A model generated the notes under the pieces. That model was given only the letters and a program-made list of their open reading frames with translations, searched no databases and was not told the origin of the DNA. This document shows, piece after piece, positions 1-64,000 of a DNA stretch of 64,000 bases. Source of the DNA: Solwaraspora sp. WMMA2056 (GTDB taxonomy: Bacteria > Actinomycetota > Actinomycetes > Mycobacteriales > Micromonosporaceae); the NCBI RefSeq assembly GCF_030345095.1, contig NZ_CP128360.1:1488001-1552000 (forward strand), in the 5' to 3' direction. The first letter of the stretch is position 1. The number at the start of each line of letters is the position of its first letter. The position numbers and the translations under genes were made by a program.

Positions 1-843
<843 letters not shown>

Positions 844-874
844 GCCCGAGGTCGGATCGGATGAGGAGTAACAG

Positions 875-2605
875 ATGGGAAGACTGAAGACCAACGCCGC
901 CATCGTGTCGACCGGTGCCGTCCTGCTGGCCTCGGCGGCCGTCGCTGCGGCGGTGCCGGCCTCAGCGGCGGCCGGCTGCTCGGTGAACTACACGGTGTCG
1001 TCGTCGTGGCCGGGTGGGTTCGGCGCCAGCGTCACCATCACCAACCTCGGTGACGCGGTGACGAGCTGGACGCTGAACTGGAGCTTCGGTGCCGGGCAGA
1101 CCGTCACCCAGGCGTGGAACACCACATTGACCCAGAGCGGGGCAGCCGTCACCGCGAGGAACGTCAGCTACAACGGTACCATTGCGACAAACGGGACGAC
1201 GTCGTTCGGCTTCAACGGCTCGTGGAACGGCAGCAACCCCGTACCGACCGCCTTCACGATGAACGGCGTGGCCTGCACCGGCAGCACCACGCCCACGACG
1301 GCGCCGCCGACCACCGCGCCGCCGACCACCGCGCCGCCGACGACCGCACCGCCCACAACGCGGCCGCCGACCGGCCCTGCGGACATCACGGTGAACACCG
1401 GCACCAGGTACCAGACAATCGACGGGTTCGGTGCCGCCACCTGGATCTGGGGCAGCAGCACCTGGTCGACAGCCGAGACCCAGACCCTGGTCGGGCTGGG
1501 CCCCAACCAACTGGGGTTGTCGATCGTCCGGACAGGCATCTCGCCGGAGTCCAGCGAATGGTCGAACCAGGTCAACGCGCTGCGAACGGCGAAGTCCGCC
1601 GGCTCCGGCGTGAAGATCCTGGCGTCACCGTGGACGGCGCCGGCGGCGTGGAAGACCAACAACAGTCGGATCAACGGCGGCAAGCTGCGGACCGACTACT
1701 ACGACGACTACGCCAACCATCTGAACAGCTATGTCCAGTACATGCGCAACCAGGGGGTGACCGTCGACGTCACCTCGGTGCAGAACGAGCCGGACTGGCA
1801 CCCCAGCTACGACTCGATGGACTGGAACGGGACCGAGCTGCGAAACTTCGTCCGCGACCACGGGTGGCGGGTGCAGAACACCGAGCTGATGGTTGCCGAG
1901 GCGGTCAACATGAACTACAGCTACACCGATCCGACCCTCAACGACGCAGGCGCGCGCAACAACATCGGCTACATTGGTGGCCATCTGTACGGCCTAGAGT
2001 CCCAGGGTCGACTGAAGCCGTACAACCTGGCCAACCAACACGGTAAGCCGGTGTGGATGACCGAGTGGAACCATCACGAGGCCGACGGCAGCGGCTCCAA
2101 CATCTGGGGCAACCCGAGCAACGTTGCCGTCTGGGACGAGACGCTCGACGACATCATGCGTACCGTGCACCGGATTATGGAGGCCAACTGGGCCGCCTAC
2201 ATCTGGTGGTACGGCAAGCGGTTCTACTCCTTCATCGGTGACGGTGAGTCGGCCTTCGGCACCACGGCGGGGGCACCGCTCAAGCGCGGGTACGCCTTCT
2301 CGCAGTACGCCAAGTACGTCCGCCCCGGCTACCAGCGGGTCGCCCTGACCAAGAGCTCCAAGGCGTCACCGCTGGAGGTGACTGCGTACACCGGCGACGG
2401 GAAGACCACCCTGGTCATCCTCAACCGGTCGAACAGCGCGGTCAACGGTGCGGTCGTCGCGGCCCCGCAGAACGTCACGCGGGCCGAGCACTACCTCACC
2501 TCGCAGTACTCCAGCGCGGCCAGCCAGTCGGTCGGCGTCAACGGTAACCAGGTCACCGTAAACGTCGGCGCACGCAGCATCTCCACGGTCGTGCTCACCC
2601 ACTGA
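875..2605 (+). CDS. Secreted CBM2-GH30 glycoside hydrolase (glucuronoxylanase-like)
   Basis: 576 aa. An N-terminal signal peptide with an Ala-rich core ends near ASAAAG (about 31). A CBM2 module (about 34-131, flanked by Cys) is followed by a linker of repeated [11 protein letters not shown] units (about 137-163), then a GH30 (beta/alpha)8 plus side beta-domain enzyme. The catalytic acid/base is Glu305 in TSVQNEPDW and the nucleophile is Glu397 in VWMTEWNHH. Close GH30 relatives are glucuronoarabinoxylan endoxylanases, which fits the GH10 xylanase just upstream. Substrate is inferred from neighbour and family; endo-1,6-glucanase activity cannot be excluded. The start at 875 follows GATGAGGAGTAACAG with a good GAGGAG spacing. 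Domain order is the reverse of the upstream enzyme (CBM first). Confidence 0.93.
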   Translation: MGRLKTNAAIVSTGAVLLASAAVAAAVPASAAAGCSVNYTVSSSWPGGFGASVTITNLGDAVTSWTLNWSFGAGQTVTQAWNTTLTQSGAAVTARNVSYNGTIATNGTTSFGFNGSWNGSNPVPTAFTMNGVACTGSTTPTTAPPTTAPPTTAPPTTAPPTTRPPTGPADITVNTGTRYQTIDGFGAATWIWGSSTWSTAETQTLVGLGPNQLGLSIVRTGISPESSEWSNQVNALRTAKSAGSGVKILASPWTAPAAWKTNNSRINGGKLRTDYYDDYANHLNSYVQYMRNQGVTVDVTSVQNEPDWHPSYDSMDWNGTELRNFVRDHGWRVQNTELMVAEAVNMNYSYTDPTLNDAGARNNIGYIGGHLYGLESQGRLKPYNLANQHGKPVWMTEWNHHEADGSGSNIWGNPSNVAVWDETLDDIMRTVHRIMEANWAAYIWWYGKRFYSFIGDGESAFGTTAGAPLKRGYAFSQYAKYVRPGYQRVALTKSSKASPLEVTAYTGDGKTTLVILNRSNSAVNGAVVAAPQNVTRAEHYLTSQYSSAASQSVGVNGNQVTVNVGARSISTVVLTH

Positions 2606-2618
2606 GCCGATCCCGGTC

Positions 2619-2657
2619 CCGGTGCCGGTGCGGGCCCACGGCCCGCACCGGCACCGG
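2619..2657 (+). terminator. Strong GC hairpin terminator after xylanase genes
   Basis: An 18-bp perfect stem (2619-2636 with 2640-2657) closes a 3-nt CAC loop 14 nt after the GH30 stop. There is no U-tract, as is common for actinobacterial intrinsic terminators. It ends the GH10-GH30 unit. Confidence 0.75.
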
Positions 2658-2817
2658 AGGTCACCGTGCCGGACCTCCCGCCGGCAGGGCAACCTCCCGC
2701 CGGCACCGGGTGCCGCCGCCGACATCGGACACGTCGGCCGGCACCGGTTGCTGTCCGATCCCTCGCCGACCTGCCAGTCTGGAGACAGCGGTGTAACGAT
2801 CGGACCGGGAGGCGGTC

Positions 2818-3081
2818 ATGACGGTCAACGACAAGCCGGATCGACCAGGACCGGCCGACCGGAGCTACCCGGGGCCGGTCTCGCGGGCCACCCTCTTCTG
2901 GTACGCGTTCGCGTCCACTCTGCTCGTCGGCTGGTTCCTGTTCGGCTGGCTGGTCCTGCGCCAGGGCTTCATCGACTCCGTCGGCGAAGCCCTCGGCACC
3001 GGCTTCACGCTGCTGCTGGCCGTGTCGGTGGTCGAAGCAGCCCGCCGGCACCGACACGACGGCGGACCCCGCCCCGGCTGA
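2818..3081 (+). CDS. Small membrane protein of unknown function
   Basis: 87 aa. A polar Pro-rich N-terminus (1-25) is followed by two predicted membrane helices, roughly 29-50 (LFWYAFASTLLVGWFLFGWLV) and 60-77 (GEALGTGFTLLLAVSVV), and a short basic tail ending ARRHRHDGG. The start is ATG with GGGAGG at about 7 nt. I do not recognise a family. The gene stands alone between the xylanase terminator and a convergent gene. Confidence 0.7.
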   Translation: MTVNDKPDRPGPADRSYPGPVSRATLFWYAFASTLLVGWFLFGWLVLRQGFIDSVGEALGTGFTLLLAVSVVEAARRHRHDGGPRPG

Positions 3082-3130
3082 AACCGGACGGCAGCCGGTC
3101 ACCGCACCCCGCGGCCTGCCGCCGCCGTCG

Positions 3131-5653
3131 TCAGTCGTGCACCACGGCGGCCGTCACCCGCTGCAACGCGAAAGTGTGCAGCGTCTCGGTCCGCTCGTCC
3201 TCGGCCCGCAGGAAACCGGCCCCGATCGACACCGGCCGGACCAGACGTGACGCGGCGGCCCCGTGGGCGTCAACGTAACCCACCCAGACCAGCGACTTGT
3301 CCCGTACCGCCTGCTGCAGCACGGCCAGGGCCTGCGCGTGCGCCTGCACCGCCGCCAGCCCCTCGACCGGCTGGCCGTTTGCCGCCCGGACCGGCCCGGG
3401 GGCCCGCCGCGCCGCCCGGACCGCCGCCTCGCCACGCCGCAGCTGCTCCACCAGCGCGTCGATCCGGGGTTTGGTCAACGGCGGCGCCGCCAACGGGTCG
3501 ACCGGGCGCATCGTCGCCGGATGCGGCGCCGGTGCCCGGCGTACCCGGGGCGGTCGCCGCAGCGCCGCCCCGGAACCGTCCTCCACCGTCGGCGCGTAGC
3601 CGGCCTGCCGCAGCGCGTCCACCAACCGGCCGGCCGTCGCCGCGCTGACCAGCACCGTCGGTGCCAGCCGCCGCAACGCCAGCCCGCCGAGCCGGCGGTC
3701 CGCCAGCACCTCGGCCAGCAGCGCCTCGTCGTCGCTGCGCAGGTACCCGCCGGCCGAACCGGCCCGCAGCCCACCGTGGGTACGGGCGGTGTCGTCGACC
3801 AGGTAGGTCAACCCCTGCGGCACCGGGGTGCGGGACCGGCGGGCGAACAGCTCGTGCAGATCGTCGGCGGACCAGCCGGCGTCCAGGGCGCGGCGGACAC
3901 TGGCCGGGGTGACCCGGTGCACGCTCGCGGCCCCGGTCGACTCCGGCTCGGCCACCACCTCCAACTCGGCGGCGAGCGACGGCTCCGGCGGGCCCGGCAC
4001 CACCACGGTCAGGTCGGCCTGGACCAGGAAATGGTCCACTGGGTCGGGCAGCAGCGCCGCCAACGCCCGCTCCACGGCGGACGCCTCGCCCCGATGCTCC
4101 CGCCCGGTCGACCGGACCCCGAGCGGGTCGTCGTCCACACTGGCCCAACCGGTCGCCGGATCGTCGGCGAGCAGCAGCCGGCCGTACCCGGTCAACGCCC
4201 CGAGCGCGGTGACGCCCAGGTGGGCCGCTTCGTCGAGCACCTCGCGGTGCAGCTCGTCGCGGCCCCGGCTGCGGCGCGGTGCCTGCCAGGCGAGCAGGGT
4301 CAGCACGTCGTCGGCGGTCGGTGCGCCCCCCGGCGCGAGCCCGGCCAGCACCGCCAGCACGGTACGGCGTACCGCCGGTGCGCCGGCCCGTTCCACCGCC
4401 GCCGACCGGGCGGTGATCGCCCGGTCCCGGTCGTCGCGGCCACCGATCAGACCGGGCCGGCGGGTCATCGCCAACCACGCCTGCGCCAGCTGCTCCCACC
4501 GGCGGGCCGGTGGCCGGGCGCACCACAGGTCGTAGCCGGTGGTCGGCAGCAGTTGCTGGTCGACGGCGGCCCGGTTGGCCGCGCCGCCGGCGTCGACCTC
4601 GCCGATCAGCCCGGCGGCGTACCCGACCTCGACCACCAGCCCGGCCAGCTGCTCGCTGACGCCGCCGGCGCGGGCCAGCCGCCGCAGCTCGCGTACGCCG
4701 ATGCCGCCGGTACGCAGCATCGGCACCGGCTCCGCCGCCACCGCCTCCAACAGGTCGCCGGCGTGCCGGACGAACTCCATGGCCTGACCGGAGCCGGCCG
4801 CGTCGACGATTCTCGGCGTCCGCGCAGGGGCGGTCACCAGCGGCGGGTCGGGACGCAGCACGCCGAGCGGGCCGGTTTCCCGGCGCAGCAGCAGCCCGAC
4901 CTCCCGGGGCAGTTCGACGGTCTGCCCGCCCTCGGCCCTCGGTACGTCGGTGACGACGGCCAGCAGTCCGGCGTCGACGAGCCACCGCACCGGACCCGGC
5001 TGGCCGGGCCCGGTCTCCGCGCCGCCGGTGCCGGTGCCGCCGGTGCCGGTGCCGCCGGTGCCGGTGCCGCCGGAGCCGGAGCCCGTGCCGCCGGTGCCGG
5101 ATCCGACGGTGCCCAGCGGCGGCCCGGCGGCCAGCCGGTCGAGCACCGCCCGCGCCGGCGGTGCGGCGCTGAGCAGCGTACGGCGCAGCTGCGCCGGGTC
5201 CGCACACCGCCGCGCCACCTGGTCGTCCAGCTCGGCGGCGGGTCGGCCCAACCCCGCCGGGTACGGCGAACCCGCCTCGTCCACCCCGCCGGCCACCCGC
5301 AGCCCGGTCGGCGGACCGTAGAGCAGGCAGCGGGCCCGTAGCCGGTCCAGCGCCTGCCGTACCTGGTCGGTGGTGGCCGCGCCGCGCGGGGTGATGGCCA
5401 TCGCGAGCACCGCGTCGACCGAGGTGACCCCGTCGGACGGATCCCTGGACAGCCGCGCCGCGTCGAGGATCCGCAGGGTGAACTCGTCCAGGTCGTCGAG
5501 GGCACGCGTGGTGGAGATCCGTGACTGGGCGCGGGCGGCCAGCGTCGCCAGGTCGGTCGGTGCCGGCACGACCAGATCCGGGCGCAGCCGCAGCAGTTCA
5601 CCCAGCTCGGCATCGGAGCGGGACCGCAGGTGGTCGGCGAGTGTGGTGGTCAT
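3131..5653 (-). CDS. Helicase-associated (XPB/Ssl2-like) domain protein
   Basis: 840 aa. The N-terminus (TTTLADHLRSRSDAELGEL, then a DLDEFTLRILDAA segment) and the winged-helix-like repeats resemble the large actinobacterial proteins carrying the helicase C-terminal-like domain Pfam Helicase_C_3. In mycobacteria and streptomycetes these lie near the XPB-type helicase and are presumed partners in DNA repair or transcription. No Walker motifs are visible, so it is not itself a helicase. A Gly/Thr-rich stretch of GTG-type repeats (about residues 195-225) is encoded by tandem 15-bp repeats at 5022-5090. The C-terminal region (VWVGYVDAHGAAASRLVRP, then FALQRVTAA) looks like a WYL-type beta fold. 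The XPB gene is not in the window. Family call moderately sure; function inferred. Confidence 0.85.
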   Translation of the reverse strand: MTTTLADHLRSRSDAELGELLRLRPDLVVPAPTDLATLAARAQSRISTTRALDDLDEFTLRILDAARLSRDPSDGVTSVDAVLAMAITPRGAATTDQVRQALDRLRARCLLYGPPTGLRVAGGVDEAGSPYPAGLGRPAAELDDQVARRCADPAQLRRTLLSAAPPARAVLDRLAAGPPLGTVGSGTGGTGSGSGGTGTGGTGTGGTGTGGAETGPGQPGPVRWLVDAGLLAVVTDVPRAEGGQTVELPREVGLLLRRETGPLGVLRPDPPLVTAPARTPRIVDAAGSGQAMEFVRHAGDLLEAVAAEPVPMLRTGGIGVRELRRLARAGGVSEQLAGLVVEVGYAAGLIGEVDAGGAANRAAVDQQLLPTTGYDLWCARPPARRWEQLAQAWLAMTRRPGLIGGRDDRDRAITARSAAVERAGAPAVRRTVLAVLAGLAPGGAPTADDVLTLLAWQAPRRSRGRDELHREVLDEAAHLGVTALGALTGYGRLLLADDPATGWASVDDDPLGVRSTGREHRGEASAVERALAALLPDPVDHFLVQADLTVVVPGPPEPSLAAELEVVAEPESTGAASVHRVTPASVRRALDAGWSADDLHELFARRSRTPVPQGLTYLVDDTARTHGGLRAGSAGGYLRSDDEALLAEVLADRRLGGLALRRLAPTVLVSAATAGRLVDALRQAGYAPTVEDGSGAALRRPPRVRRAPAPHPATMRPVDPLAAPPLTKPRIDALVEQLRRGEAAVRAARRAPGPVRAANGQPVEGLAAVQAHAQALAVLQQAVRDKSLVWVGYVDAHGAAASRLVRPVSIGAGFLRAEDERTETLHTFALQRVTAAVVHD

Positions 5654-5761
5654 TGTTGTTCCACGCTAGCCCGCCGACGGCCGGCCGTGGCCCCGGCCGT
5701 GCCGCAGTGGGCCGAGTGGCCCGTGCGACGATGGCTGCCTGCCTGGGGAGGGAGCGGTGCG

Positions 5762-6376
5762 ATGCCGCTGGTGGTCGGGTTCGACCTGGACATGACGTTG
5801 ATCGACTCGCGGCCGGGGATCGCCGCGACGTACCGGGCGCTGACCGCGCGGACCGGGGTGCACGTCGACGCCGCGGTCGCGGTGTCCCGGCTGGGCCCGC
5901 CGCTACGCCACGAGATCAGCCAGTGGTTCCCGGCCGAGCAGGTCGACGCGGCGGTCGAGCAGTTCCGGGCGCTCTACCCCCGGTACGCGGTGGCGCCGTC
6001 GCTGCCGCTGCCCGGCGCGGTCGCCGCCCTCGACCTGATCCGCTCCCGGGGCGGCCAGGTGGTGGTGGTCACCTCCAAACTCGGCCGGCTCGCCCAACTG
6101 CACCTGGACCACCTGGGGCTGACGGTGGACGTTCTCGCCGGGGACCTGTTCGCCGAGGGCAAGGCGGCGGCACTGCGGGAGCACGGCGTACAGGTCTATG
6201 TGGGTGATCACACCGCGGACATGGTGGCCGCGCGGACCGCCGGCGTCCCCGGCCTGGGTGTCGCCTCCGGGCCCTGCCCGGCGGCGGATCTGCTGGCCGC
6301 CGGGGCGGCGGCGGTCATCGACGACCTGACCGGATTCCCAGCGGCGCTCGATGGTCGGCTCCGGCTAGCCTGGTGA
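5762..6376 (+). CDS. HAD-superfamily phosphatase
   Basis: 204 aa hydrolase of the haloacid dehalogenase superfamily. Motif I is FDLDMTLID (nucleophile Asp8, Asp10), motif II/III regions are VVVTSKLG (Thr, Lys) and motif IV is YVGDHTADM, close to the Gph/PGP branch (C1 cap between motifs I and II). The substrate is unknown; phosphoglycolate-like phosphatase is the nearest guess. The frame is open from 5630, but the ATG at 5762 follows GGGAGGGAG at good spacing and puts motif I at the N-terminus, so this start is chosen. It is divergent from the helicase-domain gene and precedes the cold-shock gene by about 33 bp. Confidence 0.87.
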   Translation: MPLVVGFDLDMTLIDSRPGIAATYRALTARTGVHVDAAVAVSRLGPPLRHEISQWFPAEQVDAAVEQFRALYPRYAVAPSLPLPGAVAALDLIRSRGGQVVVVTSKLGRLAQLHLDHLGLTVDVLAGDLFAEGKAAALREHGVQVYVGDHTADMVAARTAGVPGLGVASGPCPAADLLAAGAAAVIDDLTGFPAALDGRLRLAW

Positions 6377-6409
6377 GGTAAATCCGCCCAAGTGAAGTCG
6401 AGGTCAGTG

Positions 6410-6796
6410 GTGCCGACGGGTCGAGTGAAGTGGTACGACGCAGGGAAGGGTTACGGCTTCGTCACCAGCGACGAGGGCGGCGACGTGTTCCTGCCGAAGG
6501 GAGCGCTGCCAGCCGGCGTCACCGACCTCAAGTCCGGTCAACGGCTGGAGTTCGGCGTGGTCGACAGCCGGCGCGGTGCCCAGGCGCTCGGTGTGAAGCT
6601 GCTCGAGGCGCCACCGTCCGTCGCTGAGCTGCGACGCCGGCCGCCGGAGGAGCTGCATGGACTGGTCGAGGACATGATCAAGGTGTTGGAGGCGAAGGTC
6701 CAGCCGGACCTGCGCCGGGGTCGGTTCCCGGACCGCCGGACCGCGCAGACGGTCGCTCAGTTGGTGCACGCGGTCGCCCGCGAGCTGGAGACCTGA
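6410..6796 (+). CDS. Cold-shock domain protein with C-terminal helical extension
   Basis: About 128 aa. Residues 1-65 form a cold-shock OB fold: GRVKWYDAGKGYGFVTSDEGGDVF carries the RNP1 (KGYGFV) and RNP2 (DVFLP) nucleic-acid-binding motifs. Unlike the classical 67-aa CspA type, it continues for about 60 charged residues (ELRRRPPEELHGLVEDMI onward), as in a conserved actinobacterial variant. It probably binds single-stranded RNA or DNA in the cytoplasm. In-frame GTGs at 6392, 6407 and 6410 are possible; 6410 gives VPTGRVKWYD, the usual family N-terminus. Confidence 0.88.
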   Translation: MPTGRVKWYDAGKGYGFVTSDEGGDVFLPKGALPAGVTDLKSGQRLEFGVVDSRRGAQALGVKLLEAPPSVAELRRRPPEELHGLVEDMIKVLEAKVQPDLRRGRFPDRRTAQTVAQLVHAVARELET

Positions 6797-6842
6797 GCCA
6801 CAGCAGGACAGGCAACGCAGCCGGACGCGGGCGGCAGCCCGA

Positions 6843-7709
6843 TCAGCCGGGCAGCAGCCGCGGGGTCAGCCCCTGCGCTGCCGCCCGTTCCAGTAGGGCG
6901 GTCACCGCAGCCCGCCCGTCGGTGCCGAGGTCCTCGGTGAACTCGTTGACGTACAGCCCGATGTGCCGGTCCGCCACCTCCGGCTCCATCTCCTGGGCGT
7001 GCCGCAGCACGTAGTCCCGGGAGGCGGCCGGGTCGGCCCAGGCCCGGCGGACCGAGTCGCGCACCCAGTCGGCGGCCTGCCGCGCGTCGACCGTCGAGCG
7101 GCGGGCCAGGATCGCCCCGAGCGGGATCGGCAGTCCGGTGTCGGCCTCCCACCAGGCGCCGAGGTCGACCAGTTCGGTCAGCCCGTACCGGGGGTAGGTG
7201 AACCGGGCCTCGTGGATCACCAGTCCGGCGTCGTAGCGGCCGGCGGCCACCCCGGGCATGATCTCGTGGAACGGCACGACCTCGATCCGGGCCGGCGGAC
7301 GGTCCGCCGACCAGAGCCGCAGCAGCAGGTACGCGGTGGTCCGTTCACCGGGTACGGCGACCGTCGCCCCGGTCAGGTCACCGGTGGCCAGGCCGCTGTC
7401 AGCTCGGGCATCGCCGGCCTGCTTGCCGGCCTGCTTGCCGGCGGTGAGCAGCAGCGGGCCGCAGCCCCGGCCGAGCGCCCCACCGCAGGGCAGCAGTTCG
7501 TACTGGTCGAGCAGCCACGGCAGCGCCGCGTAGCTGACCTTCACCAGGTCGAACTCGCCGCGCGCGGCGGCGGTGTTGGTGACGTCCACGTCGGCGTAGG
7601 TGACGGTCACCGGTGGCGCGCCCGGCACCTGGCCGTGCGCCAGGGCGTGGAACACGAACGTGTCGTTGGGGCAGGGGGAGAACGCCAGGTGCAGAGCCAC
7701 GTCAGCCAC
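6843..7709 (-). CDS. mqnD: 1,4-dihydroxy-6-naphthoate synthase
   Basis: 288 aa. MqnD converts cyclic dehypoxanthine futalosine to 1,4-dihydroxy-6-naphthoate in the futalosine route to menaquinone. It has a periplasmic-binding-protein-like fold. Family signatures are FSPCPNDTF near the N-terminus, LVKVSYAALPW, GCGPLLL, and the C-terminal YVNEFTEDLG. Its start overlaps the end of mqnB by 8 bp, so the two are translationally coupled. An AGKQAGKQAGD insertion (about 93-103) is encoded by a 12-bp tandem duplication at 7419-7442 and probably sits in a surface loop. Very confident. Confidence 0.95.
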   Translation of the reverse strand: MADVALHLAFSPCPNDTFVFHALAHGQVPGAPPVTVTYADVDVTNTAAARGEFDLVKVSYAALPWLLDQYELLPCGGALGRGCGPLLLTAGKQAGKQAGDARADSGLATGDLTGATVAVPGERTTAYLLLRLWSADRPPARIEVVPFHEIMPGVAAGRYDAGLVIHEARFTYPRYGLTELVDLGAWWEADTGLPIPLGAILARRSTVDARQAADWVRDSVRRAWADPAASRDYVLRHAQEMEPEVADRHIGLYVNEFTEDLGTDGRAAVTALLERAAAQGLTPRLLPG

Positions 7710-8364
7710 GGTAGTCGGCGTACCGGCCGGTGAGCGCGGCGGCGGCGTCGGTCAGCGCGGCCAGCGCAGGTGGGATGCGCCACGCCGCGCGGTCGCGTGG
7801 GCCGACCGGGTTGGAGATGGTCCGCAGTTCCGCGAAGGGCAGGCCGAACAGCCGGGCCGCGACGGCCACCCCGAAACCTTCCATGGCTTCGGCGGTGGCG
7901 TCCGGGTAGCGGTCGGCGAGGGTGGCGGCTGTCGCGGCACTGCCGGTGACGGTGTTGACGGTCAGCACCACCCCCGGCACGGCCTGCGGCAGGGCGGCGC
8001 GCAGCCAGCTGGTGAGCCGCTCGTCGGTGCCCGCGACCGCGCTGCCGAAGCCGAGTTCGTCCAGGCTGAGGAAGCCGTCCGGGGACTGTGCGCCGAGGTC
8101 GGCGGCGACGCTGCGGGTCGCGACGGTGGTCTGTCCCAGGTCGATCCGGCCGGCGAAGCCGCCGCCGATCCCGACGCTGAGCACCCCCTGGTACGGCCGT
8201 CCGGCGCTGGCCGCGAGCGCCAGTTGCCGGCTGGTCGCGGCTGCCGCCACGGCGGCACCGACACCGACGGCGACCACCTCCGGCGGCGTACCGGGTGTCG
8301 CGGTCAGCCCGTGGCGTACGGCGGCGGCCTCGGCGTCGACCGCCGTCACGATCAGCAGTGGCAC
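7702..8364 (-). CDS. mqnB: Futalosine hydrolase
   Basis: 220 aa nucleosidase that releases hypoxanthine from futalosine, the step before the cyclisation that feeds MqnD. Visible: PLLIVTAVDAEAAAV N-terminus, SVGIGGGFAG (phosphorylase-like Gly loop), VNTVTGSA, AEAMEGFGVA (the MEG purine-nucleoside motif) and the C-terminal catalytic Asp region NPVGPRDR. The start is the GTG at 8364: AAGGA lies 8 nt upstream, and the longer reading frame upstream is low-complexity antisense of the neighbouring gene. It lies 19 bp after the MFS gene and overlaps mqnD. Confidence 0.93.
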   Translation of the reverse strand: MPLLIVTAVDAEAAAVRHGLTATPGTPPEVVAVGVGAAVAAAATSRQLALAASAGRPYQGVLSVGIGGGFAGRIDLGQTTVATRSVAADLGAQSPDGFLSLDELGFGSAVAGTDERLTSWLRAALPQAVPGVVLTVNTVTGSAATAATLADRYPDATAEAMEGFGVAVAARLFGLPFAELRTISNPVGPRDRAAWRIPPALAALTDAAAALTGRYADYRG

Positions 8365-8383
8365 GCGGTGGTCCTTCCGGGGG

Positions 8384-10216
8384 TCACCGGCCCGGTGGCG
8401 GCCCGCTGGTCGGGCCCGCTCCGTCGGGGCGTGGCCGGGCCGTCGACGGTCGGTAGATGTGGAAGCCGGGTGGGGTGGCGTCGTCGGGGTCATCCTGCCC
8501 GACGTCGGTGCCGGCCGGTGCGGCGGTCGGCGCGCCGCCGGTGGCGGCTGGCCCGGGGGTGGCTCCGGCCGCTGGCCCGGCGGTGGCTGCCGATGTCGCC
8601 GGCTCGGCCCCGGTGGCTGAGGTGCCGGCCGGACCGGCGGGGACCGGTGCCGGTGGCGCGGACCGGGAGCGGGGCCGGGGCCGGGCCGGAAAAATGGACC
8701 GGCGGGCCCGTGGCGGCACGGGGCCCGGCCCGACCGCTTGCGCCGGGGCGGCCGCCGGGCCGTCCGCGCTGTCGTGGGAAGGGCCGTCGTCGGTCGCGCT
8801 GTCGTTTGCTGGGCTGTCGTGGGCCGGGCCGTCGTCGGCCGGGCTGTCGTGGGCCGGGCGACCGTTGAGCCGCTCCCGCCGGTGCCGGCTGGCGACGAAC
8901 GCGGCCCGCGCCGCCGCGAGTACGGCGAACCCGGCCGCCGCCGCGACCCCGATCCGGCCGTCCATCGGGATGAGACCGAGCGCCCCACCGGCCACGAAGG
9001 CCAGCATCAGGATCGTCTCGGAGTGGGCGAAGGCGCTGGCCCGCTGTCGTTCGGCGATCCGTTCCTGGATCGTGGCGTCCACGGCGAGTTTCGCTATCCC
9101 GCTGATCACGGCGGTGACGAAGCAGAACAGTGCCACCATCGGCAGGGAGAACTGCACGATGGCGAGCACCCCGACGCCGGCGACGATCACCAGCCCGCTG
9201 GACTGCAGCGCCAGCGGTCGGTGGATGCGCATCCGGCTGCCGATCGCGGTGGCGATGAAGCTGCCGGCGGCCAACGCGGCGCCGACCACCCCGAGCGCGC
9301 CCTCGTCGCCGAGGTCGCGGCCCAGCACGACGGTGGTCAGGTCGCCGGCCTTGATCGCGAAGGCGAGGTAGAGCAGCAGGAAACCGTAGAGGCAGCGCAG
9401 CGTGGCGCTGCCGATCAGGGTCGCGATCACCAGCCGGCCGGTGAGAATCCGCTGCCGGTGTGCCTCGCGACGCAGCCCGAACACGCGCAACGCCCGCGGG
9501 ACCCGCTCGGGTGGATCCGAGTCGGCGCGTGGCGGCAGGCGCAACGCGATGACCATGCCGACCAGGAAGATCACCGAGGCGACCCGCAGCGGCCACTGCG
9601 GTCCGAACCAGAACGCCGCCAACCCCAGCGGAGCCACCACGGCACCGGCGATCGTGCCGTAGACGCTGGCCCGGGCACCGGCCTGGGACAGTCCCAGGCC
9701 GGGTGGGAGCAGCCGGGGTACGGCGGCCGAGCGGCCGACGCCGTACGCGCGGGACAGGGCCAGCACCCCGAACGCCGCCGGGTACAGGCCGAAGCCGTTG
9801 AGGTGGTCGGCGATCAGCCAGGCCAGGAACGCCCGGCCCAGCATGGTGGTGGCCAGGGCGTACCGCCGGCCGTGCCGGAAATGGTCGAGCACCGGGCCGA
9901 CGACCGGTGCCAGCAGGGCGAACGGGACCATGGTGACCAGCAGGTAGAGCGCGACGCTGCTGCGGGCCTCGCCCAGCGGGGCGCTGAAGAAGATCGTGCC
10001 GGCGAGCCCGATGGTGATCAGCGTGTCGCCGGCGCAGGAGGTGGCGTGCAGGTCGAACAGCCGGGTCATGCCGGGTTCGCCGCCGGCGCCGCGCTGGCGT
10101 ACCTGCAGGACCTTGCGCCCCGCCCAGCGACTGCTGTACGCGGTGCCGCGCAGCACGGCGCGGGTGCAGCGGACCGCGGTCCCGGTGGTGCGCCCGATCG
10201 AGCGGAACAGCCCCAT
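8384..10216 (-). CDS. MFS transporter with long disordered C-terminal tail
   Basis: 610 aa. After a basic N-terminus, residues about 50-440 hold roughly twelve hydrophobic segments of a major-facilitator permease (GTIFFSAPLGEARSS..., LLAPVVGPVLDHF, GFLLLYLAFAI, FCFVTAVISGIAK). The last 150 residues are cytoplasmic-looking, rich in Pro, Ala, Asp and Ser, with repeated AHDSPADDG-type units. The start at 10216 has GAGG at 8 nt; a start at 10234 (MGEDEH) is possible. It leads an apparent MFS-mqnB-mqnD unit and is divergent from the DUF3027 gene. The substrate is unknown; in this conserved neighbourhood the gene is usually annotated only as MFS. Confidence 0.9.
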   Translation of the reverse strand: MGLFRSIGRTTGTAVRCTRAVLRGTAYSSRWAGRKVLQVRQRGAGGEPGMTRLFDLHATSCAGDTLITIGLAGTIFFSAPLGEARSSVALYLLVTMVPFALLAPVVGPVLDHFRHGRRYALATTMLGRAFLAWLIADHLNGFGLYPAAFGVLALSRAYGVGRSAAVPRLLPPGLGLSQAGARASVYGTIAGAVVAPLGLAAFWFGPQWPLRVASVIFLVGMVIALRLPPRADSDPPERVPRALRVFGLRREAHRQRILTGRLVIATLIGSATLRCLYGFLLLYLAFAIKAGDLTTVVLGRDLGDEGALGVVGAALAAGSFIATAIGSRMRIHRPLALQSSGLVIVAGVGVLAIVQFSLPMVALFCFVTAVISGIAKLAVDATIQERIAERQRASAFAHSETILMLAFVAGGALGLIPMDGRIGVAAAAGFAVLAAARAAFVASRHRRERLNGRPAHDSPADDGPAHDSPANDSATDDGPSHDSADGPAAAPAQAVGPGPVPPRARRSIFPARPRPRSRSAPPAPVPAGPAGTSATGAEPATSAATAGPAAGATPGPAATGGAPTAAPAGTDVGQDDPDDATPPGFHIYRPSTARPRPDGAGPTSGPPPGR

Positions 10217-10355
10217 GTGCTCATCCTCACCCATCCGCACACGTCCCGTCTCGGGCTGTACCGGAAATCCGGCACGAGAGGGCGGACGCGGCGGCGGTAC
10301 GGACCGGTCGGGGAGTGCCTGTCGCCGACGCCGGCCGGTAGGCAACAATGGGAGG

Positions 10356-11147
10356 GTGACCAGGAGCACCGCTCGCGCCTCCCGCCTCGATGCGGTCTGT
10401 GCCAAGGCTGTCGACGTCGCCTACGCGGCGCTTGCCGAGGCGGTGGACCCGGCCGAGATCGGCGACCACCTACAGGCGGTTGCGGAGGGTGAGAGATTGG
10501 TCACCCATCTGTTCGAGTGTCGGTTGTCCGGCTATCAGGGTTGGCGCTGGGCGGTCACCGTCACCCGGGTGTCGCGCAGTCGCCAGGTGACTGTCTGCGA
10601 GACGGTGCTGCTGCCCGGCCCGGACGCGCTGCTCGCCCCTGGCTGGCTGCCCTGGCACGAGCGTCTGCAGCCGGGCGACCTCGGCGTCGGCGATCTGCTG
10701 CCGACGTCGTTCGACGACGACCGGCTGGCCCCCGGCTACCTGCAGTCCGACGACCCCGCCGTGGAGGAGGTCAGTTGGGAGCTGGGCCTCGGGCGCAGCC
10801 GGGTGATGTCCCGGCAGGGGCGGGCCGACACGGCGCAGCGTTGGTACGACGGTGAGCACGGGCCGCAGGCACCCATCTCGACCGCTGCCCCGGCCACTGC
10901 CCGCTGCGGTACCTGCGGCTTCTACCTGCAACTGGCCGGGGCGTTGCGGCAGGCGTTCGGGGTGTGCGGCAACGTGTACGCGCCCGACGACGGCCGGGTG
11001 GTGAGCGTGGACCACGGCTGTGGGGCGCACTCCGAGGCGTTGTCCGGCCCGGTCGAGACGCCGGTCGACGAGTTGCCGACCATCTACGACGACGGCGAGG
11101 TGGAGACGGTCGACGTCACGACGCGGTCGGCGGCTCCGCAGGACTGA
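10356..11147 (+). CDS. DUF3027 family protein
   Basis: 263 aa conserved actinobacterial protein of unknown function. It begins VTRSTARASRLDAVCAKAV and includes the conserved core LFECRLSGYQGWRWAVTVTR and LLPTSFDDDRLAPGY. A C-terminal zinc-ribbon-like part has CGTCGFY and later CGNVYAP plus HGCGAH. The GTG at 10356 directly follows GGGAGG-rich sequence (CAATGGGAGG); upstream codons in the same frame read through the divergent promoter region. The gene sits at the conserved junction of mqnB/MFS and DUF2530/NCS2. No function is assigned. Confidence 0.87.
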   Translation: MTRSTARASRLDAVCAKAVDVAYAALAEAVDPAEIGDHLQAVAEGERLVTHLFECRLSGYQGWRWAVTVTRVSRSRQVTVCETVLLPGPDALLAPGWLPWHERLQPGDLGVGDLLPTSFDDDRLAPGYLQSDDPAVEEVSWELGLGRSRVMSRQGRADTAQRWYDGEHGPQAPISTAAPATARCGTCGFYLQLAGALRQAFGVCGNVYAPDDGRVVSVDHGCGAHSEALSGPVETPVDELPTIYDDGEVETVDVTTRSAAPQD

Positions 11148-11445
11148 CCCGCTCCCGGCGGCGGCGTCGGTGGGCGTCGTGCCGCAGCATCACCGCCAGA
11201 CCGGGCAGCCCGACCAGCAGTCCGGCGAGGCAGGTCCACAGCCAGTCGGTCCGCCCGGTATCGGCCAGCCAGTCGCGGGCCAGCAGACAGACCAGCCCGG
11301 CGAGCGCCCAGGCGATCAGGCCGCCGGCGGCGATCGGCACCATCGGCGGGTCGAGCGGCTCCGGCCGGGGCGCCGACCGCAGCGGTAGCGGTAGGACACG
11401 GCCGCCGCCGGGCTCCGGCGGGTTCAGCGACGGCGATTCGGGCAC
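11116..11445 (-). CDS. DUF2530 family two-helix membrane protein
   Basis: 109 aa. A Pro-rich N-terminus is followed by two membrane helices, about 35-56 (VPIAAGGLIAWALAGLVCLLA) and 68-86 (WLWTCLAGLLVGLPGLAVML), and a basic RRRRRE tail. The layout and location between DUF3027 and the NCS2 permease match the DUF2530 family. It overlaps the DUF3027 gene tail-to-tail by 32 bp. The GTG at 11445 has no Shine-Dalgarno, but TACGCT lies exactly 6 nt upstream (minus strand), so the mRNA is probably leaderless. Confidence 0.8.
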   Translation of the reverse strand: MPESPSLNPPEPGGGRVLPLPLRSAPRPEPLDPPMVPIAAGGLIAWALAGLVCLLARDWLADTGRTDWLWTCLAGLLVGLPGLAVMLRHDAHRRRRRERVSPAEPPTAS

Positions 11446-11451
11446 CAGGCC

Positions 11452-11457
11452 AGCGTA
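11452..11457 (-). promoter_or_regulatory. -10 hexamer, leaderless start of DUF2530 gene
   Basis: TACGCT (TANNNT class) lies 6 nt before the GTG at 11445 on the minus strand, so transcription should begin at or next to the start codon. No good -35 is visible. Confidence 0.5.
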
Positions 11458-11622
11458 CGTCCTGGTTGATCACCTCGGGGGTACGGATGAGTCCGTCGTC
11501 ACGGTGTCGTCGGCCGGCCCACCGCTGCCGCTGTTGCTGGACGTAACCAGGATGACCTTCCTCGGTAACAGTTGATCTGAGACGATGCGCCCATCCATCC
11601 TTATGATCAGCTGTGAGGACCC

Positions 11623-13086
11623 ATGGCGACAGTACCGGCGGAGACGACCGGGCCGACCCCGGACCGCACCCCGCGTAACGCGTTCGACCGGTTCTTCGAG
11701 ATCACCGCCCGGGGCTCGACCCCGGGCCGGGAGGTACGCGGCGGGCTGGCCACCTTCTTCACGATGGCCTACATCGTGGTGCTCAACCCGTTGATCCTGG
11801 GCAGCGCCGTGGACGGCGACGGGGCCGCGTTGGCGATCCCGGCGATCGCTGCGGCGACCGCCCTGGTCGCCGGATTGATGACCCTGCTGATGGGGGTGGT
11901 CGCCCGGTTCCCGTTGGCGCTGGCCGCCGGTCTCGGCGTGAACGCCCTGGTCGCCTTCGAGATCGCGCCGCAGATGACCTGGGCCGACGCCATGGGGCTG
12001 GTGGTCATCGAAGGCGTGATCATCCTGGTGCTGGTGCTGACCGGGCTGCGTACCGCCGTCTTCCGGGCGGTACCGACCCAGCTCAAGACCGCGATCGGGG
12101 TCGGCATCGGACTCTTCCTGGCGCTGATCGGCTTCGTCAACGCCGGGTTCGTCACCGGCGGCACCGCGTCGCCGCCGCTCGGCCTGGGCGTCAACGGCAT
12201 GATCGCCACCTGGCCGGCGTTCGTCTTCGTGCTCGGCCTGCTGCTCACCCTGGTGCTGGTGGTCCGCAAGGTACGCGGCGCGATCCTGATCGGCATCCTC
12301 GGCTCCACGGTGCTGGCGATCGTCGTCGAGGCGATCGGCCGATTCGGCCCGGCCGGTGGCCCGGACGGCCGGCCCGGCGGCTGGGCGTTGACCGTGCCGA
12401 GCCTGCCGGACCAGGTCTTCGGGATGCCGGACCTGTCGCTGCTGGGCAACTTCAGCGTGCTCGGTGCCTGGGAGTCGGCGACCTGGCTGGTAGCCCTGAT
12501 GTTCGTCTTCACGCTGCTGCTGACCGACTTCTTCGACACGATGGGCACCATGGTGGCCGTCGGCCAGGAAGGCGGTCTGCTCGACGACGAGGGGATGCCG
12601 CCGAGGACCAAGGAGATCCTGGTCGTCGACTCAATCGCCGCGGCGGCGGGCGGCATGGCCAGTACGTCGAGCAACACCTCGTACATCGAAAGTGCCGCCG
12701 GGGTCGCGGAGGGTGCCCGCACCGGGGTGGCCAACCTGGTCACCGGCGGGTTGTTCCTGCTCGCGGTCTTCCTGTCGCCGCTGGTCGAGGTGGTGCCGTT
12801 CGAGGCGGCGTCGACCGCGCTGGTGGTGGTCGGGTTCCTGATGCTGACCGCGGTGCGCACCATCGACTGGACCGACTACGAGATCGCCATCCCGGCGTTC
12901 CTGACGATCGTGCTGATGCCGTTCACCTACTCGATCTCCAACGGCATCGGTGCCGGGGTGATCACCTTCGTACTGATCAAGCTGGTGAAGGGCCGCGCGG
13001 CGGCGGTGCACCCGCTGCTGTACGGGGTGGCCGTGCTGTTCACCCTCTACTTCCTGCGTCACCCGTTGGAGCTGCTGATCGGCTGA
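11623..13086 (+). CDS. NCS2 purine permease (AzgA-type, hypoxanthine/guanine/adenine)
   Basis: 487 aa integral membrane protein of the nucleobase:cation symporter-2 superfamily, AzgA/GhxP branch. Signatures: GGLATFFTMAYIVVLNP near the N-terminus, GLGVNALVAFEI, DFFDTMGTMVAVGQEGG, and SNTSYIESAAGVAEGARTG. About twelve to fourteen hydrophobic segments are evident. It should import purine bases with protons. The start ATG follows TGTGAGGACCC (GAGG at 5 nt). No purine riboswitch is recognisable in the 120 nt upstream. It is followed by a tandem repeat and a palindromic hairpin. Confidence 0.94.
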   Translation: MATVPAETTGPTPDRTPRNAFDRFFEITARGSTPGREVRGGLATFFTMAYIVVLNPLILGSAVDGDGAALAIPAIAAATALVAGLMTLLMGVVARFPLALAAGLGVNALVAFEIAPQMTWADAMGLVVIEGVIILVLVLTGLRTAVFRAVPTQLKTAIGVGIGLFLALIGFVNAGFVTGGTASPPLGLGVNGMIATWPAFVFVLGLLLTLVLVVRKVRGAILIGILGSTVLAIVVEAIGRFGPAGGPDGRPGGWALTVPSLPDQVFGMPDLSLLGNFSVLGAWESATWLVALMFVFTLLLTDFFDTMGTMVAVGQEGGLLDDEGMPPRTKEILVVDSIAAAAGGMASTSSNTSYIESAAGVAEGARTGVANLVTGGLFLLAVFLSPLVEVVPFEAASTALVVVGFLMLTAVRTIDWTDYEIAIPAFLTIVLMPFTYSISNGIGAGVITFVLIKLVKGRAAAVHPLLYGVAVLFTLYFLRHPLELLIG

Positions 13087-13158
13087 CCGCCCGGGCCGGC
13101 CTGCTCGGGGACCGGCTGACCGGCCGGGCCGGCCTGCTCGCTGATCGGCTGACCAGCC
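13081..13158 (+). repeat. 33-bp tandem repeat downstream of NCS2 gene
   Basis: A 33-bp unit beginning GGCTGACC occurs at 13081-13113 and 13114-13146, with a partial third copy from 13147. The first two copies differ at about four positions. The first copy begins on the last codons of the permease gene, so the stop codon TGA is part of the repeat. Confidence 0.8.
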
Positions 13159-13178
13159 GGGGCCCGCCCGGGCCCCGG
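13157..13178 (+). terminator. GC palindrome, probable terminator of NCS2 gene
   Basis: CCGGGGCCCG and CGGGCCCCGG flank two bases, giving a near-uninterrupted palindrome 70 nt after the permease stop. No U-tract. Confidence 0.5.
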
Positions 13179-13237
13179 CACCGGCGGTACCCTGGGGGCC
13201 GCCGGTGACGGTGGTCATAACGGCTGGGCGATCAGTG

Positions 13238-13260
13238 GTTCGTTAGTTAGGCTAACGAAC
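13238..13260 (+). promoter_or_regulatory. MarR operator overlapping -10 and start site
   Basis: A perfect 9-bp inverted repeat, GTTCGTTAG and CTAACGAAC, with a 5-bp spacer ends exactly at the GTG of the marR gene. The -10-like TAGGCT (13248-13253) lies inside it. A MarR dimer bound here would block its own promoter, the common autorepression design. Confidence 0.75.
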
Positions 13261-13710
13261 GTGACGGAGTGGGCGGTGATGGGAGAGCAGGTCTCAGCCG
13301 CGCAACTGGCCGTGTCGTTGCGCGACGCCATCACCCGACTCAACCGACGGGTCCGACAGGCCCGCCCGGTCGGCGACCTGACGGTCACCCAGCTCTCCGC
13401 GCTCACCAGCCTGCAACTGGCTGGTGCGCTGACCCCGCGGGAGCTGTCCGAGATCGAGCGGGTCCAGCCGCCGACGATGACCAAGATCGTCGCGAAGCTC
13501 GAAGAGCGCGGACTGGTCAGGCGTACCCCGCACCCGACCGACGGTCGGCAGGTGATCCTGTCGGCCACCGAATCGGGCCGCGAGGTGCTCGCCGCGTTCG
13601 AGCGGATACGTGACGAGTGGTTGGCCAGCCGGCTCGACGCGCTGAGCCCCGACCAACGCGACACGTTGCGCCAGGCCGCGGAGATCCTGCAGCAGGTGTC
13701 GCGCGGCTGA
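13261..13710 (+). CDS. MarR family transcriptional regulator
   Basis: 149 aa (or 143 aa from the ATG at 13279). Winged-helix dimer: QLSALTSLQLAGALTPRELSE is helix 2, VQPPTMTKIVAKLEERGLV the recognition helix, and RTPHPTDGRQVILSATESG the wing with the conserved Asp/Arg. It precedes an MFS exporter by 43 bp. The pair and the palindrome immediately upstream suggest it represses itself and the transporter until a ligand binds. The GTG at 13261 would be leaderless (-10 TAGGCT 7 nt upstream). The ATG at 13279 has GGGCGGTG upstream but no clear Shine-Dalgarno. Confidence 0.92.
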   Translation: MTEWAVMGEQVSAAQLAVSLRDAITRLNRRVRQARPVGDLTVTQLSALTSLQLAGALTPRELSEIERVQPPTMTKIVAKLEERGLVRRTPHPTDGRQVILSATESGREVLAAFERIRDEWLASRLDALSPDQRDTLRQAAEILQQVSRG

Positions 13711-13752
13711 CGCGCCGCTCGTCGGCCACCGGGTCCGCTTCGTCCCACGTGG

Positions 13753-15117
13753 ATGACGCGTACGATCCGAGGAGGCGCACCCCGAGTGCGGGCGAAACTG
13801 ACCACCACTTTCCAGTCCCTGCGGGTCCGGAACTACCGGATCTTCGCCACCGGTCAGCTGATCAAGCTGATCGGCGTGTGGATGATGTTCATCGCGCAGG
13901 ACTGGCTCGTCCTGCAACTGTCCGACGACTCCGCCACCGCGCTCGGCGTCGTCGTCGCCCTGCAGTTCACCCCGGTGCTGCTGTTCACCCTGGTCTTCGG
14001 CCGGCTCGCCGACCGCTACGACAAGCGGATGCTGCTGTTCGTCGCGAACGCGATGTGGTTCGTGCTCGCCCTCGGCATGAGCGTGCTGGTGCTGACCGGC
14101 GCCGTGCAACTGTGGCACGTGTTCGTCTTCGCCGGACTGCTCGGCGTCGGCAACGCCCTGGAGACCCCGGTCCGGCAGGCCTTCGTCTCCGAGCTGGTCG
14201 GCACCCCGCTGCTGCCCAACGCCCTCGGCCTGTCCTCGGCGACGTTCAACACCGCGCGGATCGTCGGCCCGGCCGTCGCCGGCCTGGCGATCGCCGCGTT
14301 CGACGTCGGCCCGGTCTTCCTGATCAGCGCGATCGCGTCGGCCGCCCCGCTGGTGGGCCTGATCCAGATGCGCGCCAGCGAGCTGTACCGTGCCGACCTG
14401 CCCGTCGGCGGGGCCCGCGACAGCGCAAAGGTCGCCGACGGGCTGCGCTACGTCGCCCGCCGGCCCGACCTGATGCTGCCGATGGGTCTGATGGCCGTCA
14501 TGGGGCTGCTGCTGTTCAACTTCCAGATCACCCTCGCCGCGTTGGCCAAGACGGTGTTCGACACCGGGGCGGCGTCGTTCGGTCTGTTCACCACCGCGTT
14601 GGCCACCGGCGCGTTGGCCGGCGCGCTCGCCGCCAGCGGCCGGCGTGGCCGCCCGTCGGTCTACGTGGTGCTCGGCAGCGCGCTGGCCTTCGCCGGCCTC
14701 GCCACCATGGTTGGGCTGGCACCGACGTACTGGCTGGTGGTGGCGTTGCTGGTGCCGACCGGATTCTTCATGGTCTACTTCGCGCAGGCGTCCAACCAGC
14801 GGGTCCAGCTCGGCGTCGACGCCGCGTTCCGCGGCCGGGTGATGGCGCTGTGGGTGCTGGTCTTCCTGGGCACCAACCCGGTCGGTGCTCCGGCCATCGG
14901 CTGGGTCGCCGAGCACCTAGGCGCCGGGGCGAGTATCTGGCTCGGCGGTGCCCTGTCGTTCCTGACCGCCGCCGCCGCGCTGCTGTGGCAGCTACGTCGT
15001 ACCGGCGGTCGGCTGCGGCTGCGCTGGGCGCCACTGCCGAGGTTCTACGTCCTCCCCGCCCCACCCGCGACGATCTTGCAGTTATCGCGAGGAAATGTCG
15101 AGTTTGTCCAACGATAA
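13753..15117 (+). CDS. MFS transporter (EntS-like, MFS_3 type)
   Basis: 454 aa. Starts at ATG 13753 or GTG 13786 (VRAKLTTTFQSLRVRNYRIF, the usual family start). About ten to twelve helices; signatures FATGQLIKLIGVWMMFIAQDWLV, FGRLADRYDKRMLLF and ALETPVRQAFVSELV match drug or metabolite exporters of the MFS_3 group. It probably exports a compound sensed by the upstream MarR protein. The last 16 residues (ATILQLSRGNVEFVQR) are encoded by the left arm and loop of a long inverted repeat and are unlikely to be ancestral transporter sequence. Confidence 0.9.
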   Translation: MTRTIRGGAPRVRAKLTTTFQSLRVRNYRIFATGQLIKLIGVWMMFIAQDWLVLQLSDDSATALGVVVALQFTPVLLFTLVFGRLADRYDKRMLLFVANAMWFVLALGMSVLVLTGAVQLWHVFVFAGLLGVGNALETPVRQAFVSELVGTPLLPNALGLSSATFNTARIVGPAVAGLAIAAFDVGPVFLISAIASAAPLVGLIQMRASELYRADLPVGGARDSAKVADGLRYVARRPDLMLPMGLMAVMGLLLFNFQITLAALAKTVFDTGAASFGLFTTALATGALAGALAASGRRGRPSVYVVLGSALAFAGLATMVGLAPTYWLVVALLVPTGFFMVYFAQASNQRVQLGVDAAFRGRVMALWVLVFLGTNPVGAPAIGWVAEHLGAGASIWLGGALSFLTAAAALLWQLRRTGGRLRLRWAPLPRFYVLPAPPATILQLSRGNVEFVQR

Positions 15118-15131
15118 CTGCAAGATCGTCG
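15068..15131. repeat. 20-bp perfect inverted repeat with 24-nt loop
   Basis: Arms 15068-15087 (CGACGATCTTGCAGTTATCG) and 15112-15131 are perfect reverse complements. They enclose a 24-nt loop that carries the MFS stop codon region. It sits between the convergent MFS and sepH genes and can fold on either strand, so it can act as a bidirectional terminator. Its AT content and sharp edges inside the MFS frame also fit an inserted palindromic element. Confidence 0.85.
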
Positions 15132-15148
15132 GCGACGGGCGGGGGGGG

Positions 15149-16216
15149 TCAGGAGCTGGCGCGGTCGGCCGGGCCGCTGCCGAACAGCACGTCGTCCCAG
15201 CTGGGCAGCCGCTTGCGGGGCTTGCCGGTGCCATCGGCTGGGGTCTCACCGCCGGTGCCGGTGGCGGCACGACGGGGCCGCAGCACCGCCAGCGACGGCA
15301 CGGCTGGGACCTCCTTGGGCGCGTCGGCGTCGTCGTCGAAGGCCGACCCGGCACCGCCGCCGAGCAACGCGGCCGCGCCGCCGGCCACCGGCCGCTGCCG
15401 GGGCGTCTCGGCGTTGGCCGCCGGCTCCAGACCGCGACCGGCCGCCGAACCCAGCGGACGGTCCAGCGACGCGAGCAGCGCGTCCCGCCCGGCGCGGATC
15501 GGGTCCCGGGAGGGCCGGGGCTGGTCGCCGGGGGCGGCGGGCAACGCGTGCCCGCGACCCAGCTCACCCCGGGACGGCCCGGGCAGGGCGTGCCCGCCAC
15601 GCTCCGCCGTCGGCTCCTGGCCGAGGATCTGAGTGGGCCGCTCGGTGCAGAGGTACTGCGCCATGTCGTCGTGCGGTGAGATCACCTGACGGCTCTTGTC
15701 GAGCTCCCAGATGGCCTGGGCGGTGGCCTTGCCGGACGGCCAGGTGGCGATGATCCGCCAGGTGCCGTCGTCACGCCGGTACGCGTCCCAGGAGATCTTC
15801 TCCGCGTCGATGCCGTGCTGGGCCAGTCGCCCGTCCACGACCTCGGCCAGCGGGGCGCCCTTCTCGGAGTTCTTCAGCCGGGTCCGGCGGGCGTGCTGGG
15901 CGAGCATCGCCCGCTCCTGCAGCACCGGGCCGGCGTACCGCAGGACCCGGTCGACCGGTACCCCGGCGATGCGGGCGACGTCGTCGGCGGACTCGCCGGC
16001 CCGGATCCGGGCCTGGATGTCCCGCGGCGACAGCGACGGCTTCGGGTCACCCGGCGCGCCGGCGACCGCCAGCGTGGCGGGGCTGGTGCCGGGATCGGCC
16101 TGTACGGCGGTGGAGACCCGGTCGTCGATGGGCAGGGCGAGCAGTCGGCCGACCTCGTCAGCGAGGACCAGGGCCTGTCCGTCCTCGGAGAGGGCGACGA
16201 AGCGTACTGGGCGCAT
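15149..16216 (-). CDS. sepH: Septation protein SepH (DUF3071)
   Basis: 355 aa. SepH is the actinobacterial FtsZ-stimulating cell-division protein. The N-terminal domain (MRPVRFVALSEDGQALVLADE, then LSPRDIQARIRAGESADDVA helix-turn-helix-like segment, and WRIIATWPSGKATAQAIWEL) is the conserved DUF3071 part, residues about 1-180. The remainder is a low-complexity Pro/Arg/Ala tail, ending KRLPSWDDVLFG, a conserved C-terminal motif of this family. The start at 16216 has GGAGG at 7 nt. The upstream neighbour serC and downstream MFS/marR match the Streptomyces sepH context. Confidence 0.92.
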   Translation of the reverse strand: MRPVRFVALSEDGQALVLADEVGRLLALPIDDRVSTAVQADPGTSPATLAVAGAPGDPKPSLSPRDIQARIRAGESADDVARIAGVPVDRVLRYAGPVLQERAMLAQHARRTRLKNSEKGAPLAEVVDGRLAQHGIDAEKISWDAYRRDDGTWRIIATWPSGKATAQAIWELDKSRQVISPHDDMAQYLCTERPTQILGQEPTAERGGHALPGPSRGELGRGHALPAAPGDQPRPSRDPIRAGRDALLASLDRPLGSAAGRGLEPAANAETPRQRPVAGGAAALLGGGAGSAFDDDADAPKEVPAVPSLAVLRPRRAATGTGGETPADGTGKPRKRLPSWDDVLFGSGPADRASS

Positions 16217-16428
16217 CGCGTTGCCTCCGTCCCGCCGAGCTGCCCCACGCCGTAGGCCGACCTCGCCCCCCGGCGTCCTCAGGCACACGGTACGCCGATA
16301 AGTCACCCGATGGGAGTAGGCCACGCCGGGCATGTCGAGTGAGCTGCCCGGATCCGCTCCGGCCGGCGAGTCGGGTGGTCGACAGTGATCGAGGACCGGC
16401 GATCACGGATGGTGAGACCGCCGACCAG

Positions 16429-16434
16429 ATTATA
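16429..16434 (-). promoter_or_regulatory. Consensus -10 (TATAAT) upstream of sepH
   Basis: A perfect TATAAT on the minus strand lies in an AT-rich patch between serC and sepH. A -35 is poor (TGGCTG at 17 nt). It would give a leader of about 200 nt before sepH. Confidence 0.35.
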
Positions 16435-16442
16435 CGGCAAAT

Positions 16443-16479
16443 CGGTCGGTTCAGCCACAATCAGTGACTGAACCGACCG
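16443..16479 (-). terminator. Hairpin terminator after serC
   Basis: A 12-bp perfect stem (16443-16454 with 16468-16479, CGGTCGGTTCAG and its complement) and 13-nt loop begins 17 nt after the serC stop on the minus strand, followed by ATTT. Confidence 0.65.
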
Positions 16480-16495
16480 TGTCACCCGATTTCGC

Positions 16496-18950
<2,455 letters not shown>

Positions 18951-19176
18951 ATGGCTCTCCTGGGTGGGGATTTTGGTGGTCCGGCCCGAACGCCCGGTAG
19001 AACTGCTTCAGGCGGCCCTGACGGCTGCTACGTACGTGTTGCCTTTATGGTGCCCGCGTTGTTGCCTGTCTGGTGTCCGGCCGTGCCGTTTCGGTGATGT
19101 GGTGGCTCGGCCTCGTGTCCGGTGGGTAACCAGCCTAGGTTCGAGTGCCGGGGTAGCCCTAGACCAGGAGAGCGAC

Positions 19177-19836
19177 GTGACGGGAGACACACCACGACCG
19201 GCCCCGATGCGTCGGGACTACCGCGACGCTCCCGAGCTGCGTCGCAGCGTTCTCGCCGCCGACTGGCACACCCAGTTCGCACGCTGGTTCGCCGAGGCGG
19301 TCGCGGCCGGAATCGCCGAGCCGAACGCGATGGTGCTCGCGACGGCGGACGCCGATGGCCGGCCGAGTACCCGGACGGTGCTGCTGAAAGGGTACGACGA
19401 GACCGGACTGATCTTCTTCACGAACTACCGGTCCCGAAAGGGTGGGCAGCTCGTCGCCAATCCCGCGGCGAGTCTGCTGTTTCCCTGGTACCCGATGTCG
19501 CGGCAGGTCGAGGTGTGCGGATCGGTGGTCCAGGTGCCCCGGGAGCAGACCGAGGCGTACTTCGCGACCCGGCCGCGCGGCTCCCAACTGGGAGCGTGGG
19601 CCAGCCCGCAGTCGCAGGTGGTGGCGGACCGCGCGGCGGTCGAGGCTGGTCTGGTCGAAGCGGACCGTCGGTTTCCCGGACCGTCGGCGGTGCCCCCGCC
19701 GCCACATTGGGGCGGGTTCCGGGTGGTGCCCGGGACGGTCGAGTTCTGGCAGGGCCGGGCCGGTCGACTGCACGACCGGTTCCGCTACCGTCGGGAGCCG
19801 ACCGGCGGCTGGTCGATCGAGCGGCTCGCGCCGTAG
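19177..19836 (+). CDS. pdxH: Pyridoxine/pyridoxamine 5'-phosphate oxidase
   Basis: 219 aa FMN enzyme making pyridoxal 5'-phosphate. Signatures: MRRDYRDAPELRRS N-terminus, STRTVLLKGYDETGLIFFTNYRSRKG (FMN binding), SRQVEVCGSV, RGSQLGAWASPQSQ, and the C-terminal WGGFRVVPGTVEFWQG and RLHDRFRYRR. The frame is open far upstream, but the GTG at 19177 follows AGGAGAGCGAC, an ideal ribosome site, and gives the expected length. The reading frame upstream is antisense to the citrate synthase gene. Confidence 0.95.
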   Translation: MTGDTPRPAPMRRDYRDAPELRRSVLAADWHTQFARWFAEAVAAGIAEPNAMVLATADADGRPSTRTVLLKGYDETGLIFFTNYRSRKGGQLVANPAASLLFPWYPMSRQVEVCGSVVQVPREQTEAYFATRPRGSQLGAWASPQSQVVADRAAVEAGLVEADRRFPGPSAVPPPPHWGGFRVVPGTVEFWQGRAGRLHDRFRYRREPTGGWSIERLAP

Positions 19837-19921
19837 AGCGACCTTTAATTTACGCTTAGCTGTTGTGGATCATGGGGTCGCGGGTGCGACGGTGCGTGGA
19901 TCGACCCGTTATCGTCGCCGC

Positions 19922-20872
19922 ATGGACAACGTCGATGCACGTCCGGGCCCACCGTCCGGAGCGCAGTGGACGATCACGGCACACGGACACGAGGCCGTCG
20001 TGGTCGAGGTGGGTGGCGGCCTGCGGGCCTACCGGGCCGGTGGATTCGACTACGTCGACTCCTACGCCGAGGACGAGCTCTGCGTGGGCGGCGCCGGCCA
20101 GGTGCTGATCCCCTGGCCGAACCGGATCCGGGACGGCCGCTACACCTTCGACGGCGTCGACCGGCAGTTGCACCTGTCGGAGCCATCCCGGCACACCGCT
20201 CTGCACGGCCTGGTCTGCTGGTTGCCCTGGCAGCTGGTGTCCAAGGCGGCCGACGAGGTGGTGGTCGGAGTGACGCTGCCCGCCACACCCGGGTACCCGT
20301 GGACGTTGGTGCTGCGTACCAGGTGGCAGGTCGGCGCGGACGGCCTGCGGGTGACCCACCAGGCGACCAACGCGAGTGCCGAGCCGGCACCGTTCGGCCT
20401 CGGGGTCCATCCGTACCTGCGGTTGCCGGACACCGACGCCGACGACACCGTCGTGCGGTTGCCGGCCCGCAGTCGGGTCCTGGTCGACGGCCGGTTGCTG
20501 CCGATCGGTACGGCGAAGGTGGCCGGCAGCGAGTTCGACTTCACCGCCGGTCGGCGGGTCGGCGCCACCGTGCTGGACACCGCCTTCGGCGACCTGGACC
20601 GCGATCCGTCCGGCGGATCGGCGGCCCGGCTGTCCACGACGGACGGTTCGGCGGCCGTGTCGATCTGGGCCGATCCGGCCTTCGGCTGGTGGCAACTGTT
20701 CAGCGGCGACACGTTCGCACCGCCGCGCTACCGCCGGTCGATCGCGGTGGAGCCGATGACCTGCCCGCCGGACGCGTTCCGGTCCGGCCGCGACCTGATC
20801 GTGCTGGCGCCGGCCGAGACCTGGCAGGCCAGCTGGGGCATCCGCCCCGAGGCTGGGCCGGGCGCGCGCTGA
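19922..20872 (+). CDS. Aldose 1-epimerase family protein
   Basis: 316 aa. Galactose-mutarotase-like beta-sandwich: IPWPNRIRDGRYTFDG, HTALHGLVCW (catalytic His), GLGVHPYLRL (second His) and IAVEPMTCPPDAF (catalytic Glu). It should interconvert alpha and beta anomers of a sugar; the substrate is not predictable. No signal peptide. The start ATG at 19922 has no Shine-Dalgarno, but TATCGT lies 6 nt upstream, so it may be leaderless. Its stop overlaps the next start (TGATG), coupling it to the nitroreductase. Confidence 0.9.
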   Translation: MDNVDARPGPPSGAQWTITAHGHEAVVVEVGGGLRAYRAGGFDYVDSYAEDELCVGGAGQVLIPWPNRIRDGRYTFDGVDRQLHLSEPSRHTALHGLVCWLPWQLVSKAADEVVVGVTLPATPGYPWTLVLRTRWQVGADGLRVTHQATNASAEPAPFGLGVHPYLRLPDTDADDTVVRLPARSRVLVDGRLLPIGTAKVAGSEFDFTAGRRVGATVLDTAFGDLDRDPSGGSAARLSTTDGSAAVSIWADPAFGWWQLFSGDTFAPPRYRRSIAVEPMTCPPDAFRSGRDLIVLAPAETWQASWGIRPEAGPGAR

Positions 20873-21492
20873 TGCAGCTGCGGGAGGTGATCCGCCGCCG
20901 GCGGATGGTGCGCAACTACGATCCGGACCGTCCGGTCCCACCCGAGGTCGTGCAGCGGCTGTTGGAGCACGCGATCCGGGCCCCGTCCGCCGGGTTCTCC
21001 CAGGGCTGGGGCTTCCTGGTGCTGGAGACCGCGGCCGACCGGGAGCTGTTCTGGACGGCGACGACGCCGGTCGCCGGGGATCCGGACACCGTGCGGCGCA
21101 GTCGCTGGTTGACCGGGATGAGCCGGGCCCCGCTGATCATCGTCCCGCACGCCAACCGGTCGGCCTATCTCGACCGGTACGCCCAACCGGACAAGGGCTG
21201 GACCGATCGGGACGAGGCCCGCTGGCCGGTGCCGTACTGGCACATCGACACCGGCTTCGCCGCGTTGCTGATGCTGCTGACCGCGGTCGACGAAGGGCTG
21301 GGCGCGTGTTTCTTCGGAATCCCGCCGGAACGCACGGACCACTACCGGGCGGCGTTCGGCGTACCGGAGGACTTCATCCCGATCGGCGCGGTGACCGTCG
21401 GCTACCGGGCACCGGACACCCGGTCGGCGTCGCTGCGCCGAGGGCGACGCCCGGTCGACGAGGTGGTCCACCGGGGGCGGTGGGGTGCCTAG
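20872..21492 (+). CDS. Nitroreductase family FMN oxidoreductase
   Basis: 206 aa. Nitroreductase-fold signatures: LREVIRRRRMVRNYDPDRPV (FMN-binding Arg cluster), ARPSAGFSQGWGFLVLE-like AIRAPSAGFSQ, and DTGFAALLMLLTAVDEGLGACFFGI followed by PIGAVTVGYRAPD. It should reduce an unknown substrate with NAD(P)H. Start overlaps the epimerase stop by one base. Confidence 0.9.
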   Translation: MQLREVIRRRRMVRNYDPDRPVPPEVVQRLLEHAIRAPSAGFSQGWGFLVLETAADRELFWTATTPVAGDPDTVRRSRWLTGMSRAPLIIVPHANRSAYLDRYAQPDKGWTDRDEARWPVPYWHIDTGFAALLMLLTAVDEGLGACFFGIPPERTDHYRAAFGVPEDFIPIGAVTVGYRAPDTRSASLRRGRRPVDEVVHRGRWGA

Positions 21493-21681
21493 TGCGGTGA
21501 AGCCGACAGCGAGGATCGGCCCGGTCGGTCGGACGAACTCGCTAGTCTGGCAGTCGCGCCGACGTACGGTGGCGGTCCGGCCCGGTGGTGTCCGACGGGT
21601 CGCGCCGGGTGACGGCGGCAGTGGCGAGGGGTTGTGAGTGGGCACATCGTTCGGTAGGCGACATGGGAGGAGCGCGCCGTC

Positions 21682-21993
21682 GTGATCTTCAAAGCGGTGC
21701 GGGACGGCCGTCCCTACCCGGAGCACGGGCTGACGCTCAAGCAGTGGGCCGAGATTCCACCCCGGCCGTTACGGCTGGATCAGTTGATCACCACCAAGCG
21801 TGAACTGGCACTGGACAAGCTCCTCGCCGAGGATTCGACCTTCTACGGGGATCTCTTTCCGCACGTCGTGCAGTGGAACGGCGCGCTCTACCTGGAGGAC
21901 GGCCTGCACCGGGCGTTGCGGGCCGCGCTGCAGCAGCGCAACCAGATCCACGCCCGGGTCTACCTGCTCGCCGCCGAGCGGCTCGCCGGCTGA
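21682..21993 (+). CDS. Small conserved actinobacterial protein, VapB-antitoxin-like
   Basis: 103 aa. Starts MIFKAVRDGRPYPEHGL and contains LRLDQLITTKRELALDKLLAEDSTFYGDLFPHVVQW and YLEDGLHRALRAALQQR. From memory, close homologues in streptomycetes are annotated as VapB-family antitoxins, but the sequence does not look like a ribbon-helix-helix or AbrB antitoxin and no PIN-domain toxin is adjacent. GTG start with GGGAGG at 10 nt. A -10-like TAGTCT is at 21543. The function is unknown. Confidence 0.75.
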   Translation: MIFKAVRDGRPYPEHGLTLKQWAEIPPRPLRLDQLITTKRELALDKLLAEDSTFYGDLFPHVVQWNGALYLEDGLHRALRAALQQRNQIHARVYLLAAERLAG

Positions 21994-22136
21994 GCGTGGT
22001 CGCGCCGGTCGGCGCGACCGGGTCGCCGGCTGACCCGGTGCGGGGCGGCTTGCGGATGCGCGTGTCGTACCGGGGTCGTACGGTGTGCCCAGACGACCCG
22101 ACCGTGGGCCGTCGTCTGGTGAGGACGGTGATCCAG

Positions 22137-22886
22137 ATGCCCCGTGACGGCGATGGCCACGCAGCGACCCGGGAGTTTCCGGAGTATTCGGGCGGTGGAG
22201 CGGATCCGCAGACCGCCGGTGGACCTCCTGCCGAGCCCCGCTCGGGCGGTTGGCGCCGGGGGATGTTCTGGGCGGCGGTCGCTGCCGGCCTGGTAGCGGT
22301 GCTGGCGCTGACCACCCAGGCCGCCGGCATGTTGCCCAGCTGGCGTAACCCCTTCGCGCAGGAGGAGACCGACCGCACCCAGCCGCCGGTGCTGCAGTCG
22401 ATCCAGGATCTGAGTCGGTTCGTCGCGGCGGAGGGCACCTTCCAGGTCGTCGTGGACCTGGAACAGGACCGACGGTACGTTCCGGACTTTCTGCTCAACG
22501 AACGTACCCTTTTTGTCGGTGTCGGCGCAGTCGAGGCATATGTTGATTTCGGGCAGATCGGCGAAGATGCGATCATTGTCGCTGAAGACGGTCTTTCCGC
22601 AGAAATTCGGTTGCCGGCACCGCAGTTGACCGATGCCGACCTGGACCTCGCCAACAGTTACGTCTTCGCCGAACAGCGCGGTCTGCTCAACCGACTCGGT
22701 GAGGTGTTCGGTGGGGACCCGAACCGGCAGCGACAGGTGTATCAGCTCGCCGAGGAGCGGATCGCGGCGGCCGCACGGGACAGTGGGATCGCCGAGCGGG
22801 CCGAGAACAACACCCGCAAGATGTTGGCCGGGCTGTTGCGTTCTCTGGGTTATGAAACGGTTACTGTAACGTTCGTGTCGCCCTGA
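22137..22886 (+). CDS. Membrane-anchored DUF4230-like protein
   Basis: 249 aa. A polar N-terminus (Pro/Gly rich, about 1-45) precedes one membrane helix (about 47-65, MFWAAVAAGLVAVLALTTQA), then an extracytoplasmic domain: LQSIQDLSRFVAAEGTFQVVVDLEQD, FLLNERTLFVGVGAVEAYVDF, EDGLSAEIRLPAPQLTDADLD, and a C-terminal helix-rich part with RKMLAGLLRSLGYETVTVTF. This pattern matches the DUF4230 family, function unknown. The frame is open upstream; ATG 22137 is preferred, with GAGG at 12 nt, though GTG 22128 is possible. The codon use from about 22490 to 22620 is less GC-rich at third positions than its neighbours. Confidence 0.82.
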   Translation: MPRDGDGHAATREFPEYSGGGADPQTAGGPPAEPRSGGWRRGMFWAAVAAGLVAVLALTTQAAGMLPSWRNPFAQEETDRTQPPVLQSIQDLSRFVAAEGTFQVVVDLEQDRRYVPDFLLNERTLFVGVGAVEAYVDFGQIGEDAIIVAEDGLSAEIRLPAPQLTDADLDLANSYVFAEQRGLLNRLGEVFGGDPNRQRQVYQLAEERIAAAARDSGIAERAENNTRKMLAGLLRSLGYETVTVTFVSP

Positions 22887-23181
22887 GTGGTGACGTCGAC
22901 CGACGGTCACTGGTGCGGTAGTAGCGCCGTGAGCTGCGCGATGATCGGCCAACGTGGTGCGAAACTTCCGCACAACTGGGTGACACCCTGAAAGGGTGGC
23001 GGCTCCGCGATCCGAATCATCCGCTGGGCCCGCGTTTCTTCACCGGGTCCGAGCGCGTGTCGGATGGCGGCCACGTTAGAGTGCAGCCGAAGGCCATTGT
23101 CGTAACGGCGCGCCGGCTGGACCGTCTTCCGTCGCGCGGCTGGCCTGATCGTGGGATCACTAGTTTTCGGGGGTATCACCC
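22887..23181 (+). other. Gene-free stretch upstream of the glycopolymer locus
   Basis: About 295 nt with no credible gene. It contains a hairpin GTGCG-AAACTTC-CGCAC-like element near 22956, a short terminator-like hairpin CACCCT/AGGGTG at 22984-22998 after the DUF4230-like gene, and a -10-like TAGTTT at 23161-23166 that would start transcription about 10 nt before the glycosyltransferase gene. A minus-strand reading frame here lacks coding character. Confidence 0.5.
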
Positions 23182-24396
23182 GTGCGCAGCGACCAGGTCG
23201 AGGTCACCGTCCTGCTTCCCTGCCTCAACGAGGCGGAGACCCTGGAGGTCTGCATCCGCAAGGCCCGCCAGGCGCTCGACGAGTTGGGCGTCCAGGGTGA
23301 GGTGCTGGTCAGCGACAACGGTTCCACCGACGGATCCCAGGAGATCGCGGTGCGGGCCGGCGCCCGGGTCTCGCATGCCCCGATCCGCGGCTACGGCGGT
23401 GCCCTGATCAACGGAATCGAGCAGGCCCGCGGTCAATACGTGATCATGGCGGACGCCGACGACTCCTATGACCTGTCCACGCTTGAGCCGTTCATTCAGG
23501 CGCTGCGTTCCGGTCACGACGTCGTCATGGGCAACCGCTTCCGGGGCGGCATCGCCCCAGGAGCCATGCCGTTCCTGCACCGCTACCTCGGCAACCCGGT
23601 GCTCTCCTGGCTCGGCCGGCGGCTGTTCAACCTGAAGGTCGGCGACTTCCACTGCGGCATCCGGGGGTTCAACCGGGACCGGATCCGGCAGCTGCAGCTG
23701 TGCATGCCGGGCATGGAGTTCGCCTCCGAGCTGGTGGTCCGGGCGGCGCTCAACGGATACGACATCGTCGAGGTGCCGACCACGCTCAGCCCGGACGGTC
23801 GCAGCCGCCCACCGCACCTGCGGACCTGGCGCGACGGCTGGCGGCACCTGCGTTTCCTGCTGGTCTTCGCGCCGCGCAAGACGCTGATCTGGCCAGGTTC
23901 GGCGCTGTTCATCCTCGGCCTGATCGGCACCGCGACCCTCGTTCTCGGCCCGCTCGTCGTCGCCGGCATCGGCTTCGACGTGAGCACCCTCGTCTACACC
24001 TGTCTCGCGATGCTGGTCGGCGCACAACTGCTGCTGTTCGGGGCGTTCGCGCTGATCTACGGCAGGTACGAGGGCATCACCAACCTGCAGCAGGCCGATC
24101 GCTGGGGTCGCTACATCCGGTTCGAGACCTGCACCGCCGGCGGCGTCGCGCTGATCCTGCTCGGCCTCGTCGGTACCATCGTCGCCGTCGCGACCTGGGG
24201 CGCGACCGGGTTCGGTGCCCAGGACGTGAGCGCCACGATGCGGGTGGTGCTGCCCTCCTCGACGGCGATCGGCCTGGGTGCCACACTCATCTTCGCCGGG
24301 CTCTTCTCCAGCCTGCTCAGCCTGCGACGGGTCTCCGCCGCAGTCGCCGACCAGGAGACCCCGTCGCCGAACACGCTGGCCGCGAGCGCCAACTGA
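23182..24396 (+). CDS. Polyprenyl-phosphate glycosyltransferase (GT2, DPM-like) with C-terminal membrane domain
   Basis: 404 aa. Residues 1-220 are a GT2 GT-A domain: VLLPCLNEAETL, VSDNGSTDGS, GYGGALINGIEQARG, DADDSYD (metal-binding DXD) and NRFRGGI. Residues about 235-385 hold four membrane helices. It probably loads a sugar from an NDP-sugar onto polyprenyl phosphate at the inner membrane, to supply lipid-linked donors to the next gene, an AftA-like transferase 63 bp downstream. GTG start beside GGGGG; no closer start fits better. Confidence 0.9.
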   Translation: MRSDQVEVTVLLPCLNEAETLEVCIRKARQALDELGVQGEVLVSDNGSTDGSQEIAVRAGARVSHAPIRGYGGALINGIEQARGQYVIMADADDSYDLSTLEPFIQALRSGHDVVMGNRFRGGIAPGAMPFLHRYLGNPVLSWLGRRLFNLKVGDFHCGIRGFNRDRIRQLQLCMPGMEFASELVVRAALNGYDIVEVPTTLSPDGRSRPPHLRTWRDGWRHLRFLLVFAPRKTLIWPGSALFILGLIGTATLVLGPLVVAGIGFDVSTLVYTCLAMLVGAQLLLFGAFALIYGRYEGITNLQQADRWGRYIRFETCTAGGVALILLGLVGTIVAVATWGATGFGAQDVSATMRVVLPSSTAIGLGATLIFAGLFSSLLSLRRVSAAVADQETPSPNTLAASAN

Positions 24397-24459
24397 GCGA
24401 GGCGGCCCGGGCCGGGCGCGGCGACCGAACCTGACAACGGCGACAGCTGACGGAGCACG

Positions 24460-26412
24460 ATGACTGTCGAGACAACCCCCGCCGATCTCGGCGAGGCGCC
24501 GGACGGGGCCCGGCCTGCGCCGGGCGTCGTGGCCACCGCTGCCGCCGACCGTACGGCTGCGACCCGGCGCGGACCTCGACAGCTGGGCGCGGCCCTGCGC
24601 CATCCCAGCCTCGTCGCGGTGCTGGTCTGGCTGCTCGCCACCCCGGTGGCATTCGTACTGCCCGGCATCGTCGGCAAGGACCCGTTCACCGTCGCCGGCC
24701 GCGCGTTGCCGGTGGCCGGTGGCCTGCTGCTGGTGTCGGCGGTGCTGGCCGCGGCGGCGGTCGCCCGTCGCTGGGTGCCTGCGGCGCTGGACGCCCTGGC
24801 CGGTGCCGCCGCCGGACTGGCCGGTGCCTGGCTGGTGCTGGTGCTACGGTCCGCGCTGTACGGCACCCCGTTCGGCTTCGGTGGCCTCAGCGGCGACATG
24901 CTGCGGATGAGCGCGTCGGTGACCCGCTACACGGTCACCACCGCCAGCGCGGACACCAACATCGTCGGGCTGCCGTCGGAGTACCCGCCGCTGTACGCCT
25001 GGCTGGTCGGCCGGGCCTCGGTGCTGCTCGACCAGCCCGCCTGGCGGTTGCTGGCCGACGCCGAGGTGCTGTTCATCTCCGCGTCACTGCTGGCCGGCTT
25101 CCTGCTGTGGCGTCGGCAGGCGGGGGCCTGGACCGCGTTCGCGATCTCCTGTGTCGCGGTGCTCGCCTGGTCCGACCCGCGCAAGGCGTACGAGGTCCTG
25201 GCGTTGGTGATCTTCATCCCCTGGGTGCTGGAGACCTTCGCCCGCCCGCCGCGCAACCGCCTGCACTGGCTGAGCTCCGGGTTGCTCGGGGGTCTGCTGG
25301 TCGTGCTCTACCAGGCCTGGCTGGTCTACGCCGCGCTCGGGCTGATGGTGATCATCGTGCTGGCGTGGCGGGCGGAGCCGGACCGCTGGGCGTACGTCCG
25401 CCGGCTGGCGGGCGTCGCCCTCGTCGCCACCGTCACCTCGTCCTGGTACGTGCTGCCGTACGGCTGGACCCTGCTCACCGACGGCGGTGGGCAGCTGGTC
25501 TCCGACCTGTACACCTCGCCGTACTACCTCTCCGGCCTGCTGCCGTTCCTGGACATCCAGTCCTCCGACGGCAGCAACATCCTGCTGCGGGCCCTGCAAC
25601 TGGTCGGCATGATCGGCCTCGTGTGGCTGCTGCGCCGCGCCTGGTGGGCGCCTCCGCTGCTGCTGATCGCCGGGGCCGCGTTCGCGTACCGACTGTTGTC
25701 GATGGTCCGTTTCCTGCTGACCGGGCACACCGCCTTCGCCCACTACACCGTGCGGCTGTACGGCGTGGTGCTGGCGATCGCCGGGGTGCTGACCCTGGTG
25801 CACGTCGTACCGCTGGTGCTGCGTCGGCTGCGGGTGGCGCCACCGGTCGGGCTGGTCGGCGCACCGCTCGCGGTACTGCTCGCCTGGGGTGTGACCGCCT
25901 ACACCGGGGCGTGGATGCCGCCGAGCAACGGGTCCGGCTCGTCCTACGCGACCGCCGCTCACGCCGAACCGCTGCCCGGCGGCGGCTACCCCCGGTACGC
26001 GCCGGCCAGCGGGCGCCCGGCCTGGTTCCCGGTCGAGCCGGTCCGCCTGGCCGTCGAGGAGGTCACCGGGCCGGACCCCGAACGGGTGACGGTGAGCGTC
26101 GACGAACGGCTCTTCTCCTACCTGCCGTGGCCCGGGTACCTCAGCAACGACCGTACCGCCGGCGGCACGCTCACCCATTGGGACGAGCGCAAGGCCGAGC
26201 TGACGGCCCTGGCCGCGCAGCGGGACCCGGCGGCCTTCGCCGCCGAGTCCGCCGCCACGGCGTACGGGCCGATCGACGTCTTCGTGCTCACCCGCGACGG
26301 CGACGACCTGATCTGGGAGGATCTGCGGTTCCAGCGCGCCCAGTTCGACGAGCGGTACTGGGCGGTCCGCGAGGATCTGCCGGCACAGGTGGCGGTCTTC
26401 GTCCGGCGGTGA
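24460..26412 (+). CDS. AftA-like (GT85-type) multipass arabinofuranosyltransferase candidate
   Basis: 650 aa. A soluble N-terminus (1-45) is followed by about eleven to thirteen membrane helices and an extracytoplasmic C-terminal domain (about 470-650). The first large loop, FGGLSGDMLRMSASVTRY then ASADTNIVGLPSEYPPLY, carries the Asp-rich GT-C signature seen in AftA, the enzyme that primes galactan with decaprenyl-phosphoarabinose in mycobacteria. The tail has a fold-like segment ERVTVSVDERLFSYLPWPGYLSND. Its donor is probably made by the upstream polyprenyl-phosphate transferase. The acceptor here is inferred only; arabinose is known in cell walls of Micromonosporaceae. Confidence 0.8.
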   Translation: MTVETTPADLGEAPDGARPAPGVVATAAADRTAATRRGPRQLGAALRHPSLVAVLVWLLATPVAFVLPGIVGKDPFTVAGRALPVAGGLLLVSAVLAAAAVARRWVPAALDALAGAAAGLAGAWLVLVLRSALYGTPFGFGGLSGDMLRMSASVTRYTVTTASADTNIVGLPSEYPPLYAWLVGRASVLLDQPAWRLLADAEVLFISASLLAGFLLWRRQAGAWTAFAISCVAVLAWSDPRKAYEVLALVIFIPWVLETFARPPRNRLHWLSSGLLGGLLVVLYQAWLVYAALGLMVIIVLAWRAEPDRWAYVRRLAGVALVATVTSSWYVLPYGWTLLTDGGGQLVSDLYTSPYYLSGLLPFLDIQSSDGSNILLRALQLVGMIGLVWLLRRAWWAPPLLLIAGAAFAYRLLSMVRFLLTGHTAFAHYTVRLYGVVLAIAGVLTLVHVVPLVLRRLRVAPPVGLVGAPLAVLLAWGVTAYTGAWMPPSNGSGSSYATAAHAEPLPGGGYPRYAPASGRPAWFPVEPVRLAVEEVTGPDPERVTVSVDERLFSYLPWPGYLSNDRTAGGTLTHWDERKAELTALAAQRDPAAFAAESAATAYGPIDVFVLTRDGDDLIWEDLRFQRAQFDERYWAVREDLPAQVAVFVRR

Positions 26413-26446
26413 CCGGGCCCAGGGTTCCGCCCGCCGGTGACCATGG

Positions 26447-26653
26447 TCAGTGCGAGGTGGCGAGGTACCGGTCCTCGTTCGGCATGATGATCCAGAGCGC
26501 CAGGTAGATGATCACCTGGGTGCCGGGCAGCAGTAGGGAGAGCAGGAACAGCAACCGGACCATCCCGGCCGAGATGCCGAACCGCCGGCCCAGGCCGGCG
26601 CAGACACCGGCGATCATCCGTCCGTCGCGGGGTCGTACCAGTTTGCGGCTCAT
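26447..26653 (-). CDS. PspC domain membrane protein
   Basis: 68 aa. MSRKLVRPRDGRMIAGVCAGLGRRFGI is the standard PspC signature, followed by a membrane helix about 30-60 (VRLLFLLSLLLPGTQVIIYLALWIIMP). Such stand-alone PspC proteins in actinobacteria have an unknown role; the E. coli relative senses membrane stress. ATG at 26653 has AAGGAG at 7 nt; a GTG at 26659 is poorer. It sits convergent to the AftA-like gene. Confidence 0.88.
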   Translation of the reverse strand: MSRKLVRPRDGRMIAGVCAGLGRRFGISAGMVRLLFLLSLLLPGTQVIIYLALWIIMPNEDRYLATSH

Positions 26654-26659
26654 CGCCAC

Positions 26660-27043
26660 GCTCCTTGTCCACTAGTCTCGGCTGCCCTGTCGGCTGCCGA
26701 CGGCTGTCGTCACGGTCGTGACCGCCAGCCATCTTCAACGGTAGGGGCGCCGTCGCCCGGCTCCATCAGTCCTGCGACGGATCGGCGACGGTGCCTCCCG
26801 TACGGGTCCTACCCTGATCCGATCAAGATCATCGCAGCCGGTCGATCGGGTCGGCTCCCGTCCGCGTCACCTGCCGGATGTGTGCGCTACCCGCCTTGTT
26901 CACCGACTGCTAACCTTGCCCGCGTCGTCCGCCCGGCGGTGTCCCCAACCGTCGGACAGGTGGTGTCGTCACGGGCCGCCGCTGGGCGACGCCACCCCTC
27001 GGAGCGCCCGGTCGCTCCCGGCTCGTACGACGGAAGCGCGGAT
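26660..27043 (+). other. Intergenic region before the CDP-alcohol transferase gene
   Basis: About 384 nt between divergent genes. It contains the PspC ribosome site, a -10-like TAACCT at 26911-26916 on the plus strand, and a GC-rich leader of about 120 nt. The reading frame from 26882 is open into the gene but lacks a ribosome site and conserved-looking sequence. No RNA gene was recognised. Confidence 0.45.
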
Positions 27044-29200
27044 GTGACACTGGCGATCCTCACCCCGGCCACCCGAGCCCCCGCCGCGGACCAGGGCGGA
27101 CTGCTGAGCGCGGGCGGGCTGACCCTGCCCGATCGGATCCGGGCCCAGCTCGCCGAAACCGGTGCCGACGAGGTGCGCACCGCCGGGCCGGCCCAGCTGG
27201 CGGACCTTGCCGAGCAGGCGACCGGGCCGGTGCTGCTGTGCGCCGCCGACGTGGTCGCCCACACCGAGCTGTTCCGCCTGCTCGACTCGGGCCCGGCAGG
27301 CATCACGCGAGCGTTGCTGCTGCCCGCCGCCGAGGGCACCGGTGCCCTCGCGGTCGGGGCCCGGCGCGGGAACCTCGTCGTCGCCCCGGCACCGACCGCC
27401 GACGGTGCCGCCCCGGCCGGTACGGCCGTCGGCGGGCCGGTCTTCGGCGGGGTGCTGCGGGTCGGCGTCGGCGATCTGCCGGCGTTGGCCACCGCCGCCC
27501 GCCGGGTCGCCGACCGTCCCGGCGACGCTACCCGCCAACCGCTCGACGCGATCCTCGCCGAGCTGATGGCCGCCGGCACCACCGTCGGCGCGTACCCGCT
27601 GCGCCAACTGGTCGCCGTCCGGGTCGCCGACCAGGCCGGGGTGGCCGCTGCCGAGGCGCAGGTGCGGGCCGTCGACCCGGACCGGGCCCGGCTGCGGCTG
27701 GCGGTCAAGGAACACGACGACCTGTTCGCCACGTACTGCGTCAGCAGTTGGTCGCCGCTGGTCACCAGGGGTGCGGCGCGGCTCGGGCTGAGTCCGAGCG
27801 GGGTCACCGCCATCTCGGTGCTGTTCGCCGGCGCGGCCGCGCTGCTGTTCGCGGTCGGTGACCGGCCGCCGGTGCTGCTGCTCGGCGCGGTCCTGCTCTA
27901 CCTGGGCTTCGTCCTCGACTGCGTCGACGGTCAGCTCGCCCGCTACACCGGGCGGTACAGCGCCTTCGGCGGCTGGCTCGACACCATCGCCGACCGGGGC
28001 AAGGAATACCTGGTGTACGCCGGACTGGGTGCCGGCGTGCAGCTGTCCGGTGCCGCCGACGGCTGGCTGCTGGCCACCGCCGCGATCGTGTTGCAGACCG
28101 TCCGGCACATGACCGACGCCTGGTACGGGGCGCTGCACGACGAGGCCGCCCGCCGCATCCCGGTGGCGTCGGCCGACTCGGGCGCGGCGGCGGGCGTCGG
28201 CAGCCGGCTCAGCCAGGTCTCCGACCGGGTCCTGGCCGCCCCCGGGTCACCGGTCTACTGGGCGAAGCGCACGGTGGTCTTCCCGATCGGCGAGCGGTGG
28301 GCGTTGATCGCCGTCACCGCCGCCGTCCTCGGCCAACGGGCCGCCCTGCTCGCCGTGCTCGGCTGGGGGGTGCTCGCGTTCTGCTACACGCTGGCGCTGC
28401 GGTCGCTGCGGTCACGGTCCATGCGGGTTCCGGTCCTCGCGGCGGTCGACACCGCCCGGTACCGCGACGACGGACCGCTCACCCGGCTGCTCGCCCACCG
28501 GGTCGGTGCGGTGGTCGTCGCCGGGTCCGGCCAGTTGCCGCTCGTCGGCGCCGCGGTGGCCGCGGCCACCGCGGCGCTGCTGCTGCCGGCGTTCGGCGTC
28601 GCCGGCGGGCTCAGTGCCGCGGCGCTGCTGGTAGGTGCGGGTGCGGCGCTGGTGGCGGGGATCGCCAGTGCGGCCCGGCCGGCCGTGGGGTCGCTGGACT
28701 GGTTGGTGCCGGCCGGACTGCGGGCCGTCGAGTTCCTGATCGTCGTCGCCGCCGGCGCGGTCGCCGACGTGCCTGCGCTCGTCACCTACGGACTGCTGTT
28801 CGTCCTCGCCCTGGGGCACTACGACCTGACCGCGCGGCTGGAGAAGCGGCTCGGTGCGCCGCCGCTGCACCGGTGGAGCCTCGGCTGGGACAGCCGGGTC
28901 CTGCTGATCACGCTGACCAGCGCCGGGGCGACTCTGGCCGCCGCCACCGGGTCGGGCGCGGCCGCCCCGACGACCCTGGCCACCGGCGCCACCGGCGCGC
29001 TCGCCGGCTACCTGGCGGTGCACTTCGTGGCCACCGCAGTACTCGACCACCGGCCGACACCGGCGCACCCCGACCACCGGCCGTCGGCCGGGGTGTCGGT
29101 GCCGGCTCCCCGCCGCCCCACCGACTTGCCGGTCGACCCGGCAGCACCCCTCAGCTCCGCCGGCCGCCCCGCCGGCCCGACCACAGGTGACCTCGGATGA
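27044..29200 (+). CDS. CDP-alcohol phosphatidyltransferase with N-terminal nucleotidyltransferase-like domain (DUF5941-like)
   Basis: 718 aa. The C-terminal two thirds hold about ten membrane helices and a complete CDP-alcohol phosphotransferase motif: D292-CVD-G-QL-AR, nine residues, then G, D and D (GWLDTIAD). Residues 1-225 are soluble and look like a degenerate sugar-nucleotidyltransferase fold (LPDRIRAQLAETGADEVRT, VLLCAADVVAH), the layout of bifunctional inositol-phosphate cytidylyltransferase/DIPP synthases; actinobacterial members are labelled DUF5941. It likely joins a CMP-activated alcohol to a phosphate acceptor in making a polar lipid or wall polymer. GTG 27044 has GGAAG at 7 nt. 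The stop overlaps the GT2-TagF start (ATGA). Confidence 0.85.
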   Translation: MTLAILTPATRAPAADQGGLLSAGGLTLPDRIRAQLAETGADEVRTAGPAQLADLAEQATGPVLLCAADVVAHTELFRLLDSGPAGITRALLLPAAEGTGALAVGARRGNLVVAPAPTADGAAPAGTAVGGPVFGGVLRVGVGDLPALATAARRVADRPGDATRQPLDAILAELMAAGTTVGAYPLRQLVAVRVADQAGVAAAEAQVRAVDPDRARLRLAVKEHDDLFATYCVSSWSPLVTRGAARLGLSPSGVTAISVLFAGAAALLFAVGDRPPVLLLGAVLLYLGFVLDCVDGQLARYTGRYSAFGGWLDTIADRGKEYLVYAGLGAGVQLSGAADGWLLATAAIVLQTVRHMTDAWYGALHDEAARRIPVASADSGAAAGVGSRLSQVSDRVLAAPGSPVYWAKRTVVFPIGERWALIAVTAAVLGQRAALLAVLGWGVLAFCYTLALRSLRSRSMRVPVLAAVDTARYRDDGPLTRLLAHRVGAVVVAGSGQLPLVGAAVAAATAALLLPAFGVAGGLSAAALLVGAGAALVAGIASAARPAVGSLDWLVPAGLRAVEFLIVVAAGAVADVPALVTYGLLFVLALGHYDLTARLEKRLGAPPLHRWSLGWDSRVLLITLTSAGATLAAATGSGAAAPTTLATGATGALAGYLAVHFVATAVLDHRPTPAHPDHRPSAGVSVPAPRRPTDLPVDPAAPLSSAGRPAGPTTGDLG

Positions 29201-31395
29201 CATTGCTCAGCATCGTTGTGCCGGTCTACAAGGTGCAGGGTTACCTGCGGGAATGCCTCGACTCGATCCTCGACCAGTCGTTCACCGACGTCGAGGTGAT
29301 CGCGGTCGACGACTGCTCCCCGGACAGCTCCGGGCAGATCCTCGCCGAGTACGCCGCCCGCGACCCCCGGCTGCGGGTGCTGTCCCTGCCGGTCAACGCC
29401 GGGCTCGGCGGTGCCCGCAACGCCGGGCTGGACGTGGCGACCGGTGAGTACGTCTGGTTCCTCGACAGCGACGACTGGCTGACCGACGGATCGCTGCGCG
29501 CGGTCGCCAACCGGCTCCGCGACACCACCCCGGACGTGCTGATCGTCGACCACGCGAGGGTGTTCTGGAACTTCCACGAATCGGCCAGTGCGCTGCGGCA
29601 GGCGTTCCCCACGTCACCCGGTGCCGAGGTGTTCGACGTACGGACCCGGCCCGAGACGCTCAAGGTGCTGCACACCGCCTGGAACAAGGTCACCCGGCGA
29701 GAGTTCCTGGTGGACCTGGGGCTGCGGTTCGCCGACGGCTGGTACGAGGACGTCTCGTTCACCTTCCCGCTGCTGGTCGCCGCCGAGCGGGTCACCGTAC
29801 TCGACCGGGTGTGCGTCAACTACCGGCAACGGCGTACCGGTGCGATCACCCGGACCCGCAGCCCCCGGCACTTCGAGATGTTCGACCACTGGGGACACAC
29901 CTTCGACTGGCTGGACCAGCGCGGGCCGCAGGTCGACGCCGTACGGCCGCAGTTGTTCGCTCTGATGATCTCGCACTACCTGATGGTGCTCGGCCACAGT
30001 GGCCGGCTGCCCCCGCAGCTGCACCAGCAGTTCTTCGCCCGCGCCCACGCCGACTACCAGCGTCGGCTCCCGCCCGGCGGGTACCCGGTGCCCGGCGGTG
30101 TCGAAGGGCTCAAGCGTCGGCTGCTCGCCGCCAACCGCTGGCGGACCTTCGCCGCGCTGCGGGTCGTCCAACGCGCCCGCAAGAAGGCGATCTCCACGGT
30201 CAAGCGGATCGGTCGTCCGGTCAAGCGCGGTCTGCGCGAACTGGCCCGCACCGGCCGGCGGACCGCGCTGCTCGGCTACTACCGGATCCAGCTGCGCCTG
30301 CCGATGGACCAGTCGATGGCGCTGTACGCCGCTTACTGGTACCGCGGCTACAGCTGCAACCCGGCCGCGATCCACGCCAAGGCGGCCGAGCTGGCCCCAC
30401 ACGTCAACGGGGTCTGGGTGGTCCGCCGGGACCGGGCCGCCAGCATGCCGGCCGGCGTGCCGTACGTCGTCGCCGGCACCTGGCGCTACTACCGGGCGCT
30501 GGCCCGTGCCAAGTGGCTGATCAACAACGTGAACTTCCCCGACTACGTGCGTAAACGGCCCGGATCAGTGCACATCCAGACCCACCATGGCACTCCGGTC
30601 AAGGTGATGGGGCTCGACCAGCAGCGGCACCCGGTCGGCGCCGCGTCGATGAACTTCCCCCATCTGCTGCGCCGCATCGACCGGTGGGACTTCAGCGTCA
30701 GCGCGAACCACTTCTCCACCCAGATGTGGGAGCGGGCCTACCCGGGCGACTTCGTCTCGCTCGACACCGGCTACCCGCGTAACGACCGGCTGGCGCTGGC
30801 CACCGACGCCGACGTGGCGGCGGCCCGCGCGGCGCTCGGTATCGGCCCCGACGAGCGGGTCGTGCTCTACCTGCCGACCCACCGGGAACACCAGCCCGGC
30901 TGGCAGCCCGACTTCGACGCCGACGCCCTGGCCGAAGTGCTCGGCCCGGACGCCTGGCTGCTCATCCGCAGCCACTACTTCCACGACCGGCAGCGCACCG
31001 GCCGGGCCCCGGATGCCCCGGCCAGCGGCCGGATCCGGGACATGTCCAGCCATCCGGTCGTCGAGGACCTGTACCTCGCGGCCGACGTACTCGTCACCGA
31101 CTATTCTTCGGCGATGTTCGACTACGCGGTCCTGGACCGGCCGATCGTGATCTACGCGCCGGACGCCGAGGCGTACGCGATGGCCCGTGGCGTCTACTTC
31201 GACATCACCGCCGAGCCGCCGGGCGCCGTCGCCACCACCTTCGGGCACCTGCTCGACGTCTTCCGTACCGGTGCGGTCGGCGACGACGCCGCGGTCAAGG
31301 CCCGGACCCAGTTCCGCGCCCGGTTCTGCCATCTCGACGACGGGCACGCGGCCGAGCGGGTGGTCCGCCGGGCGTTGCTCGGGGAGCAGGGCTGA
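29197..31395 (+). CDS. Bifunctional GT2 glycosyltransferase / CDP-glycerol glycerophosphotransferase (TagF-like)
   Basis: 732 aa. N-terminal GT2 domain (1-230): SIVVPVYKVQGYLRECLDSI, DDCSPDSS, NAGLGGARNAGL, DSDDW (DXD) and WYEDVSF. A basic Arg-rich bridge (about 290-360) follows. The C-terminal half (about 370-728) is a TagF-type glycerophosphotransferase: HHGTPVKVMG (family catalytic His), YPRNDRL, LPTHREH, and TDYSSAMFDY. It should add both sugar and glycerol-phosphate (or another polyol phosphate) to a teichoic-acid-like chain at the cytoplasmic face. Start overlaps the previous gene by 4 bp, so it is coupled to the CDP-alcohol transferase. Confidence 0.92.
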   Translation: MTLLSIVVPVYKVQGYLRECLDSILDQSFTDVEVIAVDDCSPDSSGQILAEYAARDPRLRVLSLPVNAGLGGARNAGLDVATGEYVWFLDSDDWLTDGSLRAVANRLRDTTPDVLIVDHARVFWNFHESASALRQAFPTSPGAEVFDVRTRPETLKVLHTAWNKVTRREFLVDLGLRFADGWYEDVSFTFPLLVAAERVTVLDRVCVNYRQRRTGAITRTRSPRHFEMFDHWGHTFDWLDQRGPQVDAVRPQLFALMISHYLMVLGHSGRLPPQLHQQFFARAHADYQRRLPPGGYPVPGGVEGLKRRLLAANRWRTFAALRVVQRARKKAISTVKRIGRPVKRGLRELARTGRRTALLGYYRIQLRLPMDQSMALYAAYWYRGYSCNPAAIHAKAAELAPHVNGVWVVRRDRAASMPAGVPYVVAGTWRYYRALARAKWLINNVNFPDYVRKRPGSVHIQTHHGTPVKVMGLDQQRHPVGAASMNFPHLLRRIDRWDFSVSANHFSTQMWERAYPGDFVSLDTGYPRNDRLALATDADVAAARAALGIGPDERVVLYLPTHREHQPGWQPDFDADALAEVLGPDAWLLIRSHYFHDRQRTGRAPDAPASGRIRDMSSHPVVEDLYLAADVLVTDYSSAMFDYAVLDRPIVIYAPDAEAYAMARGVYFDITAEPPGAVATTFGHLLDVFRTGAVGDDAAVKARTQFRARFCHLDDGHAAERVVRRALLGEQG

Positions 31396-31403
31396 ACCGC
31401 CCG

Positions 31404-33713
31404 ATGGGTGCCCTGCTCAGCGTCGTCGTTCCGATCTACAACGTGGCCCGCTACCTGACCGAATGTCTTGATTCGCTGGCTGCGCAGACCCACCCCGACG
31501 TCCAGGTCGTCCTGGTCGACGACGGGTCGACCGACGACAGCGGCGACATCGCGGCCGCCCGGGTCGCCGCCGATACCCGGTTCCAGCTGATCCGTCAGTC
31601 GAACCAGGGCCTCGGCGCGGCCCGCAACACCGGTATCCGCGCGGCCACCGGCGACTACCTGGCGTTCGTCGACAGCGACGACGTGCTGCCGCCGTACGCC
31701 TTCGAAGTGCTGGTCGGTGCGGTGGAGTCGACCGGTTCGCAGATCGCCTCCGGCAACGTGGCGTTGTTCAACTCCCGTGGGCTGTGGCAGTCGCCGCTGC
31801 ACCGCGGCACCCATCGGCAGACCTGGCTCGGCACCCGGCTGCGCCGTCGCCGCAACCTCGTCTACGACCGGCTGGCCTGCAACAAGGTGTTCCGGCGGGA
31901 CTTCTGGACCGGTCACGACCTGTGGTTTCCCGAAGGGGTGCGCTACGAGGACATTCCGGTGACGATCCCGGCGTACGCGCTGGCCGAGTCGATCGACGTG
32001 CTGCCCACGGTGGTCTACCACTGGCGGCAGCGCGAGGCGGGTGCCGAAGAGTCGATCAGCCAGCGGCAGGCCGAGGTCGCCAACCTGGTGGACCGCTTCG
32101 CGGCGGTACGCAGCGCCAGCCGGTCACTGGCCGGGATCGGTGACCGGTCGTTGAAGAACCACTACGACGCCACCGCCCTGCGCAGCGACCTGCGGATGTT
32201 CCTGCACCTGCTGCCCCAGGTGCCGGACGGGACGTACCGGCGGCGGTTCTGCGAGCTGGCGGCGGAGTTCCTCGCCGAGGTGGATCCGGCGGTGCCGGAC
32301 CGGCTCGATCCCCGGTTGCGGGTGGCGTGGCGGCTGGCCCGCGACGGCCGGCTGCCGGAGCTGCTGCGCGTGGTCGACGCGACCCGGTCCGGTGGCGTAC
32401 CGCCGAGGGTCGACGGCGTCCCGGCGGCGCTGTACCGCCCGACGCCCCGGCTGCGTACGGCGCTACGGGCGATCTCCTTCTCGGGCGGGCAGCTGCGGAT
32501 CGCCGGATACGCGCTGCGGACTCCGGCGGAACCGGACACACCGCCGGGGCCGCAGCTGCGCGCCCTGTGGCTGAGTGAGCAGGGCCGCCGCCGCCGGTTC
32601 GGGCCGGCGCCGACCCGGTCGCGGCTGTTGCGTCGCCGGTCCGTCGCGGCGGACCCGGCGACGGGCGACCTGCCGGCCTGGTCCGGGTTCGCCACGTCGT
32701 TGCCGGTGACGGCACTGCGCTCCGCCGCCGGCTGGCCGCCGGGGACCTGGCTGGTGATGGCGGGCCTGGTCGACGTGGCAGGCGGCCCGGAGAGCGGGCC
32801 GGTCAAGGTCGGCGAGGTGGTGCCGGCGTTGCCGGCGGTCTGGGTGGGACCAGGGGTACGGGTGGTGCCGCTGCTGCACGACGGAGCGCTGCGGCTGAGG
32901 GTGGAACATCCCTCGGTGTGGGCGACGGCGGCCCGGCTGGTCGGCGACGATCTGGTGATCAGCGGTACGGCCGTCGCGGGTGCTCCGGTGCCGTCGGCGT
33001 TGACCCTGGCCCGGACCCCGATGATCGTGGCCCGCCGTTATCCGAGCCGGCCCGACGGCACCGTCGGGTCCTCGTCGGGCGGCACCGGGTTCAGCTGCCG
33101 GATCCCGCTCGGCGACCTGGTGACCGGTCCGGTGTCCGCGCGACCGGCGGCGGTCGGCGACCCGGTGGCCGGCTGGCTGGTCGGCTGGGACGTCGACGGC
33201 GGTGCCGACGCCTCCGCCGGGCACGGGTTGCCGGTCGGCGCCGACTTCACCGAGCTGCGTCCGCTGCCCGGCGGGCCGGGGCTGCTGGCCGAGTCGGCCG
33301 ACCAGGGGCAGCTGTCGATCCGGGTGCTACCGGCCGGGCCACTGGCGACCTGGGCCACCGTCGAGGAGGCCGGAGTCACCCTGGGCGGTGCCTGTCCGGT
33401 CGGTGCGGCGCCGTCGTCGGTGGTGCTGCGCCACGCCGACGACCTGCGGGACCCGGCGGCCCCGGCGGACCGGGAGCTGCCGGTCGAAGCCGTCGACGAA
33501 GGTTGGCTGGTGCGGATACCGGCGGACGGCCCCGATCGGCCGGAGCCGGGGCGCTGGTGGTTCGGCTACCGGCCGGCGGACGACGACCGGGTCCATGAGC
33601 TGTCGATGTCGCTGCGGATCCGGGACGGGGCGGGTCAGGTGGGGCCGGCGGGGCTGCCCCGGTTGCGGTTGGAGCCGGAGCGGCTGTACCGGGTGGCGCT
33701 GGTGGCGAACTGA
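31404..33713 (+). CDS. GT2 glycosyltransferase with long beta-rich C-terminal region
   Basis: 769 aa. GT2 domain (1-220): LSVVVPIYNVARYLTECLDSL, DDGSTDDS, NQGLGAARNTGI, DSDDV, ACNKVFRR and RYEDIPV. Residues about 230-330 are helical. Residues about 340-769 consist of beta-strand-rich repeats without a known catalytic motif, such as those appended to teichoic-acid polymerases (ALWLSEQGRRRRFG style segments). It follows the GT2-TagF gene by 8 bp and is surely in the same operon. It probably adds a sugar to the polymer; the C-terminal part may bind the growing chain. Confidence 0.88.
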   Translation: MGALLSVVVPIYNVARYLTECLDSLAAQTHPDVQVVLVDDGSTDDSGDIAAARVAADTRFQLIRQSNQGLGAARNTGIRAATGDYLAFVDSDDVLPPYAFEVLVGAVESTGSQIASGNVALFNSRGLWQSPLHRGTHRQTWLGTRLRRRRNLVYDRLACNKVFRRDFWTGHDLWFPEGVRYEDIPVTIPAYALAESIDVLPTVVYHWRQREAGAEESISQRQAEVANLVDRFAAVRSASRSLAGIGDRSLKNHYDATALRSDLRMFLHLLPQVPDGTYRRRFCELAAEFLAEVDPAVPDRLDPRLRVAWRLARDGRLPELLRVVDATRSGGVPPRVDGVPAALYRPTPRLRTALRAISFSGGQLRIAGYALRTPAEPDTPPGPQLRALWLSEQGRRRRFGPAPTRSRLLRRRSVAADPATGDLPAWSGFATSLPVTALRSAAGWPPGTWLVMAGLVDVAGGPESGPVKVGEVVPALPAVWVGPGVRVVPLLHDGALRLRVEHPSVWATAARLVGDDLVISGTAVAGAPVPSALTLARTPMIVARRYPSRPDGTVGSSSGGTGFSCRIPLGDLVTGPVSARPAAVGDPVAGWLVGWDVDGGADASAGHGLPVGADFTELRPLPGGPGLLAESADQGQLSIRVLPAGPLATWATVEEAGVTLGGACPVGAAPSSVVLRHADDLRDPAAPADRELPVEAVDEGWLVRIPADGPDRPEPGRWWFGYRPADDDRVHELSMSLRIRDGAGQVGPAGLPRLRLEPERLYRVALVAN

Positions 33714-33730
33714 GGCCAGGGCCGGCCTGA

Positions 33731-35377
33731 TCAGCCCGCCGGCGGCGGCGACGCTGCCGGCGGCGACGCCGGCGGTGCGGTCGACGACGGTGCTGCGGCT
33801 GGCGGGGTCGGCCGCAGCCGGTTGCGGGCGGTACGGCGGGCGGTGCCCCACGCCCGGCCCCACAACGACCGGCCCTGCCGGGCACCCATCTGGGACAGCC
33901 ACTGCGGGCTGCGGGCCACGGCACCGGCCGTGTCGGTGATGATCAACCGTGCGCCGTCCGGCCCCGGGGTCAGCCAGCCGACCCGGTCGCCGATGCGTGT
34001 CGGTCGGGTGCCGCGGGTGCCCCGGCCGCCCTGCTGAGGACCCGGCGGTACGGCGTACTCCCGGTCGTTGTCGCGCACCACGACCCGCACGTCGTAGCGC
34101 CCAGCGGGCAGCTGGTCGACCGGGATCGTGCAGGACCAGCGCAGGTCGTTGCCGGTCCGCCGGAGCACCGTGACCGGCTGCCGGGCCAGCCCGTCGCCGA
34201 TCTCCACCAGCAGGTCGTGGCGGACCTGACCGGGTTCGCCGTCGATACCCTTGGCGCGGACACTGCCTTCGAGCGCGATGGCCGGCCCGCTACCGCGCAT
34301 CCGGTGCAGGGTCGCGGTGATCTCCCGGATGAGCAGCAGGTCGCGGTAGGCGTCGAAGTCGGTGTGCCCGAGGTAGGCCTGCCCGGCGTACACCCGCAGT
34401 GGCAGCGCGGACCGGGGCTCCCGGATGGTCGCCGGATCCTGTTCGTAGATCGCGGCGGCGCGCAGCCCGGCGCCGGCGTTGCTGACGAATTCGGTCGCCA
34501 GCCGCACCGGGATGTCCTTGAACAGGGTGTGCATCCGGACCGCGAATTCGTCGAGCTGCTCGTCGTCACAGCCGTTCGCGGCCCGCCACGCATAGTGCAA
34601 CTGCATGTAGGCGATCCACCGGTACACCGCGTCGCGGTCGTCGGACGGCAGATCGCGGCACTCGTCGGCGAGCTGCTCGACGATGGCGACGTGTTGCATG
34701 ATCCGTAGCGGTTGACTGCGGGTGTCCATCAGTGAGGAGTTGTCCCCGCGTTGCCGGTACAGATAGCTCAGCCGGGGGGTCAGCGCCGTCCGTGGGGAAC
34801 GGGCCAGCAGCGGTACGGTGAACAGCACGTCTTCGAAGGCGGTGTTCTCGGTGAACCGGACACCGGTCGAGTCGACCAGGTCACGCCGGAAGACCTTGTT
34901 GCACGCCGACGGGTTGCCGACCAGGCCGGGTGCCTGGGCGATCCGCTCCACGACCCGTTCCCCGACGAGCAGCTCCCGGCGCCACGCCGGGTTGGGCCGG
35001 GGCGGCAGCCCCTGCATGTCACCGACGGCCACCGCCGCCTGCTGGCGGTCGGCGAGCTCGACGAGGTAGCTCAGCGCCCCGTCCGGGTAGAGGTCGTCGG
35101 AGTCAAGAAAGGCCAGGTAGCGGCCGGTGGCAAGGCGTACCCCGTGATTGCGGGCCGCGCCGAGGCCGGCGTTGTCCTGGCGGACGTAGCGCACCCCGGT
35201 GGCCCGGTCGGCGTACCGGCGGGCGATGTCGGCCGAACCGTCGGTGGAGCCATCGTCGATGACGACTACCTCGATGTCGTCCCGGGCGGGCTGTCGTTCG
35301 ATCGAGTCGAGTGCCTCTTCGAGCCACTTCTCGGTGTTGTAGACCGGCACGACGACGCTGACCGTCGGGGATGGCAC
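33731..35377 (-). CDS. GT2 family glycosyltransferase
   Basis: 548 aa. GT2 domain (1-220): TVSVVVPVYNTEKWLEEALDSI, DDGSTDGS, NAGLGAARNHGV, DSDDLYP, ACNKVFRRDLV and AFEDVLFTVP. Middle helical region, then about residues 330-500 beta-rich (LEGSVRAKGIDGEPGQVRHD, GRYDVRVVVRDND), and a Pro/Ala tail. Same architecture as the convergent GT2 at 31404, with which it is tail-to-tail. GTG 35377 follows GAGGTGAGCGC and is preferred over GTG 35395, which has no ribosome site. Confidence 0.87.
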   Translation of the reverse strand: MPSPTVSVVVPVYNTEKWLEEALDSIERQPARDDIEVVVIDDGSTDGSADIARRYADRATGVRYVRQDNAGLGAARNHGVRLATGRYLAFLDSDDLYPDGALSYLVELADRQQAAVAVGDMQGLPPRPNPAWRRELLVGERVVERIAQAPGLVGNPSACNKVFRRDLVDSTGVRFTENTAFEDVLFTVPLLARSPRTALTPRLSYLYRQRGDNSSLMDTRSQPLRIMQHVAIVEQLADECRDLPSDDRDAVYRWIAYMQLHYAWRAANGCDDEQLDEFAVRMHTLFKDIPVRLATEFVSNAGAGLRAAAIYEQDPATIREPRSALPLRVYAGQAYLGHTDFDAYRDLLLIREITATLHRMRGSGPAIALEGSVRAKGIDGEPGQVRHDLLVEIGDGLARQPVTVLRRTGNDLRWSCTIPVDQLPAGRYDVRVVVRDNDREYAVPPGPQQGGRGTRGTRPTRIGDRVGWLTPGPDGARLIITDTAGAVARSPQWLSQMGARQGRSLWGRAWGTARRTARNRLRPTPPAAAPSSTAPPASPPAASPPPAG

Positions 35378-35414
35378 GCGCTCACCTCGTGTCACGACTG
35401 GGTAATCTGGATCA

Positions 35415-36008
35415 GTGACCTATTTGCCTAGGGTACGTCGCCTGCTGCGTCCGGTCAGGAATGTGCTTCGTCGCTCCCGGGCGCGGATCATGCAACCAGC
35501 GGCGCTACTGTACAGCCCGAACATTACCCCGAACGAGATTCGGATACTCGCCAAGATTGCCAACGACAAGGGTGATCGGGCGATGGTGAACGCGGTGTTG
35601 CTGCGCATGGTGCAGCGAGGCGTTGCCAATGAGGGTGAACAGCGTGCGGCGCGACTGATCGGCGCCGGGGCACCGGCACCGGCGGTAGGTCACCGCCCAG
35701 CGGATCCGACGGACCAGGGAGAACCGCCCATCGCCGACCAGGCGGCCACCCGGCTGACCGTACGGCGGCCGGATGCGGCAGCACCGCTGCAGGTCACCGT
35801 CGGTGACGAGGGTGAGCCGCTGGCGTACTGGCGGGCCGCCTGGGCGGAGCTGCCGCCCGCCCTCGTCGACCAGCTCACCACCGGCGTACTGACCCGGCTC
35901 GCGGCCGACCGCCGGGTCAGCGCCGTGCACGCGGCGGACGCCGCCAGCGCCCCGGTCGCCCGGGCGGTCGCCGCCGGTATCGGTGCCCGGTACGGTGGTC
36001 AACCGTGA
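35415..36008 (+). CDS. Hypothetical protein in glycosyltransferase locus
   Basis: 197 aa. A basic N-terminus (RVRRLLRPVRNVLRRSRARIM) precedes NITPNEIRILAKIANDKGDRAMVNAVLLRMVQRGVANEGEQ, then a variable Pro/Ala region and a helical C-terminus (AWAELPPALVDQLTTGVLTRLA). No family recognised; no membrane helix. The GTG at 35415 has no Shine-Dalgarno, but TAATCT lies 6 nt upstream (35403-35408), so it may be leaderless. It overlaps the following GT start by 4 bp and is probably its partner. Confidence 0.7.
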   Translation: MTYLPRVRRLLRPVRNVLRRSRARIMQPAALLYSPNITPNEIRILAKIANDKGDRAMVNAVLLRMVQRGVANEGEQRAARLIGAGAPAPAVGHRPADPTDQGEPPIADQAATRLTVRRPDAAAPLQVTVGDEGEPLAYWRAAWAELPPALVDQLTTGVLTRLAADRRVSAVHAADAASAPVARAVAAGIGARYGGQP

Positions 36009-37186
36009 TCGTTCCCTGGCGTCGGGGCACCTCCGCCGGCCACCTCGTCGACGATGCGTTGTCCGCCCTCGCCGCCGCCGACTGGGCGGACCGCGCCCGC
36101 CCGCCGATCGCCTGGCTGCACTGGCCGGTCGACTCGGCCAACCCGTACCAGTCGTTGATCTACAGCCGGTTCCCCCGGCACAACCTGGTGCCGATCCGGA
36201 TCCGGCGCCTCGACCAGCTCGACCGCCTGTTGCCCGCGCTGCCGGACGGCGTCACCCGGGTGCTGCACGTCCACTGGCTGTACGACGTCACCGCCGGTTG
36301 CACCACCACCGCGCGGGCCGAGGCCGCCGTCGACGCCTTCGCGGCCACACTGGACGCGCTACGGGCCGACGGCGTACGGCTGGTCTGGACGGTGCACAAT
36401 CTGCTGCCGCACGAAACCGTGCACCGGCAGACCGAGACCCGGCTGCGGCAGGTGATGCTGGCCGCCGCCGACGTCGTCCACCTGATGCACGACAGCCACC
36501 TGGAGATCCTGCAGGAGGCGTTCGGCACCTCGCCCCGGCAGGTGGTCGTCGCCCGGCACCCGACCTTCGTCGGGGCGTACCCGGACTGGGTGGACCGGGC
36601 GACGGCCCGCAGCCACCTGGGGATCCCGCTCGGTGCCCGGCTACTGGTCACCTTCGGCCAGGTCCGACCGTACAAGGGACACACCGACTTCCTCGACGTG
36701 CTCGACGTCGCGACCCGCCACGACCCGCGACTGCGCTGGCTGGTCGCCGGCAAGGTCCGGGAGGAGACCGGCGGGCCCGAGTTCATGCGCCGCGCCGCCG
36801 AACACCCGGCGGTCGTCTTCCACCCCGGCTTCGCCCCCGACTCCGACGTGCAGTACTTCCTGCGCGCGGCGGACGCCGCCGTCTACCCGTACCGGTCGTC
36901 GCTGAACTCCGGGGCGTTGGCTCTGACGGCCGGGTTCGGGTTGCCGGCGTTCGTCTCGACCGGCACCACCGTCGGCGGGTTGATGCCCGACGCCGCGCTG
37001 CGCCGGTTCGACCTCGCCGACCCCGACAAGGCTGCCGAGGTGATCACCGAGGCGACCGGGAGCGGCTGGGCGGCCGCCGACACGGTCCGTACGGCGCTGC
37101 GCGACCACCTCGGACCGCTCGCCCCGGCACAGGTCAGCGACCTGCTCGCCACCGAACTGCGCCGCCACCTGGACCCGACGACCTGA
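36005..37186 (+). CDS. GT4-type glycosyltransferase
   Basis: 393 aa. GT-B fold enzyme: WPVDSANPYQSLIYSRF, VLHVHWLYDV, VWTVHNLLPHE, an interdomain segment LLVTFGQVRPYKGHTDFLDVL (GT4 phosphate-contact Gly, Lys), and ADAAVYPYRSSLNSGALALTAGFGLP, where the family E-x7-E second Glu region is replaced by Ser/Asn-rich sequence. The same motif set appears in the C-terminal domain of the protein at 62651, so these are paralogues. It probably adds a sugar to a cytoplasmic polymer precursor. GTG start overlapping the previous stop. Confidence 0.88.
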   Translation: MIVPWRRGTSAGHLVDDALSALAAADWADRARPPIAWLHWPVDSANPYQSLIYSRFPRHNLVPIRIRRLDQLDRLLPALPDGVTRVLHVHWLYDVTAGCTTTARAEAAVDAFAATLDALRADGVRLVWTVHNLLPHETVHRQTETRLRQVMLAAADVVHLMHDSHLEILQEAFGTSPRQVVVARHPTFVGAYPDWVDRATARSHLGIPLGARLLVTFGQVRPYKGHTDFLDVLDVATRHDPRLRWLVAGKVREETGGPEFMRRAAEHPAVVFHPGFAPDSDVQYFLRAADAAVYPYRSSLNSGALALTAGFGLPAFVSTGTTVGGLMPDAALRRFDLADPDKAAEVITEATGSGWAAADTVRTALRDHLGPLAPAQVSDLLATELRRHLDPTT

Positions 37187-37227
37187 CCTGCGCCGTTCTT
37201 GGTCCATCGTCGATGGTGCCGGCGCGC

Positions 37228-37233
37228 TACCCT
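37228..37233 (+). promoter_or_regulatory. -10 hexamer, leaderless start of 37240 gene
   Basis: TACCCT lies 6 nt before the ATG at 37240 and there is no Shine-Dalgarno, the pattern of a leaderless mRNA. Confidence 0.5.
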
Positions 37234-37239
37234 GGCCGC

Positions 37240-37893
37240 ATGTCGAGCCCTGCGTCGGACCGCCGCCCGGACCGTCAGCTGGTGTGGGCACCCGCCGAGG
37301 TGCTGACCGGCATCGCCGGGCAGATCGAGCCGCTGCAGGCCCGCGAACGGTTGCGGACCACGATCATCCGGTCGGTGCTGCTCGCGTACGTCTTCACCTG
37401 GCCGCCGGCCTTCGGCGTCCTCGCTGCCGCGACCGTGGCCGCGCCGACGCTGACCGATGCGGCCAGCGTCGGCGCGACCGCCGGTTGGGCGCTGCAGATC
37501 GCCACCTTGATCGCGCTGTGGGCCGCCGTGTCTGCGCTGATGTCGCACCGGCGGGCCGCTACCGAGTCGGCGGACCCCGAAGTCCTGAGCCGATCGCGAC
37601 TGCTGCTGCGCCTGGCCGGCAACGCGGCGCGGACCGGGGCGCTCGCGGCGGTGGTGCTGGCACTGGCGGGGCTCGCCCCCGGCCAGGTCGCGGCGCTGGC
37701 CGGCGCGGTCGCCGTCGTCCTGCATCTGCTGCCGATGCTGGCGTTCCGGCTGCTGACGCGCGGTCGCCGAGCCGACCCTGTCGGCGAGCCGGCCGAGCGT
37801 CTCGCCGGACAGCCGGTCGGGCGGCCGACCGAGCGTCCCGCCAGCGAGCCCGCCCCGCCGCCGGCCGCGACGTCAGCCGGGCTCGACGGGTAG
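37240..37893 (+). CDS. Membrane protein of unknown function
   Basis: 217 aa. Soluble N-terminus with VWAPAEVLTGIAGQIEPLQARERLRTTIIRS, then four hydrophobic segments (about 45-70, 80-102, 130-147, 152-170) and a Pro/Glu-rich repetitive tail with ERLAGQPVGRPTERP. The first part resembles a DUF-type helical hairpin; no family recognised. The frame is open upstream through the previous gene's antisense, and ATG 37240 is selected because of the leaderless promoter pattern. The end overlaps the convergent AraC gene by 21 bp. Confidence 0.72.
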   Translation: MSSPASDRRPDRQLVWAPAEVLTGIAGQIEPLQARERLRTTIIRSVLLAYVFTWPPAFGVLAAATVAAPTLTDAASVGATAGWALQIATLIALWAAVSALMSHRRAATESADPEVLSRSRLLLRLAGNAARTGALAAVVLALAGLAPGQVAALAGAVAVVLHLLPMLAFRLLTRGRRADPVGEPAERLAGQPVGRPTERPASEPAPPPAATSAGLDG

Positions 37894-38781
37894 CCACAGC
37901 TCGCAGGTCGCGGTGCTGAAATCGGCCGCCCGCTCGACGACGGCGACGATCGACGGGCCGGGCCGCAGCCGCCACGGGTTCGACGGGAACCATTCGGCGG
38001 CGGTCGCCGCCCAGGTGGCCTGCAGCGCCTGCGGGTACGGTCCGGCGGTACGGAAGACCGCCCACCTGCCGGCCGGCACCTCGATCACATCGAGGTCGTC
38101 GGGGGCGGTCCCGGTCGCCGCGATGGCGACCCCGTGCAGGTAGGTCAACTCGCTGCCCTCGGGGTCGTCCGGCGCCAGGTCGTCGCTGACCTGCAGGATG
38201 CCGGCCGGCTCGGTGTCACTGAGGGTCTTCAGCCGCTGATGCTCCGCCGCCGGCAGAGCGGCGATGTGCTGCTGGATGTGCGGATTCACGCCGTGGTGGA
38301 TCAGCGGGACCCGGGTGGCGTGGCCGACCAGCGTGAACGCGGGGCGGTCGACGATGCGGGTGTCCATGCGGGTGTTCCCTTCGACGGTCAGGCGGAACCT
38401 GAGCTGTGGTTGGCTGCGAAGGGGGCCACCGTCACGGCGTACCTCACCTGGACCGGCACCGTGGACCGCCCGGAACGCCCGCCCGAACGCCTCGGTCGAG
38501 CCGTACCCGGAGCGGACGGCGATGGTCAGCAGGTCGTCCTCGCCCCGGACCACGGCGGCGGCCGCCACGGTCATCCGCCGCCGGCGTACGTACTCCGACA
38601 GCGGCATTCCGGCCAACGACGAGAACATCCGGCGCAGGTGGTACCCGGTCGTGCCGTGCCTGCCCGCCACCGACTCGACGTCGAACTCCCCGATCGGAGG
38701 TTCCCCGACGAGGTGTGCCTCGACCGGGTCGGCGAGGTGTGCTTCGACCAGGTCGACGAGGTGATTGAGTGCCGAGATCAC
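37873..38781 (-). CDS. AraC-family regulator with GyrI-like effector domain
   Basis: 302 aa. N-terminal AraC DNA-binding part (1-115): two helix-turn-helix motifs, SVAGRHGTTGYHLRRMFSSL and IAVRSGYGSTEAFGRAFRAVHG. Residues about 135-302 form a GyrI-like/bacterial effector-binding fold (VDRPAFTLVGHATRVPL, VIEVPAGRWAVFRTAGPYP, WLPVEPG end). It likely senses a small hydrophobic compound and regulates nearby genes. ATG start with a GGCCATC context; no clear Shine-Dalgarno (GGGAGG lies 3-9 nt upstream on the minus strand). It is close to, but divergent in neither direction from, the GNAT gene, 94 bp upstream on the same strand. Confidence 0.88.
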   Translation of the reverse strand: MISALNHLVDLVEAHLADPVEAHLVGEPPIGEFDVESVAGRHGTTGYHLRRMFSSLAGMPLSEYVRRRRMTVAAAAVVRGEDDLLTIAVRSGYGSTEAFGRAFRAVHGAGPGEVRRDGGPLRSQPQLRFRLTVEGNTRMDTRIVDRPAFTLVGHATRVPLIHHGVNPHIQQHIAALPAAEHQRLKTLSDTEPAGILQVSDDLAPDDPEGSELTYLHGVAIAATGTAPDDLDVIEVPAGRWAVFRTAGPYPQALQATWAATAAEWFPSNPWRLRPGPSIVAVVERAADFSTATCELWLPVEPG

Positions 38782-38874
38782 GATGGCCTCCCTTCACCGA
38801 CCAGCCTGGTCGACCACCCCTGGCTCGCGCCCGACATCTGCGGTCCGATCCGATCACGGCTCGGGACCGTCGAG

Positions 38875-39492
38875 CTACTGGCGCGGCTCCCGCCACATCG
38901 GCCAGATCGGTGGGCCGTCGGGCAGGCGCATCGGCCCGTGTGCCCGGTAGCCGTGCCGCAGATACAGGTCCCGGTTGCGCGGCGTGGTCGCCTCCAGGTA
39001 GCCCGGCGTGCCGTGACCGTCGAGATGGCGGTGGTGGTGGCGCAGCAGCGCGCTGCCCAGGCCGCCGCCCTGACGCCAGGGTGCCACCGCCAGGTACGCC
39101 AGATGCCAGTGCGGCTGCCACGGGTGGTGCGCCGACAGCATCCGGGCGAGGGCGGCGAACCGCGGCTGCCAGCGCCCGGCGGCGCTCAGCAGGCGCAACT
39201 CGTGTTCGCTGACCGTCTCCGGATCGGTGGCGATCCGTCGGCCCCGGGGATGCCAGACGGCGACGCCGCTGAACTGGCCGGCGACGTGCACCGCGCCGCC
39301 GGACCGGATCGCGTGGTCGAGTTCGAGGGTGAACAGGGTCCGGAAGACGTCGGCCCGTGCGTCGAGGTCACCGATCAGCCACTGCGACACCGGGGCGATC
39401 AGGAACGCCTCGGTGAGCAGGGTCGCGGCCTGCGGGATGTCGTCCATCCCAGCGGTACGGATCGTCACGGCGGCGGGATGGATCGCGGTCAT
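38875..39492 (-). CDS. GNAT family N-acetyltransferase
   Basis: 205 aa. Acetyl-CoA dependent acyltransferase fold: VTIRTAGMDDIPQAATLL N-terminus, HLAYLAVAPWRQGGGLGSALL (motif A, Q/R-x-x-G-x-G/A), and TPRNRDLYLRHGYRAHGPMRLPDGPPIWPMWR C-terminus, typical of puromycin-acetyltransferase-like actinobacterial GNATs. The substrate is unknown. ATG 39492 has AGGAG at 7 nt; the longer frame to 39528 is rejected. Confidence 0.88.
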   Translation of the reverse strand: MTAIHPAAVTIRTAGMDDIPQAATLLTEAFLIAPVSQWLIGDLDARADVFRTLFTLELDHAIRSGGAVHVAGQFSGVAVWHPRGRRIATDPETVSEHELRLLSAAGRWQPRFAALARMLSAHHPWQPHWHLAYLAVAPWRQGGGLGSALLRHHHRHLDGHGTPGYLEATTPRNRDLYLRHGYRAHGPMRLPDGPPIWPMWREPRQ

Positions 39493-39719
39493 CGTGGGCT
39501 CCTGCCGGTCGGGCGGTACGCGGTGCACAGCGGGCCACGGCTGGTGGCCGAGGTACCCGCTAGACGCACACAGCGCCGGACCGGAGCACGAACCCGCTGG
39601 TCAGATGCCCGACAGTGGCGGCTTTCGGCAGCGTGACGCTGCCGAGACGCCCAGAATGTCACCGCTGCCTGATGTAATCGGCGCGACCGTCGAGGAAGGC
39701 GCGCGCGGAGGGGGCAGTT

Positions 39720-40394
39720 GTGGCCACGTTCGTTCTGATTCCCGGCGGCGGCACCGACCCCTGGTACTGGCACCGGCTCGTCGACGAACTGCGGCGGCGG
39801 GGCCACGAGGCGGTGCCGGTCGATCTGCCGTGCGAGGACGACGGGGCCGGCTGGGCCGAGTACGCCGACGCGGTGGTGACGGCGATCGGCGGCCGCACCG
39901 ATGTCGTGCTGGTCGCGCATTCGCTCGCGGGATTCACCGCCCCGCTGGTCGCCGACCGGCTGCCGGTCCGTCTGCTGGTCCTGCTGACGGCGATGGTGCC
40001 GGTGCCGGGCGAGACCGGCGGCGACTGGTGGGCGAACACCGGGCACGCCGCCGCGCTGGCCGCCCAGGCCGTACGGGACGGGCGGCCGGCGGGCGAGGAC
40101 GTGCTCGCGCTGTTTCTCGACGGCGTGCCGGACGAGTTGGCCGCGCAGGTGCTGCGGCACGACCGGGCACAGTCCGGTACGCCGTTCGGGCAACCATGGC
40201 CGCTGCCGGCCTGGCCGGATGTGCCGACCCGGTTCGTGCTCTGCCGCGACGACCGGTTCTTCCCGGCCGAGTTCGTCCGTCGGTTCGTCGACGACCGGCT
40301 CGGTATCGTCCCGGACGGGATCGATGGCGGACATCTGGCGGCGCTGACCCATCCACGGGAGCTGGCCGACCAGTTGACGGCCTATCTGAGGTGA
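39720..40394 (+). CDS. Alpha/beta hydrolase
   Basis: 224 aa. Alpha/beta-hydrolase fold: FVLIPGGGTDPWYWHRLVDEL (oxyanion loop), VVLVAHSLAGFTAPL (nucleophile Ser in A-H-S-L-A rather than G-x-S-x-G), LCRDDRFFP (acid Asp region) and DGGHLAALTHPREL (catalytic His). Esterase-like; substrate unknown. GTG start with GGAGGGG at 5 nt. Convergent with the protease gene across a bidirectional terminator. Confidence 0.9.
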   Translation: MATFVLIPGGGTDPWYWHRLVDELRRRGHEAVPVDLPCEDDGAGWAEYADAVVTAIGGRTDVVLVAHSLAGFTAPLVADRLPVRLLVLLTAMVPVPGETGGDWWANTGHAAALAAQAVRDGRPAGEDVLALFLDGVPDELAAQVLRHDRAQSGTPFGQPWPLPAWPDVPTRFVLCRDDRFFPAEFVRRFVDDRLGIVPDGIDGGHLAALTHPRELADQLTAYLR

Positions 40395-40399
40395 CGTGG

Positions 40400-40441
40400 C
40401 GGTGGGTGTGGCCGGCCGTCGCCGACCGACCACACCCACCG
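40400..40441. terminator. Bidirectional hairpin terminator
   Basis: A 12-bp perfect stem (40400-40411 CGGTGGGTGTGG with 40430-40441) and 18-nt loop sits between the convergent hydrolase and subtilase genes. Confidence 0.7.
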
Positions 40442-40454
40442 ACCGGACGGTGCG

Positions 40455-42311
40455 TTACAGCGTCAGCGTCCAGGTGTCGATGTAGCCGGTGTCGCCGCTG
40501 AAGACGTCACGGACCCGCAACTGCCAGGTGCCGTCGGCCGCCTCGGAGGAGAGGTTCACCGAGTACGTGGTGATCACGTTGTCGGTGCCGTCGAACAGCG
40601 CCCAGCTCTTCAGCCGGTACGACGAGCCGTCCGGCGCGATCAGGTCGATGATCAGGTCGCCCCGGTAGGTGTGCTTGATGTCGACGTCCACGCTCGACGA
40701 CGACGACGCGCTACGCCCGCAGCCGGCGATCACGATACTGCTGGCCGCCGTGCCGGGGTCGGGCAGCGCCACGTCGGTGCCGTTGGTGCCGGAGCAGCCG
40801 CCGCCGGAACCGGTCACCGTCAGGGTGAACGATGCGGTCCGGGTCGCCGAGGTGCCGGTGCCGGTGACGGTCACCGGGTAGCTGCCGGGGGCGGTGCCGC
40901 CCGACGTGGCGATGGTGAGGCTGGCGCTGCCGCCGGAGGTGACGGTGGCCGGGCTGAAGCTGGCCGTCGCGCCGCTCGGCAGACCGCTGGCCGAGAAGCT
41001 GACCGACTGCGGCGTACCGGAGGTGGTGCTGGTCGCGACCGTCGCCGACACCGTGCCGCCCGGGGCGGTCGAGCCGGCGGTCGGCGTGACCGAGACGGCG
41101 AAGTCGTCCGCCGGCGGGGTGCCGTCGTTGACGACGTACAGCAGCCGGTTCGGCGATCCGTTGCCCGGGTTGCCGACCGCGCCGACGGTGGCGTTGTCGT
41201 AGAGGTAGTCGCGGACCTGCTGCGGGCTCCAGCCGGGGTTGGCGGAGGCGACCAGGGCGGCCGCGCCGGCGACGTGCGGGGCGGCCATCGACGTACCGCT
41301 GATGGTGTTGGTGGCGGTGTTGCTGGTGTGCCACGGCGCGGTGATCGACGAGCCGGGCGCGAAGATGTCCAGGCAGGTGCCGAAGTTGGAGAAGCTGGAC
41401 CGGGCGTCGGTGCTGGTGGTGGAGCCGACGGTGATGGCCTCGGTGACCCGCGCCGGCGACGTGTTGCAGGCGTTCGCGGAGCTGTTGCCGGCGGCCAGGC
41501 TGTAGGTGATGCCGGCACTGATCGAGTTGCGCACGGCGGTGTCGAGCGAGGTGTTCGCGCCGCCACCGAGGCTCATGTTCGCCACGGCCGGCTTCACGGC
41601 GTTGGCGGTGACCCAGTCGACGCCGCCGATGACGCCGGCGTTGGTGCCGCTGCCGGAGCAGTTGAGCACCCGCACGCCGACCAGGGTGGCGCCCTTGGCG
41701 ACGCCGTACGCGGTGCCACCGACGGTGCCCGCGACGTGCGTGCCGTGGCCGTTGCAGTCGTCGGCGGAGCCGCCGTCGACGGCGTCGAACCCGCTGATCG
41801 CGCGGCCGCCGAAGTCGTTGTGGCTGAACCGGATTCCGGTGTCGATGATGTATGCGTGCACGTTCGACGCGGTGTTCGGGTACGTGTAGGAGTCGTCCAA
41901 CGGCAGGGCGCGCTGGTCGATGCGGTCCAGGCCCCACGACGGCGGGTTCAGCTGGGTGTCGGCGAGCGTCACGGTGTGGTTCTGCTCGACGTAGTCGACC
42001 GACGGGTGGGCCGCGATCCGGGCGGCCTGACGGGCGGTCGCGCTGATCTCGAAGCCGCGCAGCGCCGCGCTGTAGGTGCGGGCCACGGTGCGTCCGTGCT
42101 GCCGGGCCAGGGCCTGCGCGGTGTCGCTGACCTGCCCGGGGGCCACGGCACTGTCCTTGAACACCACGATGTAGCTGTCCGGTACGGCGGTGGCGCCGCC
42201 GGCGTGCCGGATGGTGCCTTCCGGTGGGGCCGCGCTGACCGGTACGGCGGCAGCGGCCACCATGGCCAGCGCGGTGGCACCGACGATGACGACTCTGTGG
42301 GGGAGATGCAT
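40455..42311 (-). CDS. Secreted subtilisin-like serine protease (S8) with P-domain
   Basis: 618 aa. Signal peptide about 1-30; inhibitor I9 propeptide about 38-115 (DSYIVVFKDSAVAPGQ); S8 catalytic domain about 140-390 with the triad in YIIDTGIRFSHNDF (Asp), DCNGHGTHVAGT (His) and ISGTSMAAPHVAG (Ser). An Ig-like Ser/Thr-rich region (about 405-500) is followed by a proprotein-convertase P domain (about 510-618, DIKHTYRGDLIIDLIAPDG). Aqualysin-type extracellular protease, autoprocessed. The start at 42311 has GGGAGG at 7 nt and is preferred over ATG 42326. Confidence 0.94.
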   Translation of the reverse strand: MHLPHRVVIVGATALAMVAAAAVPVSAAPPEGTIRHAGGATAVPDSYIVVFKDSAVAPGQVSDTAQALARQHGRTVARTYSAALRGFEISATARQAARIAAHPSVDYVEQNHTVTLADTQLNPPSWGLDRIDQRALPLDDSYTYPNTASNVHAYIIDTGIRFSHNDFGGRAISGFDAVDGGSADDCNGHGTHVAGTVGGTAYGVAKGATLVGVRVLNCSGSGTNAGVIGGVDWVTANAVKPAVANMSLGGGANTSLDTAVRNSISAGITYSLAAGNSSANACNTSPARVTEAITVGSTTSTDARSSFSNFGTCLDIFAPGSSITAPWHTSNTATNTISGTSMAAPHVAGAAALVASANPGWSPQQVRDYLYDNATVGAVGNPGNGSPNRLLYVVNDGTPPADDFAVSVTPTAGSTAPGGTVSATVATSTTSGTPQSVSFSASGLPSGATASFSPATVTSGGSASLTIATSGGTAPGSYPVTVTGTGTSATRTASFTLTVTGSGGGCSGTNGTDVALPDPGTAASSIVIAGCGRSASSSSSVDVDIKHTYRGDLIIDLIAPDGSSYRLKSWALFDGTDNVITTYSVNLSSEAADGTWQLRVRDVFSGDTGYIDTWTLTL

Positions 42312-42532
42312 CTCCCGTCCTCCCATTCCACCGGCGGGTCCGTCCGCTGACGGTCACAGCGGATCAGTGAACGCCGATCTAGCTGAGAGTAATCTGAGTC
42401 GATACTGAAAGATGTATTCCGGATCGCTCATACCGTCGGCGGGATGGAACCTCTGGAAGGACCTCCGGCCAGCGGGTTCACCCGTCGCAAGAGCTGCGGT
42501 TCGCCGGCTGCGAAACGAGAAGTTTTCATGAT

Positions 42533-43519
42533 TCACCGGGCTGGCGGTCGGTCCACGTACACCCGGACCGTGGTCCGTCCGGGCCGGGTGTACACCCGGA
42601 CCAGATCGCACAGGTCGTGCACCAGCAGCAGTCCCCGGCCGCCCGGCTGGTCCGGTGGCCGGGGAATCCGCCCGGCCAGCGGGTCGGCCAGATGGCCGGA
42701 GTCCTCGACCTGGCAGACCACCGACTCCGAGGTGACCCACAGCCATACCCGGCCGCCGGCTGCGGTGTGCCGCACGGTGTTGGTGGCGAGCTCGTTGACG
42801 GCCAGGGCGAGATCGTCGACCCGGTCGCGGTCGAGCCCGGCCGCGCGCGCCTGCCCGGTGACGAACCGGCGGACCCCGGCCAGGGCCGGGGTGTCGGCGA
42901 ACCCGATGGTCGCCGCCCGCCCCGGTGGTGCCGGCAACGGCCGGCGGACCCGGTGCAGCGCGGAGGTCGGCGGCAGGTACCGGGCGCTCGGCCGGCGGCC
43001 GGCACCGTCGGTCACGACCGGATGGGTACGCTGCGCGTCGGCCACCACCTCGGCGGGCAGCGACCGGGCGTCGTACGGGCACAGCAGCACCGCCGGACGA
43101 CCGGCGAACGCCACGTTGACCAGGATCTCGTGCTCGATGCAGGCCGGGTGCTCGTCCGGGTGGCGGCCCGACCAGACCGGCTCGTCGACGATCCAGACCT
43201 GCCGGTCCGGGTACCGCTGCGCGAAGGCGAGCAGCACCTTGGGGATGATCCGGCCGGGATTACGGCCGACCACCGTCATGTCGACGAAGTCGACCTCGGC
43301 GGTGTCGACCGCCGGGTCCTCACCCAGGGCGCCGCGCAGCGCCGCCAGCTTCTCCGACGGTACGGCGATCAGCAGCGGGGCCGACGCGCGGACCGCGTCG
43401 CGGGCGAACCGGGTGACCGTGGTGAGGTACGCCTGTTCGTCGCCGTACAGCAGACCGATGTGGTCGAAACCCGGGCGGAGCCGGTCGACCGGGTCCAGGG
43501 CGTCGACCGTCGTGCTCAT
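42533..43519 (-). CDS. MEDS-domain sensor with anti-sigma-type HATPase domain
   Basis: 328 aa. The N-terminal half (1-180: GFDHIGLLYGDEQAYLTTVTRFARDAV, LIAVPSEKLAALRGAL, CIEHEILVNVAF) is a MEDS (methanogen/methylotroph DcmR-type) sensory domain. Residues about 195-328 are a RsbW/SpoIIAB-type HATPase: LALAVNELATNTVRHTAAGGRVWLW (N box) and PGGRGLLLVHDLCDLV (G box). No phosphoacceptor His. Such fusions are common in actinomycetes and probably regulate a sigma factor through an anti-anti-sigma partner; none is adjacent. Confidence 0.88.
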   Translation of the reverse strand: MSTTVDALDPVDRLRPGFDHIGLLYGDEQAYLTTVTRFARDAVRASAPLLIAVPSEKLAALRGALGEDPAVDTAEVDFVDMTVVGRNPGRIIPKVLLAFAQRYPDRQVWIVDEPVWSGRHPDEHPACIEHEILVNVAFAGRPAVLLCPYDARSLPAEVVADAQRTHPVVTDGAGRRPSARYLPPTSALHRVRRPLPAPPGRAATIGFADTPALAGVRRFVTGQARAAGLDRDRVDDLALAVNELATNTVRHTAAGGRVWLWVTSESVVCQVEDSGHLADPLAGRIPRPPDQPGGRGLLLVHDLCDLVRVYTRPGRTTVRVYVDRPPAR

Positions 43520-43660
43520 GGCCGGCCCGCCGGTGTCATCCGGCTCGACCTGCCGCTGCCGGCCATCGATCCACCACCTTCGGACCGTCGCACGTCACCG
43601 CCCACGTGGGGCGTCCCACTCCCACGGTAACGGGCTCGCGGAAACCCGGCCATCGAGGCT

Positions 43661-43719
43661 CGGTCAGGCCAGCGGCGCCGCCTGGCCGGCGGCCCGGTCA
43701 GGCCAGCGGCGCTGCCTGG
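43661..43719. repeat. Direct repeat, two copies of 25 bp
   Basis: A 25-bp unit beginning CGGTCAGGCCAGCGGCG and ending GCCTGG occurs at 43661-43685 and 43695-43719 (one mismatch, period 34) in the 242-bp gap between the MEDS gene and the 43762 gene. Nothing else was identified in that gap. Confidence 0.7.
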
Positions 43720-43761
43720 TCTTGCCTGGCGGTCTCCGGGACGTGCGCGGGTGCGCCACGC

Positions 43762-45213
43762 TCAGCGGGACACCAGCCGTCGACGCACTCCACGGGCGTA
43801 CTGCCGGGCGACGAAGACGGTGGCCCGGCCGAGGCTGCGGGCACCACCGACGGGTACGGTCTTCGCCGCCCGTCGGGGGGCCGCCGTCGTGGTGGCGTCG
43901 GCGGCACCGGGCCCGGCGGTGGCCAGGTCGACGACGTCGAACTCGCTGCCGGTCTCCCACCGTTGACCGTGACTTGCCGCGACCGCCTCGACCAGGGCAT
44001 CCTCCGCCGTCCCGGCGTTGGTGGCCCGGCAGCGGGCGGCGGTGGACCACAGTTCGACGGCGTACGTCGCGGAGCCGGCACCGGCGGGCAGCACCCGCAG
44101 CAGACCGCAGCGCCACTTCTCCATGGCGGCGGTCACCGCACCCACGGTCCGGCGCCCGACGCCCAGCCGGGCCGGCACCCGCAGCAGGTACGGCGACGGG
44201 TAGGCGCTGGCCGGCGCGGTGTCGACCAGCCGGACCCGTGGCTCGTGGCGGTACTCGGCAGCCAGCAACCGCAGGTCGTCAGGCTGGTCGCCACCCCCGG
44301 TCGGCCCGGCGGCGGCCCAGTCGGCGACCAGGGCGACCTGCAGGTCCCGCTCGTCGCTGGCCAGCAGTCGGTCGACGCAGGCGCGAACCACCTCGTACGG
44401 CTGGTCCACCGGCACCATGGCGCAGATCAGCGGCACCTGCCAGGTCCGACCGGGCCGGTCACGGTGCTGGCGCGGGTACGGCAGCAGATCGGTCAGCGCG
44501 GCGCGGGCCTGCCGGTCGTCCCCGGCCGGATCGGTCGGGACGAGCGTCCACAGGCTGGCCGTCGGCTCCGGCACGAACACGGCACCGGCCTGCGCCAGCC
44601 GGTAGGCGACCTCGACGTCGGCGCCCTGGTACGGATCGGTGCCGGGCCGGTAGCGGCTGCGGTGGAAGGCGAAGGCGGTGCCGGCGGCGGTCAGGAAGGC
44701 GGTGTGGTCGGCGGTGCGCAGCTGATGGGTCGCCTCGAGGCGACGGGTCAGCCCGGCGTCGACGGCGCTGCCGGCGAAGAGCTGCCCGAGGGTGCCGGCG
44801 CTGGCGTGCGCGGCGACCATCTCCGGCTCCGGCACGGTGCCACCGAAGCGCGCCGGTACGGCCAGGCCGACCGCGTCCGGGTCGGCCTGTGGCCAGCGGG
44901 CGAGGGCGCCGACGAGATCCGGCCCGGGCACCGCGCCGGCCGGGATCCGGACGATGATCTCGCTCGTGGCCGCCGCGACCAGGTCGACGAATCCGTTGTC
45001 GTCGGCGCAGGTGACGACCTGCAGCAGCTCGGCGGGGTGGCGCTGCTGCGCGAGCGCCGCCGTGGTCCGGGCGGCCGCGCTCGGGTCGCCGCCGCCGACC
45101 ACGCAGACGGTGACCTGGGCGGGGGGCGTCGACTGCCCCGGCTCAGCGGGCCGGATCCGCGACCAGTCGTTGTGTGGTGAGGCAGCGGAGGACACGGCGC
45201 CGGGCTGGGACAC
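43762..45213 (-). CDS. GT2-like protein, atypical, possible wall glycosyltransferase
   Basis: 483 aa. A GT-A-like start, VTVCVVGGGDPSAAARTTAALAQQ, then CADDNGFVDLVAAATSEIIVRIPAGAVP resembles a GT2 fold in which the DXD is changed (RIPAG where others have DADD). Then a second region (about 260-400) with VPLICAMVPVDQPYEVVRACVDRLLASDERDLQVALVADW, and a tail. No membrane segment. Function unknown; the link to GT2 is by pattern only. GTG 45213 has TACGCT 6 nt upstream (leaderless); a TTG at 45231 is possible. Divergent from the GT at 45326. Confidence 0.72.
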   Translation of the reverse strand: MSQPGAVSSAASPHNDWSRIRPAEPGQSTPPAQVTVCVVGGGDPSAAARTTAALAQQRHPAELLQVVTCADDNGFVDLVAAATSEIIVRIPAGAVPGPDLVGALARWPQADPDAVGLAVPARFGGTVPEPEMVAAHASAGTLGQLFAGSAVDAGLTRRLEATHQLRTADHTAFLTAAGTAFAFHRSRYRPGTDPYQGADVEVAYRLAQAGAVFVPEPTASLWTLVPTDPAGDDRQARAALTDLLPYPRQHRDRPGRTWQVPLICAMVPVDQPYEVVRACVDRLLASDERDLQVALVADWAAAGPTGGGDQPDDLRLLAAEYRHEPRVRLVDTAPASAYPSPYLLRVPARLGVGRRTVGAVTAAMEKWRCGLLRVLPAGAGSATYAVELWSTAARCRATNAGTAEDALVEAVAASHGQRWETGSEFDVVDLATAGPGAADATTTAAPRRAAKTVPVGGARSLGRATVFVARQYARGVRRRLVSR

Positions 45214-45219
45214 GCGTGC

Positions 45220-45225
45220 AGCGTA
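45220..45225 (-). promoter_or_regulatory. -10 hexamer for the 43762 gene (leaderless)
   Basis: TACGCT on the minus strand, 6 nt before GTG 45213. Confidence 0.45.
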
Positions 45226-45241
45226 CCGCAACGCCGACCGG

Positions 45242-45247
45242 TAGCCT
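45242..45247 (+). promoter_or_regulatory. -10 hexamer for the 45326 gene
   Basis: TAGCCT on the plus strand, 17 bp from the divergent -10 at 45220-45225, so the two promoters share a core region. The leader to GTG 45326 would be about 70 nt. Confidence 0.4.
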
Positions 45248-45325
45248 CTGGCGTGACGTGGGTCGGACGCTGACGTGCGTCGGCCCCCGTCGCAGGATCT
45301 GATCCGAGGGCAGGGTGGCAGCAGG

Positions 45326-47227
45326 GTGACGGAGCAGGCGGCGGTGCAGTCCTCCTTGACGGAAGCGGACCGGGTGCGGGCCGGCGGTGTCGGCTCCCGC
45401 CGCTGGTGGCGGCGGATCCGGTTGTCCGAACAGGGCCCCGAACGGGCGTTGCCCGCGATGGCGGGCCCACTGCGTCACCTGCTGGTCGACGCCGAATCGC
45501 TGGCCGCGCTGCGCACGCTGTTCAGCGCGCCGGCCGCCCGTACCCCGGTGCGTCGGCTCACCGTCCGGGTGCGTCGCTGGCGCCCGCCGACGCCTGGCTG
45601 GTCGGGCCGGCTCGGCCCGGTGCCCGGCATCCGGGGGCACCGGGTGGAGCTGCCCGCCGGCGGCGGTGCCGCGCGGGTCACCGTCGAACTGGCCGCGCCG
45701 GTCGCGCTGCACGACGTACTGGCTGCGGTCTGGGCGGTGCTGGCGCCGGTGCGGCCGTTGCCGCGCCCGGCGAGCGCCGACGTCACCGTGGTCGGCCCGG
45801 TCCCTGCCTGGCAGGCGCCGGCCGGCACCGTCACGGTCGTCGACCAGCTGACGGTCAACCCGGAGATCCGGGCGTACGACGTGGTGCTCGCGCCGGACGC
45901 GGCGGCGCTGACCGCCGGGCCCGACCTGGTCGGGGTGGCGGTGACGGCCGGTGGGACCGGTGCCCGGGTGACGAACCGGCAGCCGCTGGTGCTGATCGAC
46001 GCGGCGGCGGCGAACCCGATCGGGCGCGGCCGCCGGTACGGGCCGGAGGAACCGTCCGGGGTGCTGGAACTGCTGACCAACGAGCCGGTGCTGCGATGGC
46101 GGATCCGTCCGTCCGGTGCTGCCGACGCGCCAGCGGTCGCGTCCGGCCGTCTCGACGCGCTGCCGCTGACCGGCGACCAGCTGGCCGCGACCCGCCGGTT
46201 CGCCCAGCTGACCTGCTCCGAGCTGCCGGCGGCGGATCCGGCGGCGGAGGCGACGCTGCTGGCGCAGGTGGCGGCGGGCGGGGCGGTGCTGCGGGTGCCG
46301 CAGCTGCCGCCGTCGGTCGCCGACCGGCTCGCCGAAGGGCTGCTCGAGGTGCTGCGTACCGAGCTGCCCGGGGTGGGCGCGGACCCGTTGGAGTGGGAGA
46401 TCCGCAGCGTACGGCAGCGGTCGGCGGCGCTGCGCGGGCACGGCGCGGCGTTCGCCGCCGGCGACGTCACCGGCGGTACGTTCCCGGCGTTGGCCGCCCC
46501 GCCGTCGGTGAGCGCGGTGCTGGTCACCCGCCGGCCCGAGTACCTGCCGGACGTGGTGCGCCAACTCGCCGGGCAGACCTACCCGGAGCTGGAGATCGTG
46601 CTCTGCCTGCACGGCATCGAGCTGGCGGCGGACGTCCGGTCGCAGCTGGCCGACTGCGGCCGGCCGATTCAGATCTTCAGTGCGCCGGACGGGTTGAGCT
46701 TCGGTGAGGTGATGGGGGCGGCGACCGCACGGGCCCGGGGGAGTCTGGTCACCAAGGTCGACGACGACGACGTGTACGGCCCGGAGCACGTCTGGGACCT
46801 GGTGCTGGCCCGCGAGTTCTCCGGCGCGATGCTGGTCGGCAAGGCGGCCGAGTTCGTGGTGCTGCAGACGTTGGGCGTGACGGTACGGCGGGCCGCCGTA
46901 CCGCCGGAGACGTACGGCGCTCCGGTCGCCGGCGGCACCATGCTGATGGCCCGGGGCGACCTGGAGGCGGTCGGCGGCTGGCGGCCGGTGCCCCGGTCGG
47001 TGGACCGTGGTCTGATGGACCGGGTGCTGCGCGCCGGTGGGCTGATCTACCGGACCCATCCGCTCGGGTACCTGTACGAGCGGCGGGCGACCGGGCACAC
47101 CTGGGACGCCGGGCTCGACTACTTCCTGCGCCGCTCCGGCCAGCAGTGGGACGGCGTCCCCCGGTACGCGGAGTTCGGCACCGCCCCGGCCCCGGTGCCC
47201 CACCCTGCGGAAGTAACCGCTCGGTAA
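45326..47227 (+). CDS. Glycosyltransferase family 2-like protein with long N-terminal region
   Basis: 633 aa. Residues 1-380 are unfamiliar: basic start RRWWRRIRLSEQG, then several alpha/beta segments (VTVVGPVPAWQAPAGTVTVVDQL) that may be a degenerate domain. Residues about 390-600 are a GT2 fold: VSAVLVTRRPEYLPDVVRQLAGQ, LEIVLCLHGIELA, TKVDDDDVYGPEH (DXD) and VAGGTMLMARGDLEAVGGW. C-terminal WDAGLDYFLRR. Same strand order suggests cell-envelope sugar transfer with its divergent neighbour. GTG 45326 has GGCAGCAGG upstream; GTG 45275 is an alternative. Confidence 0.8.
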   Translation: MTEQAAVQSSLTEADRVRAGGVGSRRWWRRIRLSEQGPERALPAMAGPLRHLLVDAESLAALRTLFSAPAARTPVRRLTVRVRRWRPPTPGWSGRLGPVPGIRGHRVELPAGGGAARVTVELAAPVALHDVLAAVWAVLAPVRPLPRPASADVTVVGPVPAWQAPAGTVTVVDQLTVNPEIRAYDVVLAPDAAALTAGPDLVGVAVTAGGTGARVTNRQPLVLIDAAAANPIGRGRRYGPEEPSGVLELLTNEPVLRWRIRPSGAADAPAVASGRLDALPLTGDQLAATRRFAQLTCSELPAADPAAEATLLAQVAAGGAVLRVPQLPPSVADRLAEGLLEVLRTELPGVGADPLEWEIRSVRQRSAALRGHGAAFAAGDVTGGTFPALAAPPSVSAVLVTRRPEYLPDVVRQLAGQTYPELEIVLCLHGIELAADVRSQLADCGRPIQIFSAPDGLSFGEVMGAATARARGSLVTKVDDDDVYGPEHVWDLVLAREFSGAMLVGKAAEFVVLQTLGVTVRRAAVPPETYGAPVAGGTMLMARGDLEAVGGWRPVPRSVDRGLMDRVLRAGGLIYRTHPLGYLYERRATGHTWDAGLDYFLRRSGQQWDGVPRYAEFGTAPAPVPHPAEVTAR

Positions 47228-47354
47228 TCTCGTCGGCATCATCGGTAATCGCACTGTCACAATGCGAACATGGCACGTTTACCCGATGTGCCAGGCGCAT
47301 GGTGCTCGTCACAGTCAATGCGGGGCGGGCAATCGATGCTGCGGGGAGGTGACG

Positions 47355-48671
47355 GTGACCACCGTCGCGCTCAAGGACGTGACCAAGGTCTTCACCGACG
47401 GGACCGTTGCCGTCGACAACGTCAATCTCGACGTCAACGACGGCGAGTTCATGGTGCTGCTCGGCCCTTCCGGCTGCGGCAAGTCGACCGTGCTGCGGAT
47501 GGTCGCCGGTCTCGAGGACCCCAGCAGCGGCGCCATCATGCTCGACGGCGAGCTGGCCAACGACGTCCCGCCGCGCGACCGGCGGGTCGCCATGGTCTTC
47601 CAGGACTTCGCGCTCTACCCGCACATGACCGTCGGCGACAACATCGCCTTCCCGCTGCGGCTGGCCGGGGTCGACACCGAGGCCCGGTCCGAACGGGTCG
47701 CCGACGTCGCCAGCGCGCTGGGCATCGGTGACGTGCTCGCCCGTCGGCCGAGCCAGCTCTCCGGCGGCCAGCGGCAACGGGTGGCGATGGGCCGCGCGAT
47801 CGTCCGTCGGCCCGGGCTGTTCCTGATGGACGAGCCGTTGTCCAACCTGGACAGCGGGTTGCGGGCCGAGCTGCGCGCCGAGATCTCCGGCCTGGTCCGC
47901 GAGCTCGGCGTCAGCACCATCTACGTCACCCACGACCAGGCCGAGGCGCTCACCATGGCCGACCGGGTGGCGATCATGCGCAAGGGCGTGCTCCAGGACG
48001 TCGGCACCCCGACCGAGGTGTACGGCCGACCGGCCACCCTCTACGTCGCCGCGTTCCTCGGCAGCCCCCGGATGAACCTGCTGGAAGCCTCGGTCTACGT
48101 ACACCTCGACCGGTACGTCACGCTCAGCCTGGGCGACCAGGCCCTCTACCTGCCCTGGAACGACATCCGGGCCCGCGCCGTCTCGCACTACCACGGCGAA
48201 CGCATCGTGGTCGGCATGCGCGCCGAGGCACTCACCCCGGTCGCCCCGGACACCCCCGGCGACGTCCTGCAGGGCCGGATCCGCTTCCTCGAACACCACG
48301 GCCACGAGTCCCTGGCCTACCTCGACATCGGCGCGACCGCGATCGTGGTCGACGACCTCGGCGGTACGCCGGTGGAGCCGACCGGCGGCTCCGGTCAGCG
48401 GCTGCGTCGTCTCGGCAGCGTGATGCAACGCCTCACCGGGCGGACCGCAGAGCCGGCGGCCGCCGACCCGGCCTCGCCCCGGCCCGGCGGTGCCCGGGAG
48501 AGCGTGCTCAGCGACGGCGGTCGGCACCACCGTCGCCCCGCCGAGCTGGCGGTACGGCTCGCCCCGTACCCGGCGGTCACCGCAGGGCACCCGTTGGCGG
48601 TTTCGGTCCGGATGGACGCGCTGCACTTCTTCGACGAGCGGGGTGACCGCATCGACGTCGGGTGGCGGTGA
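47355..48671 (+). CDS. Sugar ABC transporter ATP-binding protein (MsiK/UgpC type)
   Basis: 438 aa. ABC ATPase: Walker A GPSGCGKST, Q-loop VFQDFALYPHMTV, signature LSGGQRQRVAMGRA, Walker B LFLMDEPLSNLD, switch His in VTHDQAEAL. The C-terminal half is a MalK-type TOBE/regulatory region with a low-complexity insertion (about 345-390, TGRTAEPAAADPASPRPGG). No permease or binding-protein genes are adjacent, as expected for the shared ATPase MsiK that energises several sugar importers in actinomycetes. GTG 47355 has GGGGAGG at 5 nt. The leader (47228-47354) contains a TGGCAC/GTGCCA hairpin at about 47270-47292. Confidence 0.92.
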   Translation: MTTVALKDVTKVFTDGTVAVDNVNLDVNDGEFMVLLGPSGCGKSTVLRMVAGLEDPSSGAIMLDGELANDVPPRDRRVAMVFQDFALYPHMTVGDNIAFPLRLAGVDTEARSERVADVASALGIGDVLARRPSQLSGGQRQRVAMGRAIVRRPGLFLMDEPLSNLDSGLRAELRAEISGLVRELGVSTIYVTHDQAEALTMADRVAIMRKGVLQDVGTPTEVYGRPATLYVAAFLGSPRMNLLEASVYVHLDRYVTLSLGDQALYLPWNDIRARAVSHYHGERIVVGMRAEALTPVAPDTPGDVLQGRIRFLEHHGHESLAYLDIGATAIVVDDLGGTPVEPTGGSGQRLRRLGSVMQRLTGRTAEPAAADPASPRPGGARESVLSDGGRHHRRPAELAVRLAPYPAVTAGHPLAVSVRMDALHFFDERGDRIDVGWR

Positions 48672-48749
48672 CCGGCTCACCCGCCGTGTTCACCCGCCGC
48701 GCGCCGCCGGCGGGCGGCGGAAACCGGGCCGGCACCGTGGAGATCGGGT

Positions 48750-48755
48750 TAGATT
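48750..48755 (+). promoter_or_regulatory. -10 hexamer, leaderless start of 48762 gene
   Basis: TAGATT lies 6 nt before GTG 48762; no Shine-Dalgarno is present. Confidence 0.5.
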
Positions 48756-48761
48756 GGCGGG

Positions 48762-49511
48762 GTGCTCGGTCTACCCACTCATGTGACCGCCTGCCTTTTC
48801 GACCTCGACGGGGTGTTGACCCAGACCGCGAAAGTACACAACAGGGCGTGGGAGGAGACCTTCAACGACTTCCTCCGCGCCCGTGCCCTGGCCGCCGGCC
48901 ACCCCTTCCTTCCGTTCGATCCCGGCGCCGACTACAGCCGGTACGTCGACGGCCGACCACGGGCCGACGGGGTGCGTTCCTTCCTTGCCTCGCGAGGCGT
49001 TGAGCTTCCCGAGGGGTCGGTGGACGACCCCCCGGCTGCCGACACCGTCAACGGCATCGGCAACCGGAAGAACGAGGTCCTGCTGCGACGTATCGCCGAA
49101 GACGGCGTGCAGGTCTACGACGGTTCGCTGGCCTACCTTCATGCTGCCCGCTGGATCGGGCTGCACCGGGCCGTCGTGTCGGCCAGCGCCAACTGCCGGG
49201 ACGTGCTGATCGCGGCGGGGATTGAGGAGTTGGTCGAGGTGCGGGTAGACGGGGTGATCGCGAGAGAGAAGGGCCTGCGCGGCAAGCCGGAACCGGACAC
49301 GTTCCTGGCCGCCGCCGCGCAGTTGGGGGTGGAGCCGGCGAACGCGGCGGTCTTCGAGGACGCGCTGGCCGGGGTGACGGCGGCACGGGCCGGTGACTTC
49401 GGCTGCGTGGTGGGCGTCGACCGGGTCGGTATCGGCGACGAACTGCTCGCCCATGGTGCCGACATCGTGGTGAACGACCTGGGGGAGCTGCTGGTCGGAG
49501 CCGAACGGTGA
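48762..49511 (+). CDS. Beta-phosphoglucomutase family HAD phosphatase/mutase
   Basis: 249 aa. HAD motif I CLFDLDGVLTQTAKVHN (nucleophile Asp, catalytic Asp/Val), motif II VVSASANC, Lys region REKGLRGKPEPDTF, motif III VFEDALAGVTAA. C1 cap with the beta-PGM helix-rich insert. In this context, fused operonically to a GH65 phosphorylase, it should convert beta-glucose 1-phosphate to glucose 6-phosphate, completing disaccharide phosphorolysis. GTG 48762, leaderless (TAGATT at 6 nt). Its end overlaps the GH65 start by 4 bp. Confidence 0.93.
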   Translation: MLGLPTHVTACLFDLDGVLTQTAKVHNRAWEETFNDFLRARALAAGHPFLPFDPGADYSRYVDGRPRADGVRSFLASRGVELPEGSVDDPPAADTVNGIGNRKNEVLLRRIAEDGVQVYDGSLAYLHAARWIGLHRAVVSASANCRDVLIAAGIEELVEVRVDGVIAREKGLRGKPEPDTFLAAAAQLGVEPANAAVFEDALAGVTAARAGDFGCVVGVDRVGIGDELLAHGADIVVNDLGELLVGAER

Positions 49512-51877
49512 TCCGCGAGCGGGCCTACCCGGTCGAGCCCTGGCATGTCCGGGAGACCCGGCTGGACTTCGACATCCTGGCGCAGTCGGAGTCGGTCTTC
49601 GCACTGGCCAACGGGCACATCGGATTCCGTGGCAACCTGGACGAGGGGGAGCCGCACGGCTTGCCGGGCACCTACCTCAACTCGTTCTACGAGTTGCGGC
49701 CGCTGCCCTACGCCGAGGCCGGGTACGGCTTCCCCGAGTCCGGGCAGACCCTGGTGAACGTCACCAACGGCAAGCCGATCCGGCTGCTGGTCGACGACGA
49801 ACCGTTCGATGTGCGCTACGGCGACCTGCTCTCCCACGAGCGGGTGCTCGACCTGCGGGCCGGGCTGCTGGACCGGCGCCTGGAGTGGCGGTCGCCGGCC
49901 GGTCGGACCTGCCGGGTCCGCAGTACCCGGCTGGTGTCGTTCACCCAGCGGGCGGTCGCCGCGGTCTGCTTCGAGGTCGAGGCGGTCGACGAGCCGCTGC
50001 GGATCATCGTGCAGTCCGAGCTGGTCGCCAACGAGGAGTTGCCGGCGCAGAGCAAGGACCCCCGGGTGGCCGCCGTACTGGACCAGCCGCTGCAGGCCGA
50101 GGAGCGGTTGGTGCAGTCCGACGGCGGGCTGCTGATCCACCGGACCAAGGCCAGCGGGCTGCGGATGGCGGCGGCGATGGGGCACGAGATCGACGGCCCC
50201 GGTGACGTGGCGGTGAGCACCGAAGGGTTCGACGACTGGGTCCGGACCACCGTCTCCTGCCTGCTGCAGCCGGGGCAGCGGCTGCGGGTGGTCAAGCTGT
50301 TGACGTACGGCTGGTCCAGTCAGCGCTCGTTGCCGGCGCTGCGCGACCAGGTCGGGGCGGCGTTGGCCGGCGCCCGAATCTCCGGCTGGGAAGGGCTCTG
50401 CGCCGAGCAGCGCAAGTACCTCGACGACTTCTGGGACCACTCCGACGTGCGGGTCGACGGCGACCCGGAGATCCAGCAGGCGGTCCGGTTCGGCCTGTTC
50501 CACGTGCTGCAGGCCGGGGCCCGCGCCGAGCAGCGGCCGATCGCCGCGAAGGGCCTGACCGGACCGGGGTACGACGGACACGCCTTCTGGGACACCGAGA
50601 TGTTCGTACTGCCGGTGCTGACCTACACCCAGCCGGCGGCGGTCGCCTCGGTGCTGCGCTGGCGGCACTCGACGCTGGACCAGGCGCGGGAACGGGCCCG
50701 GATGCTCGGGCTCAACGGGGCGGCCTTCCCGTGGCGCACCATCCGGGGGCAGGAGTGTTCGGCGTACTGGCCGGCCGGCACCGCCGCCTTCCACGTGGCG
50801 GCGGACATCGCCGACGCGGTCCGGCGCTACGTGCACGCCACCGGTGACGTCGAGTTCGAGCGGGAGATCGGCCTCGAGCTGCTGGTGGAGACGGCCAGAC
50901 TGTGGCGCTCGCTCGGCCACCACGACCGGCACGGCCGGTTCCACATCGACGGGGTGACCGGGCCGGACGAGTACACGGCGGTGGTCGACGACAACATCTA
51001 CACCAACCTGATGGCGCAGCGGAACCTGCTGACGGCGGCCGACTGCGCGCTGCGCTACGCCGACCGGGCCTGGGTGCTCGGTGTCGACGACGAGGAGACC
51101 GCGGCCTGGCGGGACGCGGCGCTGTCCATGCACGTTCCGTACGACGACGAGCTCGGCGTGCACCCGCAGTCGGCCGGGTTCACCCGGCACCAGGAGTGGG
51201 ACTTCGCGGGCACCTCGCAGGACCACTATCCGCTGCTGCTGCACTACCCGTACTTCGATCTGTACCGCAAGCAGGTGGTCAAGCAGGCCGACCTGGCGCT
51301 GGCGATGCACTGGCGGGGCGACGCCTTCACCGACGAGGAGAAGGCCCGCAACTTCGCCTACTACGAGCGGCGTACGGTGCGGGACTCCTCGTTGTCGGCC
51401 TGCACCCAGGCGGTGATCGCGGCCGAGACCGGTCACCTGGAGCTCGCCCACGACTACCTGGGCGAGGCCGCGTTGATGGACCTGCACGACATCAACCGCA
51501 ACACCCGTGACGGCATCCACGTCGCGGCGCTGGCCGGGGCGTGGCTGGCGTTGGTGGCCGGGTTCGGCGGGATGCGCGACCACGCCGGGGAGCTCTCCTT
51601 CGCCCCCCGGTTGCCGCAGCGGATCAACCGGCTCGAGTTCGCCATGATGTGGCGGGGCATGCGGCTGCGGGTGTCCGTCGGGCGCGACGAGGTGACCTAT
51701 GCGCTACGCGACGTGGATCCGAACGCGACGATCGAGCTGACGCACCACGGTGAGGCGATCACCGTCGCCGCCGACAAGCCGGTCACCCGGGCGATCGCGC
51801 CGGCCGGGGCGGCGGGCCCGCCGCCGCAGCAGCCGGCGGGCCGCTCCCCGGTGCGCCGGTCGGCCCGTACCGACTGA
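49508..51877 (+). CDS. GH65 family disaccharide phosphorylase (maltose/trehalose/kojibiose type)
   Basis: 789 aa. N-terminal beta-sandwich (about 1-270, starting PVEPWHVRETRLDFDILAQSE, FALANGHIGFRGNLDEG), helical linker, (alpha/alpha)6 barrel: KGLTGPGYDGHAFWDTEMF, DGVTGPDEYTAVVDDNIYTNLMAQ (general acid Glu in GPDEY), KQADLALAM and SSLSACTQAV (phosphate-binding Ser pair), and a C-terminal beta domain. Phosphorolysis of an alpha-glucoside would yield beta-glucose 1-phosphate for the upstream beta-PGM. Exact linkage (trehalose, maltose, kojibiose) cannot be told. A C-terminal Pro/Arg tail follows. GTG overlapping the previous TGA. Confidence 0.93.
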   Translation: MIRERAYPVEPWHVRETRLDFDILAQSESVFALANGHIGFRGNLDEGEPHGLPGTYLNSFYELRPLPYAEAGYGFPESGQTLVNVTNGKPIRLLVDDEPFDVRYGDLLSHERVLDLRAGLLDRRLEWRSPAGRTCRVRSTRLVSFTQRAVAAVCFEVEAVDEPLRIIVQSELVANEELPAQSKDPRVAAVLDQPLQAEERLVQSDGGLLIHRTKASGLRMAAAMGHEIDGPGDVAVSTEGFDDWVRTTVSCLLQPGQRLRVVKLLTYGWSSQRSLPALRDQVGAALAGARISGWEGLCAEQRKYLDDFWDHSDVRVDGDPEIQQAVRFGLFHVLQAGARAEQRPIAAKGLTGPGYDGHAFWDTEMFVLPVLTYTQPAAVASVLRWRHSTLDQARERARMLGLNGAAFPWRTIRGQECSAYWPAGTAAFHVAADIADAVRRYVHATGDVEFEREIGLELLVETARLWRSLGHHDRHGRFHIDGVTGPDEYTAVVDDNIYTNLMAQRNLLTAADCALRYADRAWVLGVDDEETAAWRDAALSMHVPYDDELGVHPQSAGFTRHQEWDFAGTSQDHYPLLLHYPYFDLYRKQVVKQADLALAMHWRGDAFTDEEKARNFAYYERRTVRDSSLSACTQAVIAAETGHLELAHDYLGEAALMDLHDINRNTRDGIHVAALAGAWLALVAGFGGMRDHAGELSFAPRLPQRINRLEFAMMWRGMRLRVSVGRDEVTYALRDVDPNATIELTHHGEAITVAADKPVTRAIAPAGAAGPPPQQPAGRSPVRRSARTD

Positions 51878-51940
51878 CTGACCCCGCACCGGCCGCGGGG
51901 TCCGACGCGACCCCGCACCGGGCCGCGGGGCCCGACGCTT

Positions 51941-51977
51941 CGCGCGCCGGCCAGCCGTCCTGACTGACCGGCGCGCG
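51941..51977. terminator. Bidirectional GC hairpin terminator
   Basis: CGCGCGCCGG (51941-51950) pairs with CCGGCGCGCG (51968-51977), 17-nt loop, between the convergent GH65 and coiled-coil genes. A direct repeat, CCCCGCACCGG..CCGCGGGG, lies just before it at 51894-51930. Confidence 0.7.
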
Positions 51978-51982
51978 GGCAC

Positions 51983-52999
51983 TCAGAGCAGGGACAGGTG
52001 CACGTGGTTGGTGTGGTCGCTGCTCGGGTCGCCGCCGGCGCCGCTGTAGGAGCTCCAGCCTGTCGTCGGTGACCAGAACTGGCGGTACCAGATCACGTAG
52101 AGGATGCCGAGTTTGTCGGCGTTGCGGACCAGGAACGCGGTCAGGTTGTTGCCGTAGAGCCGGGCGTCGCCGGTGGCGTCGCCGCCGAAGCCGCTGGACT
52201 GCATGGAGAAGTCACAGGCCCGGCCCTTCGGGTGCTCGAACGGGCCACCGGGTCGGAAGCAGGAGACGAAGCGGGTGAAGCCGGCCTTCTTGGCCTCGTT
52301 GAGCGCGTGCATGGTGCGGGGGGTGATGCAGCCGCTCGTGGTGGGGTCGTCCAGGCTGCACGACTCGGACGGCCAGGAACCGTTCGCGTTGCGGGGTGCC
52401 TGCGCGGCGACCGGCGAGGTGGCCGAGACGAACCCGTTGGTGGCGACCGCGCCGACCAGCTGCAGGGCCTTCTCCGACTCCTTCTTCTGGCGGGACATCA
52501 CCTCGAGCTGCTGTTCCTCGCGGGTCACCTCGGCCTCGATCGCCGCGACGGCCCGGGCGGCCTGTTCACGGGCCTCGTTGAGCTCGCGGACCCGCTTGTT
52601 GTCGTGCATGGCGATCATGTCCAGGCCTTCGGCCCGGTCCAGCAGGTCGTCCGGGCTGGCGCTGTTGAGCAGCACCATCACCGGGGTGATCCGGCCGAGA
52701 CGGTACGAATTGGAGGCGACCTCGCCGATCTGCGGGGTGAGTGCCTCCAGTCGTTCCTCCACCTTCTCCAGTTCGAGGTTGAGCTGAAGTTGCCGCTTGC
52801 GGGACTCCTCGACGGCGGCCTTTGCTTCGACGAAGCCTCGGTTGGTCGACTCGATGACGTCGCTGAGCAGTGGCTGCGCGCCCTCGTCCGAGGGGTCCTG
52901 GGCGGCGGCCGGGGTGGCGACGACGAGGCCGGCGAGCAAGGTGGTCACGGCGGCCAGTGCGGCGGTGAACGGAACCCGCCGGTATAGGGGTGCGGTCAT
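51983..52999 (-). CDS. Secreted coiled-coil protein with ARB-07466-like C-terminal domain
   Basis: 338 aa. Signal peptide about 1-33 (LLAGLVVATPAAAQ). Residues about 45-190 form a long coiled coil with heptad-like Leu/Ala/Glu (ESRKRQLQLNLELEKVEERLEAL, EAREQAARAVAAIEAEVTREEQQLEVM), as in the N-terminus of NlpC/RipA-type wall hydrolases. The C-terminal part (about 205-338) has CITPRTMHALNEAKKAGF, PKGRACDFSM and DHTNHVHLSLL, which resembles a VanY/M15-like metal-site region. Acts outside the membrane, probably on or near peptidoglycan. Its leader is a c-di-AMP riboswitch, which supports a cell-wall role. ATG with AAAGGAACAGG. Confidence 0.88.
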   Translation of the reverse strand: MTAPLYRRVPFTAALAAVTTLLAGLVVATPAAAQDPSDEGAQPLLSDVIESTNRGFVEAKAAVEESRKRQLQLNLELEKVEERLEALTPQIGEVASNSYRLGRITPVMVLLNSASPDDLLDRAEGLDMIAMHDNKRVRELNEAREQAARAVAAIEAEVTREEQQLEVMSRQKKESEKALQLVGAVATNGFVSATSPVAAQAPRNANGSWPSESCSLDDPTTSGCITPRTMHALNEAKKAGFTRFVSCFRPGGPFEHPKGRACDFSMQSSGFGGDATGDARLYGNNLTAFLVRNADKLGILYVIWYRQFWSPTTGWSSYSGAGGDPSSDHTNHVHLSLL

Positions 53000-53011
53000 C
53001 CTGTTCCTTTC

Positions 53012-53140
53012 CTTGGCCGCCGACCGAGTTAGCTGACGGGTTCGGGACGGAACGATCCCTACCGCGACGTCGCGGATTCACCCCGGTGGAAACGTGGTTC
53101 CCCGGCTCACCCCGAAGGACGATTAGGCGGCGGTCACCGC
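53012..53140 (-). ncRNA. Cyclic-di-AMP riboswitch (ydaO/yuaA type)
   Basis: The minus-strand leader of the coiled-coil protein gene carries the actinobacterial ydaO consensus in order: CTTCGGGGTGAGCCGGGGAA, then CACCGGGGTGAATCCGCG, TAGGGATCG, CCGTCCCGAACCCGTCAGC and TAACTCGGTCGGC, ending about 17 nt before AAAGGAAC and the start codon. These are the pseudosymmetric junction segments that bind two c-di-AMP molecules. In this class, ligand turns expression off. Boundaries are approximate. Confidence 0.9.
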
Positions 53141-53348
53141 CGGCACCGGTGGGTGCCGCCTGGCGGAGACCGCCGGCAAGCTTACCGGATCGGTGACCGG
53201 CGACAACACCTCGACGACCGTCGTTGACCAGGGAGAATTCCGTTACTGGACAACGACTTTAGGTAATGTCCACTTTCTGCGTCGGCGGGCCTACGGCATG
53301 TCGCGACCGGCTGGGTCGATAGTGCCGTGGTCGGGGGATGGAACTGCC

Positions 53349-53354
53349 TAAAAT
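53349..53354 (+). promoter_or_regulatory. -10-like hexamer upstream of ktrA-like gene
   Basis: TAAAAT in an unusually AT-rich stretch (53231-53388), 35 nt before ATG 53389. A tggaca/tgtcca inverted pair is at 53247-53272. The stretch 53141-53348 has no other recognised gene or RNA. Confidence 0.35.
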
Positions 53355-53388
53355 GCCATAGAAGCCGAAAGTAGGAAATAACCTCCGG

Positions 53389-54114
53389 ATGGATTCCCTG
53401 ATGACAGACGACCCGTTCCTGACGGCTGCCGATCCGTCCCCGGTCGGTGCGGCCGGCGACGGCGTCACTGACGACGACAGCGTGGCCGTCATCGGCCTGG
53501 GTCGATTCGGTGGGCAGGTGGCGCTGTCGCTGTGCCGGCTCGGTCACCGGGTGCTCGGCATCGACGGCGATCCCCGCCGGGTGCAGCGCTGGTCCGACCG
53601 GCTGCCCCGGACGGTGGAGGCGGATCCCACCGACGAAGAGTCGCTGCGGCACCTCGGGGTCGCCGACTACCCGTGCGCGGTCGTCGGCATCGGCGCCGAC
53701 ATCGAGGCCAGCATCCTGACCGTCGTGTCGCTGACCGAGATCGGCGTGCCGGAGATCTGGGCGAAGGCGATCACCGCCAAGCACGGCCGGATCCTCGCCT
53801 CGGTCGGTGCCCACCACGTGATCTTTCCGGAGGCCACCATGGGGGACCGGGTCGCGCACCTGCTGGCCAGCCGGATGCTCGACTTCATCGAGTTCGACGA
53901 CGGCTTCGCGATCGCCAAGGTGTGCGCCCCGGCGGACAGCGCGGGTCAGACCCTGGCGCAGGCCCGGCTGCGGCAGCGGTACGGCATCACCGTCGTCGGC
54001 ATCAAGGAGCGTGACCAGCATCTGCGGTACGCCGTACCGGACTCGGTGATCCCGCCGGACGCGCTGCTGATCGTCGCCGGGCCGACCGCGGACGTGCAGC
54101 GGTTCGGCGGTTGA
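53389..54114 (+). CDS. TrkA/KtrA-type potassium uptake RCK protein
   Basis: 241 aa. An extended N-terminus (1-30) precedes the RCK_N Rossmann domain: VAVIGLGRFGGQVALSL (G-x-G-x-x-G), GIDGDPRRVQRW (acidic end of strand 2), then EADPTDEESLRHLG and a helical section; RCK_C (about 165-241, AGQTLAQARLRQRYGITVVGIKERD). A cytoplasmic regulatory ring for a Ktr/Trk K+ channel; no pore subunit gene lies next to it. It is divergent from a c-di-AMP-riboswitch gene. KtrA RCK_C domains in other bacteria bind c-di-AMP. ATG 53389 or 53401. Confidence 0.9.
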   Translation: MDSLMTDDPFLTAADPSPVGAAGDGVTDDDSVAVIGLGRFGGQVALSLCRLGHRVLGIDGDPRRVQRWSDRLPRTVEADPTDEESLRHLGVADYPCAVVGIGADIEASILTVVSLTEIGVPEIWAKAITAKHGRILASVGAHHVIFPEATMGDRVAHLLASRMLDFIEFDDGFAIAKVCAPADSAGQTLAQARLRQRYGITVVGIKERDQHLRYAVPDSVIPPDALLIVAGPTADVQRFGG

Positions 54115-54202
54115 CCCAGGGATCCTGGGCGTAACCGTCTCGTCACGCCTTCATTTCGTGAGCTGATCAGCCTCTGGACTTTCGCAAACTCGTGACTCAG
54201 GC

Positions 54203-54208
54203 TACAGT
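54203..54208 (+). promoter_or_regulatory. -10 hexamer of small leaderless unit
   Basis: TACAGT lies 6 nt before ATG 54215, with no ribosome site. The -35 is weak (TTTCGC at 17 nt). Confidence 0.5.
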
Positions 54209-54214
54209 CCTCCC

Positions 54215-54454
54215 ATGGGAGCGCTTCCATTGATGGATGTGCACCAGAACACTGTACCGACGCGCGGCGTGGCGCTGTTCGCAGCGCTTCGCCGACCGCT
54301 CAGCCCTTGGGCTGGCGGCGGGCCAGCCCGGACTCCGCCGCCAGCCACGCACCGCCTGTCGAGAGGAGGTGGAACCAGAGCCACTCGCGTGGCCCGGCTC
54401 CCGCGCGTCACGCACGACCTGGACGCCAAACCGCTCGTGCGTGTCAGTAACTGA
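54215..54454 (+). CDS. Small ORF (79 aa) or structured RNA, in a CebR-box unit
   Basis: 79 aa, MGALPLMDVHQNTVPTRG at the start and THDLDAKPLVRVSN at the end. The start has a -10 at 6 nt, and a strong terminator follows the stop by 2 nt, so a transcript of about 275 nt is defined. Third-position GC is ordinary in the first half and high in the last 25 codons. Inside, GAGAGGAGG at 54361-54369 has no start codon at proper distance, and a 9-bp hairpin CACGCACGA/TCGTGCGTG lies at 54409-54443. No family is recognised. It may encode a short protein, or the sequence may function as RNA. Confidence 0.5.
   Translation: MGALPLMDVHQNTVPTRGVALFAALRRPLSPWAGGGPARTPPPATHRLSRGGGTRATRVARLPRVTHDLDAKPLVRVSN
54216..54229 (+). 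promoter_or_regulatory. CebR/CelR-like LacI-family operator
   Basis: TGGGAGCGCTTCCA matches the 14-bp CebR/CelR box consensus TGGGAGCGCTCCCA at 13 of 14 positions, and the palindrome extends by one more pair (A54215/T54230). It covers the expected transcription start, so a bound repressor would block initiation. CebR and CelR control cellulose use in Streptomyces and Thermobifida; release is by cello-oligosaccharides. The nearest downstream target encodes a CBM2 protein. Confidence 0.7.
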
Positions 54455-54456
54455 TG

Positions 54457-54488
54457 GTGGGGACGGGGGTTGCCCTCCCCGTCCCCAC
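54457..54488 (+). terminator. Strong intrinsic terminator of small unit
   Basis: A 12-bp perfect stem GTGGGGACGGGG/CCCCGTCCCCAC with 8-nt loop starts 2 nt after the stop of the 79-aa frame. Confidence 0.75.
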
Positions 54489-54837
54489 GCTAGTCCTCGA
54501 TTGTTACGACGTGGAATCGCCGACAAGTCAGGACCGCGACGCCGCTGCGTCCAACTGTCCTGCGCAGCCTGCCGATGCATCGGCAGGCTTCGTTGTGTAT
54601 GGAGCTGTCGTGGCTGCCTGGCCCGGTCGCGGTCGGGATCGGCGGCAGCGCCGTGCGGGCATCGACAATCGTCCGGGGCCGCCGGTCGACGGTGTCCCAG
54701 CTCACAGTGGTCCGGCCGGGGCCCGCACGGCGGAACTGTCACCGGACGGCGGATGGCGCCCCGCGACATGCATCGTTGACCATGGATGTCCTGGCGCTGG
54801 TTCGTCCGCCGGTGCCCGCACCGAAAGCGAGTCACCC
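54489..54837 (+). other. Gene-free leader of the Fn3-CBM2 gene, with 24-nt palindrome
   Basis: About 350 nt. A perfect 24-nt palindrome AGCCTGCCGATG/CATCGGCAGGCT lies at 54566-54589 and could be a protein site or hairpin. The Fn3-CBM2 frame stays open through here but codon use is poor and no conserved sequence precedes the signal peptide. No promoter was found with confidence. Confidence 0.5.
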
Positions 54838-55785
54838 GTGACCACTGTGCCACCGCCGCCGTCGGATCGCGCAGCCCACCGCGACGGCAGCCGTCGCCCC
54901 CGGGCCGCCCGACGGCTGGGCGTCCTGCTCGCCGCCGTACTGCTCGGTCCCGCCCTGCCGGCGGCGAGCGCAAGCGCCGCGACCGGCGCCGACACCGAGG
55001 CGCCCACCACCCCCGGTGTCCCGACCGTCGCCGCCATCAGCACGGACCAGGTCACCCTCACCTGGACCGCCGCCACCGACGACGTCGCGGTCACCGGCTA
55101 CGAGATCGCCCAGATGCAGGCCGACTACATCATCATCAAGACCAGCCCGGTCAACGAGATCACCATCGTCGGCCTGCAGCCGTCACGGACGTACCAGTTC
55201 TGGGTGGCCGCGCGCGACGCCGCCGGCAACCGGTCGCCGACGAGCCCCGCCCTGCGACTGACCATGCCGCCCGGCGACGACCAGGCACCCACCGCCCCCA
55301 CCGGCCTGACCGCCACCCAGACCGGCACCGACGCGGTCACCCTGCGCTGGCAGCCGTCCACCGACAACGTCTACGTCGCCTGGTACGAGGTGCTGCGGGT
55401 GCACCCCGACGGCTCGACCACCCGGGTGGCCACTGCTCCGCAGCACCCGCCGACCGGTCCGACCGCCCGGGTCGGCGGCCTGCAGCCCGGCACCAGCTAC
55501 ACCTTCGCGGTACGGGCCCACGACGACGCCGGCAACAGCTCGCCGCTGTCCGCGCCGCTGACCGTGACCACCACCCCGGTCGCCCCGACCTGCGAGGTCG
55601 CCCACCAGGTGATCAACCACTGGCCGGGTGCCTTCCAGGCGCAGTTGGACGTCCGCAACCTCGCAGCGGAGCCGATCGACGGCTGGACGCTGAGCTGGAC
55701 CACGCCCGACGACCAGCAGATCGCGTACCTGTGGGGTGCCGAGCCGGTCGACCTCACCCCACCCGACGTCACGGTCCGCAACTAG
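54838..55785 (+). CDS. Secreted Fn3-Fn3-CBM2 protein, truncated by in-frame TAG
   Basis: 315 aa as it stands. GTG start; Arg-rich N-region and hydrophobic core (LGVLLAAVLLGPALPAASASA, end about 45). Two fibronectin-III domains: about 55-143 (PTTPGVPTVAAISTDQVTLTW) and about 148-245 (PTAPTGLTATQTGTDAVTLRW). Then a CBM2 beginning with Cys at about 254 (CEVAHQVINHWPGAFQAQL). The TAG at 55783-55785 (codon 316) stops it in the middle of CBM2, though the same frame continues with intact CBM2 sequence to 55911. Likely a binding or accessory protein for cellulose; no catalytic domain is present. The operator of the upstream small unit suggests cellulose regulation. Confidence 0.85.
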   Translation: MTTVPPPPSDRAAHRDGSRRPRAARRLGVLLAAVLLGPALPAASASAATGADTEAPTTPGVPTVAAISTDQVTLTWTAATDDVAVTGYEIAQMQADYIIIKTSPVNEITIVGLQPSRTYQFWVAARDAAGNRSPTSPALRLTMPPGDDQAPTAPTGLTATQTGTDAVTLRWQPSTDNVYVAWYEVLRVHPDGSTTRVATAPQHPPTGPTARVGGLQPGTSYTFAVRAHDDAGNSSPLSAPLTVTTTPVAPTCEVAHQVINHWPGAFQAQLDVRNLAAEPIDGWTLSWTTPDDQQIAYLWGAEPVDLTPPDVTVRN

Positions 55786-55911
55786 AAGTGGAACCGCCTG
55801 ATCGCGCCCGGCGGCAGCGTCCAGCTCGGCTTCGTGGTCACCGGCGCCAGCACGACCACCGCGCCGACCGGCTTCACCCTCAACGGCGCGAAGTGCACGG
55901 CGGTACGCTGA
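55786..55911 (+). pseudogene. Stranded C-terminal part of CBM2 after the amber codon
   Basis: Same frame as the Fn3-CBM2 gene: KWNRLIAPGGSVQLGFVVTG then PTGFTLNGAKCTAVR and TGA. These are the last strands of CBM2, including the IAPGGSV turn, the FTLNG strand and the closing Cys that should pair with the Cys at the module start. Without them the CBM2 cannot fold normally. Confidence 0.85.
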
Positions 55912-55953
55912 CCCGGAAACGGCCGGCGAAATGTCCCGGTGACGACAACTTGC

Positions 55954-55959
55954 TAGCCT
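55954..55959 (+). promoter_or_regulatory. -10 hexamer of the two-component operon
   Basis: TAGCCT 7 nt before ATG 55967; no Shine-Dalgarno. Confidence 0.5.
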
Positions 55960-55966
55960 CGCCCGC

Positions 55967-56635
55967 ATGCGGGTGCTGGTGGTCGAGGACGACCCCGAGG
56001 TACGGGGCGCCGTCGTGACCGCGCTGCGTACCGGTGGCTTCGCGGTCGACCAGGCGGCCGACTGGAGCCAGGCCGACCTGAACATGAGCGTCAACGACTA
56101 CGACTGCCTGGTGCTCGACCGGATCCTTCCGGAAGGCGACTCGCTGAACCAGCTCGGCCACCGCCGCCGCGCCGGCCTGACCGTACCGGCACTGGTGCTG
56201 ACCGCCCTCGACAGCGCCGGGGACCGGATCGCCGGTTTCCAGGCCGGCGTCGACGACTACGTGGTGAAACCGTTCGTCACCGCCGAACTCGTGCTGCGGG
56301 TCCGGGCGCTGTGCCGGCGCCGGGGCGTCACCAGCCCGCCGCTGCTGCGCATCGCCGACCTGGAGGTCGACGCGGCCCGCCGGGAGGTCCGCCGGGCCGG
56401 CATCCTGCTGACCCTGACCCGCAAGGAGTTCGCCGTCCTGGAGATGCTCCTGGTCCGCTGCCCGGCCGCCGTCAGCCGCAGCGACCTGTTCGAACACTGC
56501 TGGGACGAGCTCGCCGACCCCAGCTCGAACGTGGTCGACGCGGTGGTCGCCCAACTGCGCCGCAAACTCGGCGAGCCGCAACTGATCCACACCGTACGCG
56601 GCTTCGGCTACCAGATCGCGGCGTCCCAGCCGTGA
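55967..56635 (+). CDS. OmpR-family response regulator
   Basis: 222 aa. Receiver domain (1-118): VVEDDPEVRGAVV (acidic pocket), LVLDRILPEGD (phosphoacceptor Asp51), VLTALDSAGDR (Thr), VDDYVVKPF (Lys). Winged helix (about 125-220): LTLTRKEFAVLEMLL, VVDAVVAQLRRKLGE (recognition helix), HTVRGFGYQI. ATG 55967 is 7 nt after TAGCCT (55954-55959), so it is probably leaderless. The sensor kinase gene follows 22 bp downstream. Confidence 0.94.
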   Translation: MRVLVVEDDPEVRGAVVTALRTGGFAVDQAADWSQADLNMSVNDYDCLVLDRILPEGDSLNQLGHRRRAGLTVPALVLTALDSAGDRIAGFQAGVDDYVVKPFVTAELVLRVRALCRRRGVTSPPLLRIADLEVDAARREVRRAGILLTLTRKEFAVLEMLLVRCPAAVSRSDLFEHCWDELADPSSNVVDAVVAQLRRKLGEPQLIHTVRGFGYQIAASQP

Positions 56636-56657
56636 CCGGACGACAGGCACCGACACC

Positions 56658-57947
56658 GTGAGCGGACGACAGGCGGGCAAACCGCTGCAGACCGCGGAGC
56701 GGCTGCGCGGCCTGCGGATCCGGATCACCGTCCTGGTCATGGCGATCAACGTGGTCGGGCTGGCCGGGATGGGTGCGGTCGCCCTGCTGGTCGACGAACG
56801 GCAACGCGACGAAGTGGTCGCCGCCGAACTACGGCGCACCGCCAGCACCGCCGCCGCCCTGCTCTACTACGACTCCGGTGCACTGCAACTCGACAAGCTG
56901 TTCGACAACGCGGTGGCCAACGGACCGACCGCCGTCTACGTCTACGAAGCCGGCCGGGCCGAGCTCAGCCTGGTCTTCGCGTACCCTGCGCGGCTGCCGG
57001 TGGTCCCGCCCGCGCAACTGCTCGCCCCCGCCCGGCAGGTCTGGTCGTCCGGCACCGAGATCGTCGACCCGCTCGCCGACCGCGCCGGTACGCAGACCCC
57101 GCTGCTCGCCGTACCGTTCGAACACGCGGTCACCGGCACCGTCGCCGGTGCCGTCGTCGTCCTCGGCGACACCGGCCCGGCGCAGGCGGCCAACCAGCGG
57201 CTCGCGCTCGCGTTGACCGCCGGCGGCGTCGCCTTCACCGTCCTCGCCTGCGCCGGCGGCTACCTGCTCGCCCGGCGCGGCACCGAGCCGATCGCCGACG
57301 CGCTCAACCAGCAGGAGCGGTTCGTCGCCGACGCCGCGCACGAGCTGCGTACCCCGCTCACGGTGATCCGGGCGGTCTCTGAGGACGCGCTGGCCGAACC
57401 GGACCGGCGGCCGGCGGCGCTGCGCCAGGTGGTGCGCTCCGCCGACCGGCTCGCCGACTCGGTCTCCGTCCTGCTCACCCGGGCGCAACTGGTCGCCGGC
57501 CTGCGGGACCTGCGCCGCGAACCGTTCCGGCTGGACCAGCTGGCGGAGGAGGTGCTCGCCGACACGGTGCAGCCGCCGCACGTCGCCGTACCGGACACCG
57601 TGCCGGTGGTCGCCGTCGGGGATCCGGCACTGGTGCGTATCGCGCTGCGCAACCTGATCCAGAACGCCGTCCAACATGGACGGATCGCCGACCGGCCGGC
57701 CGAGGTACGGCTGCAGGTCAGCGCCGAACCGCCGACCGTACGGGTCCGCGACCGGGGGGCGGGGCTCAGCGAAGCGGTGGCGGCCACCCCGGAACAGCGG
57801 TTCCGCACCGGTGCCGCCGACGGCACCGGGCTCGGCCTGGCGATCGCCAGCTGGGTGGCGCAACTGCACGGCGGCCAGCTGCGGCTGGGCAACGCCGAGG
57901 GCGGCGGCACCGAGGCCCGGCTGCGGCTGCCCGGTCAGGGCCCCTGA
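56658..57947 (+). CDS. Sensor histidine kinase
   Basis: 429 aa. Two membrane helices (about 24-45 and 177-198) flank an extracytoplasmic domain (about 46-176, FDNAVANGPTAVYVYEAGRAEL). The kinase core has the H box FVADAAHELRTPL (about 219-232), N box NLIQNAVQHG, and G boxes RDRGAGLS and GTGLGLAI. It pairs with the OmpR regulator upstream and phosphorylates it. The stimulus is unknown. The start lies in a 17-bp direct repeat, GTGACCGGACGACAGGC at 56632 and GTGAGCGGACGACAGGC at 56658; the GTG at 56658 is chosen, but no good ribosome site exists. Confidence 0.93.
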   Translation: MSGRQAGKPLQTAERLRGLRIRITVLVMAINVVGLAGMGAVALLVDERQRDEVVAAELRRTASTAAALLYYDSGALQLDKLFDNAVANGPTAVYVYEAGRAELSLVFAYPARLPVVPPAQLLAPARQVWSSGTEIVDPLADRAGTQTPLLAVPFEHAVTGTVAGAVVVLGDTGPAQAANQRLALALTAGGVAFTVLACAGGYLLARRGTEPIADALNQQERFVADAAHELRTPLTVIRAVSEDALAEPDRRPAALRQVVRSADRLADSVSVLLTRAQLVAGLRDLRREPFRLDQLAEEVLADTVQPPHVAVPDTVPVVAVGDPALVRIALRNLIQNAVQHGRIADRPAEVRLQVSAEPPTVRVRDRGAGLSEAVAATPEQRFRTGAADGTGLGLAIASWVAQLHGGQLRLGNAEGGGTEARLRLPGQGP

Positions 57948-58405
57948 CCCGCCCGCAGCCCGTTCGGGCTGATGGCGAACCACTCGTCGGACTGCCCGTG
58001 ACCGTTCGTGTCGCCAGGCATCCGGTCACCGGTGTAGCCGTACAGCGGCCAACCCGCCAACGACAACTGCCGCCGGCCGTCGGACCGGGTGAAACAGGTG
58101 ACCAGCTGCCGGTCGATGCCCTCGACCCGGACCTCGCCCTGGCACGGCACCGGCAGCCAGGACTGCAGGCACTGCCCGGTGCAGGCGGAGTCGCTCACAC
58201 CGGCGGTGTCCCGGTCGGAGCGGTAGAGCACGAAGCCCTGCGCGTCGATGACGATCTCGTCCAGCGTCGCGGACTCCACCGCGAACAGCGCGGTGCCGGC
58301 GGCGGTGGCGACCGGGGTCGGCGGCGCGCCGGTCGGGCCGGGGGCCGCCGGCCGGTCGCAACCGGTCACCGCGAGCACCGCCGCGATCCACAGGATCCGT
58401 CTCAT
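57935..58405 (-). CDS. Lipoprotein with secreted-repeat (Lipoprotein_15) domain
   Basis: 156 aa. Lipobox VTGC at residue about 15 of a short signal peptide (MRRILWIAAVLAVTGCDRP). Mature part has YRSDRDTAGVSDSACTGQCLQSW and LSLAGWPLYGYTGDRMPGDTNGHGQSDEWFAISPNG, the PF03640 repeat of unknown function, common in actinobacteria and often near anti-sigma or redox genes. ATG 58405 has GAGG at 6 nt. Overlaps the kinase tail-to-tail by 13 bp. Confidence 0.88.
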   Translation of the reverse strand: MRRILWIAAVLAVTGCDRPAAPGPTGAPPTPVATAAGTALFAVESATLDEIVIDAQGFVLYRSDRDTAGVSDSACTGQCLQSWLPVPCQGEVRVEGIDRQLVTCFTRSDGRRQLSLAGWPLYGYTGDRMPGDTNGHGQSDEWFAISPNGLRAGQGP

Positions 58406-58464
58406 CAAAACCTCACGCTCCCAGGCGCAGGATATGCCGATCCGGCCGGGTGCAGGAGGTGGAC

Positions 58465-59607
58465 GTGCTGACGTTACGGGCCCGCACGGTGTCGCTCGCC
58501 CTCGTCACCGTACTCGCGGGGTGCTCCGCGGCCGGTGACGACGAGCCGTCACCGGTCGATGCCTGCGGCAGTCGGATCGCGGTGCTGGGACCACTCAGCG
58601 GCGACTCGGCGGATTTCGGCGGCAACGTCTACGACGGTGCCCGCCTGGCGTTCGACCAGTACGCGGCGGCGCATCCGGACTGCCCGGTCGACCTGGTCGA
58701 CTTCGACTCCCAGGGCGACCCGAAGCAGGCGCCGGCGCTGGCCCAGCGGATCGTGGACGATCCGCGCATCGTCGGCGTCATCGGACCGGGGTTCTCCGGC
58801 GAGGCGGAGGCCGCCCTGCCGATCCTCGACCAGGGCGGTGTCACCACGATCACCACCTCGGCCACCCGTACCGAGCTGAGCGCACGGGGCTGGCCGACCT
58901 TCCACCGGCTGGTCGGCAACGACGCGGCGCAGGGCCGCGCCGCCGGCTGGTACATCGACCGGGTGCTCGGCGGCACCGCCGTGTTCGTCGTCGACGACGA
59001 CAGCGCGTACGGCCGGGGGCTCGCCGACGAGGTGGTGGACCGGCTCGGTGCCAAGGTGGTGCAGCGGGCGACGGTGTCCGCGCGGGCCACCGACTTCGGC
59101 GCGGTCGTCGGCCAGGTCCGCTCGGCCGACGCCGACGTCGTCTTCTACGGCGGCTACTACGCGGAGGCGGGTCGGCTGCTGCGGCAGCTGCGCGCCGGCG
59201 CGGTCCAGGCGACGTTCGTCGCCGGGGACGGGGTGAAGGCCGACGGGTTCCTGCGGGCCGCCGGCGACGCCGCCGACGACGACGTCGTGATCACCTGCCC
59301 GTGCCTGCCGCCGGAGCGGGCCGGGGAGCAGTTCCCCCAGCACTACCGGGACAGCTTCGGGCGGGAACCCGGCACCAACAGCGCCGAGTCGTACGACGCT
59401 GCCCAGGTGTTCCTGGCCGGGATCCGGGCCGGTCACGGCGACCGGGCCGGGATGGAGGCGTTCGTCGACGCGTACGACGGTCCCGGCGTGACCACCCGGA
59501 TCGCCTGGACGTCCAGCGGCGAGCTGGTCAGCCCGTCCGTCTCGGTGTGGGCGTTCCGGGTCCGACAGGGCCTGTTCGTGGCGGAGCGGGCCGTTCCGGC
59601 GAGTTGA
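58465..59607 (+). CDS. Lipoprotein, branched-chain amino-acid ABC type substrate-binding protein
   Basis: 380 aa. GTG 58465 with AGGAGG at 5 nt; lipobox VLAGC at about 21. Type I periplasmic-binding fold (IAVLGPLSGDSADFGGNVYDGARLAFD, GVIGPGFSGEAEAALPILDQ, DDSAYGRGLADEVVDRLGAKVV, VVFYGGYYAEAGRLLRQL, SAESYDAAQVFLAGI). Binds an amino acid or other small polar ligand outside the membrane. No permease or ATPase follows, so it may be an orphan sensor or partner of the adjacent kinase. The start upstream at 58450 is rejected. Confidence 0.9.
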   Translation: MLTLRARTVSLALVTVLAGCSAAGDDEPSPVDACGSRIAVLGPLSGDSADFGGNVYDGARLAFDQYAAAHPDCPVDLVDFDSQGDPKQAPALAQRIVDDPRIVGVIGPGFSGEAEAALPILDQGGVTTITTSATRTELSARGWPTFHRLVGNDAAQGRAAGWYIDRVLGGTAVFVVDDDSAYGRGLADEVVDRLGAKVVQRATVSARATDFGAVVGQVRSADADVVFYGGYYAEAGRLLRQLRAGAVQATFVAGDGVKADGFLRAAGDAADDDVVITCPCLPPERAGEQFPQHYRDSFGREPGTNSAESYDAAQVFLAGIRAGHGDRAGMEAFVDAYDGPGVTTRIAWTSSGELVSPSVSVWAFRVRQGLFVAERAVPAS

Positions 59608-59655
59608 CCACGCGCCCACCGGGGCGCATCCATGAACGCGGCGAGGGAGTGCGAA

Positions 59656-60384
59656 ATGACCGTATCGATGACGAACGGTGGCACCATCGGCCTGGCCGAC
59701 GCCCGTCCCGACCACCGTACGGGCACCGGGGTCGACAAGGTCCTGCGGGTCGTCGCGGAGGGGCCACTCGGGCCGTATCCGATGTTGGAGGCGGCGTTCT
59801 GCTGGAACGAGCGGCGACCGGTCGGCTGGCGACGGCTCGGCCCGGCACCGACCACGCCGCAGCGGCAGCTGCCGGTCGCCCAGACCGGGCAGCCGGCTGC
59901 CGCCGCCCGGCTGACCCGGCTGCTGACCACGATGACCTGGGCGGTCAGCACGCCGGTCGGCGGCTCGGCGGTGCTGACCCGGGTCGACGTGACCGCAGAG
60001 GCGTACCACCGGGTGCTGCGGGCGCTGGCCGGTGCGTGGCGCGACGGGCGGCGGATGCTGGCCTGCCCGGAGACCGCGGCGGCCCACTACCCGGCGGCGC
60101 TGGCGGTCTGGCGGATGGCGGCGCTGCTCGCCCCGACCGACCAGACCGCCGGGGTGCTCACCTTCGCGGTGAGCACCCCGGCGGCGGCCCTGCTGCGCAG
60201 CGCCGCGCCGGTGCTCGCGTTGCCGCACACCGTCCTGGAACGCGGTGCCCGTAGCACTGTCGTGCGGGTGGACCGACCGGCGCTGTTCCGGCGGCTGCTG
60301 GCCGACCTCGACCCGCCGGCGCTCGCCGGCCGGCCAGGCGGGTCCCTGACCGGCCGGCGAGCGCCGGTAGCCGTCGCCGGCTGA
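59656..60384 (+). CDS. Hypothetical protein
   Basis: 242 aa. Begins MTVSMTNGGTIGLADARPD; later RVVAEGPLGPYPMLEAAFCWNERRPVGWRRL, LLTTMTWAVSTPVGGSAVLTRVDVTAEAYHRVLRAL and a hydrophobic stretch about 145-165 (YPAALAVWRMAALLAPT). The tail is low-complexity. No recognisable family or membrane topology. ATG 59656 follows GCGAGGGAG at 6 nt. Convergent with the vWA-linked membrane protein gene. Confidence 0.65.
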   Translation: MTVSMTNGGTIGLADARPDHRTGTGVDKVLRVVAEGPLGPYPMLEAAFCWNERRPVGWRRLGPAPTTPQRQLPVAQTGQPAAAARLTRLLTTMTWAVSTPVGGSAVLTRVDVTAEAYHRVLRALAGAWRDGRRMLACPETAAAHYPAALAVWRMAALLAPTDQTAGVLTFAVSTPAAALLRSAAPVLALPHTVLERGARSTVVRVDRPALFRRLLADLDPPALAGRPGGSLTGRRAPVAVAG

Positions 60385-60406
60385 CCGTCGGTCGACCGGC
60401 CGACGG

Positions 60407-61306
60407 TCAGCTGACAGCCGGCCGCCGGGGTCGCCGGGTCAGGCCGAAGCCGACGACGCCACCGACGGCGGCGAGCACCCCGCCGATGGTGGTCCAGACC
60501 CACCGGCTGGAGAACGCGGGCAGCCGGTCGGCGAACCAGCCGGCCAGCCGTTCCCACCACCACTGCCCGTCGTCGGTGTCAACGGTGTCCGTCCCGGCAG
60601 CGGCGGCGCCGTCGGTCGTGGTGTCGTCGGTCGTGGTGTCGTCCGCGACCGTGGTCAGCACCGCACCCTGCCGGGCCGTCGGGGTGAGCGGGGCGTCGAG
60701 CCGGCCACCTTCCGGGGTGACGTCGTCGGAGACCTCGGCGCTGATCCGCAACTCGACCTGCACCGGCAGCCCGAGGTCGGACTCGGGCAGGTCGGTGACG
60801 GCGATCCGGACGAAGTACGTGCCGGGCAGCGGGTCGGCCGACCACGGCTCGGCCCAGCCGCGTACCTGCCGGAGCACGCAGCCGGCCCGGACCGCACGGT
60901 CGGTGGCGGCACCGGTCGGTGCCTGCATGCCGGCCGTGCAGGGCTGTCGGCGGCGGAGCCCGTCGAAGACGTCGACCGACCAGGTGGACGGACCGCTTCG
61001 GTCGGCCGGGTCGGCCAGGGTGACCGTCGCGGAGATCGTGCTGGTCTGGCCGGCGACCGCCGGGAACGACCAGTACAGGTACTCGCCGGTGGCGGCGGCG
61101 ACCCGGACCGGCTGGTCGATGTTGACCGCCGCCGCGGTGAGGAACGACGTACCGGCCTTGGTGAGGGTCGCGTCGACTGGCAGCGGCGTCGGCCCGTCGG
61201 CCGCGGCCGGTCGCGGGTCGAGCAGCGTGACGGCACCGGCGGCGAGCAGCACCGTGGCGCTGGCGGCGAGGCCGGTCCGGACCTGGTCGAGAATGTGCCG
61301 GGTCAT
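60407..61306 (-). CDS. Secreted protein with C-terminal membrane anchor, vWA-operon partner
   Basis: 299 aa. Signal segment about 10-36 (TGLAASATVLLAAGAVTLLDPRPAAA), an extracytoplasmic beta-rich region (about 45-235: ATGEYLYWSFPAVAGQTSTISATVTLADPAD, GTYFVRIAVTDLP), a Thr/Asp-rich linker with TTDDTTTDG, and a C-terminal helix (about 270-292, WTTIGGVLAAVGGVVGFGLT) with RRPRRP. Its ATG abuts the vWA gene stop (TGAATG), so the two are co-expressed. Unknown function; possibly assembled with the vWA protein on the outer face. Confidence 0.8.
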   Translation of the reverse strand: MTRHILDQVRTGLAASATVLLAAGAVTLLDPRPAAADGPTPLPVDATLTKAGTSFLTAAAVNIDQPVRVAAATGEYLYWSFPAVAGQTSTISATVTLADPADRSGPSTWSVDVFDGLRRRQPCTAGMQAPTGAATDRAVRAGCVLRQVRGWAEPWSADPLPGTYFVRIAVTDLPESDLGLPVQVELRISAEVSDDVTPEGGRLDAPLTPTARQGAVLTTVADDTTTDDTTTDGAAAAGTDTVDTDDGQWWWERLAGWFADRLPAFSSRWVWTTIGGVLAAVGGVVGFGLTRRPRRPAVS

Positions 61307-62641
61307 TCAGCTCTCCTTCCAGACGGTGCCCCACCAGCGGGTCAGCCAGCCGGCGAGGAGCCCGGTCAGCAGGCCGGCGAGCCCGAGTACGACGAGCAGC
61401 AGCCAGCCACGTCCGAGGCCGGGGCTGTCCGGGGTCGGGGAGGCGTCGACCACGTCCACGGTGAGTTCGATCGGCATGCCGGGGGCGTCGCCGGGGCCGC
61501 CGGGGGCGGCGAACGAGTTGCTCACCACCAGGCAGACCTCGGTGGGTGGGGCCTCGGTGGCGGCGACCGCCGGCGGGTCCGACGGCGCACCGGCACGGTC
61601 GGCGTCGGCGTCTATGTCGCCGTCGTCCGGTGGATCGCGGTCGGTGTCCGGGTCGGCGGACCAGCGCAGACCGGTGGAGAGCACGTCGGTGCGGCCACTG
61701 CCGGCGTCGGTGCCCCGGACCAGTTCCCGACCGTTCGGGTGGACCGCGCGCAGCAGCACCCCGTAGTCGCGGTTGACCGGCCGGTCCAGCGCGATGCTGA
61801 CCGAGGCGCGCAGTTCCTGGTCGGTGCGGACCGGTACGCGGTACCAACGGTGCTCCGAGAAGCGTTCCCGGTCGGTGTAGACACCGGCGGTGAGCAGTGG
61901 CGCCTCGGCACAGTCCGTGCTGCCGGTGACCAGTTCCGGGGTCTGGGTGTAGGTGTCCTGGGCCCGGTCGACCAGTTGGTTGATCCGGTCGGCGAGCTGG
62001 TCGGCGCTCTGCGCGGCGGTGTAGGTGCCGCCGGTGGCACCGGCGATGCAGACCAGCTGCTGGCGGACCTTGTCGTCGGCGATCAGGCCGAGCGTGTCGA
62101 CGATCAGCCGGGTGCCCTGGGCGGCGAGCTCCCGGGCGACGTCGCACGGGTCCGGTGGCGCGCAGGTGTCCTCGCCGTCGGTGATCAGTACGATCCGGCG
62201 GGCGGTCTCGCCGGTGCCGAGGTCCTTGGCGGCCTCCCGCAGGGCGAGCCCGATCGGGGTGTACCCGGTCGGGCGCAGGCTGGCGATCGCCGCCTTGGCC
62301 TGGTCGCGGTCGACCGGACCGACCGGCACGATCTGCTGGGTGTCGCGACAGCCGAGCGCCTGGTCGTCGCCGGGGTAGGTGGCACCCAGGACCCGGATGC
62401 CGAGGTGGGTGCCGGCCGGCACCGCGTCGACGACCTCGTTGAACGCGCGCTGGGCGACGGCCATCCGGGTCTGCCCGTCGATGTCGGCTTCCCGCATCGA
62501 GCCGCTGACGTCCAGGACCAGTTCCATCCGCAGGTTCTCGGTTGGTCTGGTCTCGTCGGCCCGGGCGGGCGGTATTCCTGGCAGGATGATGGCGGCTAGC
62601 AGTCCGATCAGGACTGCTTGGGCCGTACGTCGGTTGATCAC
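61307..62641 (-). CDS. vWA-domain membrane protein
   Basis: 444 aa. Signal peptide about 1-28, then a vWA domain (about 38-215) with a MIDAS DVSGSM (DxSxS) and TGYTPIGLAL and ITDGEDTCAP (other metal ligands). Then a beta-rich domain (about 230-390) similar in style to the partner protein, and a C-terminal helix (about 405-432, GWLLLVVLGLAGLLTGLLAGWL). Surface adhesion or complex assembly is plausible, as in other bacterial vWA proteins. GTG 62641; TAAGAT on the minus strand is 6 nt upstream (leaderless). Confidence 0.88.
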   Translation of the reverse strand: MINRRTAQAVLIGLLAAIILPGIPPARADETRPTENLRMELVLDVSGSMREADIDGQTRMAVAQRAFNEVVDAVPAGTHLGIRVLGATYPGDDQALGCRDTQQIVPVGPVDRDQAKAAIASLRPTGYTPIGLALREAAKDLGTGETARRIVLITDGEDTCAPPDPCDVARELAAQGTRLIVDTLGLIADDKVRQQLVCIAGATGGTYTAAQSADQLADRINQLVDRAQDTYTQTPELVTGSTDCAEAPLLTAGVYTDRERFSEHRWYRVPVRTDQELRASVSIALDRPVNRDYGVLLRAVHPNGRELVRGTDAGSGRTDVLSTGLRWSADPDTDRDPPDDGDIDADADRAGAPSDPPAVAATEAPPTEVCLVVSNSFAAPGGPGDAPGMPIELTVDVVDASPTPDSPGLGRGWLLLVVLGLAGLLTGLLAGWLTRWWGTVWKES

Positions 62642-62647
62642 CGGGCG

Positions 62648-62653
62648 ATCTTA
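62648..62653 (-). promoter_or_regulatory. -10 hexamer, leaderless start of vWA gene
   Basis: TAAGAT on the minus strand, 6 nt before GTG 62641; its first three bases are also the TAA stop of the upstream glycosyltransferase gene. Confidence 0.5.
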
Positions 62654-64000
62654 ATGATCATCCATAGTGCCATCCACAGTGGCGGTGCCCGGTCCGGTGC
62701 CGACCGGTGCGGCGAACATCTCGGTCACCAGCGCGGCGTAGTCGCGGGCCATCTCGCCGTACCGGTAGGTGCCGGCGGCGGCCCGCGCGGCCAGCTCCAC
62801 CTGCCGGCCCCGCAGCGCGGTCGCGGCCAGCAACGCCTCGGTCAGCCCGTCGGGGTCGGCCGGGTCGTACCCGACGGTGTACGCCGGATCCAGCAACGAC
62901 CGCAGGGCACCCACCCGGGGTGCCACGACCGGCCGCCCGTACGACACCGCCAGGTGGAAACTGCCCGAGTTGAGCACCGACCGGTACGGCAGCACCACGG
63001 AGTCCGCCGCCTTGAAGTAGAACTGGATCTCCTCGTCGGCGACGGGGTCGAACACCGCGGTGATCCGTGGGTCGCCGGCGCACCGCTGCGGCAGGTCGTC
63101 GCGGGGGTCGAGCCGCTTGGCGGCACCGGCGACGACCAGCCGCAGCCGGGGATCGCGCGCGGCGGCCGCGTCGAACGCGTCCAGCAGTTCCCCGACCCCC
63201 TTGTACGGGCGGATCCCGCCGAAGAACAGCAGGACGTGATCGTCGGCGTCGAAGCCGAACCGGCGTCGGGCGGCGAGCCGGCTCACCGCGTCCGGGTACA
63301 CCCCGAGGTAGCTGCAGTGCCGGATCACCCGGGTCCGCTCGGACGGCAGCACGTAGTGCGGTGCGACCGCGGCGGCCGTCTCCGGGCAGAGCACGTGCAC
63401 CACGTCGGCCTCGGCGGCCAGGAACGCCGCCAGCTCCCGTTCCACTTCCGGGTACTTCCATTCATGGGGGAAGACGTTGTGGATCGTCCAGATCAGCCGC
63501 CCGCCCCGGCGACGCAGGTCGCGGATCCGCTCCCGGAAACCGGCCAGCCGGGCGGCCGCCTGCCCGGCGTCGGTCGCCGGATGCACGACCGGGTCGGTCC
63601 AGTGCACGTGCAGGATGTAGTTGTCCAACCGCCCGCCGGCCTGGTGTGGTGCTGGCGCGGCGTCGACGACGTCCGGGACCGGGTACCACCGCACCCCGGC
63701 GTCGCGCAGACCCGACATCAGTAGCGTCTGGTACGGGTTGTCCACGTAGTACGGGTACACGCCGACGAACCGGTCACGGGCCCGCCGGGGCCGCCGGTCG
63801 AGGTCGCCGATCAGCGCGTCGAGCTCCTCGGCCCGGCGGTCGTAGGAATGCCGTTCGTGGACCACGTCGGCCAGCCGCCGCGCCAGCGCCGTCGTGGCGG
63901 CCGGGTCGGCGGTCAACCGGCTCAGCGCCTCGCCCAGGCTCGTCGTGTCGTGGTAGGCCGGCAGCTCGTCGAGCCCGAGTTCGGCCAGGCCGACCCGGCT
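62651..64000 (-). CDS. Tandem-domain glycosyltransferase, GT4-type C-terminal domain (5' partial)
   Basis: 449 residues are visible; the frame stays open past the window end (64000). The visible N-terminal part, SRVGLAELGLDELPAYHDTT and SLGEALSRLTADPAATTALARRLADVVHERHSYDRRAEEL, is the typical C-terminal end of a GT4 enzyme. Then a second GT domain starts (VGVYPYYVDNPYQTLLMSGLRDAG, LHVHWTDPVVH, IWTIHNVFPHEW, LFFGGIRPYKGVGELL, ADSVVLPYRSVLNSGSFHLAVSYGRP). The apparent TTG start at 63916 is therefore rejected. The C-terminal domain is a paralogue of the GT4 at 36005. Function: sugar transfer, acceptor unknown. Confidence 0.85.
   Translation of the reverse strand, partial: SRVGLAELGLDELPAYHDTTSLGEALSRLTADPAATTALARRLADVVHERHSYDRRAEELDALIGDLDRRPRRARDRFVGVYPYYVDNPYQTLLMSGLRDAGVRWYPVPDVVDAAPAPHQAGGRLDNYILHVHWTDPVVHPATDAGQAAARLAGFRERIRDLRRRGGRLIWTIHNVFPHEWKYPEVERELAAFLAAEADVVHVLCPETAAAVAPHYVLPSERTRVIRHCSYLGVYPDAVSRLAARRRFGFDADDHVLLFFGGIRPYKGVGELLDAFDAAAARDPRLRLVVAGAAKRLDPRDDLPQRCAGDPRITAVFDPVADEEIQFYFKAADSVVLPYRSVLNSGSFHLAVSYGRPVVAPRVGALRSLLDPAYTVGYDPADPDGLTEALLAATALRGRQVELAARAAAGTYRYGEMARDYAALVTEMFAAPVGTGPGTATVDGTMDDH

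Follow-up and report, generated by a model that had tools for sequence, protein, structure and literature searches.

In enterobacteria, the small RNAs Spot 42, SgrS and ChiX add post-transcriptional control to sugar regulons, and CcsR1 (RF02791) is a C-rich small RNA of the Rhodobacter type that carries CCUCCUCCC motifs. Among actinobacteria, scr5239 of Streptomyces coelicolor is described in passages of two reports as a conserved stem-loop sRNA with a DasR site upstream, by which the agarase DagA is repressed (PMC4365011, PMC4398421). The reported control of actinobacterial cellulose breakdown is, in the parts of the literature drawn on here, transcriptional and exerted by CebR, whose targets in Streptomyces include cellulase genes (PMC5332605, PMC4898821) and whose consensus operator in Streptomyces has been given (PMC5332605).

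The element described here lies at positions 54203-54488 of the window, by which the whole 64,000-nucleotide stretch of Solwaraspora sp. WMMA2056 DNA is meant, and is most likely a copy of a conserved small RNA, a small-protein gene being unlikely. From comparison of sequences it was read as probably a CebR-controlled noncoding regulatory RNA of about 275 nt, which would be made together with cellulases and would act by base pairing. Such an RNA would work most like scr5239, a likeness by description with no kinship claimed: in the passages cited, that RNA is likewise an actinobacterial sRNA with the site of a sugar-responsive regulator upstream and a secreted polysaccharide-degrading enzyme as target, but it belongs to another lineage, answers to DasR, is 159 nt long and uses the core motif GCUGCGG for metE. 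The same 14-bp palindrome as here is placed at cellulase genes, cebE and cebR of Streptomyces in the corresponding passages (PMC5332605, PMC4898821); the regulon members named there are protein genes, whereas here an RNA has the box. Spot 42, SgrS and ChiX differ in regulator and host, and no Rfam family was reached at threshold. Briefly, a search of 53000-55500 against Rfam 15 left the element without a match at E values up to 1, and the best match in five relatives was CcsR1 with 23.1 bits against a gathering score of 65.3 (E 0.13; L061, 5050-5131, over the 3' part of the RNA), a match that was absent from the window. As far as titles and abstracts of the open-access literature searched tell, no such RNA is described in Micromonosporaceae; the element is of the kind of bacterial regulatory sRNAs and as a family appears new. 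With a conserved RNA in the CebR regulon beside GH48, this control would gain a post-transcriptional layer, and a new RNA family would serve the annotation of Micromonosporaceae.

All parts of the element are on the + strand. The predicted promoter (54181-54208) consists of a weak -35 sequence TTCGCA (54181-54186), a 16-bp spacer and the -10 sequence TACAGT (54203-54208), which had already been picked out in an earlier, sequence-only reading together with a 14-bp LacI-type box. This box, the CebR-type operator TGGGAGCGCTTCCA (54216-54229), is palindromic and differs by one letter from the CebR-regulon operator TGGGAGCGCTCCCA. It is followed by a variable 5' part of low conservation (54230-54309), hairpin 1 (54310-54346), the Shine-Dalgarno-like AGGAGGTG motif (54364-54371), the hairpin GCCACTCGCGTGGC (54380-54393), the C-rich GGCTCCCGCGCG motif as a candidate pairing segment (54396-54407), the hairpin CACGCACGA..TCGTGCGTG (54409-54443) and a terminator-like 12-bp hairpin (54457-54488) with the loop TTGCCCT (54470-54476). 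The unused AGGAGG and the interior hairpin of the sequence-only reading were both recovered, the former within AGGAGGTG with no start codon at the usual distance. The strong terminator claimed there was borne out as a conserved hairpin but not as a complete signal: simple promoter and terminator scans of 53500-55500 returned 0 sites, because the -35 sequence is weak and no T run stands 3' of the hairpin. The loop TTGCCCT was present in 106 of 110 loci examined (L135-L145 included, window-type copies excluded). The AGGAGGTG motif may pair with GGCTCCC. A pairing of AGGAGG with the CCTCC near 54209, also put forward earlier, was rejected, CCTCC not being conserved within the genus (CCTGC in 4 of 7 copies of the locus).

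Homologues were found at the DNA level in 26 of 61 genomes searched (the source genome included), and a second copy in the source genome showed 90% identity over 179 bases and an exact box too. A motif scan of named genomes returned 91 stretches; the matches listed, for 80 of these, belonged to Micromonospora, Verrucosispora, Plantactinospora, Asanoa, Phytohabitans, Catenuloplanes and one Micromonosporaceae isolate. When 300 Micromonosporaceae genomes were searched with a covariance model built on the core, 139 of them gave a match, spread over 17 of 44 genera. The same model matched 3 of 197 genomes in a class-wide draw, all three Micromonosporaceae. A further search beyond the family matched 6 of 296 genomes, of which three were Micromonosporaceae and the other three had no box; among the genomes searched, the predicted RNA family was found only in Micromonosporaceae. 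The bipartite motif RGGAGGTG..GGCTCCCGCGCG matched 146 of the 300 family genomes, a few of these matches probably being fortuitous; newly gained were 11 genomes of genus g17 and 2 of genus g56, in which both the AGGAGGTG and the GGCTCCCGCGCG motif are kept, the hairpin between them differs (GCCACTCGCGTGGC being swapped for another hairpin in g17) and boxes stand upstream. Sixteen of 17 chance-type matches had no upstream box and one had a loose box; the four RNA loci in this check set carried an exact box at -128 to -151. When 16 genomes were searched with the model under relaxed settings, the one firm match had been found before (G204, E 1.4e-6); G313 followed at 0.008 and the rest at 0.06 or more. 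A search for homologues and covariation in Micromonosporaceae had been proposed with the sequence-only reading, which was to fall if neither protein nor RNA was conserved in close genomes; conservation at the RNA level was found across genera.

The RNA folds with -149.8 kcal/mol against a shuffle mean of -127.3 (z -4.22; 0 of 200 shuffles as good), and the conserved core alone gave a z of -3.95. Covariation was assessed in an alignment of 95 distinct cores, obtained from 105 loci by removal of identical cores and one short locus (to 96) and of L093, with L135-L145 absent. Its 55 pairs were formed in 94.8% of cells. Two-sided changes were seen at 15 pairs, in 81 cells against a shuffled mean of 29.6, and none of 500 shuffles reached any of five measures in this control, which ignores the relatedness of the sequences, while sliding the partners lowered the measures. 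Most of the two-sided changes fell in hairpin 1 (5 pairs), the CACGCACGA hairpin (6 pairs) and the terminator-like hairpin (3 pairs), and the hairpin GCCACTCGCGTGGC was paired in 98.9% of cells. A GGAG-CTCC pairing is possible in 95 of 95 cores and proves nothing, since it never varies. Likewise, a long-range pairing of the box, GGGAGC with GCTCCC, which RNAalifold predicted with each pair present in 22-24 of the 24 sequences, was set aside as uninformative because it hardly varies, the box presumably being held by DNA binding.

Upstream of the core, the exact box was found in 89 and TACAGT in 87 of the 91 named loci, a set that takes in L135-L145 and leaves out window-type copies; among the exceptions, L093 had neither and the stretch of L105 was incomplete. 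At the place of the -35 sequence, TTTCACA stood in 88 of 101 loci, and a second, inverted box was present in 72 of the 91. TACAGT started 20-22 bp ahead of the box in 96 of 100 loci with measured spacing (again with L135-L145 and without the window's copy type), which would place the box just inside the transcript. The earlier statement that the box lies over the start site suits the window's own promoter type. By this comparison the element has its own promoter and a terminator without a T run, no conserved frame and a conserved, covarying structure, as in an sRNA.

The assignment of the box as a CebR-like operator is supported by this conservation and by the sharing of the box with cellulase genes and a ceb-like operon. 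The exact pattern occurs at 11 places in the source genome, two of which are the RNA copies. Five of the others border genes for GH9, GH5, GH6-CBM2, a second GH9 and CelD_N-CBM4_9 proteins; the remaining four of these nine have no known cellulase neighbour (L037, L040 and, with neighbours checked against Pfam, L031 beside a helicase-type gene and L035 beside an RpiR-type gene). With up to one mismatch allowed, the box had 23 and 26 matches and a reversed-pattern control 15 and 13. Near-exact boxes stand ahead of a GH48-CBM2 gene and, as a pair, upstream of an operon for a solute-binding protein, permease-like proteins (recognised by eye), a GH1 enzyme and a LacI-type regulator, a layout like that of the ceb genes of Streptomyces (cebEFG-bglC-cebR-like). 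This regulator scored below every NCBIfam cut-off with no CebR model matched, and LacI-type matches in the source genome number 22; it is a candidate CebR, which would bind the box of the RNA.

Upstream sequence of 2 kb or more was available for 67 named loci, and in 65 of these the GH48 gene lies on the opposite strand; the two exceptions (L063, L084) are both Asanoa, for which a relative showed GH48 about 4 kb off with its own box. GH48 was detected in 255 of the 300 family genomes and, by comparison of lists by eye, in 136 of the 139 RNA-bearing ones (without: G083, G173 and G248). In g17 the RNA is kept apart from GH48, at a distance of 1.8 Mb in G099. Two matches were found in each of 7 genomes of the window's genus. 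In the source genome, copy b lies between GH48 and GH1, and the window copy (a) is flanked by a TrkA-domain gene and an FN3-CBM2 gene. In a tree of 31 cores, whose bootstrap was not settled and in which 16 of 27 inner branches were open, a and b fell on separate sides of one branch (100/99).

In the proposed mechanism, CebR would sit on the box and block transcription when cello-oligosaccharides are missing; digestion of cellulose would release CebR, so that the RNA would be made alongside the cellulases. Two C-rich segments of the RNA, GGCUCCC and UGCCCU of the terminator loop, would then pair with mRNA leaders, and this pairing would determine how strongly or when genes for the use of cellulose or sugars are expressed. 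The invariance of the C-rich segments (GGCTCCCGC in 95 of 95 cores) suggests pairing with G-rich leaders. The likeliest single target would be the GH48 leader, to which we give a real, if clearly minor, share of the probability. A slightly more doubtful proposal goes further and takes the RNA as the first RNA within a CebR-controlled cellulose regulon and as a riboregulator dedicated to the key exocellulase GH48, in which GGCUCC-GGAGCC and UGCCCU-AGGGCA would be the pairing sites, one repressor would release both genes from one divergent promoter region, and the second RNA copy in the window's genus would serve elsewhere. For 94 loci (L135-L145 in, window-type copies out), the GH48 leader contained GGAGCC in 88 and AGGGCA in 83, and the RNA contained both complements, GGCTCC and TGCCCT, in all 94; the GH1 leader had GGAGCC in 1 of 75 and AGGGCA in 0 of 75. 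Conserved k-mers complementary to the GH48 leader numbered three of length 6 and one of length 7, those to the GH1 leader none, and a parallel-complement control gave four 6-mers and three 7-mers, more than the real GH48-leader test. The duplex energy of RNA and GH48 leader was -117 kcal/mol, that of simple shuffles -110; it did not stand out, its positions were inconsistent, and it was uninformative.

The distribution of the sites was also compared with that of the RNA, partly by eye. In g17, where RNA and GH48 are apart, both site pairs persist in RNA and leader, and in G063 the RNA has no TGCCCT and the leader no AGGGCA while the other pair is kept. Where the RNA was undetected, leaders had neither GGAGCC nor AGGGCA in g30 (L185, L188), g27, g25, g61 and g12, and no box stood ahead of GH48 in the other g30 stretches examined; sites were present despite undetected RNA in g66 (GGGAGCC) and g18 (GGAGCC and AGGGCA). 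Among RNA-bearing genomes, the leader had no AGGGC in Asanoa (G024), G029 and G027 and no GGAGCC in G204 and G319. The co-occurrence of leader sites with the RNA favours GH48 pairing in a suggestive, not decisive, manner.

A cis-acting leader, in which the RNA and its hairpin would attenuate a downstream GH1 beta-glucosidase gene and the window copy would be a displaced one upstream of the FN3-CBM2 gene, is improbable. In 76 of 87 loci (L135-L145 counted) a GH1 motif does lie downstream in the same orientation, as the RNA also precedes GH1 in G022 of g17, and the GH1 next to copy b of the source genome has no box of its own. In 74 of the 76 loci, however, a further box stands before GH1, after the terminator-like hairpin, so the RNA looks like a separate unit; no GH1 was found within 1.6 kb downstream of the window copy and its six counterparts in the genus, a different gene follows the window-type copy in G029, and an unsystematic look for an alternative antiterminator pairing found none.

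Only a little less probable still is a function through binding of ribosomes or protein instead of mRNA pairing, for example as a decoy via the invariant AGGAGGTG. GGAGGT is identical in 95 of 95 cores with no start codon behind it, and AGGAGGTG persists in genera g17 and g56 despite the differing neighbour hairpin; the same stretch can, however, pair internally with CTCC in every core, a pairing that is invariant and hence neither proved nor excluded.

A cellulose-responsive small protein can practically be dismissed: the element is crossed by one open frame of 79 aa (54215-54454), whose ATG at 54215 overlaps the operator palindrome, but of 93 loci examined one has no such ATG and in the other 92 the frame that starts there spans anything between 7 and at least 200 codons (under 50 in 41 of them), G024 and G029 are without most of the RNA's variable 5' part, and with it the 5' part of the frame, and the distance from the core GTG to the terminator falls in all three frames (35/32/26 modulo 3; 95 cores, 2 without measurement), so that no frame is conserved and the reading as a protein-coding gene was rejected. 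The sequence-only reading had left the choice between small protein and sRNA, of which the RNA half is carried by the conservation, the covariation and the common box; its 79-aa frame exists but fails as a gene, and the last 25 codons, thought to look coding, turned out to be hairpin sequence. What looks like an orphan frame can, in a GC-rich genome, thus be an RNA gene, visible by comparison only.

Several further observations were made around the loci. The cores L093 (Micromonospora sp. CB01531) and L239 (G173, in which GH48 was not matched) had no box in the upstream stretch searched and are perhaps decaying copies. In the smaller genomes of genus g4 (5.1-5.6 Mb), the RNA was weak or changed (E 1.4e-6 in G204, 0.008 in G313, 1.3e-8 in G319), and GCGCG after GGCTCCC was lost in G204 and G319. 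The GH48 5' leader (L052 from about 4789, + strand, and relatives) contains after the box a conserved structure-like element GCCGAGGGCATCCGG..CCGGTACGGC, for which Rfam gave no match at threshold, and CC(G)AGGGC of this leader was present in 101 of 110 loci examined. Upstream of GH48 in G028 (L190), AGGAGGTG and a strong hairpin, with TGCCCC as its loop, come after a divergent box; the covariance model found no RNA there, and the stretch is perhaps a far-diverged relative.

Within the window, the FN3-FN3-CBM2 gene 3' of the RNA (54841-55785, +) ends within CBM2 (profile positions 1-51 of 101), and its best NCBIfam match, below cut-off, was the C-terminal part of the exoglucanase CbhB; this gene may be what is left of a truncated cellulase. 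At 53002-53139 (-), a c-di-AMP riboswitch was recognised (RF00379; 82.1 bits, E 5.8e-19), which stands before a gene (51983-52999, -) that had no Pfam match and for which NCBIfam offered weak matches at most, to peptidoglycan hydrolases (RipC among them).
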